Shown here: in pieces, positions 1 through 52,649 of the stretch | How positions within the stretch are numbered: the stretch's first letter is position 1 | How the letters are laid out: each line of letters begins with the position of its first letter | Origin: a virus | DNA length: 52,649 nucleotides | Virus record (IMG/VR): IMGVR_UViG_3300035150_000079 | Coordinates: 1 to 52,649 of that record | Reading direction: 5' to 3' (one strand) | Program-made: the position numbers and the translations under genes | The notes under the pieces: generated by a model | Database searches by the model: none | What the model was told of the DNA's origin: nothing | The model's input: only the letters and a program-made list of their open reading frames with translations

Positions 1-75
1 TGTAATTGGGATATAGGCGGTTGGAAAGACCCGAGAACGCCTGAAAAATATAGCGAGAATGAAGATGAAGAATGA
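1..75 (+). CDS. C-terminal fragment, probably the end of the MazG-like protein
   Basis: Reading frame 1 is open from the first base and stops at TGA 73-75, giving 24 residues rich in acidic residues at the end (it finishes SENEDEE). There is no start inside the window. The frame open at the right edge ends on a complete codon at 52649, so joining the two ends puts this fragment in phase behind the MazG-like protein and gives a product of 133 residues. The stop overlaps the start of the repressor-like gene at 59, the same tight packing seen elsewhere. The fragment is seen directly; its assignment to the MazG-like gene is inference from the end-to-end phase. Confidence 0.5.
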   Translation, partial: CNWDIGGWKDPRTPEKYSENEDEE

Positions 76-304
76 ATTTGGAAAACATTTGAATGCTATT
101 CGTACGGACAGAAATATCAGTTTTGATGATTTGGCTCGTAAGACCGGAATAGCTTCTTGGGTATTGTGGTCCTACGAAGAGGGGAAAGAAATACCCAAGA
201 AACCCCTTGTTCATTCGATATCAAGAGCGTTGAATTGTAACGCCAAAGATCTTCTACGCTCCCGGTTATATTCATTAGCAGAAAAACGAAAGTATAAAAA
301 ATAA
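59..304 (+). CDS. Small Cro/CI-type helix-turn-helix regulator
   Basis: The 81-residue protein is almost entirely one XRE-type helix-turn-helix domain: helix 1 around FGKHLNAIRTDRN, then SFDDLARKTGIASWVLWSYEEG as the turn and recognition helix, then a helix ending LNCNAKDLL. It lacks the C-terminal dimerisation or peptidase domain of lambda CI, so it is more Cro-like or a small repressor. The start ATG at 59 overlaps the end of the preceding frame; a second ATG lies at 65. It is the only clear DNA-binding repressor in the window. Inverted repeats downstream at 320-337 and 359-379 are possible targets but nothing proves it. DNA binding is secure from the fold pattern; the regulatory target is unknown. 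Confidence 0.8.
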   Translation: MKMKNEFGKHLNAIRTDRNISFDDLARKTGIASWVLWSYEEGKEIPKKPLVHSISRALNCNAKDLLRSRLYSLAEKRKYKK

Positions 305-319
305 TAGACCCCTGGGTAC

Positions 320-379
320 AACGATTTAAGTATCGTTAAAGGAGGTGATTGTTATGCTTATCGCCGGTAATAGGCGATA
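320..379 (+). promoter_or_regulatory. Structured leader: two hairpins flanking a near-perfect Shine-Dalgarno
   Basis: Hairpin 1 has arms AACGAT (320-325) and ATCGTT (332-337). It is followed at once by AAAGGAGGTGAT (338-349), an almost complete match to the anti-SD of 16S rRNA. Hairpin 2 has 7-bp arms TATCGCC (359-365) and GGCGATA (373-379) and lies inside an eight-codon frame starting at 354. The arrangement resembles a leader-peptide attenuator or a translationally controlled leader ahead of the dCMP deaminase. Structure and SD are seen in the sequence; any regulatory role is inference. Confidence 0.4.
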
Positions 380-380
380 G
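354..380 (+). CDS. Possible eight-codon leader peptide
   Basis: ATG at 354 sits 7-8 nt behind the strongest Shine-Dalgarno in this region (GGAGG at 341-345) and reads MLIAGNRR before TAG at 378-380. A functional protein is unlikely at this length. Because the frame coincides with hairpin 359-379, ribosome transit would melt that stem, which is the logic of leader-peptide control. It may also be the start of a gene broken by a stop codon. There is no further in-frame evidence either way. Confidence 0.3.
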   Translation: MLIAGNRR

Positions 381-433
381 AGGCGATTATTTCGAAAAGT
401 TATTTGTATTAATGGTGGTACAAGTAAATTAAA

Positions 434-520
434 ATGGATCAAGAGATAGATGTTTGGTTTTTGGCTCGACTTCGAAATAATCGTTTTTATAATTATCCTT
501 TTGTTGGAAGGTTGATATAA
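434..520 (+). CDS. Small 28-residue protein, unknown
   Basis: ATG 434 to TAA 518-520 encodes 28 residues (begins MDQEIDVWFLARLRNNRFY), with the stop immediately before the deaminase start at 521. No good SD precedes it; GGTGG near 413 is too far. Its abutment with the next gene and the lack of other coding content in 381-520 are the only support. It could be a coupling cistron that delivers ribosomes to the deaminase start. No family recognised. Confidence 0.3.
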   Translation: MDQEIDVWFLARLRNNRFYNYPFVGRLI

Positions 521-1036
521 ATGGGAAATAAGTTTGATATTGGTGTAACTGAAAATTGTAATACATCGCATTTTCGTCTACCCCGTAATACGAATAGACC
601 TACATTCGAACATGTTTATATGAGTTTAGCCAAAATTTTATCACTACGTTCTACTTGTTCCAGAAGAAAAGTGGGGTGTGTAATAACCTCTCACGATTAT
701 AAGAGGGTATTTTCTGTTGGTTATAATGGAAACGCTAGTGGACTTCCTAATGGGTGCGATGAACCAAATAAATCGGGAGAATGCGGTTGTTTACACGCAG
801 AGGAGAATGCTATAATATCTTGTAGCGAACCGCCGTATGTTCCGAAAATAATATTTACAACTGTATATCCGTGTAAAATGTGCGCTAAAAGAATGATACA
901 ATTAGGCGGAGTGGTGCATGTATTTTATTTAGATGATTATCGCAACAGAGATGCTAAATTGTTGTTTGACGAATCGGACATAGTGATAAGCCCCGTAAAT
1001 ATAGACGGTTTATTGAGTTATGAGAAAACGTCCTAG
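521..1036 (+). CDS. Deoxycytidylate (dCMP) deaminase
   Basis: The 171-residue protein has the cytidine/deoxycytidylate deaminase signature: HAEEN at residues 92-96 (zinc-binding His92 and catalytic Glu94) and PCKMC at 117-121 supplying the two zinc-binding cysteines. The family converts dCMP to dUMP, feeding thymidylate synthesis; T4 and many phages encode one. Extra cysteines (CDEPNKSGECGC, about residues 79-90) match the second zinc site seen in T4-type enzymes. Start ATG 521 has GGAAGG at about 504-509. No thymidylate synthase or dUTPase was found in the window, so the product presumably feeds a host enzyme. Length is normal for the family. Confidence 0.9.
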   Translation: MGNKFDIGVTENCNTSHFRLPRNTNRPTFEHVYMSLAKILSLRSTCSRRKVGCVITSHDYKRVFSVGYNGNASGLPNGCDEPNKSGECGCLHAEENAIISCSEPPYVPKIIFTTVYPCKMCAKRMIQLGGVVHVFYLDDYRNRDAKLLFDESDIVISPVNIDGLLSYEKTS

Positions 1037-1247
1037 AATCCCGCTAGGGGGAGAAATAATTAATCCATATACATTAGAAAGAGATTCAGGAAATTATTTA
1101 ATAATGTCTTGTGGTGGTTCTGATGAACAATTCGGAAGCGTGCTTTCGGATGAAAGCAAAAATATTCCCCTTAGAAAATGGATAAATACACAACAATTAG
1201 GATTAGGGAAGATGTTGAGAAAGGTTGGAAGCGATGAAGCTTACTAA
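1020..1247 (+). CDS. Small hypothetical protein
   Basis: The 75-residue protein starts at ATG 1020, overlapping the last 17 bases of the deaminase gene, and ends inside the start of the next gene. The N-terminus is basic (MRKRPRIPLGG) and there are no membrane segments or metal motifs. It is recognised only as part of a tightly overlapped three-gene run (deaminase, this gene, terminase-like gene), which suggests translational coupling. No function can be assigned. Confidence 0.6.
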   Translation: MRKRPRIPLGGEIINPYTLERDSGNYLIMSCGGSDEQFGSVLSDESKNIPLRKWINTQQLGLGKMLRKVGSDEAY

Positions 1248-1911
1248 AGAACAGATGAAAGAAGCTGTGATGAGAATATACGGCATGCTATGCGATGGGG
1301 ACGACGAAGCCGATATATTAGATGAGATGGGAATTAGCGCCGAACAATATGAAAATATGAAAGATAAATTGTTCGAAACGAAAGCCCAAGAATTTAGAAC
1401 AAAGCCAATAGAATATACTTACGTGCAATACATAATAGACCAAACTCACAATCTAAGTGTATTGGATGATTTCATAAAATCGAATAAAAACGAAAAAGGG
1501 AGAAGTGCGCAAAGTATTGTTGGAGCTATTCGTGCTAGAAGCGAAATAATGGATAAAATAATAGCTAGAGGCCAAGAATTCGGAATTATAAAAAAAGTAG
1601 CAAATCGCAGCGAAGTTGTTGCGGGCGTGTTAATTGCCGAATTATCCAACACACAGCTAAAAAAAGAAATCACCACTTCTTTGGATTCGCTGAATCTTTT
1701 GTTAAAAAAATACGGGGATAAGGATATAATAGATGTTAGTCCTGGAACTATTCGTTCAGGAAAAGAATTGCCTGAGGCTGTTTTGCAAACGGAAGAAGAA
1801 AACAAAGGCGACGGAATAGCGGTTAGAAGCATTAAAAAGAGTTCTAAAAAGAATTCTAAAAGGAGGGATAAGGCGCGTTTGAATCGGCGTGTCGTAAGAA
1901 AGAAGGAGTAA
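1234..1911 (+). CDS. Probable terminase small subunit-like protein
   Basis: The 225-residue protein begins with a helix-turn-helix-like stretch (LTKEQMKEAVMRIYGML ... ILDEMGISAEQYENM), followed by a long helical region with YVQYIIDQTHNLSVLDDFI and IRARSEIMDKIIARGQEFG, and ends in a strongly basic tail (KKSSKKNSKRRDKARLNRR). This HTH, helical oligomerisation core and basic tail layout, and the wording of the core, resemble DNA-binding small terminase subunits of uncultured phages. ATG 1234 is chosen over TTG 1225 because GGAAG lies just upstream. The large subunit is 7 kb away at 8952, which is atypical, so another DNA-binding role is possible. Confidence 0.45.
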   Translation: MKLTKEQMKEAVMRIYGMLCDGDDEADILDEMGISAEQYENMKDKLFETKAQEFRTKPIEYTYVQYIIDQTHNLSVLDDFIKSNKNEKGRSAQSIVGAIRARSEIMDKIIARGQEFGIIKKVANRSEVVAGVLIAELSNTQLKKEITTSLDSLNLLLKKYGDKDIIDVSPGTIRSGKELPEAVLQTEEENKGDGIAVRSIKKSSKKNSKRRDKARLNRRVVRKKE

Positions 1912-1912
1912 A

Positions 1913-2188
1913 ATGAACGCATTAGCAAAAAAAATAGATTGTTACCACGATTGGACGGAGATATGCCACGTTTATCACCGTCGTACCAATCAAGAAGGCG
2001 TTGCGTTGCGGTGTAAAAAGTGCTCTCAACTAGGCTTCCAGAAGCTTAGCTATCTCAATCCTGTATCGGATATACAAAGACGCCACAAACATCAGGGAGA
2101 AATCATTCTCGTCAGCGGTATGGATGTTTGTCAAACGGAATACGGAATAGACGGCCGACCTACTTATATTTGGGATACACACCTATAA
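1913..2188 (+). CDS. Small Cys/His-rich hypothetical protein
   Basis: The 91-residue protein has a good SD (AGAAGGAG before ATG 1913). Metal-binding candidates are C10, H12, C18, H22 and the CKKC pair near residue 34, followed by an H-x-H cluster (RRHKHQ). This could be a single zinc-ribbon-like fold. It follows the terminase-like gene by one base. No family recognised. Confidence 0.6.
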   Translation: MNALAKKIDCYHDWTEICHVYHRRTNQEGVALRCKKCSQLGFQKLSYLNPVSDIQRRHKHQGEIILVSGMDVCQTEYGIDGRPTYIWDTHL

Positions 2189-2321
2189 TCTTAATATTTT
2201 AAGATATTTACAAAAAAAATTGTAGTTATTGTATTTTTTTACTTTACTTTCATTATACAACTTCTTATACTCTATATATAGGTTACGGGATAAGGAAATC
2301 CCGAAAAATGAAGGAGAAAAA
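2189..2321 (+). promoter_or_regulatory. AT-rich intergenic leader with a 6-bp hairpin
   Basis: This 133-bp gap is very AT-rich (T- and A-runs at 2210-2250) and holds TATA-like hexamers such as TTATAC near 2256 and TATACT near 2267. A perfect inverted repeat follows: CGGGAT (2286-2291), six-base loop, ATCCCG (2298-2303). Then comes the SD AAGGAG of the next gene. The pattern suits a promoter with a 5' stem or operator, but no single promoter can be fixed by eye. Confidence 0.3.
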
Positions 2322-2525
2322 ATGAGAGGGTACGGTCTTCCAAGGTGTGATGATGTAGAAAATCCCGATGTTGTTGACATCAGGACGTATGGTTTGAAAA
2401 CATCAACAGGCGGAAGGCGTTATCAAAAACCTTTCGCCAAGAAAAGTTCCAGGAGGATATGGAAACGGAAAGAACGAGCCGTTGTAAAAAAATATTGTAA
2501 AGAAGCTTTCAAAGAAGAGTATTGA
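2322..2525 (+). CDS. Small basic hypothetical protein
   Basis: The start is ATG 2322, set by GAAGGAG seven bases upstream; an in-frame upstream extension reads through AT-rich leader and is rejected. The 67 residues are strongly basic in the second half (KKSSRRIWKRKERAVVKKYC), suggesting nucleic-acid binding or a disordered tail. No family recognised. It is the first gene after the AT-rich leader. Confidence 0.6.
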   Translation: MRGYGLPRCDDVENPDVVDIRTYGLKTSTGGRRYQKPFAKKSSRRIWKRKERAVVKKYCKEAFKEEY

Positions 2526-2539
2526 TTAAGGAGATAAAA

Positions 2540-2800
2540 ATGTTAAATTTGAATCAAATCAGACCTCTGGACGAAAATGACAAAGTAGAAATCGTTGACG
2601 ATGCATGTCATATCTATATTCACCCTAAATTTAATAAATCTAAGTCTAGCGCAACAGCGCAGTTGAAAATCACAGCGAATGGTGAAGTGCTTTTGCTATC
2701 AACTATAGGTTTACCAACACGTAATTGGGAAGTACACGCGAAATGTTTCAATCGAGCGTTAGCTTATTCCGATATGGCGCGTTTTTTAAATTTTGAATAG
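2540..2800 (+). CDS. Small hypothetical protein
   Basis: The 86-residue protein starts at ATG 2540 with SD AAGGAGAT directly upstream (the in-frame TTG 2522 lies before the SD). The predicted content is mixed beta (IYIHPKF, ATAQLKITANGEVLLLST) followed by a short helix (FNRALAYSDMARFL). No signal peptide, membrane segment or known motif. Unknown function. Confidence 0.6.
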   Translation: MLNLNQIRPLDENDKVEIVDDACHIYIHPKFNKSKSSATAQLKITANGEVLLLSTIGLPTRNWEVHAKCFNRALAYSDMARFLNFE

Positions 2801-2855
2801 TAGAGGTCGATTAATATTTGACCGAAATGATTTACGACCAGAAAAGGAGAATAAA

Positions 2856-3305
2856 ATGGGAAATCTTATAAATCAGATATTATGGGGAAGGGAACAAAGA
2901 AACCCGACGACGGCCGAAAAAGCCGTCATAGATAGCGTCCTGAGCAATCCTGTCGCATGGCAACGAGCTCTAAGCCAGGATCTATTTCTGAATCCCCTTC
3001 GTAAATACATATTAACTGTCGGGACGGATGATCCCGTCGTATTCACGGAATACGATTTCTTAATAACCCAATTACGTGCTCACAAACTAACAGCCGAATC
3101 ATTTTCGTATCATATCCTAGCTTGGATTACGGGCGACCCCTTGGATCCTCTTTATCACGTTGGGTCCGAGGGTTGGCGCTCTGCGTTTCGTGCGGCTGTA
3201 TTATTGGTCGCATACCGCGAAGAAAGTTGGAGAAGAGAGCGCCCCCAAGAGGGATTGGGGGTTTGTCAGATGTTACTTAGAGCTTCAACCCCGGGAAAGG
3301 AGTAG
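2856..3305 (+). CDS. Hypothetical protein in GC-richer early block
   Basis: The 149-residue protein starts at ATG 2856 after AAAAGGAGA. It is mostly helical (TTAEKAVIDSVLSNPVAWQRAL ... FRAAVLLVAYREESWRRER). Base composition is clearly richer in G and C than the head and tail genes. The coding region contains hairpins at 2909-2927 and a 7-bp one at 3242-3261 close to its 3' end. No family recognised. Composition suggests an origin different from the late genes. Confidence 0.6.
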   Translation: MGNLINQILWGREQRNPTTAEKAVIDSVLSNPVAWQRALSQDLFLNPLRKYILTVGTDDPVVFTEYDFLITQLRAHKLTAESFSYHILAWITGDPLDPLYHVGSEGWRSAFRAAVLLVAYREESWRRERPQEGLGVCQMLLRASTPGKE

Positions 3306-3309
3306 GAAG

Positions 3310-3588
3310 ATGAAGATGGAGATCAGAACAGGGACCAAAGCAACGGCTGGGTTTATCATTAAAGTTGAAAATCAGAACATGTTTCGCCCCGATCCAAACG
3401 GGAACGTACTTAGGTTTACAGATACCTCTTGGAATAACCGGGGCGTCAGCGGATATTCTCCAGCAACAGGGGCGAAATTGATAACACGAGGGACGCCCGA
3501 AAGTTTAGCTACATGGGAAGTATCGTGCTTCCCGCTAGATATCGATGCTATGGCGGCCCGATTGGCTGGGAAAGGAGCAGGAAGATGA
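3310..3588 (+). CDS. Small hypothetical protein
   Basis: The 92-residue protein starts at ATG 3310 after the box GGGAAAGGAGTAGGAAG, which is repeated almost exactly before the next gene. It looks beta-rich (GFIIKVENQNMF, NVLRFTDTSW, GAKLITRGTPES) and contains no catalytic motif I recognise. The longer in-frame extension back to 3160 overlaps the previous gene and lacks an SD. It ends with a 4-base ATGA overlap with the next start at 3585, implying coupled translation. Confidence 0.6.
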   Translation: MKMEIRTGTKATAGFIIKVENQNMFRPDPNGNVLRFTDTSWNNRGVSGYSPATGAKLITRGTPESLATWEVSCFPLDIDAMAARLAGKGAGR

Positions 3589-4070
3589 AAACTTACAAAA
3601 CAATGCCGTCCCAAACGGAAGAGGATTGGATTAAAGGTCTTTTGTTGTTTGGTTCGGATTATGCGCATACGTATTTAGACGTGTATGTGCATAGAAAAGA
3701 CCGGCTTGATTTTTTCGTTAGTTGGAATGCCATTGATGATGACGAAAAAATCAAGTTGATCGAAGAAAAAATGCCTCCTCCGACTGATGGCGGATGGCAG
3801 AATAAACCATATTTTATAGCTGCCCCTGATATTATGGCGGTGAAAACTGATGCGCTGGGGCGAGTCTGGCGGGCACACGAAGCTTACGAGAGTCGATCTC
3901 GTAATACGACGTTAATTAGGTATTGGGGTGTCAGTAGCGATATATATGGTTATGAGTATGTCGAGCTCATAGTCGGTGAGAAATCATCATTCATAGATTT
4001 ACCAATATGCAAAGAATGGTCCGATGGCAATATATCCTTTGAGGATATTGTGAAATTTTTGAATGAATAA
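3585..4070 (+). CDS. Hypothetical protein
   Basis: The 161-residue protein starts at ATG 3585 behind the second copy of the start box (3568-3589). Mixed alpha/beta composition with aromatic-rich strands (HTYLDVYVHRKDRLDFFVSW) and an acidic C-terminus (GNISFEDIVKFLNE). No recognisable family. It could be one of the small host-interaction proteins typical of phage early blocks, but nothing in the sequence shows a function. Confidence 0.6.
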   Translation: MKTYKTMPSQTEEDWIKGLLLFGSDYAHTYLDVYVHRKDRLDFFVSWNAIDDDEKIKLIEEKMPPPTDGGWQNKPYFIAAPDIMAVKTDALGRVWRAHEAYESRSRNTTLIRYWGVSSDIYGYEYVELIVGEKSSFIDLPICKEWSDGNISFEDIVKFLNE

Positions 4071-4141
4071 ACGCCAATCGCCCTGCCCGTCAGCCATAGC
4101 AGGCGGGAGGAAAGCCGATTCGGCCAAAAAAGGAGTAGAAA
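4071..4141 (+). other. GC-rich intergenic stretch with hairpins
   Basis: The gap between two early genes holds arms CCTGC (4082-4086) / GCAGG (4099-4103) and the near-palindrome GCCGA-T-TCGGC (4114-4124). The SD AAAAAAGGAG for the gene at 4142 follows. The hairpins lack a T-run on the + strand, so a classical terminator is not supported. They continue a series of stems that runs into the next gene. Confidence 0.4.
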
Positions 4142-4510
4142 ATGCATTATTGTGTCAATAGATACGGGTGTCCCGTTCACCATCACGGGAGAGATGACCG
4201 GCGATGCTCGTGTCGACCCTATTGGGTCGACGAACCAGGCTGTCGAGAGTTGCTCGATGGCGTTGAGTCCTCTAAAGCATGGAGGGAGGACCACGATCCA
4301 GTTGAGTGCGCGATTCATGGGGGCGATTGCGTGGGAGTCGCCTCGTCTATAGCCGACCATGAGGCGACTGAATTGTGTTTTTGGCGGGGAGCAGTCAGAG
4401 ACGCAAAGAAATACGGATGGATTGGAAAGGACACTCCTTATTGGAAGTCTGAATGGGAAACGGAGAATAAATATTGTCGCGCCGTGCTTGAGGAACTGGT
4501 GGCACGGTAA
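4142..4510 (+). CDS. Cys/His-rich hypothetical protein in a GC-rich island
   Basis: ATG 4142 follows a strong SD (AAAGGAG). The 122-residue product has a Cys/His-rich N-terminus (C4, C10, HHH 13-15, C22, C24, C34), so metal binding is plausible, and an acidic helical C-terminal half (WETENKYCRAVLEELVAR). The first 240 bases are about 55% G+C by hand count and contain perfect inverted repeats at 4172-4189, 4212-4231 and 4336-4369. A second frame (4152-4352) and the opposite strand are also open here, which the GC bias explains. The gene is favoured by its SD and length, but a structured RNA role for this DNA cannot be excluded. Confidence 0.5.
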   Translation: MHYCVNRYGCPVHHHGRDDRRCSCRPYWVDEPGCRELLDGVESSKAWREDHDPVECAIHGGDCVGVASSIADHEATELCFWRGAVRDAKKYGWIGKDTPYWKSEWETENKYCRAVLEELVAR

Positions 4511-4551
4511 TTGGCAGCTAATTTTTGTTGCGTAAAAAAAGGAGAAAGAAA

Positions 4552-4959
4552 ATGAAGAAAATACAATACGGTTTTTCAGCTCGCTATGTCGATATAGACA
4601 TAGCTCGAATTCTAGAAGAAAATCCTAACTCGGATTTTATCCGAGTAGAATGGAAACGGAAAACACGTATCGAGGGTAATAGACGCTTCCCAAGAAATTC
4701 GGCAGTATATCTAATAACCGAAAAAGGCATGAATCGATTAAGATCAGTTCGTATGGGTATAGGTTACGACATTCATATCAAGCACAACAAACGTCTATCG
4801 ATAGATTCAGACGGCAGTCTTACCACGTTCAACATCAGTAATACTGATTCCAATTTCCATTTCTTGGAAATAGAGAAAGAAGAATTCGAGAAACTCTATT
4901 CCAAGTTAAGAGAACGGGAAGAGAGGAAATGGCCGGTTACTGTTACCGCAATCTACTGA
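4552..4959 (+). CDS. Hypothetical protein
   Basis: The 135-residue protein starts at ATG 4552 after AAAGGAGAAAG. An in-frame upstream start at 4525 lies before that SD and is rejected. Sequence features are beta-rich N-terminal two thirds (DFIRVEWKRKTRI, NSAVYLITEKG) and a charged C-terminal helix (IEKEEFEKLYSKLREREER). No family recognised. Base composition is back to the AT-rich genome norm. Confidence 0.6.
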   Translation: MKKIQYGFSARYVDIDIARILEENPNSDFIRVEWKRKTRIEGNRRFPRNSAVYLITEKGMNRLRSVRMGIGYDIHIKHNKRLSIDSDGSLTTFNISNTDSNFHFLEIEKEEFEKLYSKLREREERKWPVTVTAIY

Positions 4960-5034
4960 CAGGGAGGGAATGGAGAGAAGAAAATTTTGATGGAGTCAAT
5001 AACATCGCTGTATGGCTCCGATAAGGAGGAATAA

Positions 5035-5292
5035 ATGCGGATTGATCGGGTAAATACAGAACAAGGCAAGACCGAAGATGGTCGCACATTCGGATATTGC
5101 GGTATAAGCGGACGGGGCGGACAGTTTTTCGTCTGGATGGATACGCTCCAGGAAACCCTCGATGCTATCGAGGACGACGATGTTGATCCTCCGGTCAACT
5201 GGCCGGAACGGGCCTACCAAAATGTGCGTGGCATAATACGTCGCGCATGGTCCGAAACGAAAGGAAGAGTAAATGACGCGACGACAAATTAA
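5035..5292 (+). CDS. Small acidic hypothetical protein
   Basis: The 85-residue protein has an excellent SD (AAGGAGG before ATG 5035). It is acidic in the middle (LDAIEDDDVDPPVNWPE) with Gly-rich strands before it (YCGISGRGGQFFVW). It overlaps the next gene by 20 bases. No recognised family. Confidence 0.6.
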   Translation: MRIDRVNTEQGKTEDGRTFGYCGISGRGGQFFVWMDTLQETLDAIEDDDVDPPVNWPERAYQNVRGIIRRAWSETKGRVNDATTN

Positions 5293-5554
5293 CAAAATTA
5301 TCAAAAGTTGGTACAATTCAACCCGCAACACAAATATCCAAGTTATCGTCTATAATGATAACGGGAAAGTGAAAACTATTTTTGAATTCGGCCGCAACAT
5401 GTTTATAGCCGATGGACGACAATCGGCATATTTAAAACAATTATTGCTCCAAATAACCGGAACTTTCGATATCACCGAAGTTCCGGCGGAATTTTCACGA
5501 GATACTTTTAATCCAAGTATAAAAATTTACGGCGAAAAACTGGAAGGGAAATAA
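5273..5554 (+). CDS. Small hypothetical protein
   Basis: The 93-residue protein starts at ATG 5273 inside the end of the preceding gene, with SD AAAGGAAG. It is basic at the N-terminus (MTRRQINKIIKSWY) and otherwise mixed. It ends two bases before the TTG start of the receiver-domain gene, whose SD lies within its last codons, so the two may be translationally coupled. Unknown function. Confidence 0.55.
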   Translation: MTRRQINKIIKSWYNSTRNTNIQVIVYNDNGKVKTIFEFGRNMFIADGRQSAYLKQLLLQITGTFDITEVPAEFSRDTFNPSIKIYGEKLEGK

Positions 5555-5556
5555 AA

Positions 5557-5907
5557 TTGGAAAGCAAAGATCTCAATCTGTTAGTTATTGATGACGAACC
5601 GTCAATAAGAACGATGTTGAAAAGGTTGTTGAAAAATCATTTTAAATCTGTAAAAGTTGTAGAATCTTCCACGACAGGCATACGTGAAGCGCAAAAGGGC
5701 GAATTTGACATAATATTAACGGATTGGGAATGTCCGGAACCCGACGGAGCAATCAAAGTAATGGATAGCGTAAATATTCCGGTTGTTATAATGACCGGGA
5801 ATATCGCTCGTAAACATCCTACCAATAAGGTAATTTATAAACCATTTGATATTGAGTACGTTGTAAGTTCTCTTGTTGAGGCTTACAACAACACCAACAA
5901 TAAATAG
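5557..5907 (+). CDS. Stand-alone CheY-like response-regulator receiver domain
   Basis: The 116-residue protein is a single REC domain with no output domain. The conserved phospho-site set is complete: acidic pair D12-D13 with E14 (LVIDDEPS), phospho-acceptor D56 (ILTDWECP), T80 (VVIMTG) and K95-P96 (VIYKPFD). In the family, the aspartate accepts phosphate from a histidine kinase and the domain switches conformation. No kinase, phosphatase or DNA-binding partner is encoded nearby, so a host kinase would have to act on it. Start TTG 5557 lies behind GGAAGGGAAATAAAA. A receiver alone in a phage early block is unusual; sequestering host phosphorelay or mimicking CheY or Spo0F are possibilities, all inferred. 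Confidence 0.85.
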   Translation: MESKDLNLLVIDDEPSIRTMLKRLLKNHFKSVKVVESSTTGIREAQKGEFDIILTDWECPEPDGAIKVMDSVNIPVVIMTGNIARKHPTNKVIYKPFDIEYVVSSLVEAYNNTNNK

Positions 5908-5928
5908 GCTAAATAAAGGAGAACGGAA

Positions 5929-6222
5929 ATGTCATTTATACACAGGAGAAGAAGAAGAGATTCGAAGAAAAGGTATGATGTGTTGGCAGATATTATAAAC
6001 AACTTGGAAGGATATTCTAGGTTGCAAAAAATTGAAGCTCTTGTGTCGGTAGGAATACCAATAAGTCGAAAATGCGATAAAAATCGCGTTGATAAGAAGG
6101 TGAAAGATTCGTATGAAAAAGCGACTCAAGAATATTTGAGTATTTACGAAGAACGGATTGAAGCAAATCGTAAAAGAAGAATACGTAAACAACGTAATCT
6201 TCAAAATATACAAGGAAGATAA
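5929..6222 (+). CDS. Small very basic hypothetical protein
   Basis: The 97-residue protein starts at ATG 5929 after AAAGGAG. Both ends are dense in Arg and Lys (HRRRRRDSKKRY at the start, NRKRRIRKQRN near the end) with a helical middle (DSYEKATQEYLSIYEERIEA). The charge pattern suggests nucleic-acid binding. It ends one base before the ligase start. No family recognised. Confidence 0.6.
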   Translation: MSFIHRRRRRDSKKRYDVLADIINNLEGYSRLQKIEALVSVGIPISRKCDKNRVDKKVKDSYEKATQEYLSIYEERIEANRKRRIRKQRNLQNIQGR

Positions 6223-6223
6223 A

Positions 6224-7132
6224 ATGTTTAACAGACCGATGAAGGCAGCAGAGTTGAAAAACATCGAAGAATTAAGGTTCCCAGTTATAGCAACACCTAA
6301 AGTTGATGGAATACGATGTTTAAAACCGGATAACAGAGTGTTAGCAGCTTCGTTTAAACCAATACCTAATGATTATATACGTAATATCTTAGAAAGATAT
6401 CTTCCTAAAGGGGCCGATGGGGAAATATGTACTTCTTCTGAATTTAGCCAGGTTTCATCGGATGTAATGTCTAAGGGCGGTAAACCGGATTTTATTTTCT
6501 GGATGTTTGATTACGTAAAATACGGCGAATTAAGCATTCCCTATTCGACACGATTGTCGAATATGTTAGAATGGTTTTACATGAAAGGAAATCAACACAT
6601 CAACCGACATATAAAAGCTTTGCCTTTCAAATTTATAAGTTGTGTTGATGAATTAAGGGATTACGAAAAAGGCGTGTTGGCACAAGGTTACGAAGGGGTT
6701 GTTGTAAGAGATCCTGAAGGGCCTTACAAATGCGGTTATTCCACTTGGAAAGAACAATGGATGGTCAAGTGGAAAAGATTTGTTGATTCCGAAGCCGTAA
6801 TACTTGGTTTTCAAGAACAACTTAGTAATCAAAACAAACTTGAGAAAAATGAGTTAGGAATGGCCAAACGTTCCGGTAAAAAATCGGGTAAGGTTCCTAC
6901 CGGGAGATTAGGGAAATTTTTAGCCAGAGATATTCATAACGGATTGGAATTTAAGTGCGGCACGGGAAAAGGACTTACCCTTAAATTAAGGGAAGAGATC
7001 TGGAATAATCAACCCGAATATATCGGGAAGATATTTAAATATAAGTACCAACCCCATGGAGTTAAAAAACTCCCAAGAATACCAATATGGTTGGGATTTA
7101 GAGATCCAATAGATATCACTAGCAAGGAGTGA
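6224..7132 (+). CDS. ATP-dependent DNA ligase
   Basis: The 302-residue protein carries the nucleotidyltransferase motifs of ATP-dependent ligases. Motif I KVDGIR is at residues 26-31, where Lys26 forms the AMP adduct; ADGEIC and MFDYVK follow as motifs III/IIIa, then YEGVVVRDPEGPYK (IV) and WMVKWKRF (V). A short OB-fold region follows. This small two-domain layout is like the T7 ligase, which seals nicks in duplex DNA during replication and repair. ATG 6224 is chosen because AAGGAAG precedes it; the extension to 6158 overlaps the previous gene. It is the only ligase here and, with no phage polymerase found, presumably works with host replication enzymes. Confidence 0.9.
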   Translation: MFNRPMKAAELKNIEELRFPVIATPKVDGIRCLKPDNRVLAASFKPIPNDYIRNILERYLPKGADGEICTSSEFSQVSSDVMSKGGKPDFIFWMFDYVKYGELSIPYSTRLSNMLEWFYMKGNQHINRHIKALPFKFISCVDELRDYEKGVLAQGYEGVVVRDPEGPYKCGYSTWKEQWMVKWKRFVDSEAVILGFQEQLSNQNKLEKNELGMAKRSGKKSGKVPTGRLGKFLARDIHNGLEFKCGTGKGLTLKLREEIWNNQPEYIGKIFKYKYQPHGVKKLPRIPIWLGFRDPIDITSKE

Positions 7133-7135
7133 ATA

Positions 7136-7351
7136 ATGAAAGACTATGTACCGGGAACTGAAATACCAAAGCCATCGGTTAAATTAACGGGAAGCGACGG
7201 AAATGCTTATTCAATAATGGGCAAGGTTGGAAGGGCTTTACAAAAGGCGGGCGCGCCTGCGGATGTGTTAGATGAATATTACAACGAATCCACTAAGGGA
7301 GATTACGATAATTTGTTACGCGTTGCCATTAAATATGTAAAGGTAATATGA
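7136..7351 (+). CDS. Small conserved-type phage protein
   Basis: The 71-residue protein starts at ATG 7136 with SD AAGGAG and reads GSDGNAYSIMGKVGRALQKAG, then YNESTKGDYDNLLRVAIKYV. This GNA-hydrophobic-G...RAL...GDYDNLL pattern resembles small proteins I associate with many tailed phages near nucleotide-metabolism genes; their function is unknown. It directly follows the ligase. Recognition is from memory and moderate. Confidence 0.6.
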   Translation: MKDYVPGTEIPKPSVKLTGSDGNAYSIMGKVGRALQKAGAPADVLDEYYNESTKGDYDNLLRVAIKYVKVI

Positions 7352-7567
7352 ATGAAGCGTTCAATAATTTGTCCTGCTTGTAAGAATAGTATGACGCCCT
7401 TGAATATTCTTAAACCAGAGTCTTTAGATTCGGCCTATTGGTGTCGGTTTTGCGGTACTTTCAAGTGTATAAAAGACGAAACGTGTATGATAACTGAAAC
7501 CGGAAAATATTGGAAGAAAATATTAGAAGATTGCGAGTTAATGGGCGATGACGACGATAAAATATAA
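7352..7567 (+). CDS. Small zinc-ribbon protein
   Basis: The 71-residue protein has two CxxC pairs, CPAC at residues 7-10 and CRFC near 31-34, the spacing of a zinc ribbon, plus C39 and C45. Zinc ribbons of this size often mediate protein or nucleic-acid contacts. It starts immediately after the previous stop and overlaps the next gene by 20 bases. Its C-terminus is very acidic (ELMGDDDDKI). No specific family assigned. Confidence 0.6.
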   Translation: MKRSIICPACKNSMTPLNILKPESLDSAYWCRFCGTFKCIKDETCMITETGKYWKKILEDCELMGDDDDKI

Positions 7568-7790
7568 AGACGAAGAAATATATGAATACGAAATAGGTCC
7601 CGACAAGGGAGAAGAAGGGAGGTGCGAACACAACGAGTGTGTATCGTTACACCAGAGCATATCGATAGGCGGGTTTAATATAGGAAGATGTAAAAACAAA
7701 GCCTTGCCCGGTTGTCGTTTTTGCCATATACACATTTCGAGAGGAACCGTACCTATGTTGGTGGATATGTTGTTGAGAAGAACAAGATAA
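7548..7790 (+). CDS. Small Cys/His-rich protein
   Basis: The 80-residue protein overlaps the preceding zinc-ribbon gene by 20 bases. Candidate zinc ligands are C26, H28, C31, H35, then C48 and the run CRFCHIHIS (C56, C59, H60, H62), consistent with one or two treble-clef or ribbon sites. The SD is weak, so translation is likely coupled. It is the last gene before the long leader of the structural block. Confidence 0.5.
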   Translation: MTTIKYKDEEIYEYEIGPDKGEEGRCEHNECVSLHQSISIGGFNIGRCKNKALPGCRFCHIHISRGTVPMLVDMLLRRTR

Positions 7791-7983
7791 TTAATTCGTT
7801 TTAATTGTTTGGATCAAAATTCAATTAACGTCCTGCCTATATTCCATTCTTGTAAAAACAAAGTGATTGATAAAAATTAGCCGAAAATACGGATTGCTAT
7901 TATCCTTTAATACGAATATGGTTTAGCATTCGCGAAAATAACGAATGCTAAAGATTGTTAACATTTAAGCATGGAGGTATAAA
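7791..7983 (+). promoter_or_regulatory. Leader region of the structural gene block
   Basis: This 193-bp non-coding gap separates early and structural genes. It contains an extended -10-like element TGCTATTAT (7895-7903) without a clear -35. Downstream is a perfect 11-bp inverted repeat: TTTAGCATTCG (7922-7932), nine-base loop, CGAATGCTAAA (7942-7952). SD GGAGG then precedes ATG 7984. The stem is not followed by a T-run, so an operator or 5' mRNA stem is more likely than a terminator. A similar TGCTATCTT occurs in the 13262-13414 gap. Promoter identity is inferred. Confidence 0.4.
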
Positions 7984-8286
7984 ATGGGTAGCGGCGGAAC
8001 AAGAGTAAGATGTGGTTCTTTTACCGGGACTGGTGCGGCTATAAGTATTACATCAGTAGGATTTCAACCCAGCAAAGTTAAACTTTATAATCTTACTACA
8101 GTTTTTACTTTAGAGTGGAATGAAGCAATGGGCGAAGACGGCGCCGGAGCACTTACTACAGGAAGTACAGGAGTAGTGACGGCTGAAACAACGGCCGGAA
8201 TTAAACCGACAGATACCGGATTTGATTTAGGAACTTCTGCTGTAAATGTTGATGGCGAAGTTATTTACTACGAAGCCCACGAATAA
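7984..8286 (+). CDS. Small beta-rich virion-type protein
   Basis: The 100-residue protein has SD TGGAGGT. It is Gly/Thr-rich and predicted almost all beta (CGSFTGTGAAISITSVGF, KVKLYNLTTVFTLEW), without charged helices, ending in a strand-like EVIYYEAHE. Its place at the head of the structural block, before terminase and portal, and its composition suggest a small capsid or tail surface protein. No specific family recognised. Confidence 0.55.
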   Translation: MGSGGTRVRCGSFTGTGAAISITSVGFQPSKVKLYNLTTVFTLEWNEAMGEDGAGALTTGSTGVVTAETTAGIKPTDTGFDLGTSAVNVDGEVIYYEAHE

Positions 8287-8301
8287 AAGCGGGGTAGTCC
8301 T

Positions 8302-8676
8302 ATGTCAATAAAATCTTCTCCGAATACGGCACCGTCTTATGCTTTACATAGAGAAGGCGTAACAGCAGCAGATAGCGATATAACCGTATTCACAAAAAAA
8401 GATGGTTGTAATGCGACTATGTATAAATATGCGCATATACAAATTGTTCCTTCTGATGATGCGAATCCGAATGTTGCAGTTTGGTGGTGGAGTGATCAAG
8501 CCGATAGGTTTATCCAGGAGCAAACGCCAATTGCTAAAACTGGAGTAGGAGCAAACACGTCCTATGAGTTCTCGATAGAGCCTATGGGGCGTATTTTCTT
8601 CGTACAAGTAGCTACACTTGCTGAAGGCAGCGTTGATATATTAGTATCGGGATTCGAGTCAATACAACTATCCTAA
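8302..8676 (+). CDS. Small beta-rich virion-type protein
   Basis: The 124-residue protein starts at ATG 8302. It alternates short strands (YAHIQIVPSDDANPNVAVWWW, FSIEPMGRIFFVQVATL) typical of a compact beta-sandwich such as a decoration or fibre-associated protein. It sits between two other small genes upstream of the large terminase. No catalytic motif or membrane segment is visible. Function is inferred from neighbourhood and composition only. Confidence 0.5.
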   Translation: MSIKSSPNTAPSYALHREGVTAADSDITVFTKKDGCNATMYKYAHIQIVPSDDANPNVAVWWWSDQADRFIQEQTPIAKTGVGANTSYEFSIEPMGRIFFVQVATLAEGSVDILVSGFESIQLS

Positions 8677-8688
8677 TAGGAGGTTGGT

Positions 8689-8952
8689 TTGCCTTATCCA
8701 AATGAACACGCTGCTAGGCAATTAGACCCTAAACAATTTAGACGTTTTGCGCGTACTTCAAGGAATTTCCCTAAAGGCGTATCGGCAATAATAGGTTGGC
8801 TTCCTAATGGTAAAAGCAAAATACAATCGCTACGATTTAACATTAGATATTGGTCGGCCGACCAAGCTAGACGTTGGTTAAGGAAACACGGCTATAAATC
8901 TAATATAGAAGAAGCAACATCTAAACATATTAGTTGGGGGAACATACTATAA
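8689..8952 (+). CDS. Small phage protein with MPYPNEHAAR start
   Basis: TTG 8689 follows a strong SD (AGGAGG). The 87 residues begin PYPNEHAARQLDPKQF and continue IQSLRFNIRYWSADQARRWLRKHGYK. This Arg/Trp-rich module is one I associate with tailed-phage packaging and capsid loci, often beside or fused to head-maturation proteins. Its role is not established. It overlaps the large terminase start by one base (TAATG), implying coupled translation. Confidence 0.6.
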   Translation: MPYPNEHAARQLDPKQFRRFARTSRNFPKGVSAIIGWLPNGKSKIQSLRFNIRYWSADQARRWLRKHGYKSNIEEATSKHISWGNIL

Positions 8953-10403
8953 TGGTTGTTTCGCTAAGAGATATTGAAAACGCGGAAAGAAGCGAATTAA
9001 TAGACGGATTAAGTCGTTATCGAGACATACACAACGAGTGGATTAAAAGACAAGTAATAAAGAATAATAGAATTGATATATTGGCTACTGAAGTTCTTGG
9101 ATACCAAGTCCAACCGTTTCATTTGGATATGATGAAATATCAATTCTTACACAGAGATAGCCTACAATTAGCTTTCCGAGGCGCCGGAAAAACTACTGTA
9201 TGTACAATATCTAAGGCAATACATTATTTAGTTAAAAATCCTAATTTACGATTGTTGATTGTTTCTCGAACATCCGGACACGCCGAATCTATATTAAAAG
9301 AAATAAAAGTTCACTTCGAAGACAATGAATTGTTGGCTGAAATATTCGGACGGTATTATGATCCGCGTTTGGTAAGAAAATGGGATAACGGAGAAATAGA
9401 AGTTGCGCCAAGAACTCTTAAAGCGAAAGAATCTAGTATAACAACATTAGGGGTGGGATCGCAGGTCGTTGGTAAGCATTATGATATAATACTTAGCGAT
9501 GATATAGTTGACGAAGATAATTCTCGAACAGAACACCAAAGAGAAAAAGTAAAAACATGGTATTACCAAACATTAGATCCTACGTTAGAACCTCCTGATG
9601 GTTTGATAGAACATAGAGGAGAACACCATAGATTAGGGACGAGATATCATTACGAAGATTTGTATGGTCATTTAATAAAAAATGAATTAAAAGAAGATCA
9701 CAATGTAATACCAGCGTTAGACGACAAAGGAAGAAGCCCTTGGCCGGATAAATTCCCTTCGTCTTGGTTTTTAAAAAAGAAGAGACAATCTGGAATAATA
9801 ATTTTTAACGCTCAATATCAATGCGATACAGAGGCGATGAAAGGAGAAATATTCCAGTACGATTGGTGCCAACTAATAGAACCGGATAATATACCTAATA
9901 AATTAAGAATATATATGGGGATAGATTTAGCTATTACAGAAAAAGAAAGCGGAGATAAATTTGCTATATGTATAATCGGGATGGATAAAGGCGGCAATAG
10001 ATACGTATTGGACTTTTTAGACGAACATCTTAGATTCGGCGAGCAAACAAGAGCCATAATTAAATATTATGAAAAATGGAAACCTATAAGAGGTTGTATA
10101 GAAGTTAATGCTTACCAACAAGCCCAACTCCAACACCTAAAGGATGAATACGATATAGACATAAGAATAAGGCCTGTTAACCAAATTAAAGACAAAGTAA
10201 CAAGAGCTTGGAAATTAGAACCTATTTTCGAAGATAAAAGAATGTTTTTTAAAAAAGAAGGGAATATACATCTTATGATAGAGCAATTAGTTCTATTTCC
10301 TAATCACAGATATAAAGATTTATTTGATGCTTTGGATTTGGCGGTAAGAGCTAGCAAAATAAAAAAAAGAGGTAGCAGAAAAAAGGAACCTGGATTATTT
10401 TAA
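8952..10403 (+). CDS. terL: Terminase large subunit
   Basis: The 483-residue protein has the two-domain layout of large terminases. The ATPase has Walker A FRGAGKTT at residues 75-82, a Walker B region YDIILSDDIVDED at 177-189 and a coupling-motif-like LGTRYHYEDLYG. The C-terminal RNase H-like nuclease begins at IYMGIDLAITE (Asp325) and ends with DLFDALDLAVRA supplying the last acidic residues. It pumps and cuts DNA at the portal during head filling. ATG 8952 overlaps the previous stop; an alternative TTG lies at 8934. The next gene is the portal, as expected. Packaging type (cos or headful) cannot be read from the sequence. Confidence 0.95.
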   Translation: MVVSLRDIENAERSELIDGLSRYRDIHNEWIKRQVIKNNRIDILATEVLGYQVQPFHLDMMKYQFLHRDSLQLAFRGAGKTTVCTISKAIHYLVKNPNLRLLIVSRTSGHAESILKEIKVHFEDNELLAEIFGRYYDPRLVRKWDNGEIEVAPRTLKAKESSITTLGVGSQVVGKHYDIILSDDIVDEDNSRTEHQREKVKTWYYQTLDPTLEPPDGLIEHRGEHHRLGTRYHYEDLYGHLIKNELKEDHNVIPALDDKGRSPWPDKFPSSWFLKKKRQSGIIIFNAQYQCDTEAMKGEIFQYDWCQLIEPDNIPNKLRIYMGIDLAITEKESGDKFAICIIGMDKGGNRYVLDFLDEHLRFGEQTRAIIKYYEKWKPIRGCIEVNAYQQAQLQHLKDEYDIDIRIRPVNQIKDKVTRAWKLEPIFEDKRMFFKKEGNIHLMIEQLVLFPNHRYKDLFDALDLAVRASKIKKRGSRKKEPGLF

Positions 10404-10415
10404 AAGGGAATAATT

Positions 10416-12179
10416 ATGTCTATTGATAATAATGAAGTAATAAAAATAGGTAAATCGGAAAATGCAACTAGTTCTAAGGCTAATCAAAGAATTCTTAGAA
10501 AAATGGGAGCAAGAATATTTTCCGTTGAAAAACAATCAAATAGTCCAGGCAAATCACAAAGCGTACCACAAGATCCGTTTCATACATTAGCGGCTACGGG
10601 AGATGTAATAGAACCGCCGTTTGATCTCCTCACGTTATCTATGTTGCCTGAACATTGCGGAGAAATGATACAATGTTTAGACGCCTTATCGGTAAATATA
10701 GATGGTTTTAATCACAGATTCGTTTCCAGAGTGAAAAAGGGAACAGACGGCGAAGAAATACCTGAAGAATTGAAAAAGTTAGTTAATAAAGAAAAGGTGA
10801 AATTAATTAATTTTTTCCAATATTGTACGGAAGAAACTTTCGTTGATTTCAGAAGAAAACTTAGAGTCGACTTAGAAACAACAGGTAATTCTTATTTCGA
10901 AGTCATAAGGAATTTTTCAGGAGAAATACAATCATTCGTTCATCTTCCTAGTTATCAAATGAGAATGGGAAGATTAGACGATAAACACCAATTGGTAGAA
11001 AAAAAGATTTTAAAATTACAAGAAGACGGAAGTGTTGTAGTAGATACTATGAAAGTGTTTAGTCGTTTTCGGAAATATGTACAAAGCAAAATAACACATA
11101 GACGTAATCTTTCTACAATAGGCGGTTATAAAACAAGTTGGTTTAAACAATACGGCGATCCAAGGAATTATAGCGTAGAAACGGGCGAAATTGTAGCGGA
11201 CGATTATCCGAAAGATAAATTAGCAAACGAAGTAGTACACTTTAAAATATATTCTCCTAGAACGCCTTATGGCCTTCCTAGGTATATAGGAAGTCTATTG
11301 TCTATATTCGGAGATAGGGCGGCAGAGGAAATAAATTACACTACATTTAAAAATAACAATATTCCTTCTATGGCGATATTAGTAAGCAACGGACAACTGA
11401 CCGAAGGTTCTTTGGATAGAATACAAGATTTCGTAGAAAGCCAAATACAAGGAAGCGATAATTATAGCAAATTTTTATTATTGGAAGCAGAAGGTATTAT
11501 GGAAGGAGAGGAATCTGGTCAACATATCAAAGTTGAAATGAAACCGCTTACCGAACACCAACACAAAGACGCGCTCTTCCAAAATTATAGCAAAGGAAAT
11601 CAAGACAGAGTAAGAAGGGTTTGGAGATTGCCTCCTATATTCGTAGGAAGGACCGACGAATACACAAGAACTACCGCAGAGTCTTCAAGAGTTTTAGCGG
11701 ACGAACAAATATTCGCTCCGGAGCGTAATTCGTTTGACGAATTCATTAATAGGGTCATTTTTCCTGAAATGGATATTGTTTACCATAAATACTGTAGTAA
11801 CAGCCCTAATACTACAGATAACCAACAATTAGTAAAGATACTTTCCGGTAGTGAGAAAACTGGCGGTATGACTCCGATTATAGCAAGGGAGATATTGGAA
11901 GATATATTGAGTAAGGAACTCCCTCCGTTCCCGAAAGATTTCCCGGCTGATACTCCATTTAGTCTTACTATGGCGGAAGCAGTAAAGAATAAAGCGGATG
12001 CATCCGAACCAGGCCAACAAGTTACAGCTCTGAAAGTAAAATACGAATCGGCCGAACAAATTGCAGATGTTATCAAAAACGTTGCAAGTTGGAGAACTTA
12101 TTTGGAAAGCGAATTCGAGAAAGCTATAGAAGACGAGAGAACGCCGGTAGAATTGACCGAAACTGATATGGATGTATAG
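10416..12179 (+). CDS. Portal protein, PBSX family
   Basis: The 587-residue protein follows the terminase by 12 bases, with SD AAGGGAA. It matches PBSX/XkdE-type portals in order: a long N-terminal wing region, then EVVHFKIYSPRTPYGLPRY and SLLSIFGDRAAEEINYTTF, then the stem/crown part with RRVWRLPPIFVGRTDEYTR and SRVLADEQIFAPERNSFD. Portals form the dodecameric ring at one capsid vertex through which DNA passes, and where the connector docks. The C-terminal acidic helix (ESEFEKAIEDERTPVELTE) is typical. Start ATG 10416 has no serious competitor. Confidence 0.93.
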   Translation: MSIDNNEVIKIGKSENATSSKANQRILRKMGARIFSVEKQSNSPGKSQSVPQDPFHTLAATGDVIEPPFDLLTLSMLPEHCGEMIQCLDALSVNIDGFNHRFVSRVKKGTDGEEIPEELKKLVNKEKVKLINFFQYCTEETFVDFRRKLRVDLETTGNSYFEVIRNFSGEIQSFVHLPSYQMRMGRLDDKHQLVEKKILKLQEDGSVVVDTMKVFSRFRKYVQSKITHRRNLSTIGGYKTSWFKQYGDPRNYSVETGEIVADDYPKDKLANEVVHFKIYSPRTPYGLPRYIGSLLSIFGDRAAEEINYTTFKNNNIPSMAILVSNGQLTEGSLDRIQDFVESQIQGSDNYSKFLLLEAEGIMEGEESGQHIKVEMKPLTEHQHKDALFQNYSKGNQDRVRRVWRLPPIFVGRTDEYTRTTAESSRVLADEQIFAPERNSFDEFINRVIFPEMDIVYHKYCSNSPNTTDNQQLVKILSGSEKTGGMTPIIAREILEDILSKELPPFPKDFPADTPFSLTMAEAVKNKADASEPGQQVTALKVKYESAEQIADVIKNVASWRTYLESEFEKAIEDERTPVELTETDMDV

Positions 12180-12190
12180 GGAGGCTAATC

Positions 12191-13261
12191 GTGTGTAATG
12201 CCTGCGAGGAAACGCCCTATTCGCTTATAGATAAATCATACTTGGATTTGTTGTACGCAGATTTGTGGGTGGAAAAAGCTTTAGGATTGAAAGAAATATC
12301 TAGGATAGCCAAAGCTGAAATAAGACTTCGAAAGTATTTAGAGGGAAAGTGGAATGTTAGGAGGAATGAAGCTATTGAATCGGCTGTTGGTTTGGCTAGA
12401 AATAGGAAATCCTATAAAACAATATCATCAAACATAAACAGGATAATGAATAAATGGTCAAGAGATGTTTTACCCGTTTATAATTCTGAAATACGAGAAG
12501 TATACAAATTGGCTAGAATAGCCGGTTATAAAAAAGCCTCGGGCAAAACATCCGCATCATTACAATTCAATATCCCTAAAACAACCCCTATTAAAAAAGC
12601 AGACTCTAACATTTCTGTTGATTTTGATTTGGTAGATGAAAATACAATGGAAGCTTTAGAAAACAGAAATATATTTTGGGTTGGCGAACATTACGATAAA
12701 AATATATCCGATTCGGTAAGAGATACGGCCAAATCTGTTATGGTAGAAGCTGGCGAATCAACTTCGTTAGCAGGCCAATTAATGGGGAAACGTATCAAAG
12801 AGATTTTAAGTAAATTTTCAACTCCTGGTGGATTTGTTGGAACAGAAAAACAATATTTCGAAGGATTGGTTTCTAATGCTATGACAGTAGGAAGAGTGTA
12901 TGGACAAATGCGCTCTTTTTCACAGATAGGTATAACAAGGTATGAGATTGTAAATCCTGGCGGAAGTAGGATGTGCGAAGTATGTGCTAATCTACAAGGA
13001 AAAACTTTCGACATAAAACAAGGCTTAGAACAAATAACTAAAGAATTTAAATCTTCATCTCCAGAAGATATTAAAAAGATACATCCGTGGTTAGCTAGTT
13101 CTAAAGTAATAGGCAAGAGTTCCGATTCTTTAGCGTCAATGGGTCTTTCTTTGCCTCCATATCATTTTAGATGTAGATGCACCATAGACGTATCAAGCGA
13201 AGTCGAATCGTTTGAGGATTTAACGCCTATTCCGTTCCCTGTTCCTTCTAAAGCAGCATAA
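12191..13261 (+). CDS. Head morphogenesis protein, SPP1 gp7-like
   Basis: The 356-residue protein starts at GTG 12191 behind AGGGAGG. The C-terminal part carries the minor-head-protein signature: MCEVCANLQGKTF followed by LPPYHFRCRCTIDV, the latter corresponding to the P-x-C-R-C end of the SPP1 gp7 / Mu gpF family. The N-terminal half is helical. In characterised phages this protein binds portal and DNA and is ejected or needed for efficient infection. Position right after the portal fits. Extra cysteines (CNACEET at the N-terminus) may bind metal. Confidence 0.85.
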   Translation: MCNACEETPYSLIDKSYLDLLYADLWVEKALGLKEISRIAKAEIRLRKYLEGKWNVRRNEAIESAVGLARNRKSYKTISSNINRIMNKWSRDVLPVYNSEIREVYKLARIAGYKKASGKTSASLQFNIPKTTPIKKADSNISVDFDLVDENTMEALENRNIFWVGEHYDKNISDSVRDTAKSVMVEAGESTSLAGQLMGKRIKEILSKFSTPGGFVGTEKQYFEGLVSNAMTVGRVYGQMRSFSQIGITRYEIVNPGGSRMCEVCANLQGKTFDIKQGLEQITKEFKSSSPEDIKKIHPWLASSKVIGKSSDSLASMGLSLPPYHFRCRCTIDVSSEVESFEDLTPIPFPVPSKAA

Positions 13262-13414
13262 AATACAATTAAACGATAATTGTTCGTAACGTACGTAATA
13301 TCTGCTATCTTATATAACAATTATTTTTATTTGTATTGTCAGTATTATGAATAATTATTGCCATTCTTTTTAATTTTCAGTAAGTCATTTTAATCTATAT
13401 ATGTGAGGTGAATA
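13262..13414 (+). promoter_or_regulatory. Non-coding gap before the protease gene
   Basis: This 153-bp AT-rich gap is the longest inside the head genes. It holds a perfect 7-bp inverted repeat ACAATTA (13265-13271) / TAATTGT (13277-13283), a second ACAATTA-like half further on, and TGCTATCTT at 13303-13311, which resembles the extended -10-like element before 7984. A second structural promoter is plausible but not proven. The SD GAGGTGA before TTG 13415 closes it. Confidence 0.35.
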
Positions 13415-14023
13415 TTGAGCAACTCAATTAAAAGAACGGCAATTCCATCTGAAGAAAAAAATAAAAGGGTTGTAACGGCTAAGGTTATTGGTGAAAACGA
13501 TTTGGCTTCTTCAGGAAAGAAAAATCCTGCTTCTGCGGGAAATAGCGGGATACCTTTAGAAGAAGACGAAGACGAAAAACGTAAAAAGAAAAAAGAGATT
13601 AACGAAAGCGTTAACAAAAGCATATTTGTTCCGATAATAAAATCTAGCAAACAAGAAAGAACTATAACCGGAGTGGTTTTACAACCTGAAGTAGTAGACG
13701 CCCAGGGTGATATTATGGACAAGGATGTAATACGCAAGGCAGCACACCGATTCCTATCTAAGTACAATAAGGCAACCGAATTAGGTCTGATGCATAAATA
13801 TTTTGGTGACACAGGATTCGAATTGTATGAATCATGGGTTGCTCCACAAGATGTTGTGATTAAAGACGCTTTGGTCAAAGAAGGTTCTTGGCTTATGACC
13901 GTATATGTTGGAAAAGATAAAATATGGAAAATGGTAAATGATGGAAAACTCAAAGGATTTTCTATTGGCGGCAAGGCAAAAGCCAAGAGTATAAGTAATG
14001 AAAAAGAGGGACTAGATGGCTAA
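13415..14023 (+). CDS. XkdF-like head maturation protease, N-terminal part
   Basis: The 202-residue protein has a charged N-terminal arm (residues 45-65, EEDEDEKRKKKK) then the XkdF-like prohead protease core: ERTITGVVLQPEVVDAQGD (81-99), LMHKY with candidate catalytic His127, and LKGFSIGGKA with candidate nucleophile Ser183. Such proteases cleave scaffold and capsid during head maturation. The usual closing segment of the domain (EVSIVDSPAN) is missing here and sits at the start of the next gene in another frame. Start TTG 13415 is set by GAGGTGA. The catalytic-residue assignment is by pattern and not aligned. Confidence 0.8.
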   Translation: MSNSIKRTAIPSEEKNKRVVTAKVIGENDLASSGKKNPASAGNSGIPLEEDEDEKRKKKKEINESVNKSIFVPIIKSSKQERTITGVVLQPEVVDAQGDIMDKDVIRKAAHRFLSKYNKATELGLMHKYFGDTGFELYESWVAPQDVVIKDALVKEGSWLMTVYVGKDKIWKMVNDGKLKGFSIGGKAKAKSISNEKEGLDG

Positions 14024-14840
14024 TGTTCCAAAAAGAAGATTCGTAGAATTGAGTGTAGACGAGGTTTCAATAGTTGATAGTCCAGCAAATGAAGAACATT
14101 TCATTGTTATTAAAAATTTACAGGATTTACAGGAGGTAAACATGCCCGGAGAAAAGAACGAAGAAACCACCAAGGATGTTGTAAAGAATGACGACACACA
14201 ACAGAACCCGGAAAAGATTCCCGTTGAAGTCGATAAGGCTACCGATGAAGCTGTTGCGAAAGCGATGGAACAGGTTGCTGATTTAATCAACAACATCTCG
14301 AAATCTTTTGATAATGTTGGCGAAAAGGCTGGCGACAAAGACGAACAAGTAAGCAAAAAGAAAGAAGGAGAAGAGGAAAAGAAAGAAGGGGGAGAGGAAA
14401 AGAAAGAAGTACAAACGAATAAGAATGCCGAGAAAATCGACGATAATATTCGAGAAGCGGCATCAGAGGCGGTGTACGAAGCAATAGCAAAAGCCAAGCG
14501 TTTTACGCCAACACGAGAAGCAGCTTTGAAGGCCGCCATAGAAACGCTGAATAAGTTAGCAAAAGAGCTTGGCATGCAAGAGATACCGATCGGTTCTTCT
14601 CCGTCTACAAACACGCCGTCCGGTACTACGTTTGGTTCGAGTTCGATTACCAAATCCATGGAAGACTTTGTAGCAAAGTTATCAGCGGGCATGGAAAAGA
14701 TAGTGGAAACCACCAAGAACCTTGACAGCAGGATGGAGAAAATTGAAAAGATGGCTGCTCCGTCGAAAAGCGTAGAAGGCGACGGAGAAACTGATAACAA
14801 AGTAGAAAAGAATCAAAATTTTTGGAAGGGTGTTATTTAA
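14016..14840 (+). CDS. Protease C-terminal segment fused to scaffold
   Basis: The 274-residue product overlaps the previous gene by 8 bases in a +1-shifted frame. Residues 14-29 (VDEVSIVDSPANEEHF) are the segment that normally closes the XkdF protease domain. From residue 43 on it is scaffold-like: acidic, low-complexity (EEEKKEGGEEKKE) and helical with coiled-coil character (MEDFVAKLSAGMEKIVETT). It ends in FWKGVI. ATG 14016 has AGAGGG five bases upstream, so re-initiation is feasible. The shared open window between the frames is only 14016-14020, because TAG 14013-14015 and TAA 14021-14023 close the other sides. Confidence 0.7.
   Translation: MANVPKRRFVELSVDEVSIVDSPANEEHFIVIKNLQDLQEVNMPGEKNEETTKDVVKNDDTQQNPEKIPVEVDKATDEAVAKAMEQVADLINNISKSFDNVGEKAGDKDEQVSKKKEGEEEKKEGGEEKKEVQTNKNAEKIDDNIREAASEAVYEAIAKAKRFTPTREAALKAAIETLNKLAKELGMQEIPIGSSPSTNTPSGTTFGSSSITKSMEDFVAKLSAGMEKIVETTKNLDSRMEKIEKMAAPSKSVEGDGETDNKVEKNQNFWKGVI
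14131..14137 (+). promoter_or_regulatory. Strong internal Shine-Dalgarno for nested scaffold start
   Basis: AGGAGGT at 14131-14137 lies inside the protease-segment/scaffold frame, five bases before an in-frame ATG at 14142. It is as strong as any SD in the window and is hard to explain except as a true initiation site. Confidence 0.7.
14142..14840 (+). CDS. Nested scaffolding protein (in-frame internal start)
   Basis: Starting at ATG 14142, in the same frame as the gene beginning at 14016, this gives a 232-residue protein (begins MPGEKNEETTKDVV) containing only the scaffold-like part: acidic repeats, a helical middle (REAALKAAIETLNKLAKELG) and the C-terminal FWKGVI. Lambda uses the same logic for the gpC protease and nested Nu3 scaffold. 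Scaffolds direct capsid shell assembly and leave before packaging, so extra copies from an internal start make sense. The SD at 14131-14137 is the main evidence. The major capsid gene follows at 14895. Confidence 0.65.
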   Translation: MPGEKNEETTKDVVKNDDTQQNPEKIPVEVDKATDEAVAKAMEQVADLINNISKSFDNVGEKAGDKDEQVSKKKEGEEEKKEGGEEKKEVQTNKNAEKIDDNIREAASEAVYEAIAKAKRFTPTREAALKAAIETLNKLAKELGMQEIPIGSSPSTNTPSGTTFGSSSITKSMEDFVAKLSAGMEKIVETTKNLDSRMEKIEKMAAPSKSVEGDGETDNKVEKNQNFWKGVI

Positions 14841-14894
14841 TTGTCCGTCGTAAACAAATTTACACGTAACAATAGAAACCGATAGGAGATAAAA

Positions 14895-16079
14895 ATGCCT
14901 GATATTTCAAACGAAGAATTAGTCCAGAAAGCAGTTATTACGGCGGATGCCTTAGCCAGCAGTGGCAAATTAAATACGGCACAGTCGAATCGTTTTATTG
15001 ATTATGTGATCGATGAAACTGCGTTAAAAGATAACGCAAGAATCATTCGGTTCAGAAATGAAGATTTGGATATCGATAAAATCGGCGTTGGCACAAGGTT
15101 GGCTGTTCCGAAATCAGAGGCTAGGGATCCTGGTATCCGTAGAGGCGTTACGACCTCTAAAATCACATTAACTCCTAAAGAGATTATGGTTCCTTTTGAG
15201 ATTGGCGATACGTTCCGAGAGATAAACATCGAAGGGGATAGCATTGAAAATCACATTATCTCTATGATGGCTCGTCAAGCGGCAAATGACATAGAGGAGT
15301 TATACATCAACGGTAACACGCTAGGTCCGGCAGAGATTGAAGGGAATATAGTCCCCGGCGGAAGCGATACTCAATATGTCAAAGATAGCTATTTGGCTTT
15401 ATTTGATGGTTGGTTAAAGCTTCTCGATAGCGCCAATATCGTTGACGCAGAAGGAGCCAACATCGGTCTTAGTGTTCTTGGTAAAACGTTTAGAGCGATG
15501 CCGACTAAATTCCGTCGAATACTGAAAGATATGCGTTATTATATGGCGCCTGATTTGGAGCAAATTTACTACGAGAAACTTTCCACCAGAGCTACTTCGT
15601 TGGGCGATTCGGTGGCAGGCGGAATGGGACATAGACCGTTTGGTATTCCTATAGTCGGCGTACCTTTGCTTGATTTCTTGCCTTCCGTAACAGAACATAA
15701 CGTATTCTCGTCTGGCGAGGCGTATTCGTTAGCAAACGCTCCTGTTCAAAACGTTATTGTTACTCCGGCTACTTTGGATGATACCCCTACTACTCCATAC
15801 GTAGAAGACACTGATTATACATTAGACGAAGCCAACGGCATAGTAACCGATATCGGGGGAGCACTTGGTACCGCTAAAATAACATACGATGCGAATCCTC
15901 AAATTCTTCTTACACACATGAACAACTTTATCGTCGGCATCGGAAGAGACGTTAGAATCGAGAAAGATCGAGACATCTTTAAGGGCGTTAATCAATACGC
16001 TATAACGTTAAAAGTTGCTGTACAAATTGAAGAACTTACCGCAGCTGTAAAAACTCGTAACGTAGGACAAGGCGTCTAA
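14895..16079 (+). CDS. Major capsid protein
   Basis: The 394-residue protein follows the scaffold with SD ATAGGAGAT, the canonical position. The sequence reads as an HK97-fold capsid protein: a helical N-arm, DPGIRRGVTTSKITLTPKE and VPFEIGDTFREINIEG (E-loop/P-domain region), MMARQAANDIEELYINGN as spine helix, then KFRRILKDMRYYM and HRPFGIPIVGVPLLDFLP. Residues around 286-335 (TPTTPYVEDTDYTLDEANG, ending ITYDANP) look like an inserted small beta domain before the last strands (FIVGIGRDVRIEKDRDIF). No N-terminal propeptide site can be fixed. Fold assignment rests on order and pattern. Confidence 0.85.
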   Translation: MPDISNEELVQKAVITADALASSGKLNTAQSNRFIDYVIDETALKDNARIIRFRNEDLDIDKIGVGTRLAVPKSEARDPGIRRGVTTSKITLTPKEIMVPFEIGDTFREINIEGDSIENHIISMMARQAANDIEELYINGNTLGPAEIEGNIVPGGSDTQYVKDSYLALFDGWLKLLDSANIVDAEGANIGLSVLGKTFRAMPTKFRRILKDMRYYMAPDLEQIYYEKLSTRATSLGDSVAGGMGHRPFGIPIVGVPLLDFLPSVTEHNVFSSGEAYSLANAPVQNVIVTPATLDDTPTTPYVEDTDYTLDEANGIVTDIGGALGTAKITYDANPQILLTHMNNFIVGIGRDVRIEKDRDIFKGVNQYAITLKVAVQIEELTAAVKTRNVGQGV

Positions 16080-16082
16080 CCG

Positions 16083-16115
16083 ATTAGGATTGGTATTTAT
16101 TCTCCCAATCCTAAT
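16083..16115 (+). terminator. 11-bp hairpin directly after the capsid gene
   Basis: A perfect inverted repeat ATTAGGATTGG (16083-16093) / CCAATCCTAAT (16105-16115), with an 11-base loop, begins four bases after the capsid stop. There is no T-run, so it is not a standard intrinsic terminator. It could be a weak terminator or an RNA-end stabiliser that keeps capsid mRNA above downstream messages. The stem is seen; the role is inference. Confidence 0.5.
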
Positions 16116-16145
16116 TCACCAATAAGTCATTGATTGGAGGCAAAA

Positions 16146-16562
16146 ATGACAATTAGAGCAAGAGTGGAATTAATAGGCAGTTTTACTCATAGTAGTAAAT
16201 GGAGGACATTCCGTAAAGGAAATCCTCAAATTCTTACAAATCCCGCAGAGATACAATATTACAAAAACCAGCCTAGTTTTAATGTTGTATTGTTGGATTC
16301 TAAAACAAAAGAAAAAGTTGTAAAAGAGGTAATCAAAAAGGTGAAATTAGAACCGCCTCAAGATGAAGTCGAAGAGGCAGAAGGATACGAAGAAGAGGAA
16401 GAAGAATACGAAGAAGAAGATGATGAGGAATCCGGTTATACAGAAGGGATGCTCAAAGATTTTAAGAAATCACAATTGAGAGCCCTTGCTAATGATTTGG
16501 AATTAGATATCGAAGGAACAAAAAAAGAATTGATAGCTAGGATCATAGAGGCTACCAATTAA
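16146..16562 (+). CDS. Acidic head protein with C-terminal SAP-like motif
   Basis: The 138-residue protein starts at ATG 16146, set by TTGGAGG; the TTG in that SD is not the start. The N-terminal 60 residues are mixed. The middle is very acidic (EEEEEYEEEDDEE). The last 35 residues, MLKDFKKSQLRALANDLELD followed by GTKKELIARI, match the SAP / Rho-N-like helix-extended-loop-helix module that often binds DNA. Such proteins occur between capsid and connector genes in many phages. Role uncertain; DNA or capsid-interior contact is plausible. Confidence 0.65.
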   Translation: MTIRARVELIGSFTHSSKWRTFRKGNPQILTNPAEIQYYKNQPSFNVVLLDSKTKEKVVKEVIKKVKLEPPQDEVEEAEGYEEEEEEYEEEDDEESGYTEGMLKDFKKSQLRALANDLELDIEGTKKELIARIIEATN

Positions 16563-16596
16563 TCGTAAATGTTCCTCGTGATAGATGGAGGGTAAA

Positions 16597-16932
16597 ATGC
16601 CGTTAATAAAAGTGCAAGTCCGCAAAAATATCCACCCTCGTCAAATTGAATTCGGCAATAACGTAGAACGTTCCAAACCTGGAGCTTTATATTTTGTTCC
16701 GGGCACTGTTAAAACAATAACGTTAGACGAATACAATTGGATAGAGAAATACGACAAGAATTTTTTCAAATTTCTTATTGTATTGCCTTCGGATACTAAA
16801 AAAACTCGTTCGGAACGAAAAAACAAGCCTATTCCTGTTCATAAGTCAAAAACTGTTACTAGTGTTGAAAAAAATAGCTCTAAAACAGATGTTGGTAGCA
16901 AATTCATTCCCGATAAAAAGGGGAACGAGTAA
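16597..16932 (+). CDS. Small hypothetical head-region protein
   Basis: The 111-residue protein starts at ATG 16597 because GGAGGG immediately precedes it (ATG 16585 lies before the SD). The first 70 residues look beta-rich (IKVQVRKNIHPRQIEFG, GALYFVPGTVKTITLDEYNWI). The C-terminus is basic and disordered (KKTRSERKNKPIPVHKSKT). Position suggests a virion component; no family recognised. Confidence 0.6.
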   Translation: MPLIKVQVRKNIHPRQIEFGNNVERSKPGALYFVPGTVKTITLDEYNWIEKYDKNFFKFLIVLPSDTKKTRSERKNKPIPVHKSKTVTSVEKNSSKTDVGSKFIPDKKGNE

Positions 16933-16983
16933 ACAATTCTAATATATTACGCCTTGTTTGGTTTTAGCCAATAAGGATTTCAA

Positions 16984-17421
16984 GTGATAAGAATAAATAC
17001 AAAATATGGGAATACATACAAATTTGATTTGGATGATAGCGACCAAGCACGCAAGCTTATAGGGTTATTAGAAGACCAAAATTTCCAAAATATAATAACC
17101 GGAATAACTTTGTTGCGTACTTACAAACGTAGGCATAGATGTTCTAACGATAAATGTAAACGTACATCTAAGATGATATGTCCGAAGTGCGGTGAACTTG
17201 ATGATGATTATTTTAGATACACTAGTCATTGTACGTTGATTAGACCGCATCTAGAAGGCGTGGAATTCGGAATAGAAAAGGCGCACAAAATAGATGATGA
17301 AGAGGTAATCATCGGAGAAAAATTACTTTGTAAGGCCCGGGGAATAAATTTATCTGTCACACAATATAAACGCCAACCTGCTTCTAGAATAATTTTGGCC
17401 TCAAATGAAACAGATATATAA
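16984..17421 (+). CDS. Zinc-ribbon-containing hypothetical protein
   Basis: The 145-residue protein starts at GTG 16984 with AAGGA upstream. A cysteine cluster, HRCSNDKCKRTSKMICPKCG (about residues 51-70), has the CxxxxC...CxxC spacing of a zinc ribbon. The rest is mixed. It lies in the head module between capsid and fibre-like genes, where zinc ribbons are not common. No family assigned. Confidence 0.6.
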   Translation: MIRINTKYGNTYKFDLDDSDQARKLIGLLEDQNFQNIITGITLLRTYKRRHRCSNDKCKRTSKMICPKCGELDDDYFRYTSHCTLIRPHLEGVEFGIEKAHKIDDEEVIIGEKLLCKARGINLSVTQYKRQPASRIILASNETDI

Positions 17422-17460
17422 TTTCGTAGACGAATATCGTCGAATAATAGGAGTTTAGAT

Positions 17461-19134
17461 ATGGCAATTGGTGATGATTTCTCTATCGATTCAAGTAAAA
17501 ATATTAGATACGAAGGGGCGGCACACGAGGTAGCAGGCGCAGGATATTATACCGTTTTGGAATTCCATAGATGGTTACAAGATTTAGCCGATGACGCTTC
17601 TTCAACAGGAGATGATTTATTAGATATAACTAAGCCTCCGCCATCTGATAAACAATACGACACGATTATAACTCTTGCTAATGGTTATAACATAGACCAA
17701 GAAGCGTCAGAACACCTTTATGGCGGTTCGATAATTCAGAACGATGGAGACGACATATGGGATGGAATAGTGAATTACGGGACCGAAGGAATACACATAG
17801 AAATAATGCAAAACGGTTCTATATTCGCTAATGACTTCTGGAATTCGGTTCCAGACGGAGAGAGCACAAAAGGTTTGAATAGGGATACAGCTTCGGGAAT
17901 ATCTCACCAATTTATGTTACAAGTTAGAGATAGCGGAACTGATATAGACGGAAGACGTCTGATAGGTATGAATCGCGAATTCAACTACACATACGGTGAA
18001 TTCAAAATAAACGGAACGGGAAGAGGGGTTAACGTCTTAGCACTTACACAGACCAGCGATTTAAATAATCAAACTGCGGCAGGAACAGTTTCCGGTTGGA
18101 CCAATATAACCAATACAGAGGGTTATCGCGCTATAGATGTTAACGGAGATAGTACTGACGAATATTACTATTCTGAATGGAATAGAGACACTCAATCCAT
18201 AAATGATTTATACGAACGTATAAAATGGTTAACTAGAAGAGGGACTAGTTCTACTGTGTACGGATTGAATGGCGATTTATTTCGTGGAATAACACATGAA
18301 ATAAACGTGGATACCCCTACAGGGACTTTCAACGCAGTAGAACCTGTGTCTTGGTCTACGGGCACCGGACAAATGCTTGCGATAAACAGCACTACGGCGC
18401 CTACGAAGATGTGGATACAGATACTTACGGGGGTAGCGCCTACCGATGGCGTAACAATTACCGGTACCGACTCGTCAGCTACGTGTGATGTTGATACTAC
18501 GGTAACGGAAAGATCAATATCAATAGCAGGCCCTTCGGGAATACAATCGACAGGAACGGCAATAATAGGACCGTATGGTCTTGGCATAGAAGCGGCCGAT
18601 CTTTCTGCTGATGATAGACTTACTGATTTAACTGATACACAAAGAACGCCTCCTAATAACGTTACATTTTATGTGTTAGGTTTGGTTTCAGGAGAGGATT
18701 ACGTCCTAGTAGGTCCGGAATCAGGTGGCGTAATAGAAGAAGATCAATTATCTGTAAGTGGAACTTATTCAGGAGCAGAAACTACATTTACCGTACAAGA
18801 GTCCATTCCTGGTGACACTCCTACTACAGGAACTTTTAGAGTTTGGAATGGTTCAACTTATTCGAGAGTAACCTATACCGGTTGGTCAGGCTCTTCTTTT
18901 ACTGGTTGTTCGGGAGTTCCGGCTTGTTCTAACGGGGATAACGTATGGATATCTTATATAGATAAATTAGCGGATTCTACATCATTATCGTTTACGGGAG
19001 TTTATCAAAGCGATAGAAGCTTGATTATCAAAGCAAGAGATGGAGGGGGAACGCCAATTAAACCGTTCGAATCTACGGCAACATTAGGAACTTCAGGCGG
19101 TTCAATTACTATCATACGTACTTCGGATGCATAA
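17461..19134 (+). CDS. Large head-region structural protein, unknown family
   Basis: The 557-residue protein starts at ATG 17461 after AATAGGAG. The N-terminal 130 residues read GDDFSIDSSKNIRYEGAAHE, YYTVLEFHRWLQDLADDA and HLYGGSIIQNDGDDIWDG, a block I associate with structural proteins of uncultured phages. The remainder is rich in Thr, Gly and Ser with repeated strand-like pieces and paired cysteines (FTGCSGVPACSNG). No enzymatic motif. It is followed two bases later by the beta-helix-like gene and probably forms a capsid-attached structure with it. Function inferred from place and composition. Confidence 0.55.
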   Translation: MAIGDDFSIDSSKNIRYEGAAHEVAGAGYYTVLEFHRWLQDLADDASSTGDDLLDITKPPPSDKQYDTIITLANGYNIDQEASEHLYGGSIIQNDGDDIWDGIVNYGTEGIHIEIMQNGSIFANDFWNSVPDGESTKGLNRDTASGISHQFMLQVRDSGTDIDGRRLIGMNREFNYTYGEFKINGTGRGVNVLALTQTSDLNNQTAAGTVSGWTNITNTEGYRAIDVNGDSTDEYYYSEWNRDTQSINDLYERIKWLTRRGTSSTVYGLNGDLFRGITHEINVDTPTGTFNAVEPVSWSTGTGQMLAINSTTAPTKMWIQILTGVAPTDGVTITGTDSSATCDVDTTVTERSISIAGPSGIQSTGTAIIGPYGLGIEAADLSADDRLTDLTDTQRTPPNNVTFYVLGLVSGEDYVLVGPESGGVIEEDQLSVSGTYSGAETTFTVQESIPGDTPTTGTFRVWNGSTYSRVTYTGWSGSSFTGCSGVPACSNGDNVWISYIDKLADSTSLSFTGVYQSDRSLIIKARDGGGTPIKPFESTATLGTSGGSITIIRTSDA

Positions 19135-19136
19135 TT

Positions 19137-21791
19137 ATGGCCAATTATATCGCTACAACAGACATGACTTTAGAAGCGGCAATTGCCGCAGGTCCTATGA
19201 ACGATGGCGATAATCTCACCATAAATAACGGAGCGGTCATAACATGTACGCAAACACCAAGTATATTATTGGGAAGAAGGACAATTAATGACGGGAAGTT
19301 GTTTATAGACGGGAAAAATATTTCTAGCGGAAATGTTATAAATTTTTGTTGTGAATACCAAGATGCTTCGTATATTTATTTCAAAGGAACTTTGGAAGTC
19401 GACGGAGATTGGTATTCTATAGGAACTACGAACGGAACGGATAGCCAAACTTTTAATTTAACTTCGTATTGGGGAGGAACGCTCGAAGATTTAATACCTG
19501 CTATATGGGTTGAAACGGGCAGAAGAATTGATTTCGATAATGATACCGGAGAAATCCCCGAGGTAGACGATTGGGTATATAAAACATCAGACGATTTAGT
19601 GATGGGTAGAATTGTAGAAGTTCAATCCACTTATATCGTCGTAAAATTCCTTACCGGAAGTTTAGCAGATAATGACTCAATAGAGGTAAGAAAAGTAGTC
19701 GATAATGAAGGTCCAGATTATCAAATTTCTTGGACAGCCCAAGTAGCTAACGCAAGCGGCGATATAAAAGAAGCAGGAATATATCAAGAATTTGCTAATG
19801 TTATTGCGAATAGTACAAGTTACATCGCTACGTTCAATCATCACTTAGGGGGTTTTGTATTTGAACATACTTTTCAATCCAATACTTTAACGATGGGATC
19901 AAGTACTGGCGGCGGTTTTGTTCCTCCATCAGGGTGTGATGTAAAAGTTCCTAATGTACATTTTTCAACTTCTAATTTAACAAGTTATGCTAGCGGCGAT
20001 ACCTATCAAGACGGCTCCAATTTTGAAAATAATCGCGATGAAATAATTATGTCAGGCGCCGGTAAAGTTGAGTTAAGTATTTGTAATGTCGGTAGCTCTT
20101 TTTTTGGTACTTCTGGTGCTTATTATTTCTATGCTTATTATGTTGGAGCACCAATTTCTTTAGGTTCCGCAGCGTGTTTACAGAAATCCATATACAATAA
20201 TTGTGTTATAATAAATGATCCGTTCGCATTGGCATCAAATTCGAATTCAGCAATTGGCATAGTAGACTGTGGTAATGGTGCTGATATAATAGATTGTTTA
20301 GTTGTACAAGCGTACGCTTATTGGATGTATCTTGGAGCGGATACTTCATCCAACGTATTGGTGAAGAATTGTATTTCTGTATTAGGTGGAAGTACTTATG
20401 GAGCAAATACGTATTTATTTTGTTATTATGCTAGAAGGTGTGAAAATTTTACAATAGATAATTGTGTCGGAATATCCGCCGATATACATTCTAATGCCAA
20501 AGTTTTAGTTCTTAGAGATACGAATGACGCTACGGTAACAGATGTTATTGCAGCGTCTTCCCAAGATTACCAAAATCCTACTTTAACAACCAACGCAATT
20601 GCAATGGAAAATGCTAAAGACGTATATTTGTGTGGTTGGAAAACATTGGGACCAGCAGGGTATAGAGTATTTTATTTCACCGATTGTAATAGAATAAAAT
20701 TTAGGTGTTTAGGAAGAATTGAATCTCCGGATGATGTAAATAACAAGAGTAGAGAATTATTCACTCTTGTAGGAAGTTGTGTTGACATAGATATATCTAG
20801 GATATGGGCGGAAAATTCTACTTATAATTTTTTAGCGCCCCTTCCGACAACAGCAATAGGAACTTTGATTGGTAATTGTAGTTACGATTATGATCAAACA
20901 TTTGATATTGCTGGAGTAGATACTGTTGTAAAAGGTTTGCATGCTGGTTCAGGAAGCATCGGGGCGCCAGGCGGTATAAACGCATCTTATCCGGGCGATA
21001 TTGGCATACAAATTCACGATGGATTTAAATCTGATACATCGGGATTTATTGTTTGCGCATTAATACCTCCTTCCGATAATAATAATTATATCACTATTGT
21101 TAACGGCAGTCCTGAATTTAATGGCGACGGTTCTTTAAATATGTCCAACGGCGACATAATAGAAGTGGAACAAAGTTATTTTTCAAAAGGCCATATTTCG
21201 TTTACCGGAAATATAACATCCATGTTAGGGTCTGGAGCTATCTCTTGGGGAACAGACGAATGGACGGACGTTACAGTAGAATTTCAATACGACACGGGAA
21301 GCGGTTGGAACGGAAGTTGGTTGAATGCAAGAACTGCGGGAAATTGGACTGGTATAAGTAGTATTTCAAGCGGAATAAAATTGAAATATAGATTTACCGC
21401 TACCGATGATGTAACGGATATGTTTATGTTTATTACGGAAACGACCACATCTTTGTCTGCACAGGCAGCAAACTTACATCCTATAGACCAAAGTTATGTA
21501 ACGGTAAAAGTTATAGCAAAAGATTCTAGCGATTACTCGTTGATAGAAAACGCTAGAGTTTATTTGGTTGCTGACGCTGGAGGTCCTTTATCACAAGGAA
21601 CGTTGATATTTAATCAATTAACGAATGCTAGCGGTTACGTTCAAAATACTGAATATCTTTATACGGCCGACCAACCAGTAGTAGGTTGGATAAGAAGAGC
21701 TACGACGCCTACGTTGTATAAGCCCACGGACATAGTAGGAACTATAACGAGTTCAGGTTTGACTATAACAGGTATAATGGTGCCAGATTAA
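19137..21791 (+). CDS. Putative beta-helical head fibre / receptor-binding-like protein
   Basis: The 884-residue protein is made largely of short repeated strand-turn units rich in Asn, Cys and Val, for example NNCVIINDP, GADIIDCLVV, NVLVKNCISVL and NFTIDNCVGIS (about residues 350-480), the signature of a right-handed parallel beta-helix. The last 100 residues (VTVKVIAKDSSDYSLIENA then YLVADAGG and LTNASGYV) resemble a carboxypeptidase-regulatory-like Ig domain. Such architecture suits fibres and depolymerase-like adhesins. Yet it lies between capsid and connector genes, not with the tail fibres. No catalytic residues can be identified by eye. Confidence 0.6.
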   Translation: MANYIATTDMTLEAAIAAGPMNDGDNLTINNGAVITCTQTPSILLGRRTINDGKLFIDGKNISSGNVINFCCEYQDASYIYFKGTLEVDGDWYSIGTTNGTDSQTFNLTSYWGGTLEDLIPAIWVETGRRIDFDNDTGEIPEVDDWVYKTSDDLVMGRIVEVQSTYIVVKFLTGSLADNDSIEVRKVVDNEGPDYQISWTAQVANASGDIKEAGIYQEFANVIANSTSYIATFNHHLGGFVFEHTFQSNTLTMGSSTGGGFVPPSGCDVKVPNVHFSTSNLTSYASGDTYQDGSNFENNRDEIIMSGAGKVELSICNVGSSFFGTSGAYYFYAYYVGAPISLGSAACLQKSIYNNCVIINDPFALASNSNSAIGIVDCGNGADIIDCLVVQAYAYWMYLGADTSSNVLVKNCISVLGGSTYGANTYLFCYYARRCENFTIDNCVGISADIHSNAKVLVLRDTNDATVTDVIAASSQDYQNPTLTTNAIAMENAKDVYLCGWKTLGPAGYRVFYFTDCNRIKFRCLGRIESPDDVNNKSRELFTLVGSCVDIDISRIWAENSTYNFLAPLPTTAIGTLIGNCSYDYDQTFDIAGVDTVVKGLHAGSGSIGAPGGINASYPGDIGIQIHDGFKSDTSGFIVCALIPPSDNNNYITIVNGSPEFNGDGSLNMSNGDIIEVEQSYFSKGHISFTGNITSMLGSGAISWGTDEWTDVTVEFQYDTGSGWNGSWLNARTAGNWTGISSISSGIKLKYRFTATDDVTDMFMFITETTTSLSAQAANLHPIDQSYVTVKVIAKDSSDYSLIENARVYLVADAGGPLSQGTLIFNQLTNASGYVQNTEYLYTADQPVVGWIRRATTPTLYKPTDIVGTITSSGLTITGIMVPD

Positions 21792-23584
21792 TGTCTATTA
21801 GTGTAAATTGGTTAACAAAAGTTATAACGATACCTAAAGCCGATTTAACTTTGATACAATCAACTCCTAGTGAGATATACGAACTCAATTTAAATGAATT
21901 TAGATATTGGCTACACGACGAACAAGATAGCGTTGAAGGAATAATAAATCCTGAAATATTTACGCATAATACCGAAGTTGAATTAGGGGGAATAACTTTC
22001 GCAAGGGTAATAAGAATAATAAATGGTTATACAATTACTTTTGAAAATGGTATGTATGCTGTAAATTTAATAGGTGCTAATAGTAATGTTGCTGATGTAA
22101 CGAATGTCAACAACGTTTCCGTAAGGCCCTATAATTCAGCAGGATTAATATCGTCTCCAGACATAGAATATTCCTCATTTAACGAAAGAGTTACTATAGA
22201 TATTATTAATGGTTCTTCTGGAACTTTATATCCTAAAGGGACTATGAGAGAACCTGTCAATAATTTAAGCGACGCAAAAATAATAGCACAATATAGAGGT
22301 TTTGAAACATTATTTGTAATAGGAAATATAACTTTTGTTGATACCGACAATATAGACGGATTCACTATCATAGGCCAGAATCCAGTAAAGAGCACATTTA
22401 ATCTAACTGAAGGTTTGTCTTCGGTAGGATGTGAATTCATAGAAGCTACAATTGACGGAGTTTTAGATGGAAATTCCACAATAGACAATTGTATAGTAGA
22501 CGATCTAACTTACATAGAAGGAATAATAAAAAATAGTATTTTGCGTGGCACGATAGTTTTAGCAGGCAATACAACTACCAACATATTAAATTGTTACGAC
22601 GGAATTGCTGGAGACGATAAACCCATAATAGACATGGGAGGTTCCGGTCAAGGTTTAACTGTTGGAGGTTATAGCGGAGAATTGGAAATAAGGAATAAAG
22701 ACGGAGAAGATAAAATTTCCATAGATTTAGTATCTGGAGAAATAGTTTTAGATTCTACTGTAACCAACGGAGAAATAGACATAAGGGGCGTTGGTAGATT
22801 AATAGATAATAGTTCAAGTGGAGCTATTGTTAAATGGAATGCTCTTATTTCCAATGATAACTATGATGGGGTGGTGATGGTCAACACAGTATCGGGAGTT
22901 CCAGGAACGCAATATCCTCGCGGAACTTCTAAGATGCCTGTTGATAATCTTATTGATGCAAAAGTAATAGCTGATAACCTAGGCATAAAGACTCTGTTGA
23001 TAACCGGCGATGTTGCGTTAGAGGAAAATTTTGAAGAATTTACGTTTTCGGCTTCACAACCAACGCACGCAACACTTGATCTTAACGGAATGGCGCTTAC
23101 AAAATGTGGAATAAATTCTATGACAGTAATAGGAGAATCAATCGGATTTTTTGTTGCTGAGGATTGTTATTTCCCAAACGGCTCGTTAAATATTAATGCT
23201 TCTATGGAAAGTTGCGTGTTAAATGGGGAAATTAGCGTCATCACCGGAGGACAATTAAGATGTATAAAATGTTCCTTCCCCGGAACAGATACGATATTGG
23301 ATTTAAGTGGAGAAGTTACTGTTAGTTTGGCGGATATAGTCGGTAGCATAAAAATAACGAATCTTGATAATCCTTTATCCATAGTTACTATTACAGGAAA
23401 TTTCAGCGCCGATATAGATAGTACTTGCGTTAGCGGAATCGTTAAAGCCGCTGGTATAGGAATTTTAAATGATAGCTCTTTGGGAACTTTAGTCGTTGAT
23501 AAAGTTCTTCCCGGAAGTTTAAGTATATCGCCAACCAACGATAGTGTTGGTTCGCCGTTCGATCCGAATGGAACGTATCCGTAA
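21791..23584 (+). CDS. Putative head fibre with duplicated beta-helix domain
   Basis: The 597-residue protein begins with an N-terminal module (ISVNWLTKVITIPKADLTLI ... EFRYWLHDEQDSVEG ... NTEVELGGITFARVIRIING) that I associate with structural proteins of uncultured phages. After it come two tandem copies of a domain of about 215 residues: copy 1 around 134-350 (GTLYPKGTMREPVNNLSDAK) and copy 2 around 360-570 (GTQYPRGTSKMPVDNLIDAK). Each runs into short beta-helix-like repeats and ends GxGxLxDxSS. The start overlaps the previous stop. It likely forms a surface filament of the head with its two upstream neighbours. Confidence 0.6.
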   Translation: MSISVNWLTKVITIPKADLTLIQSTPSEIYELNLNEFRYWLHDEQDSVEGIINPEIFTHNTEVELGGITFARVIRIINGYTITFENGMYAVNLIGANSNVADVTNVNNVSVRPYNSAGLISSPDIEYSSFNERVTIDIINGSSGTLYPKGTMREPVNNLSDAKIIAQYRGFETLFVIGNITFVDTDNIDGFTIIGQNPVKSTFNLTEGLSSVGCEFIEATIDGVLDGNSTIDNCIVDDLTYIEGIIKNSILRGTIVLAGNTTTNILNCYDGIAGDDKPIIDMGGSGQGLTVGGYSGELEIRNKDGEDKISIDLVSGEIVLDSTVTNGEIDIRGVGRLIDNSSSGAIVKWNALISNDNYDGVVMVNTVSGVPGTQYPRGTSKMPVDNLIDAKVIADNLGIKTLLITGDVALEENFEEFTFSASQPTHATLDLNGMALTKCGINSMTVIGESIGFFVAEDCYFPNGSLNINASMESCVLNGEISVITGGQLRCIKCSFPGTDTILDLSGEVTVSLADIVGSIKITNLDNPLSIVTITGNFSADIDSTCVSGIVKAAGIGILNDSSLGTLVVDKVLPGSLSISPTNDSVGSPFDPNGTYP

Positions 23585-23602
23585 AAATAAAAGGAGAATA
23601 GC

Positions 23603-24067
23603 ATGGAAATGGATATCCTGGTTTATAAACAAAATATTTCAATGGTAAATGGAGAAAGTATTGATGGTTATATTAGAAAATTGAATATAGCGTCCCGCGA
23701 TTATACTATGGGAAAATTAAATATCACAAAAGGTAATGGTGGGGCTTGGACAGTAGAAGTTTATAGCGATAAAGTTGTTATGGGTGTTTATAAAGGCGAA
23801 GAATCCACCAAATATCATATGATAAAATATGGTAGAGATAAAGACGGAACTTTTAATTTTGGCGATATGATAGAAGTTGAACGGGTAACAACATACAAAC
23901 CCAAGACTGATATGCAAATAAACAAAACAGAAGATAGTTTGATATCGTCGCCTAATTCCGAGAAAGGCTGTTCAAGCGGATACAAAACTAGAAAAGCCTT
24001 AGGAGAACCAATAGAATTTAACGGTTGGATAGAAACTGAAAAAAGTTTCTGGACCGGAGTTATTTAG
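23603..24067 (+). CDS. Head-region protein sharing its C-terminal peptide with the scaffold
   Basis: The 154-residue protein starts at ATG 23603 after AAAAGGAGAA. The first 105 residues form a beta-rich module (AWTVEVYSDKVVMGVYKG, then YHMIKYGRDKDGTFNFGDMI and EVERVTTYKP), a pattern I loosely associate with domains found next to phage head maturation proteins. It ends EKSFWTGVI, nearly the same as the scaffold end NQNFWKGVI. It lies between fibre-like and connector genes. Function unknown; the shared tail suggests a common binding partner in the procapsid. Confidence 0.55.
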   Translation: MEMDILVYKQNISMVNGESIDGYIRKLNIASRDYTMGKLNITKGNGGAWTVEVYSDKVVMGVYKGEESTKYHMIKYGRDKDGTFNFGDMIEVERVTTYKPKTDMQINKTEDSLISSPNSEKGCSSGYKTRKALGEPIEFNGWIETEKSFWTGVI

Positions 24068-24079
24068 TAGGAGGGTAAT

Positions 24080-25189
24080 ATGCCAACGTTAGCCAGAGGC
24101 CAAGAAAATACGCCGTCTATTTTAAATTGGTTTATATCTATAAACGGCGTATTGACTGATGCCTATGAAGTTGGTTATCGAATATATGATATAACAGGAG
24201 GGCTTCCAGGTACGCAAATATTTCCTGTAACTCCGGGCGATTGGGAGACGGTAAGTAGTGGAACCGGACATTTTAGCGTTGGTTCTTATTACGCGTATGA
24301 TAATTCTGCCGATAACGGTTATACTCCAACAATTACGGCAAGTTTAGGAACACATAGAATATATTGGCGATGGAAAATAAATTTAGGTTCTTCGTATCAA
24401 TCCGACGCCGAAGATTTTGAAGTAATAGTGGAGTCTTCAGGTTCTTCGGTAGATACATACATAAGCATACAAGATGTAAGAGACGCAGGAGTAACAGACG
24501 AAACAGAATTTCCAGATGCTGTGGTATTATCTAATATAGAATTGTGGCAAGCAGTATTGGAAAGAGCTTGTAGGCAATGGTTTGTTCCAAAAACTATGAT
24601 ATTGAATATAGATGGAACCGATTCGGATACTTTGCATTTCGGCGTCCCTATAATAGAGATAGATTACATCAAAATAAATAATAGCGACGATGAATTGGAT
24701 ACAAATTTATATAAAGTTTATAACGCAACAACATATCCTGACGATAGAAGAAATCCGAGAATTAAATTAGTGAATTCTAGATATTGCGTGGATATTTTTA
24801 CTGCTCCGATGGGTTATGGTAGTTTGTTGTTTAGGAAAGGAAGACAAAACCAAGAAATAAAAGGGACTTTTGGATTTGTTGAAGAGGATATGAGCGTCCC
24901 TAAACCAATACAAAGAGCGCTATTGAAATTAGTTGTAGAAAAAATGACTAAACCTGTATACGTAAGCGATCCGGCTACGACCCCAACGCCTCCTCCGCCA
25001 ATAATAGGAACTCTTTTAGAAGAATGGACGGACGGGCATAGAAAAAAATACGGAACTTCAGGAGCCGCTATATCGAAACGTTCTCCGTATTTAACGGGGA
25101 TAACTGATGATCAAGAAATAATAGAGATAATAAAAATGTATCGCGCTCCAATAGGATGCGCAACGCCTGCTAATCCAACATATAGGTAA
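24080..25189 (+). CDS. Head-tail connector (gp6-like) with N-terminal Ig-like domain
   Basis: The 369-residue protein has SD TAGGAGGG. Residues about 1-125 look like an Ig-like/beta-sandwich domain (SILNWFISINGVLTDAYEVG, HRIYWRWKINLGSSYQSDAE). From about 130 it resembles gp6-type connector proteins: YISIQDVRDAG, ELWQAVLERACRQWFVPKT, IIEIDYIKINN, then PIQRALLKLVVEKMTK. Connectors of this family form a ring beneath the portal. The added N-terminal domain is not part of the usual short protein. The next genes are the closure and tail-completion candidates, which fits. Confidence 0.65.
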   Translation: MPTLARGQENTPSILNWFISINGVLTDAYEVGYRIYDITGGLPGTQIFPVTPGDWETVSSGTGHFSVGSYYAYDNSADNGYTPTITASLGTHRIYWRWKINLGSSYQSDAEDFEVIVESSGSSVDTYISIQDVRDAGVTDETEFPDAVVLSNIELWQAVLERACRQWFVPKTMILNIDGTDSDTLHFGVPIIEIDYIKINNSDDELDTNLYKVYNATTYPDDRRNPRIKLVNSRYCVDIFTAPMGYGSLLFRKGRQNQEIKGTFGFVEEDMSVPKPIQRALLKLVVEKMTKPVYVSDPATTPTPPPPIIGTLLEEWTDGHRKKYGTSGAAISKRSPYLTGITDDQEIIEIIKMYRAPIGCATPANPTYR

Positions 25190-25192
25190 AAT

Positions 25193-25591
25193 ATGTCCGT
25201 ACCGAATCTATTACATCCTGTAAAAATAACCCTACAGAGAAGAAACGTTACGGATACATTGTACGATGAAGATATGAGAGAACCAATCGGCCAAACATCT
25301 TATTACGCCGAAGAGACGTTGATGGGGCAAGTATCTTGGGAAAATAAAGATAATGTATACGTTGATGAAAAAGGGACGCAACTAAAAGCTATAGGATACA
25401 TCCTATTTAGATACGTTGATTTAGAATCAAAAGGAATAACGCTGAAATACCAAGACAGAATAAAAAAAATAGGAAGACATGAAGTAGAACTTTACATAAT
25501 AAATACCAAACCTATGGGGCATTATCCGGATCAAGACGGAGCATCATTGATAAGAGCTTATTTTGTAGATAGGATATCTATGGAAGCGTGA
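25193..25591 (+). CDS. Probable head closure / head-tail joining protein
   Basis: The 132-residue protein starts at ATG 25193, three bases after the connector gene. It is beta-rich with the layout of small head-closure proteins (VKITLQRRNVTDTLYD, GQVSWENKDN, AIGYILFRYVDLES, DRIKKIGRHEVELYII). These plug the connector after packaging. Sequence recognition is weak; the assignment is mainly by length and its position between connector and tail-completion genes. Confidence 0.5.
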   Translation: MSVPNLLHPVKITLQRRNVTDTLYDEDMREPIGQTSYYAEETLMGQVSWENKDNVYVDEKGTQLKAIGYILFRYVDLESKGITLKYQDRIKKIGRHEVELYIINTKPMGHYPDQDGASLIRAYFVDRISMEA

Positions 25592-26217
25592 TGGCAGGTC
25601 GGATAAAAATAAAACTGTCTAAAAATTGGAAAAAATTAGACAAAAAATTATTAAATTCTAGGAAAGATTTGAAAAATCATTTGACTAAAGCGACTAGATT
25701 GATAGGAAAAAAAGGCGAAGCTTTAGCGAGAAAAGAAATAACCGAAGGCAAATATGAACCGAATAAACCCCTTACCGTAGCTCTAAAAGGCGGTAGGAAT
25801 GAACCGTTAATAGGGGATAGGCCGGGTGCTCCTTTATTCAAAGCAATAACCTCTAAAGCGGTGGAAGAATTAGCTGTATTCATAGGCATATTACAAACCA
25901 ATAAAGAATATAATATAGCTAGAGCAATTCACGATGGCACATCAATAAAAGTAACCAAAAAAATGAGAAATCTGTTTTACGTTCTATGGTTAAAGGGCCA
26001 AAGACCTTCTATAGAATTAACGGGGCGAGCAGCTGAATTATGGGATAAAATGCCTGGAGGATGGTTGCCGTTGGAAAAATCCACAGAAGCTATCGTTATA
26101 CCTTCCAGGCCTTTCATAGGTAATGTTTGGGATAAAGGGAATATACAAGATTATGCTAAAAGAATATGGGACGAAGCATTAGCTTATATATTCAAGGAAA
26201 TAGCTAATGAGAACTAA
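25591..26217 (+). CDS. Tail completion / neck protein, HK97 gp10 or Mu gpG-like
   Basis: The 208-residue protein starts at ATG 25591, overlapping the previous stop (TGATG). The N-terminus is very basic and helical (KLSKNWKKLDKKLLNSRKDL), and the C-terminus has the hallmark VIPSRPFIG motif followed by a helix (DYAKRIWDEALAYIFKEIA). Both are typical of virion-morphogenesis / HK97 gp10-like neck proteins that join tail to head. It overlaps the next gene by 11 bases. Confidence 0.7.
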   Translation: MAGRIKIKLSKNWKKLDKKLLNSRKDLKNHLTKATRLIGKKGEALARKEITEGKYEPNKPLTVALKGGRNEPLIGDRPGAPLFKAITSKAVEELAVFIGILQTNKEYNIARAIHDGTSIKVTKKMRNLFYVLWLKGQRPSIELTGRAAELWDKMPGGWLPLEKSTEAIVIPSRPFIGNVWDKGNIQDYAKRIWDEALAYIFKEIANEN

Positions 26218-27454
26218 ACAGATAATAAAATATTTCGATTTCAATAAAAGTAATTATAATTTGTTTACATTAGGCGATAACATTAGAGTAAATGTTGGCA
26301 CCAATTATTTACAATTAAAAGAAGTAAGTAATGGTATATATTCTACTGATAGCGATTTATACGCTTCTACTTGGATAACCAATCCTAATTCAGTAAAACA
26401 ATGGCAAGGATTCGAATGTACGATAGAAAATGCTTTAGACGAAGATTTGAACGAATTAACCGGAGTTAATTTTAGATTAACGGACGGGGTATCGGAATAT
26501 TGGCACAACGGCGTCGATTGGGAAACAAATAATATCGATTGGAATACGGAAGAAGAAGTAGCCAACAATATATCCGATTTCCCTGTAACCGAAAAGAAAA
26601 TAGGTGTAATAGTAAATCCATACACAACAAATTCTAGTTACACGCCCTTAATAAAGGGAATTAAAATACTATATTCTGTTGATATGGAGTTCCAGCAAGA
26701 CTATATCTATAGAACTTTAGTAAGACAATTAAAGGAACAAATTAGACCTATAACCGACTATGCCATAAAGTTAACCAGCGAATCATCAACAATAAATTTG
26801 AATGATTTCGAAATGGAAACGCCGTACGATATAATTAACATAGATTCTGTTTATAACGAAACGAACGACGCTGATCATTTTACAGATTTGTTACAATCAT
26901 ACAATAGTTCTACAAAAATAATAACCTTGACAGATACAATAGATGAAGATGAGATAGCATATATAAAATTAATATATAAACCTGTAGTAGCAGTTACTAC
27001 GGGCCTAGATTATTACGAAGTAACGAAGTTACCAACACTCACTTTAACCAATATAAATCTTATTAACACGACTGAATTATCACATAGCGATAGCGTATTG
27101 AACAAATCTACGGGAATTGGCGTTACCGTAAAGCCTCCTAAAAGAAGTGATATGGATATTAGTTTGAATATAATAACTAATAGCGCAATGGATCAAGTTA
27201 GATTAGCAGACGAAGTAAAAAGATTTTTCGCTAACAACAGTTATTTAACGTCCTGGGGAATGGATGAAAAATTTCGTTTGCAATTATTAGAAGAATACGA
27301 TGGACAAGTAGGGATACAGGAAAGCGGAATTTATGCTGGAAAACTTCGTTTCCTGATAATAGGTACGCTATACTATTTACAAGATGCAACGGTTGCGTAT
27401 TCCGTTGAAAGATTTAGGCTAACAGGCGATGTCGAAGTAGACATTAGTAATTAA
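26207..27454 (+). CDS. Probable tail terminator-region structural protein
   Basis: The 415-residue protein starts at ATG 26207 with AAGGAAAT upstream. The N-terminal 150 residues look like a beta-sandwich (WQGFECTIENALDEDLNELT, GVNFRLTDGVSEYW). The C-terminal 110 residues (ISLNIITNSAMDQVRLADEV, KRFFANNSYLTSWG) have a helix-strand pattern seen in small tail terminators. It lies between tail completion and sheath, where the terminator is expected, but is far longer than the usual 130-200 residues. Possibly a fusion. Confidence is limited. Confidence 0.5.
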   Translation: MRTKQIIKYFDFNKSNYNLFTLGDNIRVNVGTNYLQLKEVSNGIYSTDSDLYASTWITNPNSVKQWQGFECTIENALDEDLNELTGVNFRLTDGVSEYWHNGVDWETNNIDWNTEEEVANNISDFPVTEKKIGVIVNPYTTNSSYTPLIKGIKILYSVDMEFQQDYIYRTLVRQLKEQIRPITDYAIKLTSESSTINLNDFEMETPYDIINIDSVYNETNDADHFTDLLQSYNSSTKIITLTDTIDEDEIAYIKLIYKPVVAVTTGLDYYEVTKLPTLTLTNINLINTTELSHSDSVLNKSTGIGVTVKPPKRSDMDISLNIITNSAMDQVRLADEVKRFFANNSYLTSWGMDEKFRLQLLEEYDGQVGIQESGIYAGKLRFLIIGTLYYLQDATVAYSVERFRLTGDVEVDISN

Positions 27455-27467
27455 GGAGAAATGACCG

Positions 27468-29732
27468 ATGGCACAGAGACGATACGGACCTACAAGAGGC
27501 GCTGGAGTAGCAGTTATTGAATTAGAAGGCGAAAAGGGAATTGAACCCGGAGCTCTTGGTTGGTGCGGGTATGCCGGGATCATGGAAAAAGGGCCTGTTG
27601 GCGAATTAATTATTGCTCCAAATAAAAGCACGTTTGTAAAGAAATGTGGCGGAGTGATCGATGATTCACTTCTTCCGGATGCAGCCCTAGATTATTATAG
27701 TTTGGCTAACGGAGCAGGAGGTTTGGCTCTTGTTCGAGTTACCGATGGTAACGAAGTGCAAGCCGAAATGCCGTTATATGCTAGGTACGGTTCTCTATTG
27801 ACCCGGATGGGGACTTTGAAAGCCAAAAATGGTGGACGATGGGGAGGGAAAGAAAATTATTATACGGGAGCCGCTACGGATGCTACCGAAACAACGGTAA
27901 CTACTGGCGTAACTATGTTGGATGACGAATGGGCGGGAGGTTATTTACAAATAACCGGTTCTTCTAATACGTATGAAATAATAAGCAATACGGCAGCAGG
28001 TGTTATAACAGTTGCGTCTGATTCAACTATAATAACCGATGGCGGAACTACTACCGCTGTTTATTATTTGTATCATGAAAACGCTGGTAAGGCCATAAGT
28101 ATTCTGATTGGCGACGGGGAAGAAAAGCCTGATACGGAATTTAGTATTTCCGTTTACGTTGACGGAGCATTCGTAAAGAAATACGGAAATCTTAGTACGA
28201 ATCCAAGTGATTCTCGTTATTGGGTAAGTTTGATAAATAACGACGATGGTAACGACGAAATAGAAGCGGTTGATTTGTGGACTGGTGCGCATACAGCGGC
28301 GGTAAGGCCTGCTAATAAATACGGCATAATTGATACGGCCGGAATAACCGATACGGTATTGACTTCGGTTATACACGATTTCACCGTAACGGTTGGAGAC
28401 GCTACTCCTACGTTTGCTTTAGGTACTACTACGGATTCACATTTAGCTCAAAAATTAACTATTACTATGACTGCCGCCGATACAGGTAGCGTTGTAAGCG
28501 ATAAATTGGGAGCAGTAGGAACTGTAACGGTAGGAACTGAATTCGATAACACTGATTGCAAATGGGTTCCTCCGTTTACAATCACCGATGGCGGAACAAC
28601 TTTGGAAACTGATGATGTTATGGTTATAAATTACAAGCCGTTTGTTCTTGATTCTCTTATTGGCGGTTATTTGTATCCCGATAAAGTCAACGCTTCATCC
28701 ACAAGATATAGAATAGTTGATAATGATCACAAAACTATAACCGTGGCAGACGGTTCCGATATGACTTCTGTGGCTGAAGCGGCCGATGAATATATGGTTG
28801 TAGCGCCTTTAGAGATGTCAGGCGGAAAAGATGGAAACGCTGGTGTGATTGATTCTAGCTATACACAGCAAGCTTGGGATGTCGATGACAGCCCTTTCAA
28901 TAGGTTGTTTGGTAGGAATATGGGATTAATCAAATACGCTACGCCCGGTGTTACTTCAACGGCGGTACAAAAAGCAGGCGTAGCGTACGCAGAAGCCAAG
29001 AATCACCAATATAGATATGAAATAACATCTGCTACGGTAACAGAGGCGGGCGCTATAACGTATATAAATGATACGTTAGGACGTAGTGATTTCGCGGTCG
29101 TAGCGTTCCCTAGCTACGGCACCGTACCCGACCCCCTAAGCAGCGAAGGAAAGACGAAGACCGTTACCCTTACCGGTATGATTCACGGCAGGGAGGCGCG
29201 AATAGCGGCCGACTATGACGGGTATCATAAAGCAGAGGCCGGTATTGACGCCAAATTACCGAAGTTGCTTGATATCCCGACCTCAGACGCCATACTAAAC
29301 GAAGAGTTACTTAATCCTGCTGGAATAGCTATCATTAAAAAAGTGAAAGGCAATTTCATAATTTGGGGAGACAGAACGGTACATAGCGATCCTACTTGGA
29401 AATGGAAACACCAAAGAGAAACTATGTCGTATTACGAACACGTATTACAAGAAAGTTTCGATTGGATCATATTTATGATAAATGACCGAACCACCGAAAG
29501 TTTGGCTATTTCGGCATTAAATAGCTTCTTCCTCCCGGAATACGCAAAAAGAGCTGTTAGAGGAAATACGTTTCAAGAAGCGGTTATAATTAAATTGGAC
29601 GAAGAATTAAATACCGATGCTACAAGAGCTAACGGAGATATGATTTCCGAAATCAAATTGAGGCTTGCCGATACGGTTGAAAGATTCATCATCAGAATCG
29701 GCAAACAAGGAATTTTCGAATCTGTTGGTTAG
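27468..29732 (+). CDS. Contractile tail sheath protein
   Basis: The 754-residue protein has SD AAGGAGAAA. The N-terminus (RGAGVAVIELEGEKGIEPGA and PVGELIIAPN) matches the sheath handshake and first domains. The C-terminus contains the conserved contraction core (DSYYEHVLQ-like region SYYEHVLQESFDWIIFMIND, then ALNSFFLPEYAKRAVRG and IIRIGKQGIFESVG). The middle carries added beta domains (Thr/Asp-rich, residues about 130-430), explaining the large size. The sheath surrounds the tube and contracts on infection. A stretch at about 29095-29290 is 55% G+C by hand count, unlike its AT-rich flanks. Confidence 0.92.
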   Translation: MAQRRYGPTRGAGVAVIELEGEKGIEPGALGWCGYAGIMEKGPVGELIIAPNKSTFVKKCGGVIDDSLLPDAALDYYSLANGAGGLALVRVTDGNEVQAEMPLYARYGSLLTRMGTLKAKNGGRWGGKENYYTGAATDATETTVTTGVTMLDDEWAGGYLQITGSSNTYEIISNTAAGVITVASDSTIITDGGTTTAVYYLYHENAGKAISILIGDGEEKPDTEFSISVYVDGAFVKKYGNLSTNPSDSRYWVSLINNDDGNDEIEAVDLWTGAHTAAVRPANKYGIIDTAGITDTVLTSVIHDFTVTVGDATPTFALGTTTDSHLAQKLTITMTAADTGSVVSDKLGAVGTVTVGTEFDNTDCKWVPPFTITDGGTTLETDDVMVINYKPFVLDSLIGGYLYPDKVNASSTRYRIVDNDHKTITVADGSDMTSVAEAADEYMVVAPLEMSGGKDGNAGVIDSSYTQQAWDVDDSPFNRLFGRNMGLIKYATPGVTSTAVQKAGVAYAEAKNHQYRYEITSATVTEAGAITYINDTLGRSDFAVVAFPSYGTVPDPLSSEGKTKTVTLTGMIHGREARIAADYDGYHKAEAGIDAKLPKLLDIPTSDAILNEELLNPAGIAIIKKVKGNFIIWGDRTVHSDPTWKWKHQRETMSYYEHVLQESFDWIIFMINDRTTESLAISALNSFFLPEYAKRAVRGNTFQEAVIIKLDEELNTDATRANGDMISEIKLRLADTVERFIIRIGKQGIFESVG

Positions 29733-29767
29733 ATTTGAAAATATAACATTTTAAAACGGAGGACAAT

Positions 29768-30361
29768 ATGGCTGACATAAGTGTTTTTACTGATGATGAA
29801 TTATCGGGAACCGGCATAGGACCGGAACACGGTGTTGCTAAGGCTCGTCTTAACGAGTTGATAGCTAAAGTAAACGGAATGGATACTCCTGTTGAAATCG
29901 CGTATACGCCTACTACTAGCGCCGATTGGCCTGGTACTGATCCTACTACTGTACAAGGCGCATTGGATAATTTAGCTAATTTCCAATCAGCAGACGTTGT
30001 GGCTGTATGTGCTGGCCTAGATTTGATGCAGGATGCAGGCGAAAAGGTATCGGCTGCTTTGAATGGAAACTCTGCTAAAAGCTTTATTCCTACCGAAGTT
30101 TTAATTTTGGCAACAGCATTAACAGGAACTGAACCGGACGGCGGAGCTTTGAAAATAGGTACAGCAGAGGGGGGAGATCAAATATTAAGCGCTACTGCCG
30201 TACATTCAATAGCTGCTGAAGGAGGTTCGTTAAGAATACCTATTAGCACAGTAATGCCAGCAATAGCAGGCAATGCTACTATGTATTTAGAAAGCACAAC
30301 AAAAGAAACCACTTCTACTACGTTTACCGTAACTGCCTATATCATAGGCAAGCAATTTTAA
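29768..30361 (+). CDS. Tail-region hypothetical protein
   Basis: The 197-residue protein has SD ACGGAGGA. An N-terminal helical part (AKARLNELIAKVNGM) is followed by TPTTSADWPGTDPTTVQGAL, a phrase typical of the linker in phage fibre and decoration proteins, and a beta-rich C-terminal half (LRIPISTVMPAIAGNATMYL). It sits between sheath and tube genes, an unusual place for such a protein; a tail-surface or sheath-associated role is possible. No family recognised. Confidence 0.55.
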   Translation: MADISVFTDDELSGTGIGPEHGVAKARLNELIAKVNGMDTPVEIAYTPTTSADWPGTDPTTVQGALDNLANFQSADVVAVCAGLDLMQDAGEKVSAALNGNSAKSFIPTEVLILATALTGTEPDGGALKIGTAEGGDQILSATAVHSIAAEGGSLRIPISTVMPAIAGNATMYLESTTKETTSTTFTVTAYIIGKQF

Positions 30362-30398
30362 TTGATATTGTAATGATCGAGTTCCAAAGGAGTTGAAT

Positions 30399-30836
30399 AT
30401 GAAAGGCGATATAAAAAGTGATCATATCCCGGTCAGCAAATATAAATTGTTGGTCCTAGGATTTCCGTCTTTGACAATTGTAGAACTTAGCGGTTTAGAA
30501 GACGAAATAGTTACAACCGAGTTGCCTGATAGGACGGTAGTTTCGGGCGGACAACATACGGCGTCCGAATTCACTATTATGATGCCAGACCACCATTTGG
30601 AAGAACAAGCCATTATGGAAACTTGGTTCATAGAATCTACAGATCCCGTTTCTCCAAGTTACAAAAAAGTAGCAACTTTGGTAGCTGAATCTGTAAGCGG
30701 CAATATCATTAGATCTAGATCGCTTATCGGCGTATTCCCTAAGAAAAGAAAACTTTGGGATGGCGAAATGGCGAACGAAGGCGAAATGGCGCTAGTAGAA
30801 TGGACACTTAGCGTGGATGAAATATTGCCTATTTAG
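30399..30836 (+). CDS. Tail tube protein
   Basis: ATG 30399 is preceded by AAAGGAG (the TTG at 30393 lies directly after that SD). The 145-residue protein has the size and fold pattern of contractile-tail tube proteins: LLVLGFPSLTIVELSGLEDE, VVSGGQHTASEFTIMMPDHH and a closing beta hairpin (EMALVEWTLSVDEILPI). The tube forms the inner channel for DNA. Position after the sheath and before the chaperone is canonical. Confidence 0.8.
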   Translation: MKGDIKSDHIPVSKYKLLVLGFPSLTIVELSGLEDEIVTTELPDRTVVSGGQHTASEFTIMMPDHHLEEQAIMETWFIESTDPVSPSYKKVATLVAESVSGNIIRSRSLIGVFPKKRKLWDGEMANEGEMALVEWTLSVDEILPI

Positions 30837-30894
30837 AGCGTAATTCAATAACACGGTTGGGCTTAACAAAAGCACAGCTAATTGGAGGTGAACC

Positions 30895-31743
30895 GTGAAT
30901 AAAGAAAATGAAACAAATAAAACCAACATCAAGCGCGTAACTCTAAAGGAACTCGACCAATTAATGCCGTTAGGCATAGCTAACAACGACGGTAGCTATA
31001 CCAAATCATTCGAAGTTAAAAGATGGAGGATGAAAGAAGAAAGGGAGATCGGAGAACAAAAGGAATCCCATAGGGATGCTAGTGTCGGACAGTATGTAGG
31101 AATCGTATTGTCTACTATGTGTAAAAGCATCGGAAACATTAATTTCGAAGCCTTAAAAAAGGCTGAAAAAAACGTACATATTTCACAAATGTTCGTTGGA
31201 GATGTATTTTATATTTATGTTTGGTTAAGAAAGAATTCAATTGGAAGCGAATTACAACTTTCGGTAAAGTGTCCAAATTGTTCTAATAAATTTAAAGTTG
31301 ACGCTAATTTGGATACAGTGGAAGTAGATGTATGTGATAAATTAGAAGATGCTTGTTGGAATTATAAATTAGAAGAACCATTCGAAATACGCGGAAGATT
31401 GGTTACTGAATTATTGATGGGCCCTCCAAGGTGGTTGTCTTTGGAAAATCTAAAAGGAATAGGGACCAACACAGGCGCGGCAAAAGCGGGATTAATACTA
31501 GGTTCCATATCGGGTATAGCCGATTGGCTTGGCGAAGATGGTAAACCAAAACAAGTTGCTTTGACCGTAAACGAATTAGATGAAATGGGGAAAAAAGACA
31601 TAGAAAAAATAACCAACCTGATGGATAAAAATGCCATCGGACCCAATATGTCGGTAGAAGGCGATTGTCCCAGATGTAGATCCGATTATAAAATGCCAAT
31701 AGATTGGAGTTATGATAATTTTTTCGACATTTCTGGCCGGTAA
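30895..31743 (+). CDS. Tail assembly chaperone / T4 gp26-like protein (0-frame product)
   Basis: GTG 30895 follows TTGGAGGTG. The 282-residue protein contains two zinc-binding pairs: CPNCSNKF (about residues 126-133) with a further cysteine near 146, and CPRC about residue 260. The first, with the following VDANLDTVEV, resembles the T4 gp26-like baseplate/hub family (T4_baseplate). In contractile phages this slot encodes the chaperone that holds the tape measure during tail assembly. The gene carries a -1 frameshift signal near its end, so a longer 337-residue form should also be made. Confidence 0.75.
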   Translation: MNKENETNKTNIKRVTLKELDQLMPLGIANNDGSYTKSFEVKRWRMKEEREIGEQKESHRDASVGQYVGIVLSTMCKSIGNINFEALKKAEKNVHISQMFVGDVFYIYVWLRKNSIGSELQLSVKCPNCSNKFKVDANLDTVEVDVCDKLEDACWNYKLEEPFEIRGRLVTELLMGPPRWLSLENLKGIGTNTGAAKAGLILGSISGIADWLGEDGKPKQVALTVNELDEMGKKDIEKITNLMDKNAIGPNMSVEGDCPRCRSDYKMPIDWSYDNFFDISGR

Positions 31744-31907
31744 CGCCAGCAGAAACATTAAGAGAAGAAATTTTTGTTCTTACGTATTGTATGAAAGGGA
31801 TAACATACGATAACATAGAATCTATGACTTCAAGCGATAGAAGTTGGTATTTAAATAGATTATATAAACAATTAAAAAAAGAAGCAGATGAAGTGAAAAA
31901 GAAATAA
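31719..31907 (+). CDS. -1 frameshift extension of the tail assembly chaperone
   Basis: A slippery heptamer T-TTT-TTC lies at 31719-31725 in the 0 frame. Seven bases on is a GC-rich stem CTGGC (31733-31737) / GCCAG (31745-31749). Shifting -1 opens a frame of 60 codons after the slip (31725-31904, stop TAA 31905) reading FRHFWPVTPAETLREE and ending KQLKKEADEVKKK. The -1 frame is closed just upstream by TAA 31716-31718 and has no start with an SD. This matches the G/GT-type arrangement of lambda and many myophages: two chaperone forms made at a fixed ratio, just before the tape measure gene. Confidence 0.85.
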   Translation, partial: FFRHFWPVTPAETLREEIFVLTYCMKGITYDNIESMTSSDRSWYLNRLYKQLKKEADEVKKK

Positions 31908-31951
31908 CCGCGCTAAAATAGACCGTAGGGTTTGCAAAAGGAGATAATAAA

Positions 31952-34900
31952 TTGGCTTTAGAAAGATACGGTTTAGGCGCGATTATTACGGCGGATGAAA
32001 AACCGTTTGTAGCCTCCACGGATAGAGCCAGAGATTCTCTAGGACGATTTATATCAACAGCAAGTAGGGCGCCGATAGCGGTTTCATCTATGAATGCCGC
32101 TATGCGTCGTGCTGCTTTAACTATGCAACAAGGCGCAGCCCAAATATCAAGAGGGACTGCGCAATTAGCGGCAGGTCTACGTAGTGCAGCATTAGGAGCT
32201 TTGCCGCTTACATTGGCCGTCGGGGCAGGAATATCTCAGGCGGCAAAGTTCGAAAGACAAATTTCCGCTGTAGCTTCCATAACAAGAGCAAGCGAAAGGG
32301 AGATGGCTGCTCTTACTAAAGAAGCTAAACGTATGGGAATTATATCCGTATTTAGTGCTACCCAAGCCGGCGAAGCTATGGAATATCTAGCTAGAGCGGG
32401 TGCTAATACGGACCAAGTAATAGCAGCCTTATCCGGAACTATGAATGCCGCAGCCGCCGATAGCATAGAATTATCTACTGCGGCAAACATTGTAGCCCAG
32501 GTCGTTAGATCTATGGATTTAGCTTGGGAGGACGCTAGTCACGTAGCGGATGTTTTGGCATTAGCTTCAGCAAGTGCTAACACTAATATAACTTTGTTAG
32601 GAGAATCATTTAGATATGGTGCGTCGATAGCCAAAGGTTTGGATATTTCTCTTGAACAAACTACCTCTATAATGTCCAAATTAGGAGATGCTGGTTTAAA
32701 GGGTTCTATTGCTGGTACGTCATTCGTAAATATGATGAACAAACTTATGAAGCCAAGCGAAAAAGCATCCAAATATTTAAGTAAATGGAAAATAGTTATG
32801 GAAGATGCTAACAAGGAATTATTACCTATATCTTCCATAGTAGAACAAATATCATCCAACATGAATAAAATTCCAAGCGCTACGGAAAGAGCTTCGTTGG
32901 CGATTGAATTATTCGGTTTAAGAGGCGTTAAAGCATATAACGCTTTAAGAATAGCAGGCAAAGAAGCCACGGATGATTTAGAAGATAAGTTAATAGCGGC
33001 TAGTTTTGGAATTGGCGCTGCCGCCGAAATGGCAGAGAAAAGATTGGATAATTTCTTAGGTCGATTGAAATTATTCGGAGCTTCCGTAGAATCATTAAGT
33101 ATTGGATTATTCGATCCGTTACTGAAGTCATTCACTCCGACTGTTGAGGAAATGACTAAAGGATTAAACAGCATATTATTTAGTTTGGACGCTCTTAGCG
33201 ATATCCGTAAAGAAGAGGGAAGACAAAACTCTGAAAGCGCGATTCTTTTATCAAAAGAAGTTAGTCAGAGACTTCAAGCAACGGGCGCTACTGAGAATTA
33301 CGCTAATGCTACGAAGAGTGCTATCCAAGTTTTAAGCCGTATGCAGATGTCAGAGGAGAATCTATCCCGGGCACAGGTCGAAGCACGTAAAAGAGGCGTT
33401 TTAGCATCCATAGAGGCGGAATCCAGACGTAGGGCCGATATGATAAAGTCTGCTCACATAGCGGCCGCAGGAGTTAAGAACGAAAAAGAACTCGGCGAAC
33501 TTCGTTACAAGATGATGTCTGATCAAATAAAATCGATGACGGACGTTAGACGAAAGGAAGCCAACGAACAAATAGAATTGGCTTTTAGCGGAGCAAAAGG
33601 TGCAGCAGAAGCTCAAAGAAAATTAAGACAACGTATATTAGCAGAAGCCTTATCCGGCAATGAAAAACTTAATGATTTAGAAAGAGCGGCCGCTGTATCA
33701 CAAATAGATACTTACTTGATGTTGGAAGCAGAAAGATTAAAACGTGGAGATGCTGTTCGTTCGGAAATATTCAGCATAGAAAAATTACACGAAATAAATG
33801 AAAAGTATGGTTCCAGCGCCGTACAAATAGCATTAGGAATGCAAGATGCCATAGATGGCTTACGGGACGCTTGGGATAGTTTAACAAGACGGATAAAAAT
33901 ATTCGGAAAAACTATAGAACAGAAATTCGGTAAAGAAGGATTACGGAATCTTAGTAAGTATGCTACGTATTTTGTAATAATAGCGGCAGCCGTAGTACCG
34001 TTGGCGTTATCTATAACTGTTTTAAGTTTTGTACTTGGTGGTTTAGTTAAAGCGTTCATAGGTCTTAAATTAATTGCTGTTGGCGTAATAACGGTGATAA
34101 AAGGCGCGATTATCGCTTTAGGAGCCGTATTTTGGCCTGTGGTAGCAGTTGTAGGAGCATTAGCCATAGCATTCGCTTTTTATCGTAAAGAAGGCGAATC
34201 TTTCGGGCAAACTATGATTAGGCTATGGAATGATGTAAAACTTGCTGCTTTAAGATTTTATGAAATTTCCAAACAAATAATAGAGGGGTTTGTTGATAGA
34301 TGGAACGAGGTTGTTGGCGGAATAAAAGATTCTTGGAAGAATCTTTGGGATAGCATAGTAGTAAGAATAGAAGATACTGTAAATAAAATTAAAAATAAAT
34401 TTAATGATATCTTTGGACATTGGTTCCAAGGAATAGAGGAGATGGAAATAAATTGGAGATCCGTAGGAGCGGGAATAGCAAATGCTATTGTATGGGTTTC
34501 TGATATCGTAATAAGTGTAATAGATAATGTAGTTGGAGTTATTACTACATTAGCAGATATAATGATAATCGTAATGGACGGACCTTTACGATTTATTGCT
34601 GCTATGGTAGACACAATAAGAGCTAATTCCGATTCCATTGTATCGATATTCTCAGAAGCTTGGGAATCAATTAGAGGAACTTTCGGTTCTGTATTTTCGG
34701 AAATCAGAAACGCTATAAATGAAATTACAACAGAATTCTTCGGTTCCAGCCAACAATCTAGTGAGTCATGGGTAACAGCAGGAAGAACTATAGGAAGCGC
34801 AATATTAGCAGTACTACATACAGTCGCTTGGACTATCAAATGGATTGTAAAGGGAATTGGATTAGCGATAAAATCTACTGTTTATATAATAAAAACTATG

Positions 34901-35563
34901 TTGATAAATCTAAAAAGAATATTTGGGGACGCATTTACGGGAATTCAACAAATATTAGAAGGGGATTTTTTAAACGGGATAAAAAGAATTGGAGCAGCAA
35001 TATTTAATGCTTTAACAATGCCTATACGCGTTGCTCTCGGTAGCTTGATGAAATTGATAAGAAATATTCCTCAAGTTGAAGAAGGCTTAAGTTACTTAGG
35101 CGTTGATGTAAATAAAATACAAAAATGGCTCGACGAAGGAATAACATTTAACGAAGCGGATAAAAAGAAAGTAAGAACAGTTACGGCTGTCAAACAAGCG
35201 TCCCAAAGTATGGAGGACGCTAATAAAGAATCAGTTAAAGCGGATACACAATTTGATAAAAGCGTTAAAGACGCTACAAAATTATCAAATAAGAATGCTC
35301 TATTGGATGCTATAAATGATTTGAAAACACAACAATTAAAGAAAGCGTCCCAACCTCCTAAGACTGATGTTAATGTTAATTTAGAGGATAAAAGAGTATT
35401 AGACATTAATAATAAGATGTGCGTAGAAGGCGAAGCTATGGACGTAGCGACGGCTAGACATCGCCAAGAAATACACGATAGGGCTGGTTACAAATCTACG
35501 CCTTGGCAAAGAAGAGTTATGTTAGAACACGGTTCTGCTCCGGTAAAAAGGTCGGCATCATGA
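31952..35563 (+). CDS. Tail tape measure protein
   Basis: The 1203-residue protein starts at TTG 31952, fixed by AAAAGGAG eight bases upstream. The N-terminal third matches TP901-type tape measures (FERQISAVASITRASEREMA, ALTKEAKRMGIISVFSATQA, LAIELFGLRGVKAYNALR). Helical repeats follow, then a very hydrophobic segment at about residues 668-745 with several potential membrane-spanning stretches, another near 845-875, and a charged C-terminus. It sets tail length and may form a channel during DNA entry. At roughly 1.5 angstrom per residue the tail would be near 180 nm (inference). No peptidoglycan hydrolase domain is seen. Confidence 0.92.
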   Translation: MALERYGLGAIITADEKPFVASTDRARDSLGRFISTASRAPIAVSSMNAAMRRAALTMQQGAAQISRGTAQLAAGLRSAALGALPLTLAVGAGISQAAKFERQISAVASITRASEREMAALTKEAKRMGIISVFSATQAGEAMEYLARAGANTDQVIAALSGTMNAAAADSIELSTAANIVAQVVRSMDLAWEDASHVADVLALASASANTNITLLGESFRYGASIAKGLDISLEQTTSIMSKLGDAGLKGSIAGTSFVNMMNKLMKPSEKASKYLSKWKIVMEDANKELLPISSIVEQISSNMNKIPSATERASLAIELFGLRGVKAYNALRIAGKEATDDLEDKLIAASFGIGAAAEMAEKRLDNFLGRLKLFGASVESLSIGLFDPLLKSFTPTVEEMTKGLNSILFSLDALSDIRKEEGRQNSESAILLSKEVSQRLQATGATENYANATKSAIQVLSRMQMSEENLSRAQVEARKRGVLASIEAESRRRADMIKSAHIAAAGVKNEKELGELRYKMMSDQIKSMTDVRRKEANEQIELAFSGAKGAAEAQRKLRQRILAEALSGNEKLNDLERAAAVSQIDTYLMLEAERLKRGDAVRSEIFSIEKLHEINEKYGSSAVQIALGMQDAIDGLRDAWDSLTRRIKIFGKTIEQKFGKEGLRNLSKYATYFVIIAAAVVPLALSITVLSFVLGGLVKAFIGLKLIAVGVITVIKGAIIALGAVFWPVVAVVGALAIAFAFYRKEGESFGQTMIRLWNDVKLAALRFYEISKQIIEGFVDRWNEVVGGIKDSWKNLWDSIVVRIEDTVNKIKNKFNDIFGHWFQGIEEMEINWRSVGAGIANAIVWVSDIVISVIDNVVGVITTLADIMIIVMDGPLRFIAAMVDTIRANSDSIVSIFSEAWESIRGTFGSVFSEIRNAINEITTEFFGSSQQSSESWVTAGRTIGSAILAVLHTVAWTIKWIVKGIGLAIKSTVYIIKTMLINLKRIFGDAFTGIQQILEGDFLNGIKRIGAAIFNALTMPIRVALGSLMKLIRNIPQVEEGLSYLGVDVNKIQKWLDEGITFNEADKKKVRTVTAVKQASQSMEDANKESVKADTQFDKSVKDATKLSNKNALLDAINDLKTQQLKKASQPPKTDVNVNLEDKRVLDINNKMCVEGEAMDVATARHRQEIHDRAGYKSTPWQRRVMLEHGSAPVKRSAS

Positions 35564-36327
35564 GTATATTCCCTATGTTAAAATCTTGGTTTTTACAAAA
35601 CCAAACTACACAACAAATAATACGAGGGGAATTCCATCCTATTGATTTAACTAAAGAAGTTAAACCTAATTACGTTACACATGTAGCATTGAGTAGAACC
35701 AAAGAAATATTGCAATTTCTAAATCAAGATGCTGATACTTTATCGTTCAGAGCTGTAATGAACAACAGAGACGGATTTAGTTCGTTTGTAGAAAAAGATT
35801 ATCAATTATTAGAATCTTGGGCAAGACCTGATCCTATTTACGGCAATAAACCTCCTATATTAACATTTTGGGTCGGTCAAGGTTGGGAATTGATGGAATG
35901 CGTAATTACCGGTCTTACCAATATAAAATTCGAAGAGCCTTTTGCTAATGGACGAATAAGAAGAATAAGTCTCGTAATAAATTTAAGGAAATATGAAAAA
36001 TTTTCCTTAGAAGGAGCTGGGAATTATGAAACTCGATATCACAGAGCAGCGGTAAGGGATTATTACGAATTATTGGCATATCGAGAATACAACAATCCTA
36101 TGTTGGGTGTTATAATTAGAAATAGACATCCGGATAAACCTAACATACAAATAGGCGATGCAATAAAACTGCCTAGTGTAGAAGCAATAAGAAAAGAAAG
36201 AGCGCAACCAACAAGCATAGCACTTAGAACTATTACGGGGAAAAAAATAACTCCGCAAAAAATTCTTATTAAACAAATGTTTGACAATCGCAATATAGTG
36301 AAAGTTAGTCACACTCTGATAAGTTGA
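35560..36327 (+). CDS. Baseplate protein with C-terminal LysM / gpX-like domain
   Basis: ATG 35560 overlaps the tape-measure stop (ATGA); the upstream in-frame extension lies inside that gene. The 255-residue protein has an N-terminal beta domain (LTFWVGQGWELMECVITGLT, RIRRISLVINLRKYEK) and a C-terminal segment (DYYELLAYREYNNPMLGVII ... GDAIKLPSVE) like LysM or P2 gpX tail proteins, as in XkdP of PBSX. Members connect tape measure, tube end and hub. The LysM-like part may touch peptidoglycan but shows no catalytic motif. Confidence 0.75.
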   Translation: MSIFPMLKSWFLQNQTTQQIIRGEFHPIDLTKEVKPNYVTHVALSRTKEILQFLNQDADTLSFRAVMNNRDGFSSFVEKDYQLLESWARPDPIYGNKPPILTFWVGQGWELMECVITGLTNIKFEEPFANGRIRRISLVINLRKYEKFSLEGAGNYETRYHRAAVRDYYELLAYREYNNPMLGVIIRNRHPDKPNIQIGDAIKLPSVEAIRKERAQPTSIALRTITGKKITPQKILIKQMFDNRNIVKVSHTLIS

Positions 36328-36334
36328 GATAATT

Positions 36335-37549
36335 GTGGTAGAAATTAATAAAGAAACTGATTTTATGGCTCCTACTTTTGATATATTAGTAGAAGGGCAA
36401 GAAATTAATTCTAATGTATTAGAGTGTATAGAGTCAATAGAATATGAAAGCGCAGACGGATTAGCCGATATCATACGTATCAGAGCTATAAATCCTGATT
36501 TCATTTTAAGCGAAGCTAAAGTATTCCAACCTGGCAACGAAATAGCTATATGGATGGGTTACGGTTCGGAACAAGAATTCATAGGAAGAGGGCTTATAAG
36601 ATCTCAACAACCGAATTTTCCTCAAAATGGAATGCCTACGATACGAGTTGCAGCGTTTACACGCGATGTTCAAATGATGGATAACGAACCAGAAAGACCC
36701 AAGAAAGTTCCAGGCAAAAGAAGGAAAAAAGGCGGAAGGGTTTTCAAAGATTCTAAGCATTCTGATGCGGTAGAAGCCAAAGCTACATATTATGGTTTTA
36801 CTCCTGATATAGATATAACAGAAGGCGAACCAAGCAATTTTATACAAAGACCTGGTCAATCTGATTATGAATTTGTTAATGGGTTAGCGAATATAAACGG
36901 ATATGTATTTTGGGTAGATGGCGATGAAAATAAAGAATGGACTTTACACTTTAAAAAACCGGATTCGTTGCCAGGTTTACAAGAAAAACAATATACATTT
37001 AGATACAATCAACAGAACGATAGCACGTTATTATCTTTTCAAACTCAATTTTTAATAAACAAATCTATAACCGAAATGGATGTTGTAGTAAAAGATAGAC
37101 GAACCGGAAAAGTATTGGAAGCCACGGTAAAAGAAGAAAGCGAAGCTTCTCCGGATTTAAGTGCACTTGGCGATCCTACAGGAGAAGTAGTAACCCCTAG
37201 TCCAATAGAAATATTAAGAGCGGGAACTCTAGAAGGGTTGACTTCTGCTAGTGATGTTAAATTATTTTTTAACGATTATAGTTTTACAGTTAACACCAAT
37301 AGAAGATTTAAAACTCAAGCTGAATTGGAAGCGTGGGCAAAACAATGGTTTAGAAGAATGCGAGAAAATTTCGTATTAAGCCAAGGCAGAGTCATAGGCG
37401 TTGGAAATTTAAGAGCAAGGCAAGTACACAAATTATATGGTGTTGGTAATTTATATAACGGCGAATATTATTTTACAAACGTGAAACATGTTTGTTCTAA
37501 AAACCACGGTTATATTGTAGATTTCAAGGCAAGGAAAATGGTCCCATAA
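36335..37549 (+). CDS. Baseplate hub protein, phage late control gpD-like
   Basis: The 404-residue protein matches the gpD / XkdQ / T4 gp27-like hub family: FDILVEGQEINSNVLECIES at the N-terminus, GNEIAIWMGYGSEQEFIGRG, then FIQRPGQSDYEFVNGLANIN with GYVFWVDG, and NKSITEMDVVVKDRRTGKVL. The hub is a trimeric ring joining tube to spike. Start GTG 36335 is taken because it directly follows the previous gene; ATG 36365 is an alternative. It overlaps the spike start by one base. Confidence 0.85.
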   Translation: MVEINKETDFMAPTFDILVEGQEINSNVLECIESIEYESADGLADIIRIRAINPDFILSEAKVFQPGNEIAIWMGYGSEQEFIGRGLIRSQQPNFPQNGMPTIRVAAFTRDVQMMDNEPERPKKVPGKRRKKGGRVFKDSKHSDAVEAKATYYGFTPDIDITEGEPSNFIQRPGQSDYEFVNGLANINGYVFWVDGDENKEWTLHFKKPDSLPGLQEKQYTFRYNQQNDSTLLSFQTQFLINKSITEMDVVVKDRRTGKVLEATVKEESEASPDLSALGDPTGEVVTPSPIEILRAGTLEGLTSASDVKLFFNDYSFTVNTNRRFKTQAELEAWAKQWFRRMRENFVLSQGRVIGVGNLRARQVHKLYGVGNLYNGEYYFTNVKHVCSKNHGYIVDFKARKMVP

Positions 37550-38376
37550 TGAGTATTGTTTGGGAAAAATACGACGCAACCGTAACGGTTAACGAAGACG
37601 ATGAAAACAGAGGAAGAATAAGGGTTGCTTGTGCTGGTTTATTAGGAGACGAAGAAATAGAATTACCTATGTGGGTAGAACCTGTATTAGAATGGGGTTT
37701 CTTTTTAGTACCTAATGTAGGTGAAATCGTAGAAATAGAAGCGGCCGCCGGTTCCGATGAAGACGAAATAAATGGACAATTTTCTATAGACAATTTAGAT
37801 ATTAGGTGGAGAGGAAAACGCTCTTATACAATAGATGAACCTGAAAATGAAAATATAGAGCCAACACCTATTCACCCAGATTTTTTAAGCAATTACGGTA
37901 AAAGAAGGGGTTTTTCCACCCCGCACGGTCACATCATAATGTTTGATGATGATTCGAATAACCCTACTCTTCAAATAACATTTCAAAAAACTGCTATGGA
38001 GGTTGGAACTCCGCCGGAAGCTTCTGATTATAGTCGATTGGAATTCGAAAAGGACGGAAGTTTAAAGGTTGCGTTATTAGAAACCACTACATTGCATTTA
38101 CAAACCGAAGGCAAAAAATTAAAAATAGAAATAGATGGAGGAGAATCACTAGAAATCGCCGGGAAAGATTCTGATACGGTAGCAACAATAGGCGACGGAG
38201 CTGTATCGGGAACTATAGCTGAAAATTTAAAAAATTATATTGATAATTCTGTAAAAATACACGTTGATGGACACATCCATCCGACAGCCATGGGCAATAG
38301 TGGTGCGCCTATAACACAAATGCCTGCTTATGACGATTCAATAACTTCCAGCCATTTAAAATTTCCGAACGGTTAA
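37549..38376 (+). CDS. Baseplate spike protein, gpV / gp5-like
   Basis: The 275-residue protein begins with an OB-fold typical of gpV / gp5 N-domains (DATVTVNEDDENRGRIRVAC, then LPMWVEPVLEWGFFLVPNVG and EIVEIE). Its C-terminal beta-helical needle portion (LEFEKDGSLKVALLETTTLH, TEGKKLKIEIDGGESLEI) ends near VDGHIHPTAMGNSGAP, where H-x-H is the iron-binding tip motif described for P2 and phi92 spikes. The spike pierces the outer layer of the host on contraction. Position after the hub is canonical. Confidence 0.85.
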   Translation: MSIVWEKYDATVTVNEDDENRGRIRVACAGLLGDEEIELPMWVEPVLEWGFFLVPNVGEIVEIEAAAGSDEDEINGQFSIDNLDIRWRGKRSYTIDEPENENIEPTPIHPDFLSNYGKRRGFSTPHGHIIMFDDDSNNPTLQITFQKTAMEVGTPPEASDYSRLEFEKDGSLKVALLETTTLHLQTEGKKLKIEIDGGESLEIAGKDSDTVATIGDGAVSGTIAENLKNYIDNSVKIHVDGHIHPTAMGNSGAPITQMPAYDDSITSSHLKFPNG

Positions 38377-38378
38377 TT

Positions 38379-38867
38379 ATGGTAATGGTATCTACAACAT
38401 TAGCAAGCGAACTAGAGAATATGACTCCTGAGTCGGATGAAAACGTTGTCATAGATAGATTTGCTTCTGCTTGGGAGACCTATTTTTACGACGCTTCAGT
38501 AGGCGGAATACCAGCGAACGGCGGAACTTTAGCCGGCGCAACATCCGCAATGAAATCGGCTATGATCGGGATTACTCAACCAAATGCCGGTTCTATTTCT
38601 ATACAAAACGGAATTATCGCATTCTGGGGCGTAGTAGCCTCATCCGCTGCTTCTATTTGGACCACCGTTCCTCCTTGTACGGGCGCTACGCCTCCTCCAA
38701 ATCTAGCAACAATCTCGTCAACTCTAGACGGCGTATTTGCTTCTAATGTAGCATCGGAATTAAGTTTAGCGGACGCTTGTAACGCTATTGCGGGAGCATT
38801 ACACGCTTTAAATTTAGGTGGTATATGTATAATACCAACACCAGGCGCTCCAACGCCAATATTATGA
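38379..38867 (+). CDS. Baseplate-region hypothetical protein
   Basis: The 162-residue protein starts at ATG 38379, two bases after the spike gene. It is Ala/Gly/Ser-rich with helical stretches and conserved-looking prolines and cysteines (WTTVPPCTGATPPPN, LNLGGICIIPTPGAP). Proteins with this Ala-rich composition occur next to spike genes in several contractile phages; their role is unclear. No enzyme motif visible. Confidence 0.55.
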   Translation: MVMVSTTLASELENMTPESDENVVIDRFASAWETYFYDASVGGIPANGGTLAGATSAMKSAMIGITQPNAGSISIQNGIIAFWGVVASSAASIWTTVPPCTGATPPPNLATISSTLDGVFASNVASELSLADACNAIAGALHALNLGGICIIPTPGAPTPIL

Positions 38868-38874
38868 GGATGAT

Positions 38875-39252
38875 ATGAGAGGTTTAAGATTACCGGTCGG
38901 GGTTGGACCAAATGGCGGCGCATCTTTGATAGAAGGCGATGAAAATGATTATAAAATAATAGCAATTGCTTTGGGAAGTACAGAAAGTGAAAATGCTTTC
39001 CAACAAGATATTACGTTGGGCGAAAGAATGATATTTGATTTAAACGATTATACCATAAGAGCTAGTATCCTGAAGAAATTGTATAAAATTTTTGAAAATT
39101 TCAGATTAAAAAAGAGATTTGAATTAAAAAAGGAAACCATAAGTTGGATAGAAGATTCTCGAAATCAAATATTGACTTTGGAGTTTAGGTACGTGAATTT
39201 AGAAAGCGACGAAGATATATTTTTTAGAAAAGCATTCACTAGTGCCGATTGA
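38875..39252 (+). CDS. Baseplate wedge protein, gp25 / gpW-like
   Basis: The 125-residue protein has the size and layout of T4 gp25 / P2 gpW wedge proteins, with IIAIALGSTESENAFQQDIT near the N-terminus, a central helix (IRASILKKLYKIFENFRLKK) and a C-terminal strand pair (NQILTLEFRYVNLESDEDIF). gp25 joins inner wedge to sheath initiation. The last bases overlap the SD of the gpJ-like gene. Family call moderate to good. Confidence 0.75.
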   Translation: MRGLRLPVGVGPNGGASLIEGDENDYKIIAIALGSTESENAFQQDITLGERMIFDLNDYTIRASILKKLYKIFENFRLKKRFELKKETISWIEDSRNQILTLEFRYVNLESDEDIFFRKAFTSAD

Positions 39253-39260
39253 GAGGAAGC

Positions 39261-41420
39261 ATGGCTACGAATATAACAACCCCTGATTTTAATTTTTCGG
39301 CATTTTATTACGCGGACATCTTAGAATCGCTTATGCGATACAAAAGAATATATGTTCCGGAATTAACCGAAGAGTTAGACGAAGAACCTTTTATACAATT
39401 TTTAAGAGCGGTAGCCCTAGTAGGACATTTAAATAACACTCTTTTAGATTTGGTAGCCAACGAATCGACTTTAGGGACTGCTAAATTAGCTGATACCGTT
39501 CGAGAAATGTTCAAATTGATAGACTATGATTTAAGCCCTGCTACGCCTTCGCAAGTTGATGTGGTGTATGAACTCAGCAAAGTATTCGTTAGTAATTACG
39601 TATTAATACCTGAAAATTCGCAATCTTCTACAAAAAGAGATGGCGATAATCCGATAATAACATTTGAATCATTAGAAGAACTTGAAATAGAAAGAACCGA
39701 TAGATTTAGTTATGTTTATTCTTTAGAAGACACTACATATACCAATTACACTAGTGAAGCGAATACAACCCCAGGAAGTACATGGGAACCCTGGACAACT
39801 CCTAGTTCTAAAGATTGTATATATTGGGGACACAAACAAGTGATGTGGAATAAATTGTCCGCATATTTAGACACCCCTTCTTCTAACATAAATGGTGTTT
39901 TTGAATTCTATGATGGAGAATGGAGAAAAACAAATCCAACATCAGTAACGGTAACAGGAGGAGGAAGTTCGTTATATTTCGATTTAACAAGTTATTTAGG
40001 AACGCAAAATAGACAAGGAACCCTTGTAAGAATACAACTTAACGAATCATCAACTTATGAAGATGTTTATGTAACTTGGACGGGAAGTGAAAATGTCGTA
40101 TCTACCGGACTATTAGGACAATCTGATCCTTCAACGGAAATAGAGGATTATTCTGTAGGTTCGGATTGGACTATATTAGACGATGTAGAAGATGGAACTT
40201 TAGATTTTACGCAAGACGGAGATGTAGATTATACTCTGCCGCATACATCAACTAAAAATTGGGTAAAAACGACTATCAACGGATTAGAAGCGTTTTGGTT
40301 GAGATATAGGATAATAACGGCTTCTACTCCAACTTCGCCTATTTTTATTAATACCCGTATGGACGAGGGGAAACAATACGTAATAAGATTGGTAACACAA
40401 GGTCTAACCCATACGGACGAACCAATTGGCAGTAGTACGGGACTTCCGAATCAACGTTTTTCTATATCTAAAGAAAATTTCATAATAAATAGCGAAACAG
40501 TTTACGTTGATGATGAGGAATGGACTAGAGTAGATAATTTTCTAGGAAGCAAACCTAATGATAAGCATTACACAATAGAACTTACCACTAATGATAGAGC
40601 AATAATAGTATTTGGTGATGCTGTTACTGGTAAAATACCTTCACTAGGCGTTGGAAATATTGATGTTACTTTTAGATACGGCGTACAAAATAATGGTAAT
40701 GTTGGAAATAATACCGTAACGATAGATAAATCAGGATTAACATTCGTAAATAAATTGTGGAATCCTAGACAAGCTACGGGTTGGAGCGAAGCACAAGGAG
40801 CGTCGGAAAGTAGTTTAGAAAAAGCAAAAATAGAAGGCCCGGCTACTTTACGAATAAAAGACGTTGCAATAAGCGCGAGCGACGTAGAAACTTTGTCGTT
40901 ATTATATGCCGATAGCGATGGAGCCAAACCGTTTAGCAGAGCGTTTGCTTTTGAAGAAGGATACGGACCAAAAACTATAGAATTAGTTGTAGTAGCCAAA
41001 GGCGGCGGAACGGCAAGTTCTACGCAATTAGAAAATTTACAAACTTATTTCAACGGAGATAAATATTCTTATCCGCCAATAGAATCACACATAGTAGCAA
41101 ACCAACAAGTAATAACAACTAATTATATACAGAAAATAATAGATTTAGATTTAACAATATACGGTAGTGACATTTCAGAAACAGTTGTTTTAAATTCATT
41201 ACAAAGCGTAATACAGCCTGAAGCCTTAAAAGAAGATGGAGTAACTTGGGAATGGAATTTCGGCGTATCCATAACTGTATCTAGAATAATACACGAAGTC
41301 TTTAGTACCAATAATTCAATAACTAAGGTTGTTGTTAATGACCCGTCTTCGGACGTAACGTTGCAGACCAGAGAACTCCCCGTTTTAGGCGAAGTTACCA
41401 TTACTATAATAGAATCCTAA
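39261..41420 (+). CDS. Baseplate wedge protein, gpJ-like (large)
   Basis: ATG 39261 is preceded by GAGAGGAA; TTG 39249 is before that SD. The 719-residue protein has gpJ / gp6-like features: FIQFLRAVALVGHLNNTLLD near the start, DRAIIVFGDAVTGKIPSLGV, NIDVTFRYGVQNNGNVGNN, and a C-terminal block with IKDVAISASDVETLSLLYAD and TIELVVVAKGGG. It is much longer than P2 gpJ (about 300 residues) owing to a central insertion of beta domains (about residues 150-420) that may decorate the baseplate. It forms the wedge arms that trigger contraction. Confidence 0.8.
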   Translation: MATNITTPDFNFSAFYYADILESLMRYKRIYVPELTEELDEEPFIQFLRAVALVGHLNNTLLDLVANESTLGTAKLADTVREMFKLIDYDLSPATPSQVDVVYELSKVFVSNYVLIPENSQSSTKRDGDNPIITFESLEELEIERTDRFSYVYSLEDTTYTNYTSEANTTPGSTWEPWTTPSSKDCIYWGHKQVMWNKLSAYLDTPSSNINGVFEFYDGEWRKTNPTSVTVTGGGSSLYFDLTSYLGTQNRQGTLVRIQLNESSTYEDVYVTWTGSENVVSTGLLGQSDPSTEIEDYSVGSDWTILDDVEDGTLDFTQDGDVDYTLPHTSTKNWVKTTINGLEAFWLRYRIITASTPTSPIFINTRMDEGKQYVIRLVTQGLTHTDEPIGSSTGLPNQRFSISKENFIINSETVYVDDEEWTRVDNFLGSKPNDKHYTIELTTNDRAIIVFGDAVTGKIPSLGVGNIDVTFRYGVQNNGNVGNNTVTIDKSGLTFVNKLWNPRQATGWSEAQGASESSLEKAKIEGPATLRIKDVAISASDVETLSLLYADSDGAKPFSRAFAFEEGYGPKTIELVVVAKGGGTASSTQLENLQTYFNGDKYSYPPIESHIVANQQVITTNYIQKIIDLDLTIYGSDISETVVLNSLQSVIQPEALKEDGVTWEWNFGVSITVSRIIHEVFSTNNSITKVVVNDPSSDVTLQTRELPVLGEVTITIIES

Positions 41421-41432
41421 TAGGAGGTTATT

Positions 41433-41843
41433 TTGACGTTTAGTAACAGTTTTGAAAATGTTGTATTGGATTCTATTTTAGGCGCTGGAGCTACCTTATT
41501 AGGTTCCACGTTAGAAATTGCTTTATCGTCCACTAATCCTACAGAAGACGGTTCGGGAATTACGGAGCCAGTAGGCAACGGATATTCTAGGAAATCAATT
41601 TCTAACGATGCTACATATTGGGGAGCAGCAGTAGACGGAGAAAAAACAAATGTTTTAACGATAATTTTTGCAGAAGCGACCGGCGCATGGGGAACAATGA
41701 CGCATTGGGCGATATACGATACAGGAGTTTTTAAAATTTACGGCGAAATAACAGATGTTTCAGGCAATTCTTCGCCACAATTCGTTGATGACGGAGACGT
41801 AGTAAGATTTTTACCTGGCGCTTTAAAAATAACGTTGGATTAA
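41433..41843 (+). CDS. Small tail fibre-associated protein
   Basis: TTG 41433 follows TAGGAGG. The 136-residue protein reads LEIALSSTNPTEDGSGITEP, GNGYSRKSISNDATYWG and GAWGTMTHWAIYD, the wording of a compact beta family I associate with phage tail fibre loci. It lies between wedge and gpI-like genes. Probably a fibre or baseplate-edge component; biochemical role unknown. Confidence 0.7.
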   Translation: MTFSNSFENVVLDSILGAGATLLGSTLEIALSSTNPTEDGSGITEPVGNGYSRKSISNDATYWGAAVDGEKTNVLTIIFAEATGAWGTMTHWAIYDTGVFKIYGEITDVSGNSSPQFVDDGDVVRFLPGALKITLD

Positions 41844-41844
41844 T

Positions 41845-42453
41845 ATGGCTATATTAAGCATATACGGTTTAAGTGAAACAATTTGCACCGCAACAGGCCA
41901 ACTTGTTACTCTTGTAAAAATAACAAATGCGGAAGTAATTTCTTCGAATAAATTAAGAGTGTATTTCGACAGAAATATGAAAAATGATGACAATTTAGTT
42001 AATAGATTGTTTTACACAATAATTCCTGTAACATCAGGCGCTGTTAATTGCTACATTAACGAAGTAAAAGCCCCTTACGTTGCACATCCAGAATATGTTG
42101 ATCTAATAACCTCTGAAATGACCGATAGTTCTTCATACACGGTTTATGTTGATACGGACGGTCCGACTGATTTAGAAAATACTCCTGTGGATCCTGATAA
42201 CAACGAACAAAATTTTGTAGCAGAAGGAATTATACCAACAATAGATAAGATAATCGCTATAAGTGAAAACCAAATAGACGTTGTATTTAGTGAAAATATG
42301 AAAATAAATAGCGCAATTAAAAATATTAGCAAATATTCATTTGATAATGGTTTAAGTGTTTTAAGCGTTATAAGCGTAATAGGAGATACAGTTAGTTTAG
42401 CAACGTCGGAACAGACTCCGGGAATAATTTATACTTTGACGGTCAATCCGTAG
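41845..42453 (+). CDS. Tandem Ig-like (Big_5/SbsA-type) domain protein
   Basis: The 202-residue protein starts at ATG 41845, two bases after the previous stop. It holds two copies of a bacterial Ig-like strand pattern: ITNAEVISSNKLRVYFDRNM and IDKIIAISENQIDVVFSENM, each followed by a YTVYV or YTLTV closing strand. Such domains form stalks or bind surfaces in phage tails. Likely an accessory fibre or baseplate component. Confidence 0.7.
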   Translation: MAILSIYGLSETICTATGQLVTLVKITNAEVISSNKLRVYFDRNMKNDDNLVNRLFYTIIPVTSGAVNCYINEVKAPYVAHPEYVDLITSEMTDSSSYTVYVDTDGPTDLENTPVDPDNNEQNFVAEGIIPTIDKIIAISENQIDVVFSENMKINSAIKNISKYSFDNGLSVLSVISVIGDTVSLATSEQTPGIIYTLTVNP

Positions 42454-42463
42454 CGGATGTAAA

Positions 42464-44608
42464 ATGGCGAATGTTATACAAGATTTAGCTAACAACTCTA
42501 TAGCGGCGGATACTACGGGCCAATTCATAGGCTATGTTGAATCAGAAGAAACGTCCGAAACATTATCTTTGAAAATGTATAATTTTTTATTATACACAAT
42601 AAGACAATCTGATTCGACTATGGAGGGGAAATATTTCGTTAAAAGATTATTTCAAGGCCCTCAGAACGTATGGCAAACCATACAAAATAAAATATTTTCC
42701 ATTAAAGATTTATGGTCTGTTACAAGATGTCCTGATGAAGCTTTAAAATATCTTAAAAACATAGTAGGTTGGACAAAGGAACTTGATTACATAACGGACG
42801 AATTAGATTGCGATACATTAAGAAGGCTTATAGCTTCATCCGTTCCTCTTTGGAGTAAAAGAGGAAAAGAAGAAACTATAATAGATATCATATCTTTGTT
42901 GCTAAATACAAGATGTGTTATATGGAATTGGTTTGATTATCGTTGGATTGTTGATGAAACAGAATTTGCTGAACAACACGCAGGATATGATTCGTGGATA
43001 ATAGACCACGGAGAAGAAGGCTTAGGGGAATATTCAAGCAACATCAGAATTGTTGACGATGGAACTCTTAACAAAGATTTAGTTAAAAATGTATTAAAAC
43101 TAATAAGAGCTTGCGGAGAAAGAATAGAAATATCGTATATAAATTTTTTGGATAGATTTTTAGTGGATGACGATACGTCGCAATGGGATAATGTTGAAGG
43201 AACAATAATGTCGGTGTCTGATTCAATAGCCGAATTAGATGTTTCAGGAGAGTATCAGTTATCGGTAGCAAACGTAGAAAGCGCATACGAATGGTCTAGG
43301 TACGTTGCTTATTTTAGAATACAAGGTGAAGGAAATACAGGCTTCGGAGTAGTATTTTATTATCAAGATTCCGATAATTACTATGGATTGGAATTATTAA
43401 TATCGCCGTACGAAAGCTATAAATTGTTTAAGGTTGTTTCCGGAGAATATGAAGCAGTAAAAATCGGAAAACTTAATTATGACTTATCAGAAAATATTTG
43501 GTACGGAATTAGAATACATATAGATATAGACGATAACGGTTTAGATGTAATAAAAATTTACTTGGATACTGAGTTAATTGTTGATTCATCAGACGTTTAT
43601 GATAATATAGCCTTAGCAGGCACTTTAGGCAACGGTTATATATTGCGTACCGTCGATTATGGATTGAATTGGGAAGTCATTACCAATACTGATGAAAGTC
43701 GAATAACCTACATCAGTTCTTTTAATAACGGAACGGTATTAGTTGGTACTTATAGCGATGGAAAAATATTACGTTCTATCGATAACGGAGAAGCATGGAT
43801 AGAAATGGAGGATACATCTCAAACCTCTATAAATGGCATAGCATCATTTAACAACGGAATAGCGATTGCAACATCTAATAACGGAAAAATATTCCGAAGT
43901 ATTGATTACGGAATAAATTGGTCAGAAGTAGAAGATACCGTAGAAAGTTGGATGAGTTGCGTAGCAACATTCAGTAACGGAGTAGCAATTGTTGGATCAG
44001 GGGATAATGGTAAAATATTTCGATCTACCGATTACGGGGGAAATTGGTCGGAAACAGAAGATACAACGGAAGAAGAGATTAGGTGTATTGCTACATTTAG
44101 CAACGGCGTTGCGTTAGCAGGAACTTCAAATGGAGGGAAAATATTTCGATCTACTGATTACGGGGAGAATTGGTCAGAAGTATTAGATACAGCAGAGACT
44201 ATGATAGCAGTTTTATTGACTATTGATAACGGAATAGCATTGTTCGGTACATCTCCTCACGGTAAAATATTTAGAACTGTTGATTATGGATTGAATTGGT
44301 CGGAAGTAGAAGATACATTAACAACCATTATCAGGTCGATGGCTCATTTTGGTAATGGTGTTATTATAGCTGGAGGCGGTAGCGGAAAAATATTTAGATC
44401 CGCAGACTATGGTTTGACTTGGGTAGAAATAGAAGATATAGACGAAAGTCAAATTTATAGCATGGATAATATTAAATATAGCACTTTAAGTGATTTAAAT
44501 AAAGGAACAATAGGGGTTTTTGCGAATGATGGTTCGACTTTAAAATTAAGCGAATGCGAGTTATTTCAATTGCCCGCATCAACAGAAATACTGGACGTAA
44601 ATTCGTAA
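42464..44608 (+). CDS. gpI-like tail protein with lectin-like domain and seven-repeat Asp-box propeller
   Basis: The 714-residue protein has three parts. Residues about 1-205 resemble tail protein I (WQTIQNKIFSIKDLWSVTRC, PDEALKYLKNIVGWTKELDY, TLRRLIASSVPLWSKRGKEE). From about 225 a concanavalin-like beta-sandwich starts (SRYVAYFRIQGEGNTGFGVV, YYGLELLISPYESYKLFKVV). Within it, at about 389-650, lie seven repeats of 41-42 residues with the Asp-box S-x-D-x-G-x-x-W (GKIFRSTDYGxNWSE), the blade signature of sialidase-type propellers. The sandwich then resumes (LNKGTIGVFANDGSTLKLSE). It probably links baseplate to fibres and binds host glycan; no sialidase catalytic residues were identified. Confidence 0.75.
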   Translation: MANVIQDLANNSIAADTTGQFIGYVESEETSETLSLKMYNFLLYTIRQSDSTMEGKYFVKRLFQGPQNVWQTIQNKIFSIKDLWSVTRCPDEALKYLKNIVGWTKELDYITDELDCDTLRRLIASSVPLWSKRGKEETIIDIISLLLNTRCVIWNWFDYRWIVDETEFAEQHAGYDSWIIDHGEEGLGEYSSNIRIVDDGTLNKDLVKNVLKLIRACGERIEISYINFLDRFLVDDDTSQWDNVEGTIMSVSDSIAELDVSGEYQLSVANVESAYEWSRYVAYFRIQGEGNTGFGVVFYYQDSDNYYGLELLISPYESYKLFKVVSGEYEAVKIGKLNYDLSENIWYGIRIHIDIDDNGLDVIKIYLDTELIVDSSDVYDNIALAGTLGNGYILRTVDYGLNWEVITNTDESRITYISSFNNGTVLVGTYSDGKILRSIDNGEAWIEMEDTSQTSINGIASFNNGIAIATSNNGKIFRSIDYGINWSEVEDTVESWMSCVATFSNGVAIVGSGDNGKIFRSTDYGGNWSETEDTTEEEIRCIATFSNGVALAGTSNGGKIFRSTDYGENWSEVLDTAETMIAVLLTIDNGIALFGTSPHGKIFRTVDYGLNWSEVEDTLTTIIRSMAHFGNGVIIAGGGSGKIFRSADYGLTWVEIEDIDESQIYSMDNIKYSTLSDLNKGTIGVFANDGSTLKLSECELFQLPASTEILDVNS
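43634..44430 (+). repeat. Seven tandem Asp-box repeats of 123-126 bp
   Basis: Repeat units begin with GGxAAAATATT at about 43634, 43760, 43883, 44009, 44135, 44261 and 44384, a spacing of 123-126 bp. The units at 44009 and 44135 are almost identical over their first 45 bases at DNA level, the others more diverged. The repeat preserves the reading frame, so gain or loss of units would keep the protein open. Confidence 0.85.
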
Positions 44609-44618
44609 GGGAATTAAA

Positions 44619-46697
44619 ATGTCAACAAGTAGCGAATACGTAAATATTACGCAAAAAAAATTATTAGGTTATCGCGATTTAAACGATAGATTTTTCTCAT
44701 ATTTGATGGATTCTTTAAAAGAGAAATTTAGTCACGTTTGGGATGAAGATATTGTTTTAGGAGATCAATTAACGTTGGAGGCAGACGGAGCGGACGCTTT
44801 TAAAATAACCGGCGATTCTATCGCTACTGATGGAATTGGTAATTTATTGAAGATAAGTGATTCTTTAGTCCACGATGATATTTCATTTGAAAATACAAAT
44901 TCGGTAAATTATTACGTAGCATTAAAATACACCGAAATACCTAATGAAATCGATATTAATCCTAGCACGGGATATCCCGAATATAGAGGGTGGATAGAAG
45001 AGATTGGTGAAAAGGCAATTCCTAATTATGTTACAGATAACGGCGATGATACGATAACTTTAAGAGTGGATAACGTAACAGAAAGCGGCGTTGATAACTC
45101 CGGAAGACAAGTTTTGGTTTATAAAGAAATAGCGGCTAAAGATGCAACAACGTCTAGCATAGCCATAGAAATATGTACAGTAAGTTGGACCGGAACTTAT
45201 AATGAAATAACAACAACATATTCATTAGGACAATCGACTATATCTACTATAACAAATGATTATAAAGTAGTGTTGTTGGGGCCAACCGTAAAAAGATATG
45301 TTGATTTAAGAGAAGAAAGCGGATATGTATTCATAGGAATAATAGAAGGCAACGGAGGAACTCCAACATCTTTTGATATGACGGAACAAAATATAACGTC
45401 CATAACTGTAAACGATTTCGCCGATTTAGAAAAAGAAATGCGATTGCTTGCGTATATGGGACCAAGAATATCATCTCCGGATATAGATTCTTATTATAAC
45501 GCCGTACATCGTAATTCTTGGTACCCTCCTTACAATTACGGTCTTGATACTAATAGATTTCAATTAGGAAGCGGATTGAGTATATGCGGCGGGTGTTCTG
45601 CTATAATAGACGGAAGATTGAAAAATATATATTGTGCTAGATCTATAACGCATATTTATATTGTTGACGATGAAACGTTGTCAGTAGAATACGTTAACTT
45701 GTCTGCTTATTTCCCTGCTACCAATTCCGATTGGAACGTTATTTCTATGTGTAGAGATGAAAATAGATTATTTGTAGTAGGCATCGGACTTACAACGTTC
45801 GCTACGGTTTTGCATTGTTTTGATATTGAAACATGGGAACCGTATACAGGGTGGACTACGGGAACGGTAATAGGTTCTGCAAGTAATACCAACGTAACTG
45901 GAATATCTGTTATAAATGCCGATGATGATTACGTTGCCGTTTCTAATCCAGAAGTAACAGTCAGCAGCGGTTCTTCGAGTGCTGTTAGCATATTTAGCAA
46001 AAGCGATGGAACTCTTTTAGGTTCAGGAGCCGGAGATTGCCCTAGTGTTACCAGCGGGTCTGTAAAATGGATAACATCTAATGGGACATATGTATTCTTC
46101 GTGATAGAAGAAACAGCTACGGCATACGTTTGTAGCATGTCAATAACTTCACCCGGAGCTAACGGATGCGGAGAAAGCGGATGGCCTCATCAAGATTTCA
46201 ATAAAGAAGAATACGTTGATATAATAGCTTTCGGGGATACGGTATTCGTATCAATTAACGATGAATCGATTCTTGGATACATATATAACGTTTATTTATC
46301 CACTACTGTACGTTTGGATGTGGATAATGCTTCGTCTCCTTATTGTAAAACTTTCGGAAGGCTTGCTTGTGACGGTAGTCATATATGGGCATTAGGATCT
46401 GAAAACAACGGAGCATATGATCGTTCAAAATTATTCAAAATAGATATAAGACAACTAACATTAGTCGATAGTCTTGGCGCTGCCGACGGAGTTTCGCCGC
46501 TAGTTACTCCTTATGAATTTGAATTTAAAACATCAAATCATTTTCAATCATCGCCTGATGTAGCCGTGAAACCAAGAACTCCGTTGTTTTTTAATGGCAA
46601 AGATATATGGGTGGTAGGCAACGATTTTACACAAGGCGCAAGTAACGGAAAATTACAAGGGTATCTTTACCGAGTTCCTAGGATATTCAATTTATAG
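44619..46697 (+). CDS. Tail fibre protein
   Basis: The 692-residue protein has SD AAGGGAA. Residues 1-270 resemble a baseplate-attachment region (YVNITQKKLLGYRDLNDRFF, SVNYYVALKYTEIPNEIDIN, VFIGIIEGNGGTPTSFDMTE). The rest is a beta-rich region with kelch- or WD-like alternation (KNIYCARSITHIYIVDDETL, RLFVVGIGLTTF, HIWALGSENNG, KDIWVVGNDF) and several cysteine pairs, which suggests a second propeller. It ends the tail gene block. A receptor-binding role is likely; the receptor cannot be read from the sequence. Confidence 0.65.
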   Translation: MSTSSEYVNITQKKLLGYRDLNDRFFSYLMDSLKEKFSHVWDEDIVLGDQLTLEADGADAFKITGDSIATDGIGNLLKISDSLVHDDISFENTNSVNYYVALKYTEIPNEIDINPSTGYPEYRGWIEEIGEKAIPNYVTDNGDDTITLRVDNVTESGVDNSGRQVLVYKEIAAKDATTSSIAIEICTVSWTGTYNEITTTYSLGQSTISTITNDYKVVLLGPTVKRYVDLREESGYVFIGIIEGNGGTPTSFDMTEQNITSITVNDFADLEKEMRLLAYMGPRISSPDIDSYYNAVHRNSWYPPYNYGLDTNRFQLGSGLSICGGCSAIIDGRLKNIYCARSITHIYIVDDETLSVEYVNLSAYFPATNSDWNVISMCRDENRLFVVGIGLTTFATVLHCFDIETWEPYTGWTTGTVIGSASNTNVTGISVINADDDYVAVSNPEVTVSSGSSSAVSIFSKSDGTLLGSGAGDCPSVTSGSVKWITSNGTYVFFVIEETATAYVCSMSITSPGANGCGESGWPHQDFNKEEYVDIIAFGDTVFVSINDESILGYIYNVYLSTTVRLDVDNASSPYCKTFGRLACDGSHIWALGSENNGAYDRSKLFKIDIRQLTLVDSLGAADGVSPLVTPYEFEFKTSNHFQSSPDVAVKPRTPLFFNGKDIWVVGNDFTQGASNGKLQGYLYRVPRIFNL

Positions 46698-46711
46698 GGA
46701 AATTACAATAA

Positions 46712-46846
46712 ATGAAGAAAAAATATAAAATAATCATATTGTTTGTTATAGCTATTGTTTTGCTGTTACTACCTATAACATTAAATACTATCGATAAGTT
46801 TGAACAAAAAGATGTTGGTATGGCTAAAGTTGTAAAAAAACGATGA
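46712..46846 (+). CDS. Small single-span membrane protein
   Basis: ATG 46712 to TGA 46844-46846 encodes 44 residues: a basic start (MKKKYK), one hydrophobic segment (IIILFVIAIVLLLLPITL), then a short charged tail (NTIDKFEQKD ... KVVKKR). AGGGA lies 11 bases upstream. Its place after the fibre gene and before another membrane protein suggests a lysis-cassette component such as a small holin or antiholin. Function inferred from topology only. Confidence 0.5.
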   Translation: MKKKYKIIILFVIAIVLLLLPITLNTIDKFEQKDVGMAKVVKKR

Positions 46847-46883
46847 TCATCTTTTCTATTTCCTCATTCGGAAGCGAGCGTAG

Positions 46884-47393
46884 ATGCGTTGTAAAGTCGA
46901 AAACTGTTATCTTGAAAAAGAAATTCACATAATAAGTGAAAACGCTAGAGAATTTCAAAAAAGCGCGATAGATAATATAAATAACTTCAAAGTAGAAGTT
47001 CGTGATTCGTTAAAAAATATCGACGATAGATACAATAGGATGTACGAACAATTAGAAAAAGAATTACGAACAGAAATGATACAGAGACAAGATGCGTTGA
47101 GCGCAAAGGTTGATTCTCATATTATAAACCAAAATAATCGCTCTCTAACCATCATAAATGATTTAGGTGATATAAAGCTTGCCTTAGGACTTAAAGCAGA
47201 TAGAAACGAAACTAGTCAGTTGCAATCATCAATAATGAAAAAGTTCGAAGACGAATCCGAAAAGGCCGCTAAAGAGCGAATGGAAATGGAACGACAAGCG
47301 AATAAAATTGGATACAAATTGTTATTCTTTTTGATAGGAACGATATCTAGCGCTTTCATTTCTCTTCTTATACAATATTTATCAAATAATTAA
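46884..47393 (+). CDS. Coiled-coil protein with C-terminal membrane anchor, possible lysis protein
   Basis: The 169-residue protein is helical and charged for about 140 residues (FQKSAIDNINNFKVEVRDSL ... MERQANKIGYK), then ends in a hydrophobic span (LLFFLIGTISSAFISLLIQY). The topology, a soluble coiled coil with a C-terminal anchor, resembles XhlA-like holin partners, though it is longer than most. No endolysin was found beside it. Start ATG 46884 lacks a strong SD. Confidence 0.5.
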   Translation: MRCKVENCYLEKEIHIISENAREFQKSAIDNINNFKVEVRDSLKNIDDRYNRMYEQLEKELRTEMIQRQDALSAKVDSHIINQNNRSLTIINDLGDIKLALGLKADRNETSQLQSSIMKKFEDESEKAAKERMEMERQANKIGYKLLFFLIGTISSAFISLLIQYLSNN

Positions 47394-47428
47394 TCACTTT
47401 CTAACATAATATAGGATATAATATACTT
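47394..47428 (+). promoter_or_regulatory. Candidate promoter with TATAAT 7 bases from the helicase start
   Basis: A perfect -10 hexamer TATAAT lies at 47417-47422, with ATG following at 47429. Transcription from it would start at or near the ATG, giving a nearly leaderless message. AGGA at 47413-47416 could instead serve as a poor SD with wide spacing. No good -35 is visible. Confidence 0.35.
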
Positions 47429-48895
47429 ATGTTATATATAACGATAAACAATAAATATGCATATTTACGCGGCATGACTCCTAGATTAATCAAGCGATTA
47501 GAAAAAATAACAAGTTATCTTGTTTCCGGTTTCATGTTTTCTCCTAAATTCAAAGCACATCGTTGGGATGGCAGAGAACATTTGATGTCATTTGTCCCGC
47601 GAAAGGGATACCGTATACCTAGCGGATTAGTATCCGACGTAGTGAAAGAATTAAAAGAATCTGATATAAAATATAAAATAAAGTGCGAATACAAAAGAAA
47701 TGGTCCTAAAATACAATACAATTGGAATCCTAAAGTTGTTTTGAGAGATTACCAGAACGAAGCGGTTGATGCTATATGTAGAGGTAAAAAATGGGAGAGG
47801 GGGAGCGGATTATTAAAAATGCCTATTAGATCAGGCAAGACAAAAACAACAGCAGGTATAATACATCGAATGAAAAGAAGAACGTTGTTTATAGTTCCGT
47901 CCCAAATGTTACTGTATCAAACTAAAGAATCTTTAGAAGAATCGCTATCCATGAAAATAGGAGTAATAGGTGATGGTAATTGGGATATAAAAGATTGTAC
48001 TGTAGCTACCGTACAAACATTAGGTAAACATTCAGGAGGTTTTAAAAAAATAGGCCCCTACAAAAAGAAAGTACAAATACCTCCTGATGAAAAATTCAAA
48101 AGCATATCTAATTTTTTCGATTTGGTAATTTTTGACGAATCCCACCATTTAGCCGGAGATGTATGGCACGCCATAGTTATGGGCTTTGATTGCAGATACA
48201 AGTTGGGGTTAAGCGCCTCTATACATTTAGAAGATGTAAGAGAATGGGGAAGAGGAGTGATATGGTTAAAAGCTTGTTGCGGAAACATACGCTACGAAGT
48301 AGAATCTAAAGTATTAGTCGAACAAGGTTATTTATTAAAACAAAATATAGAATTAGTAATGCAGTATGAACCAGAAGGCAAAGAAAAGTGGAAGTGGGGG
48401 AAAGAATTGTTGAACACGTTGATATACGAAAATGAATTTCGCAACAAGAAAATCGTAGACAAAGCGATAGAAAAAACAGAAGATGGATTAAAAGTGCTTG
48501 TAGTTTCTAATAGACTTAATCAATTATCTCAACTACACGAAATAATGAAAGATAGAAACGCTAAACATGAAATAGTAACGGGCAGAGATAAAACATCCTC
48601 TCGCAAAGATAAAGTGAAATCATTTTTAAATGGAGACGTAAATATACTTATGGGAACAGTATTTGGAGAAGGCATAGACATACCTGAAGTAGAGTGCGTT
48701 ATAAATGCCGAAGGAGGTAGAGACGTTAAAGCTACAATACAAAGGATGAGGAATATGACTCCGGCTCCAGGTAAAACAAAAGCCGTGTTTATTGATTTTA
48801 TGGATGTAACCAATAAGCATTTCGCCAAACATAGTCGTGAAAGATTGAGAATATATAAGGAAGAACCGGCATTCGACATAAAGATAATAGAATGA
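47429..48895 (+). CDS. UvsW-like superfamily 2 DNA helicase
   Basis: The 488-residue protein has an N-terminal UvsW-type domain (RWDGREHLMSFVPRKGYRIP), then SF2 motifs: LRDYQ at 105-109, Walker A MPIRSGKTKT at 131-140, DESHH at 236-240, LSAS at 261-264, FGEGIDIPEVECVI at 412-425 (motif V) and QRMRN at 438-442 (motif VI). T4 UvsW unwinds branched DNA and helps end origin-dependent replication; a repair or recombination role is likely here. Walker A has RSGKT in place of the usual GSGKT. Start ATG 47429 fits homologous starts (YITINNKYAYLRG). Confidence 0.9.
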   Translation: MLYITINNKYAYLRGMTPRLIKRLEKITSYLVSGFMFSPKFKAHRWDGREHLMSFVPRKGYRIPSGLVSDVVKELKESDIKYKIKCEYKRNGPKIQYNWNPKVVLRDYQNEAVDAICRGKKWERGSGLLKMPIRSGKTKTTAGIIHRMKRRTLFIVPSQMLLYQTKESLEESLSMKIGVIGDGNWDIKDCTVATVQTLGKHSGGFKKIGPYKKKVQIPPDEKFKSISNFFDLVIFDESHHLAGDVWHAIVMGFDCRYKLGLSASIHLEDVREWGRGVIWLKACCGNIRYEVESKVLVEQGYLLKQNIELVMQYEPEGKEKWKWGKELLNTLIYENEFRNKKIVDKAIEKTEDGLKVLVVSNRLNQLSQLHEIMKDRNAKHEIVTGRDKTSSRKDKVKSFLNGDVNILMGTVFGEGIDIPEVECVINAEGGRDVKATIQRMRNMTPAPGKTKAVFIDFMDVTNKHFAKHSRERLRIYKEEPAFDIKIIE

Positions 48896-48983
48896 TTAAA
48901 AATTCTGTTCTAATGTAGTTTGTATTATTGTATTACATTTATTAAGAAATCGCTAATAACATAAAGAAATGGAGAGTAGAACT

Positions 48984-49337
48984 TTGCCTAAGTTATACGA
49001 AGAAACCGATTGTCCTACAATAGAACAAGCATACGATGAATTAACCAAGGAAGCTTTTTCAGTTTGGATAAGACTGATGGTAGTGTCTTCCGATGATTTA
49101 CGAAATGGAAAAAAGGCTTTAAGTAAAATATGTAATTATTCTTTGAATAGGTTTTACTCTATAATGAAAGAATTATACAATAAAGGATACGTATCTTACA
49201 TAAAACCAAGCAGATTAGGTTATAAACATACGATACTGTTAAAAAAGAGAGCGTTAATATCTGGGAGAAATCACTTTATTAAATTATCATCTACAACCCC
49301 TAAATCTAGGGTATTAAAGAATGATAAGCGTAAGTAA
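48984..49337 (+). CDS. Winged-helix-like small protein, probably replication-associated
   Basis: TTG 48984 is chosen because GGAGAG lies seven bases upstream; ATG 48969 overlaps that SD and has none itself. The 117-residue protein has a winged-helix-like pattern: FSVWIRLMVVSSDDLRNGKK, LSKICNYSLNRFYSIMKELY, NKGYVSYIKP, then a basic tail. It resembles the HTH part of phage replication or plasmid-type initiators. It precedes the putative origin region and initiator gene. DNA binding is likely; the exact role is not known. Confidence 0.6.
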   Translation: MPKLYEETDCPTIEQAYDELTKEAFSVWIRLMVVSSDDLRNGKKALSKICNYSLNRFYSIMKELYNKGYVSYIKPSRLGYKHTILLKKRALISGRNHFIKLSSTTPKSRVLKNDKRK

Positions 49338-49446
49338 TATGAACTATTTTGTAATGATATTATGTAATTGCAATTATAAATCATTTGCAAAAATACGTAG
49401 GTCTAAAATAGGGTATGAGAAATGCACTCGCTAATGGTATTAAATA
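49338..49446 (+). other. AT-rich gap with nested palindrome, possible origin or operator
   Basis: The gap contains the perfect 12-bp palindrome TAATTGCAATTA (49365-49376) within a longer imperfect one spanning about 49355-49385 (ATGAT on the left, ATCAT on the right). No SD precedes ATG 49447. The density of A+T and dyad symmetry suits a protein-binding site, either an operator of the winged-helix gene or part of a replication origin. Confidence 0.35.
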
Positions 49447-50574
49447 ATGTTGAAAAAAACAATAAACGGAAGTCTCAATAAAAAAAATTTGAAAAATGAA
49501 ATCCCTTCTTTCCTTCCCCTTGGATCCCTATCCTATTATCCCTATAAATATATTAATAGGGGTATATTAACTCCGATTTACAATAATCGCTTCGCGATTA
49601 TAGATAAATCGGACTCACATTCTTTGAAATGTGAGAAACAACCAAAAAAAATAAAATTAAAAAATAAATCTCCGGAAGCTTTGAAAAAGAGGCGAACCGA
49701 AAAGAAAAAAGTTGGCGAAGAGAAAATCAAAAAAAGACCTAGCGAGTTATCAAGAAAGTTGGAAAAGAAAAAAGAGAAGATAATTGCAGATAGAAAACGC
49801 AAAAGGGAGGAAAATAAAAAACTCAAATATAAAATTAATTATAGCAAGTTAGATTCTAATGGCGATCCGTCCGTATCCTTTGTTGTAAAATCCAAAAGAA
49901 GAGCCGAACTTATGGCGATATTGAACGCTAAGATAAAAGGAAAGGGCGCGAAAAAAGAAAATAGAATAGTAAGAACAAGAACGGTTAGAAAACTAGGGAA
50001 AGAATTTGCTAGGATTTACATAAGATACCGTAATATGCTACTAAAAAGCAAAGGTTCAAATAACAGATTTAGCCTTTCGCCCGGTAGCGAAGAATTATGT
50101 CAAAAAGCAGCATTACAATGTATATACCATAATATAACTCCTAGGCAATTATTGGAATATTGGGATGTTCATATTTCAGAATTTGCAAACGGTACTTTTG
50201 TAAAACCATATCCTCCTTTGAGCTTCCTTACTAGTGTTTACGCTTCTGAACAAGTAGAAATGGCTTTGTTTGAAAAAACATCGGGAGGTTCCAAGAAATG
50301 GTCCAGCGGAGATTTTGATAAGCGACCAAGCGATAAAAATTATAAAAATAATTCACATTCGTTTTTTGATGTAGAACAATTGGACAAAAGACTTAGACAC
50401 GGATTAATAGACGCTGGATTTGATTTAGGAGACAAATACGACAATAGATATTTATTGTCGGTACAAAAAACAGCGTTGGCTATAGTTCACGGAAAAAAAA
50501 TATTTGTTGCCGGAAAACTCAAAGAGATGGTGGATTGGGCGATAGATAACTTATACGGCGGTGAAGATGAGTAA
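49447..50574 (+). CDS. Basic protein, putative replication initiator
   Basis: The frame of 375 residues has a Lys/Arg-dense middle (KKRRTEKKKVGEEKIKKRPS through RKRKREENKK, about residues 78-125) and a folded C-terminal half (ELCQKAALQCIYHNITPRQL, YPPLSFLTSVYASEQVEMAL, TALAIVHGKKIFVAGKLKEM). It precedes the helicase-loader gene, as initiator O precedes P in lambda-like phages. The first 65 codons cover hairpin-rich DNA and have no SD, so the real start may be later, for example TTG 49681 behind GGAAG. I do not recognise a family; the initiator role is inferred from context. Confidence 0.5.
   Translation: MLKKTINGSLNKKNLKNEIPSFLPLGSLSYYPYKYINRGILTPIYNNRFAIIDKSDSHSLKCEKQPKKIKLKNKSPEALKKRRTEKKKVGEEKIKKRPSELSRKLEKKKEKIIADRKRKREENKKLKYKINYSKLDSNGDPSVSFVVKSKRRAELMAILNAKIKGKGAKKENRIVRTRTVRKLGKEFARIYIRYRNMLLKSKGSNNRFSLSPGSEELCQKAALQCIYHNITPRQLLEYWDVHISEFANGTFVKPYPPLSFLTSVYASEQVEMALFEKTSGGSKKWSSGDFDKRPSDKNYKNNSHSFFDVEQLDKRLRHGLIDAGFDLGDKYDNRYLLSVQKTALAIVHGKKIFVAGKLKEMVDWAIDNLYGGEDE
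49572..49635 (+). repeat. Two adjacent hairpins in the 5' part of the initiator frame
   Basis: Hairpin A: outer arms TCCGATTTA (49572-49580) / TAAATCGGA (49605-49613) and inner arms ATAATCGC (49583-49590) / GCGATTAT (49594-49601), separated by a small internal loop and a TTC turn. Hairpin B: CTCACATT (49614-49621) / AATGTGAG (49628-49635). A weaker CCCTAT...ATAGGG dyad lies just before. Three dyads in 100 bp is far more than the surrounding coding DNA shows. Confidence 0.8.
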
Positions 50575-50884
50575 AGATGTGTTTACAAAACGAGAAGAAT
50601 TGGTTTGTGGTAAATTGGATGAGCTGTCAGAAATATTGATAACATTCGATAGCGTAAGGGGAATAGAATTGTTGAATTCTATTCGAAAAGACTGCGAACG
50701 AATGGAAAACAAATTGTTAAATATAAAGCGCCAGGCGGAAGAATACGAAGCGTTATTACAGCGGATATTAGATTTGCCGATTGATATCGATAAAGGTGGA
50801 CAATCGCTTATAAAAGAATTTAATGATTTGTTAGATAAAGTGGCGCAAATTGATTTGAAAACTTTAAATGCTATTATTCGGTGA
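50567..50884 (+). CDS. Small coiled-coil protein
   Basis: The 105-residue protein starts at ATG 50567 (GTG 50561 is in frame), overlapping the initiator stop by eight bases. It is almost wholly helical with heptad character (CERMENKLLNIKRQAEEYEA, LIKEFNDLLDKVAQIDLKTL). It lies between initiator and helicase-loader genes and may bridge the two proteins, but nothing beyond context supports that. Confidence 0.55.
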   Translation: MSKDVFTKREELVCGKLDELSEILITFDSVRGIELLNSIRKDCERMENKLLNIKRQAEEYEALLQRILDLPIDIDKGGQSLIKEFNDLLDKVAQIDLKTLNAIIR

Positions 50885-50888
50885 AAAC

Positions 50889-51605
50889 ATGAGAACTAAA
50901 GAAGAAGTTGAGAATTTTACTTTTTTACATAAAATGAAGTTCGTTTACGGATGTAAGATTTGCAAAGGTAGAAATCCTAATTGTAAATGTTCTATTAGAC
51001 ATAAAATAGCCGTTGCAGCGTATGAGAGTTGTATACCTCAAGATTTTTGGTGGATAAACGCCGATGACATAGATAACAACAAAGATATATTTGAAAATAC
51101 AGTAAAAGTTTATGTAAAAAATATGAACAAAGCTCTTAATGGTGGATACGGATTATTATTCATAGGCGATAATGGCGTGGGGAAAACTTATTTTATAAGT
51201 TATGTATTGATGGAAGCAATAAAAAAAGGAAGATCAACCTATTTTACAACTATGCCGGATTTGGATTACAATATCAAACGGGGATTTAAAGACCAAGAAA
51301 TAGAAAGAAGATTGCGTTCGATGTTAACATCCGATTTTTTAGCGATAGATGAATTAGGGAAGGAAAGATCTAAAAGCAACAACAATTATATGGATTCTCA
51401 AATAGAGCGAATAATAAAGGGTCGTTTAGACGATAATCAACCAATGTTATTGGCTACGAATATGGATTTAGAGACTTTGGAAAAGGCTTATGGTCCAACG
51501 ATTTCTTCTATATTATTGGGAAAGTTCCGGGTTGTAATGATGGAACCCGGAGATTATAGGGTTAGATTGAGGGAGCGTATGGTAAGGAATATGGGTTATG
51601 AATGA
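50889..51605 (+). CDS. DnaC/IstB-like helicase loader ATPase
   Basis: Taken from ATG 50889, the 238-residue protein has a four-cysteine cluster (CKIC then CKC, residues 22-34) and an AAA+ core: Walker A GDNGVGKT at 93-100, Walker B FLAIDE at 150-155, sensor-like MLLATN near 180, and an arginine-rich C-terminus (YRVRLRERMVRN). DnaC-type proteins load the replicative helicase at the origin. No phage helicase is present, so it probably loads host DnaB/DnaC-type helicase. ATG 50868 is an alternative start. The stop overlaps the next gene (ATGA-type). Confidence 0.85.
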   Translation: MRTKEEVENFTFLHKMKFVYGCKICKGRNPNCKCSIRHKIAVAAYESCIPQDFWWINADDIDNNKDIFENTVKVYVKNMNKALNGGYGLLFIGDNGVGKTYFISYVLMEAIKKGRSTYFTTMPDLDYNIKRGFKDQEIERRLRSMLTSDFLAIDELGKERSKSNNNYMDSQIERIIKGRLDDNQPMLLATNMDLETLEKAYGPTISSILLGKFRVVMMEPGDYRVRLRERMVRNMGYE

Positions 51606-51870
51606 AATAAAAACGTTGAATTGTTGTATAGTTGAAATTCTTAGTGGCGAATTGTACGAAGGTTTTGCGCCTCTTTGTATGGAAACAGAAAATATTAGAT
51701 GTAAGCACAAACCTAATGGATTCGGTATGTGTTTATATTGTAAGTGCGATGATAACGGAGATATATGTACTTCTGTGGGCGCTATACGCGAATCTATTTC
51801 GATGGTAAAAAAATTTGTTGGTGAAATAGATGATAAGATTAGTAAAAATATGAAAATTATTGCAATTTGA
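51598..51870 (+). CDS. Small cysteine-rich protein
   Basis: The 90-residue protein overlaps the loader gene by eight bases. It has eight cysteines (CC at 9-10, C27, C35, C45, C48, C50, C57), with CLYCKC the clearest zinc-type cluster and H37 nearby. The C-terminus is a helix (SISMVKKFVGEIDDKISKN). Function unknown; co-translation with the loader hints at a replication-linked role. Confidence 0.55.
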   Translation: MNEIKTLNCCIVEILSGELYEGFAPLCMETENIRCKHKPNGFGMCLYCKCDDNGDICTSVGAIRESISMVKKFVGEIDDKISKNMKIIAI

Positions 51871-51886
51871 AATTATTAAAATAAAG

Positions 51887-52318
51887 ATGATTGATACAAA
51901 TAAAGACGATAAGCGTTTTATGGCGAAGGTAAGCATTAGAAAAAACGGATGTTGGATTTGGAAAGCATCTCGTAGGGGAAAATATGGGTGTTTTTCGTAT
52001 AAGAGTAAAGCTATTGACGCGCATAGATGGTCTTATTTAAGATGGAATGGACATATTCCGGAAGGAATGTTTGTATGCCATAAGTGCGATAACCCGTTGT
52101 GTGTAAATCCTGAACATTTGTTTTTAGGAACGCACGAAGAGAATATGAAAGACGCTTCCAGAAAAGGCAGACTCAATCAAAGGAAACTTACTGAAAGACA
52201 AGTTTTTAATATAAGAATGTCGAATTTGAGTAATCAACAATTGGCCAGAAAATACGGTGTTTGGGATTCTACAATAAGAAGAATCCGTAAATATGAAACT
52301 TGGAATAAGAAAGGATGA
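51887..52318 (+). CDS. HNH endonuclease with C-terminal HTH
   Basis: The 143-residue protein (from ATG 51887) has the HNH_3 layout: GCWIWKASRRGKYG, AHRWSY, then CHKCDNPLCVNPEHLFLGTHEEN with C64, C67, C72, N74 and H77 forming the zinc/active site region. A homing-type DNA-binding tail follows (LTERQVFNIRMSNLSNQQLA, RKYGVWDSTIRRI). Such free-standing nucleases are mobile genes that spread between phages; some assist packaging. It is inserted between replication and MazG-like genes. No intron boundaries are seen around it. Confidence 0.85.
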   Translation: MIDTNKDDKRFMAKVSIRKNGCWIWKASRRGKYGCFSYKSKAIDAHRWSYLRWNGHIPEGMFVCHKCDNPLCVNPEHLFLGTHEENMKDASRKGRLNQRKLTERQVFNIRMSNLSNQQLARKYGVWDSTIRRIRKYETWNKKG

Positions 52319-52322
52319 TGTT

Positions 52323-52649
52323 GTGTGTTTTAAACAATATATCAAAAAAGCAAAAGAAACAGAGTCTGTTGATTTTAACGCTATTAGAAGACAGTTGAGG
52401 GACAAACAACTATTAAGGTTGTTGCATGCCGGAATGGGTATGGTCACGGAGACTAGCGAACTTTTTGTTGCTATAGAAAATATGGATTTATTGAATATAC
52501 AAGAAGAATTAGGAGATATGTTCTGGTATATTGCGATAGCGTATGATTCTTTGAATTGTATTTTAGAGGAAGAGGAAGATTATTTGTATTCTCCGTTTGT
52601 TCCGCTTAGCAAATGGTGGAATGGGTGCGATAATTATAAAATGGAACAT
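52323..52649 (+). CDS. MazG-like nucleotide pyrophosphohydrolase, 5' part
   Basis: GTG 52323 follows AAAGGA and the frame runs off the right edge with 109 codons. The helical bundle signature is present: HAGMGMVTETSELFVAI (E-x-x-E type) and NIQEELGDMFWYIAIAYDSL (E-L-x-D). MazG-type enzymes hydrolyse nucleoside triphosphates or, in some phages, (p)ppGpp-related nucleotides. The frame is in phase with the fragment at 1-75, which would give 133 residues, a usual size for phage MazG-like proteins. Specific substrate unknown. Confidence 0.75.
   Translation, partial: MCFKQYIKKAKETESVDFNAIRRQLRDKQLLRLLHAGMGMVTETSELFVAIENMDLLNIQEELGDMFWYIAIAYDSLNCILEEEEDYLYSPFVPLSKWWNGCDNYKMEH

Follow-up and report, generated by a model that had tools for sequence, protein, structure and literature searches.

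Identification of a stand-alone receiver gene in a contractile-tailed phage

The window, by which we mean the whole 52,649-nucleotide virus contig IMGVR_UViG_3300035150_000079, comes from an uncultured contractile-tailed phage; its genes include those for a terminase, a portal, an XkdF-type protease and a contractile-tail baseplate. Within a run of small genes on its + strand, a 116-aa receiver (REC) protein with a TTG start codon is encoded at 5557..5907, and a putative ribosome-binding site, GGAAGGG (5542..5548, + strand), lies 8 nt 5′ of that codon. The REC gene starts 2 nt past the stop codon of the preceding ORF (5273..5554, + strand; 93 aa, no known family). A single small ORF (5929..6222, + strand), encoding a basic 97-aa protein of no known family, separates it from an ATP-dependent DNA ligase gene (6224..7132, + strand). 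Neither neighbour had detectable similarity to any known partner, and a promoter scan near the REC gene gave hits at chance level only.

The first-pass annotation had described the product as an orphan receiver in which D12/D13, D56, T80 and K95-P96 are all in place, and had proposed a profile search and a structure prediction. In the profile search, residues 9-86 scored 42.2 bits as Response_reg (PF00072), for which the cutoff is 30.2 (E = 1e-10), and the site residues listed are present. A BRCT_3 match was weak, fell under its cutoff and overlapped the Response_reg residues. All of the NCBIfam matches were likewise below cutoff and were scattered over FixJ, NtrC, CheY, BarA, CpdR and DivK, so that no subfamily can be named. 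Among solved structures the top sequence match was CheY (E about 7e-8), spanning mainly residues 3-68 and not the output half. Identity to bacterial RECs was only about 22-34%, and all six site residues were kept nonetheless. Since the profile score is joined by a conserved ORF in a second phage and by a predicted REC fold, both described below, a chance origin of the ORF is excluded, and we conclude that 5557-5907 is confirmed as a genuine stand-alone receiver gene in a phage.

The site residues lie at the strand ends where receivers carry them: the acidic pair D12-D13 (Mg2+ site; 5590..5595), the phospho-acceptor D56 at the end of β3 (5722..5724), T80 at the end of β4 (5794..5796) and K95-P96 at the end of β5 (5839..5844), all on the + strand. 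D12, D13, D56, T80 and K95 are kept in both phages. Judged by these residues, the phosphoryl-accepting site is intact, and the receiver is predicted to be phosphorylation-competent and may be phosphorylated. The same annotation had noted that the window encodes no kinase, output domain or partner, and this held: a Pfam scan of its 60-odd ORFs found no histidine kinase, HPt, second response regulator or output protein, and the 17 ORFs of the corresponding region in the second phage likewise yielded neither a kinase or HPt nor another response regulator. The search for partners covered these two contigs, both of which may be incomplete, the window being without end repeats.

Searches for the host and for a bacterial donor pointed to no single group. 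The structural genes had their best matches, with about 29-34% identity, in Bacillus, Streptomyces, Rhizobium, Pseudomonas, Aeromonas and some archaeal viruses, and those of the ligase fell among cyanophages and Pseudomonas phages, so that no one host stood out. In about 1,300 genomes from four phyla, searched with a positive control, no bacterial relative of the REC protein, at about 30% identity, went beyond E about 1e-13, a result that singles out no donor phylum.

A sister phage keeps the gene, its site and its neighbours

Viral homologue searches and alignments with the REC protein yielded a sole close relative. The virus contig IMGVR_UViG_3300031379_000034 carries the same gene at 5755-6105, with equal length (116 aa) and the same TTG start. 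Its product is 86% identical, keeps every active-site residue and scores 41.1 bits against Response_reg. The gene has the same neighbours and also precedes the DNA ligase gene: the upstream neighbour, which adjoins the REC gene there too, is 90% identical, and the downstream one 83%. The terminase is 93% identical between the two contigs, and we conclude that they are related phages. The near-identical relatives L004-L007 begin within the terminase gene, and the REC region lies outside their coverage; the phage receiver family, and the argument from its conservation, rest on two sequences only. When a pattern for other short-α4, W-type receivers was scanned for, it turned up only the sister and a chance match within a transposase.

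Comparison of the two phages gave a dN/dS of 0.28 for the REC gene (bootstrap 0.13-0.59), indicating that the gene is maintained; the values for the ligase (0.055) and the terminase (0.04) were both lower. It had been suggested at the outset that the signalling idea would have to be abandoned if the receiver were a degraded fragment of a longer regulator with losses in related phages, and the sister, with all site residues and the same length, speaks against such decay. Ten of the 16 amino-acid differences fell in residues 81-91 and 98-103, so that 10 of the 17 positions in these zones differed, compared with 6 of 98 in the rest of the protein (Fisher p = 1.4e-6, a descriptive value, as the zones were picked after seeing the changes). 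For the loop at 81-91, low constraint is a sufficient explanation of the variability. Some of the substitutions lie at the α1 N-terminus (14, 15 and 19) and in the β5-α5 region (98 and 100-103). Kinase specificity is set by the α1 and β5-α5 zones (PMC2991266), and the changes at 14, 15, 19 and 98-103 are compatible with adaptation to different partners but do not demonstrate it.

The synonymous divergence of the REC gene was about half that of the flanking genes (16/73 versus 139/299 sites; p = 1e-4), being low in codons 1-79 and high in codons 80-116. This unevenness suggests either a recombination patch or constraint at the nucleotide level.

The phage receiver has a trimmed fold

A feature that had gone unremarked in the first-pass annotation is that the fold is trimmed: α3 is shortened, α4 is gone, and a valine, V92, occupies the position three residues before the conserved lysine. 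We compared the two phage proteins with 29 bacterial RECs. The spacing between D56 and T80 was 24 residues in the phage receiver as opposed to 28 or 30 in 29/29 bacterial RECs, and that between T80 and K95 was 15 as opposed to 22 or 23, again in 29/29. At the K-3 switch position, where all 29 bacterial RECs have Tyr or Phe, the phage protein has V92 (5830..5832, + strand). Residues 81-91 (5797..5829, + strand) form an irregular loop in place of helix α4, and this is the most variable segment between the two phages. Both phages share the short spacings, the lack of α4 and the lack of an aromatic residue at K-3.

AlphaFold2 was given a 31-sequence alignment whose 29 bacterial members are all of normal α4 spacing, and the resulting model (mean pLDDT 91.7) nevertheless lacked α4 and had an α3 about one turn shorter. 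The predicted elements were β1 (7-11), α1 (15-25), β2 (31-35), α2 (38-46), β3 (52-56), α3 (64-71), β4 (76-80), the loop (81-91), β5 (92-94) and α5 (99-115), with a pLDDT of about 68 in the loop. Prediction from the two phage sequences alone was poor (pLDDT 65 overall) and placed a single-turn, 4-residue helix at 83-86. A Foldseek search with the predicted model returned CheY and other receivers, including the small Myxococcus receiver 3nhm, with TM up to 0.83. The structure prediction proposed earlier thus gave back a REC fold, in a trimmed form without α4.

With five strands and four helices, the model departs from the canonical five-helix (βα)5 fold. Known REC proteins tolerate the loss of α4 (PMC9981736). 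Because of the profile match and the site, the assignment of the protein to the REC family stands, while its assignment to the canonical fold fails. The elements that define CheY and terminal output receivers, namely α4 with the β5 aromatic switch and the 4-5-5 face, are lacking. The FATGUY motif found in many α4-less intermediates, which has an F-A-T-G-x-x-Y-like form after β4 and goes with a disordered α4, is only partly present (MTGN): the phage sequence I-M-T-G-N-I shares T-G only, although α4 is absent. In the predicted model, the usual output surface (α4 and the Tyr/Thr switch) is missing from the phage receiver.

Comparison with known receivers in phages and bacteria

Stand-alone receivers have been described in phages before. 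V22 gp30 (149 aa) and A5 gp11 (147 aa) of Alteromonas phages are CheY-like stand-alone receivers that have been listed among putative auxiliary metabolic genes of class II (PMC7289586, PMC10579305). Like the gene in the window, they are phage-encoded and have no adjacent kinase noted. By contrast, they are only 18% identical to the window protein, a relationship undetected by BLASTP, and V22 gp30 has full REC spacing and belongs to a tail-fibre/host-recognition module, whereas the window gene lies beside a DNA ligase gene. The divergent cREC family of jumbo phages likewise combines a phage-borne, receiver-like fold with conserved aspartates (PMC7824862), but it is tied to NAD/ADP-ribose enzymes, and the phage receiver has no match to it.

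Among cellular proteins, CckA Rec, Sma0114, SdrG, MrrA and Myxococcus 3nhm resemble the phage receiver in having an intact phospho-site with α4 disordered or missing, and Sma0114 also lacks the β5 aromatic residue (PMC9981736). CckA Rec, Sma0114, SdrG and MrrA differ from the viral protein, with its T-G only, in having the FATGUY motif, and the α4 segment is merely disordered in the cellular α4-less receivers whereas seven residues of it are deleted in the phage receiver. CheY has the same site residues but also α4 and Tyr106 for motor binding. Osp sets a precedent for stand-alone proteins of receiver type that target a kinase, but it is without the Mg2+ acidic pair and the lysine that the phage receiver keeps. 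Phage stand-alone receivers and α4-less receivers were thus each known before, and the trimmed phage receiver is an uncommon variant.

A search of a viral fold library gave 25 matches at E ≤ 1e-3, mostly from giant viruses and only a handful from phages, in keeping with the initial remark that phage stand-alone receivers are uncommon. None of the phage-collection and viral receivers examined, other than the sister, had the trimmed architecture. General REC queries matched about 200-260 records of the phage collection, largely unannotated wastewater or faecal contigs of bacterial appearance. Five 'phage' records matched by sequence were rejected as mostly or wholly bacterial DNA (four were examined, all of them so), with a full CheY, OmpR-type regulators or a GC-rich frame without any phage feature. 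Many of the records filed as phage under OR84xxxx/OR85xxxx, MT83xxxx, CAKLQ* and AFYI/AGRM contain response regulators or chemotaxis genes of ordinary bacterial type. Such records look like bacterial contamination, and counts of phage signalling genes taken from these collections will be inflated. The IMG/VR contigs L062 (183 kb; 3986-4357) and L063 (39 kb; 3989-4366) carry ordinary full-length stand-alone receivers that are unrelated to the window protein at the family level, and a further candidate, L061, proved to be a VanR-like two-domain regulator. About 70 nt after the L062 receiver lies a 382-aa ORF that resembles, by eye, an actin/ParM-like ATPase.

A proposed phosphoryl acceptor without output, and alternative roles

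In terminal receivers, phosphorylation moves the conserved T/S, the β4-α4 loop, α4 and the β5 aromatic residue, and the 4-5-5 output face changes as a result (PMC9981736). CckA Rec, MrrA, Sma0114 and SdrG, all without α4, are relay intermediates believed to work without 4-5-5 allostery; a passive role is ascribed to CckA Rec, Sma0114 and SdrG, and past its first residues the β4-β5 linker is not positioned to touch phosphotransfer partners (PMC9981736). From these two observations it follows that loss of α4 costs output and not phosphoryl acceptance. Docking on a kinase or HPt uses α1 and the β5-α5 loop (PMC2991266), both of which are present in the predicted model. An intact site combined with a missing output surface favours a phosphoryl sink, a relay intermediate or a kinase-binding decoy.

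We therefore tentatively favour, with a probability of roughly 0.4, the reading that a kinase or HPt of the host hands phosphoryl groups to the phage receiver, which has no conventional output and serves as a sink or an intermediate-type decoy; phosphorylation itself, the partner in the host, the way phosphoryl groups flow and what the phage gains are our inference. The stripped-down receiver would dock on a host histidine kinase or HPt via α1 and the β5-α5 loop, and a phosphoryl group would pass from there onto D56. Without α4 and the Tyr/Thr switch it would activate no target, so that the host phosphorelay would be drained or short-circuited during infection. The loss of α4 and of the aromatic switch does not by itself prove a sink. 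In the model, the anatomy is also compatible with an intermediate (relay) role, in which phosphoryl groups pass to and from His on a kinase or HPt with no output switching, as it is with the phosphate-drain and adaptor ideas of the first-pass annotation. The stronger proposal, that the phage lineage evolved a dedicated output-less receiver by deleting α4 and the aromatic switch while keeping the site, and that this receiver serves to draw phosphoryl groups off a kinase or HPt of the host, is one we hold to be doubtful; if true, it would amount to a viral short-circuit of host two-component signalling.

Several other roles must be weighed against an output-less phosphoryl acceptor. The receiver might act simply as an inhibitor that blocks the docking surface of a host kinase or HPt, phosphorylation being secondary or irrelevant. 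There are precedents in Osp, a Rhodobacter single-domain response regulator that inhibits CckA (PMC9430884), and in the phage protein PIT4, which targets several host kinase domains (PMC10714779), and the docking surfaces are intact in the predicted model. Unlike Osp, however, in which the acidic pair and the lysine are missing, both phage receivers keep all catalytic residues; this suggests that phosphochemistry matters, and we regard pure inhibition as unlikely. We see a similarly small chance that phosphorylation gates binding to a phage or host protein, making the receiver an adaptor or relay hub. Single-domain receivers are often adaptors, with CpdR priming of ClpXP and the MrrA hub as models; CpdR has a FATGUY-like motif (PMC9981736), and the two neighbours conserved beside the REC gene in both phages could be the binding partners. 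Yet the usual switch elements are missing, and those neighbours resemble no known partner.

Mimicry of a chemotaxis or sporulation regulator, also put forward in the first-pass annotation, fared worse. CheY chains top the matches both by sequence and by structure, but the sequence match leaves out the output half, the 4-5-5 face that binds FliM needs α4 and the Tyr switch, and no Spo0F match was obtained at E ≤ 0.001. The absence of α4 and of the aromatic switch argues against any CheY- or OmpR-type output mimic, and we consider an imitation of CheY at the flagellar switch, or of Spo0F/Spo0A in sporulation, very improbable. No more credible is that the gene is a decaying passenger captured from a host and now without function. 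In favour of decay, its dN/dS exceeds those of the ligase and terminase, and it lacks two segments that bacterial RECs have; against it, both phages carry an undamaged ORF of the same length with the same start, its site residues are kept, and the upper bound of dN/dS is 0.59. A cyclic-phosphate-processing receiver (cREC), the type of enzyme proposed to act on ADP-ribose or cyclic-nucleotide signals in jumbo phages, would also be phage-borne and REC-like with its catalytic aspartates kept (PMC7824862). We give this possibility almost no weight, as Pfam and NCBIfam place the protein in ordinary Response_reg and report no cREC family, the fold match to cREC is weak (E 1.7e-2, TM 0.45), the neighbourhood showed no NAD/ADP-ribose enzymes, and the ligase in it depends on ATP.

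Phage proteins with a known action on host two-component systems are few, and a receiver reduced to the core that accepts the phosphoryl group would give a virus a simple means of severing host signalling. The reading of an output-less acceptor predicts that the phage receiver is phosphorylated by host kinases and produces no output, and the trimmed receiver offers a natural test of which parts are needed to accept phosphate and which to pass it on.

Other features of the two contigs

Just upstream of the REC neighbourhood, window positions 2523-5285 (sister, 3370-5475) are largely unshared between the two phages, and the early region of the sister contains ORFs matching DUF5658 and a DnaJ zinc-domain. 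A 100-aa ORF at 7984-8286 is 46% identical to its sister counterpart, compared with 83-94% for most neighbours, and is a fast-evolving or replaced gene. At 8671-8691 and 41415-41435, 33 kb from each other, two TTG-started genes are preceded by the same 15-nt leader, TCCTAATAGGAGGTT, a repeat of which 0.02 would be expected by chance. Finally, the 714-aa ORF at 42464-44608 has both a Tail_P2_I baseplate domain and repeats of the BNR/Asp-box type (Sortilin-like propeller) and likely encodes a receptor-binding or glycan-binding tail protein.
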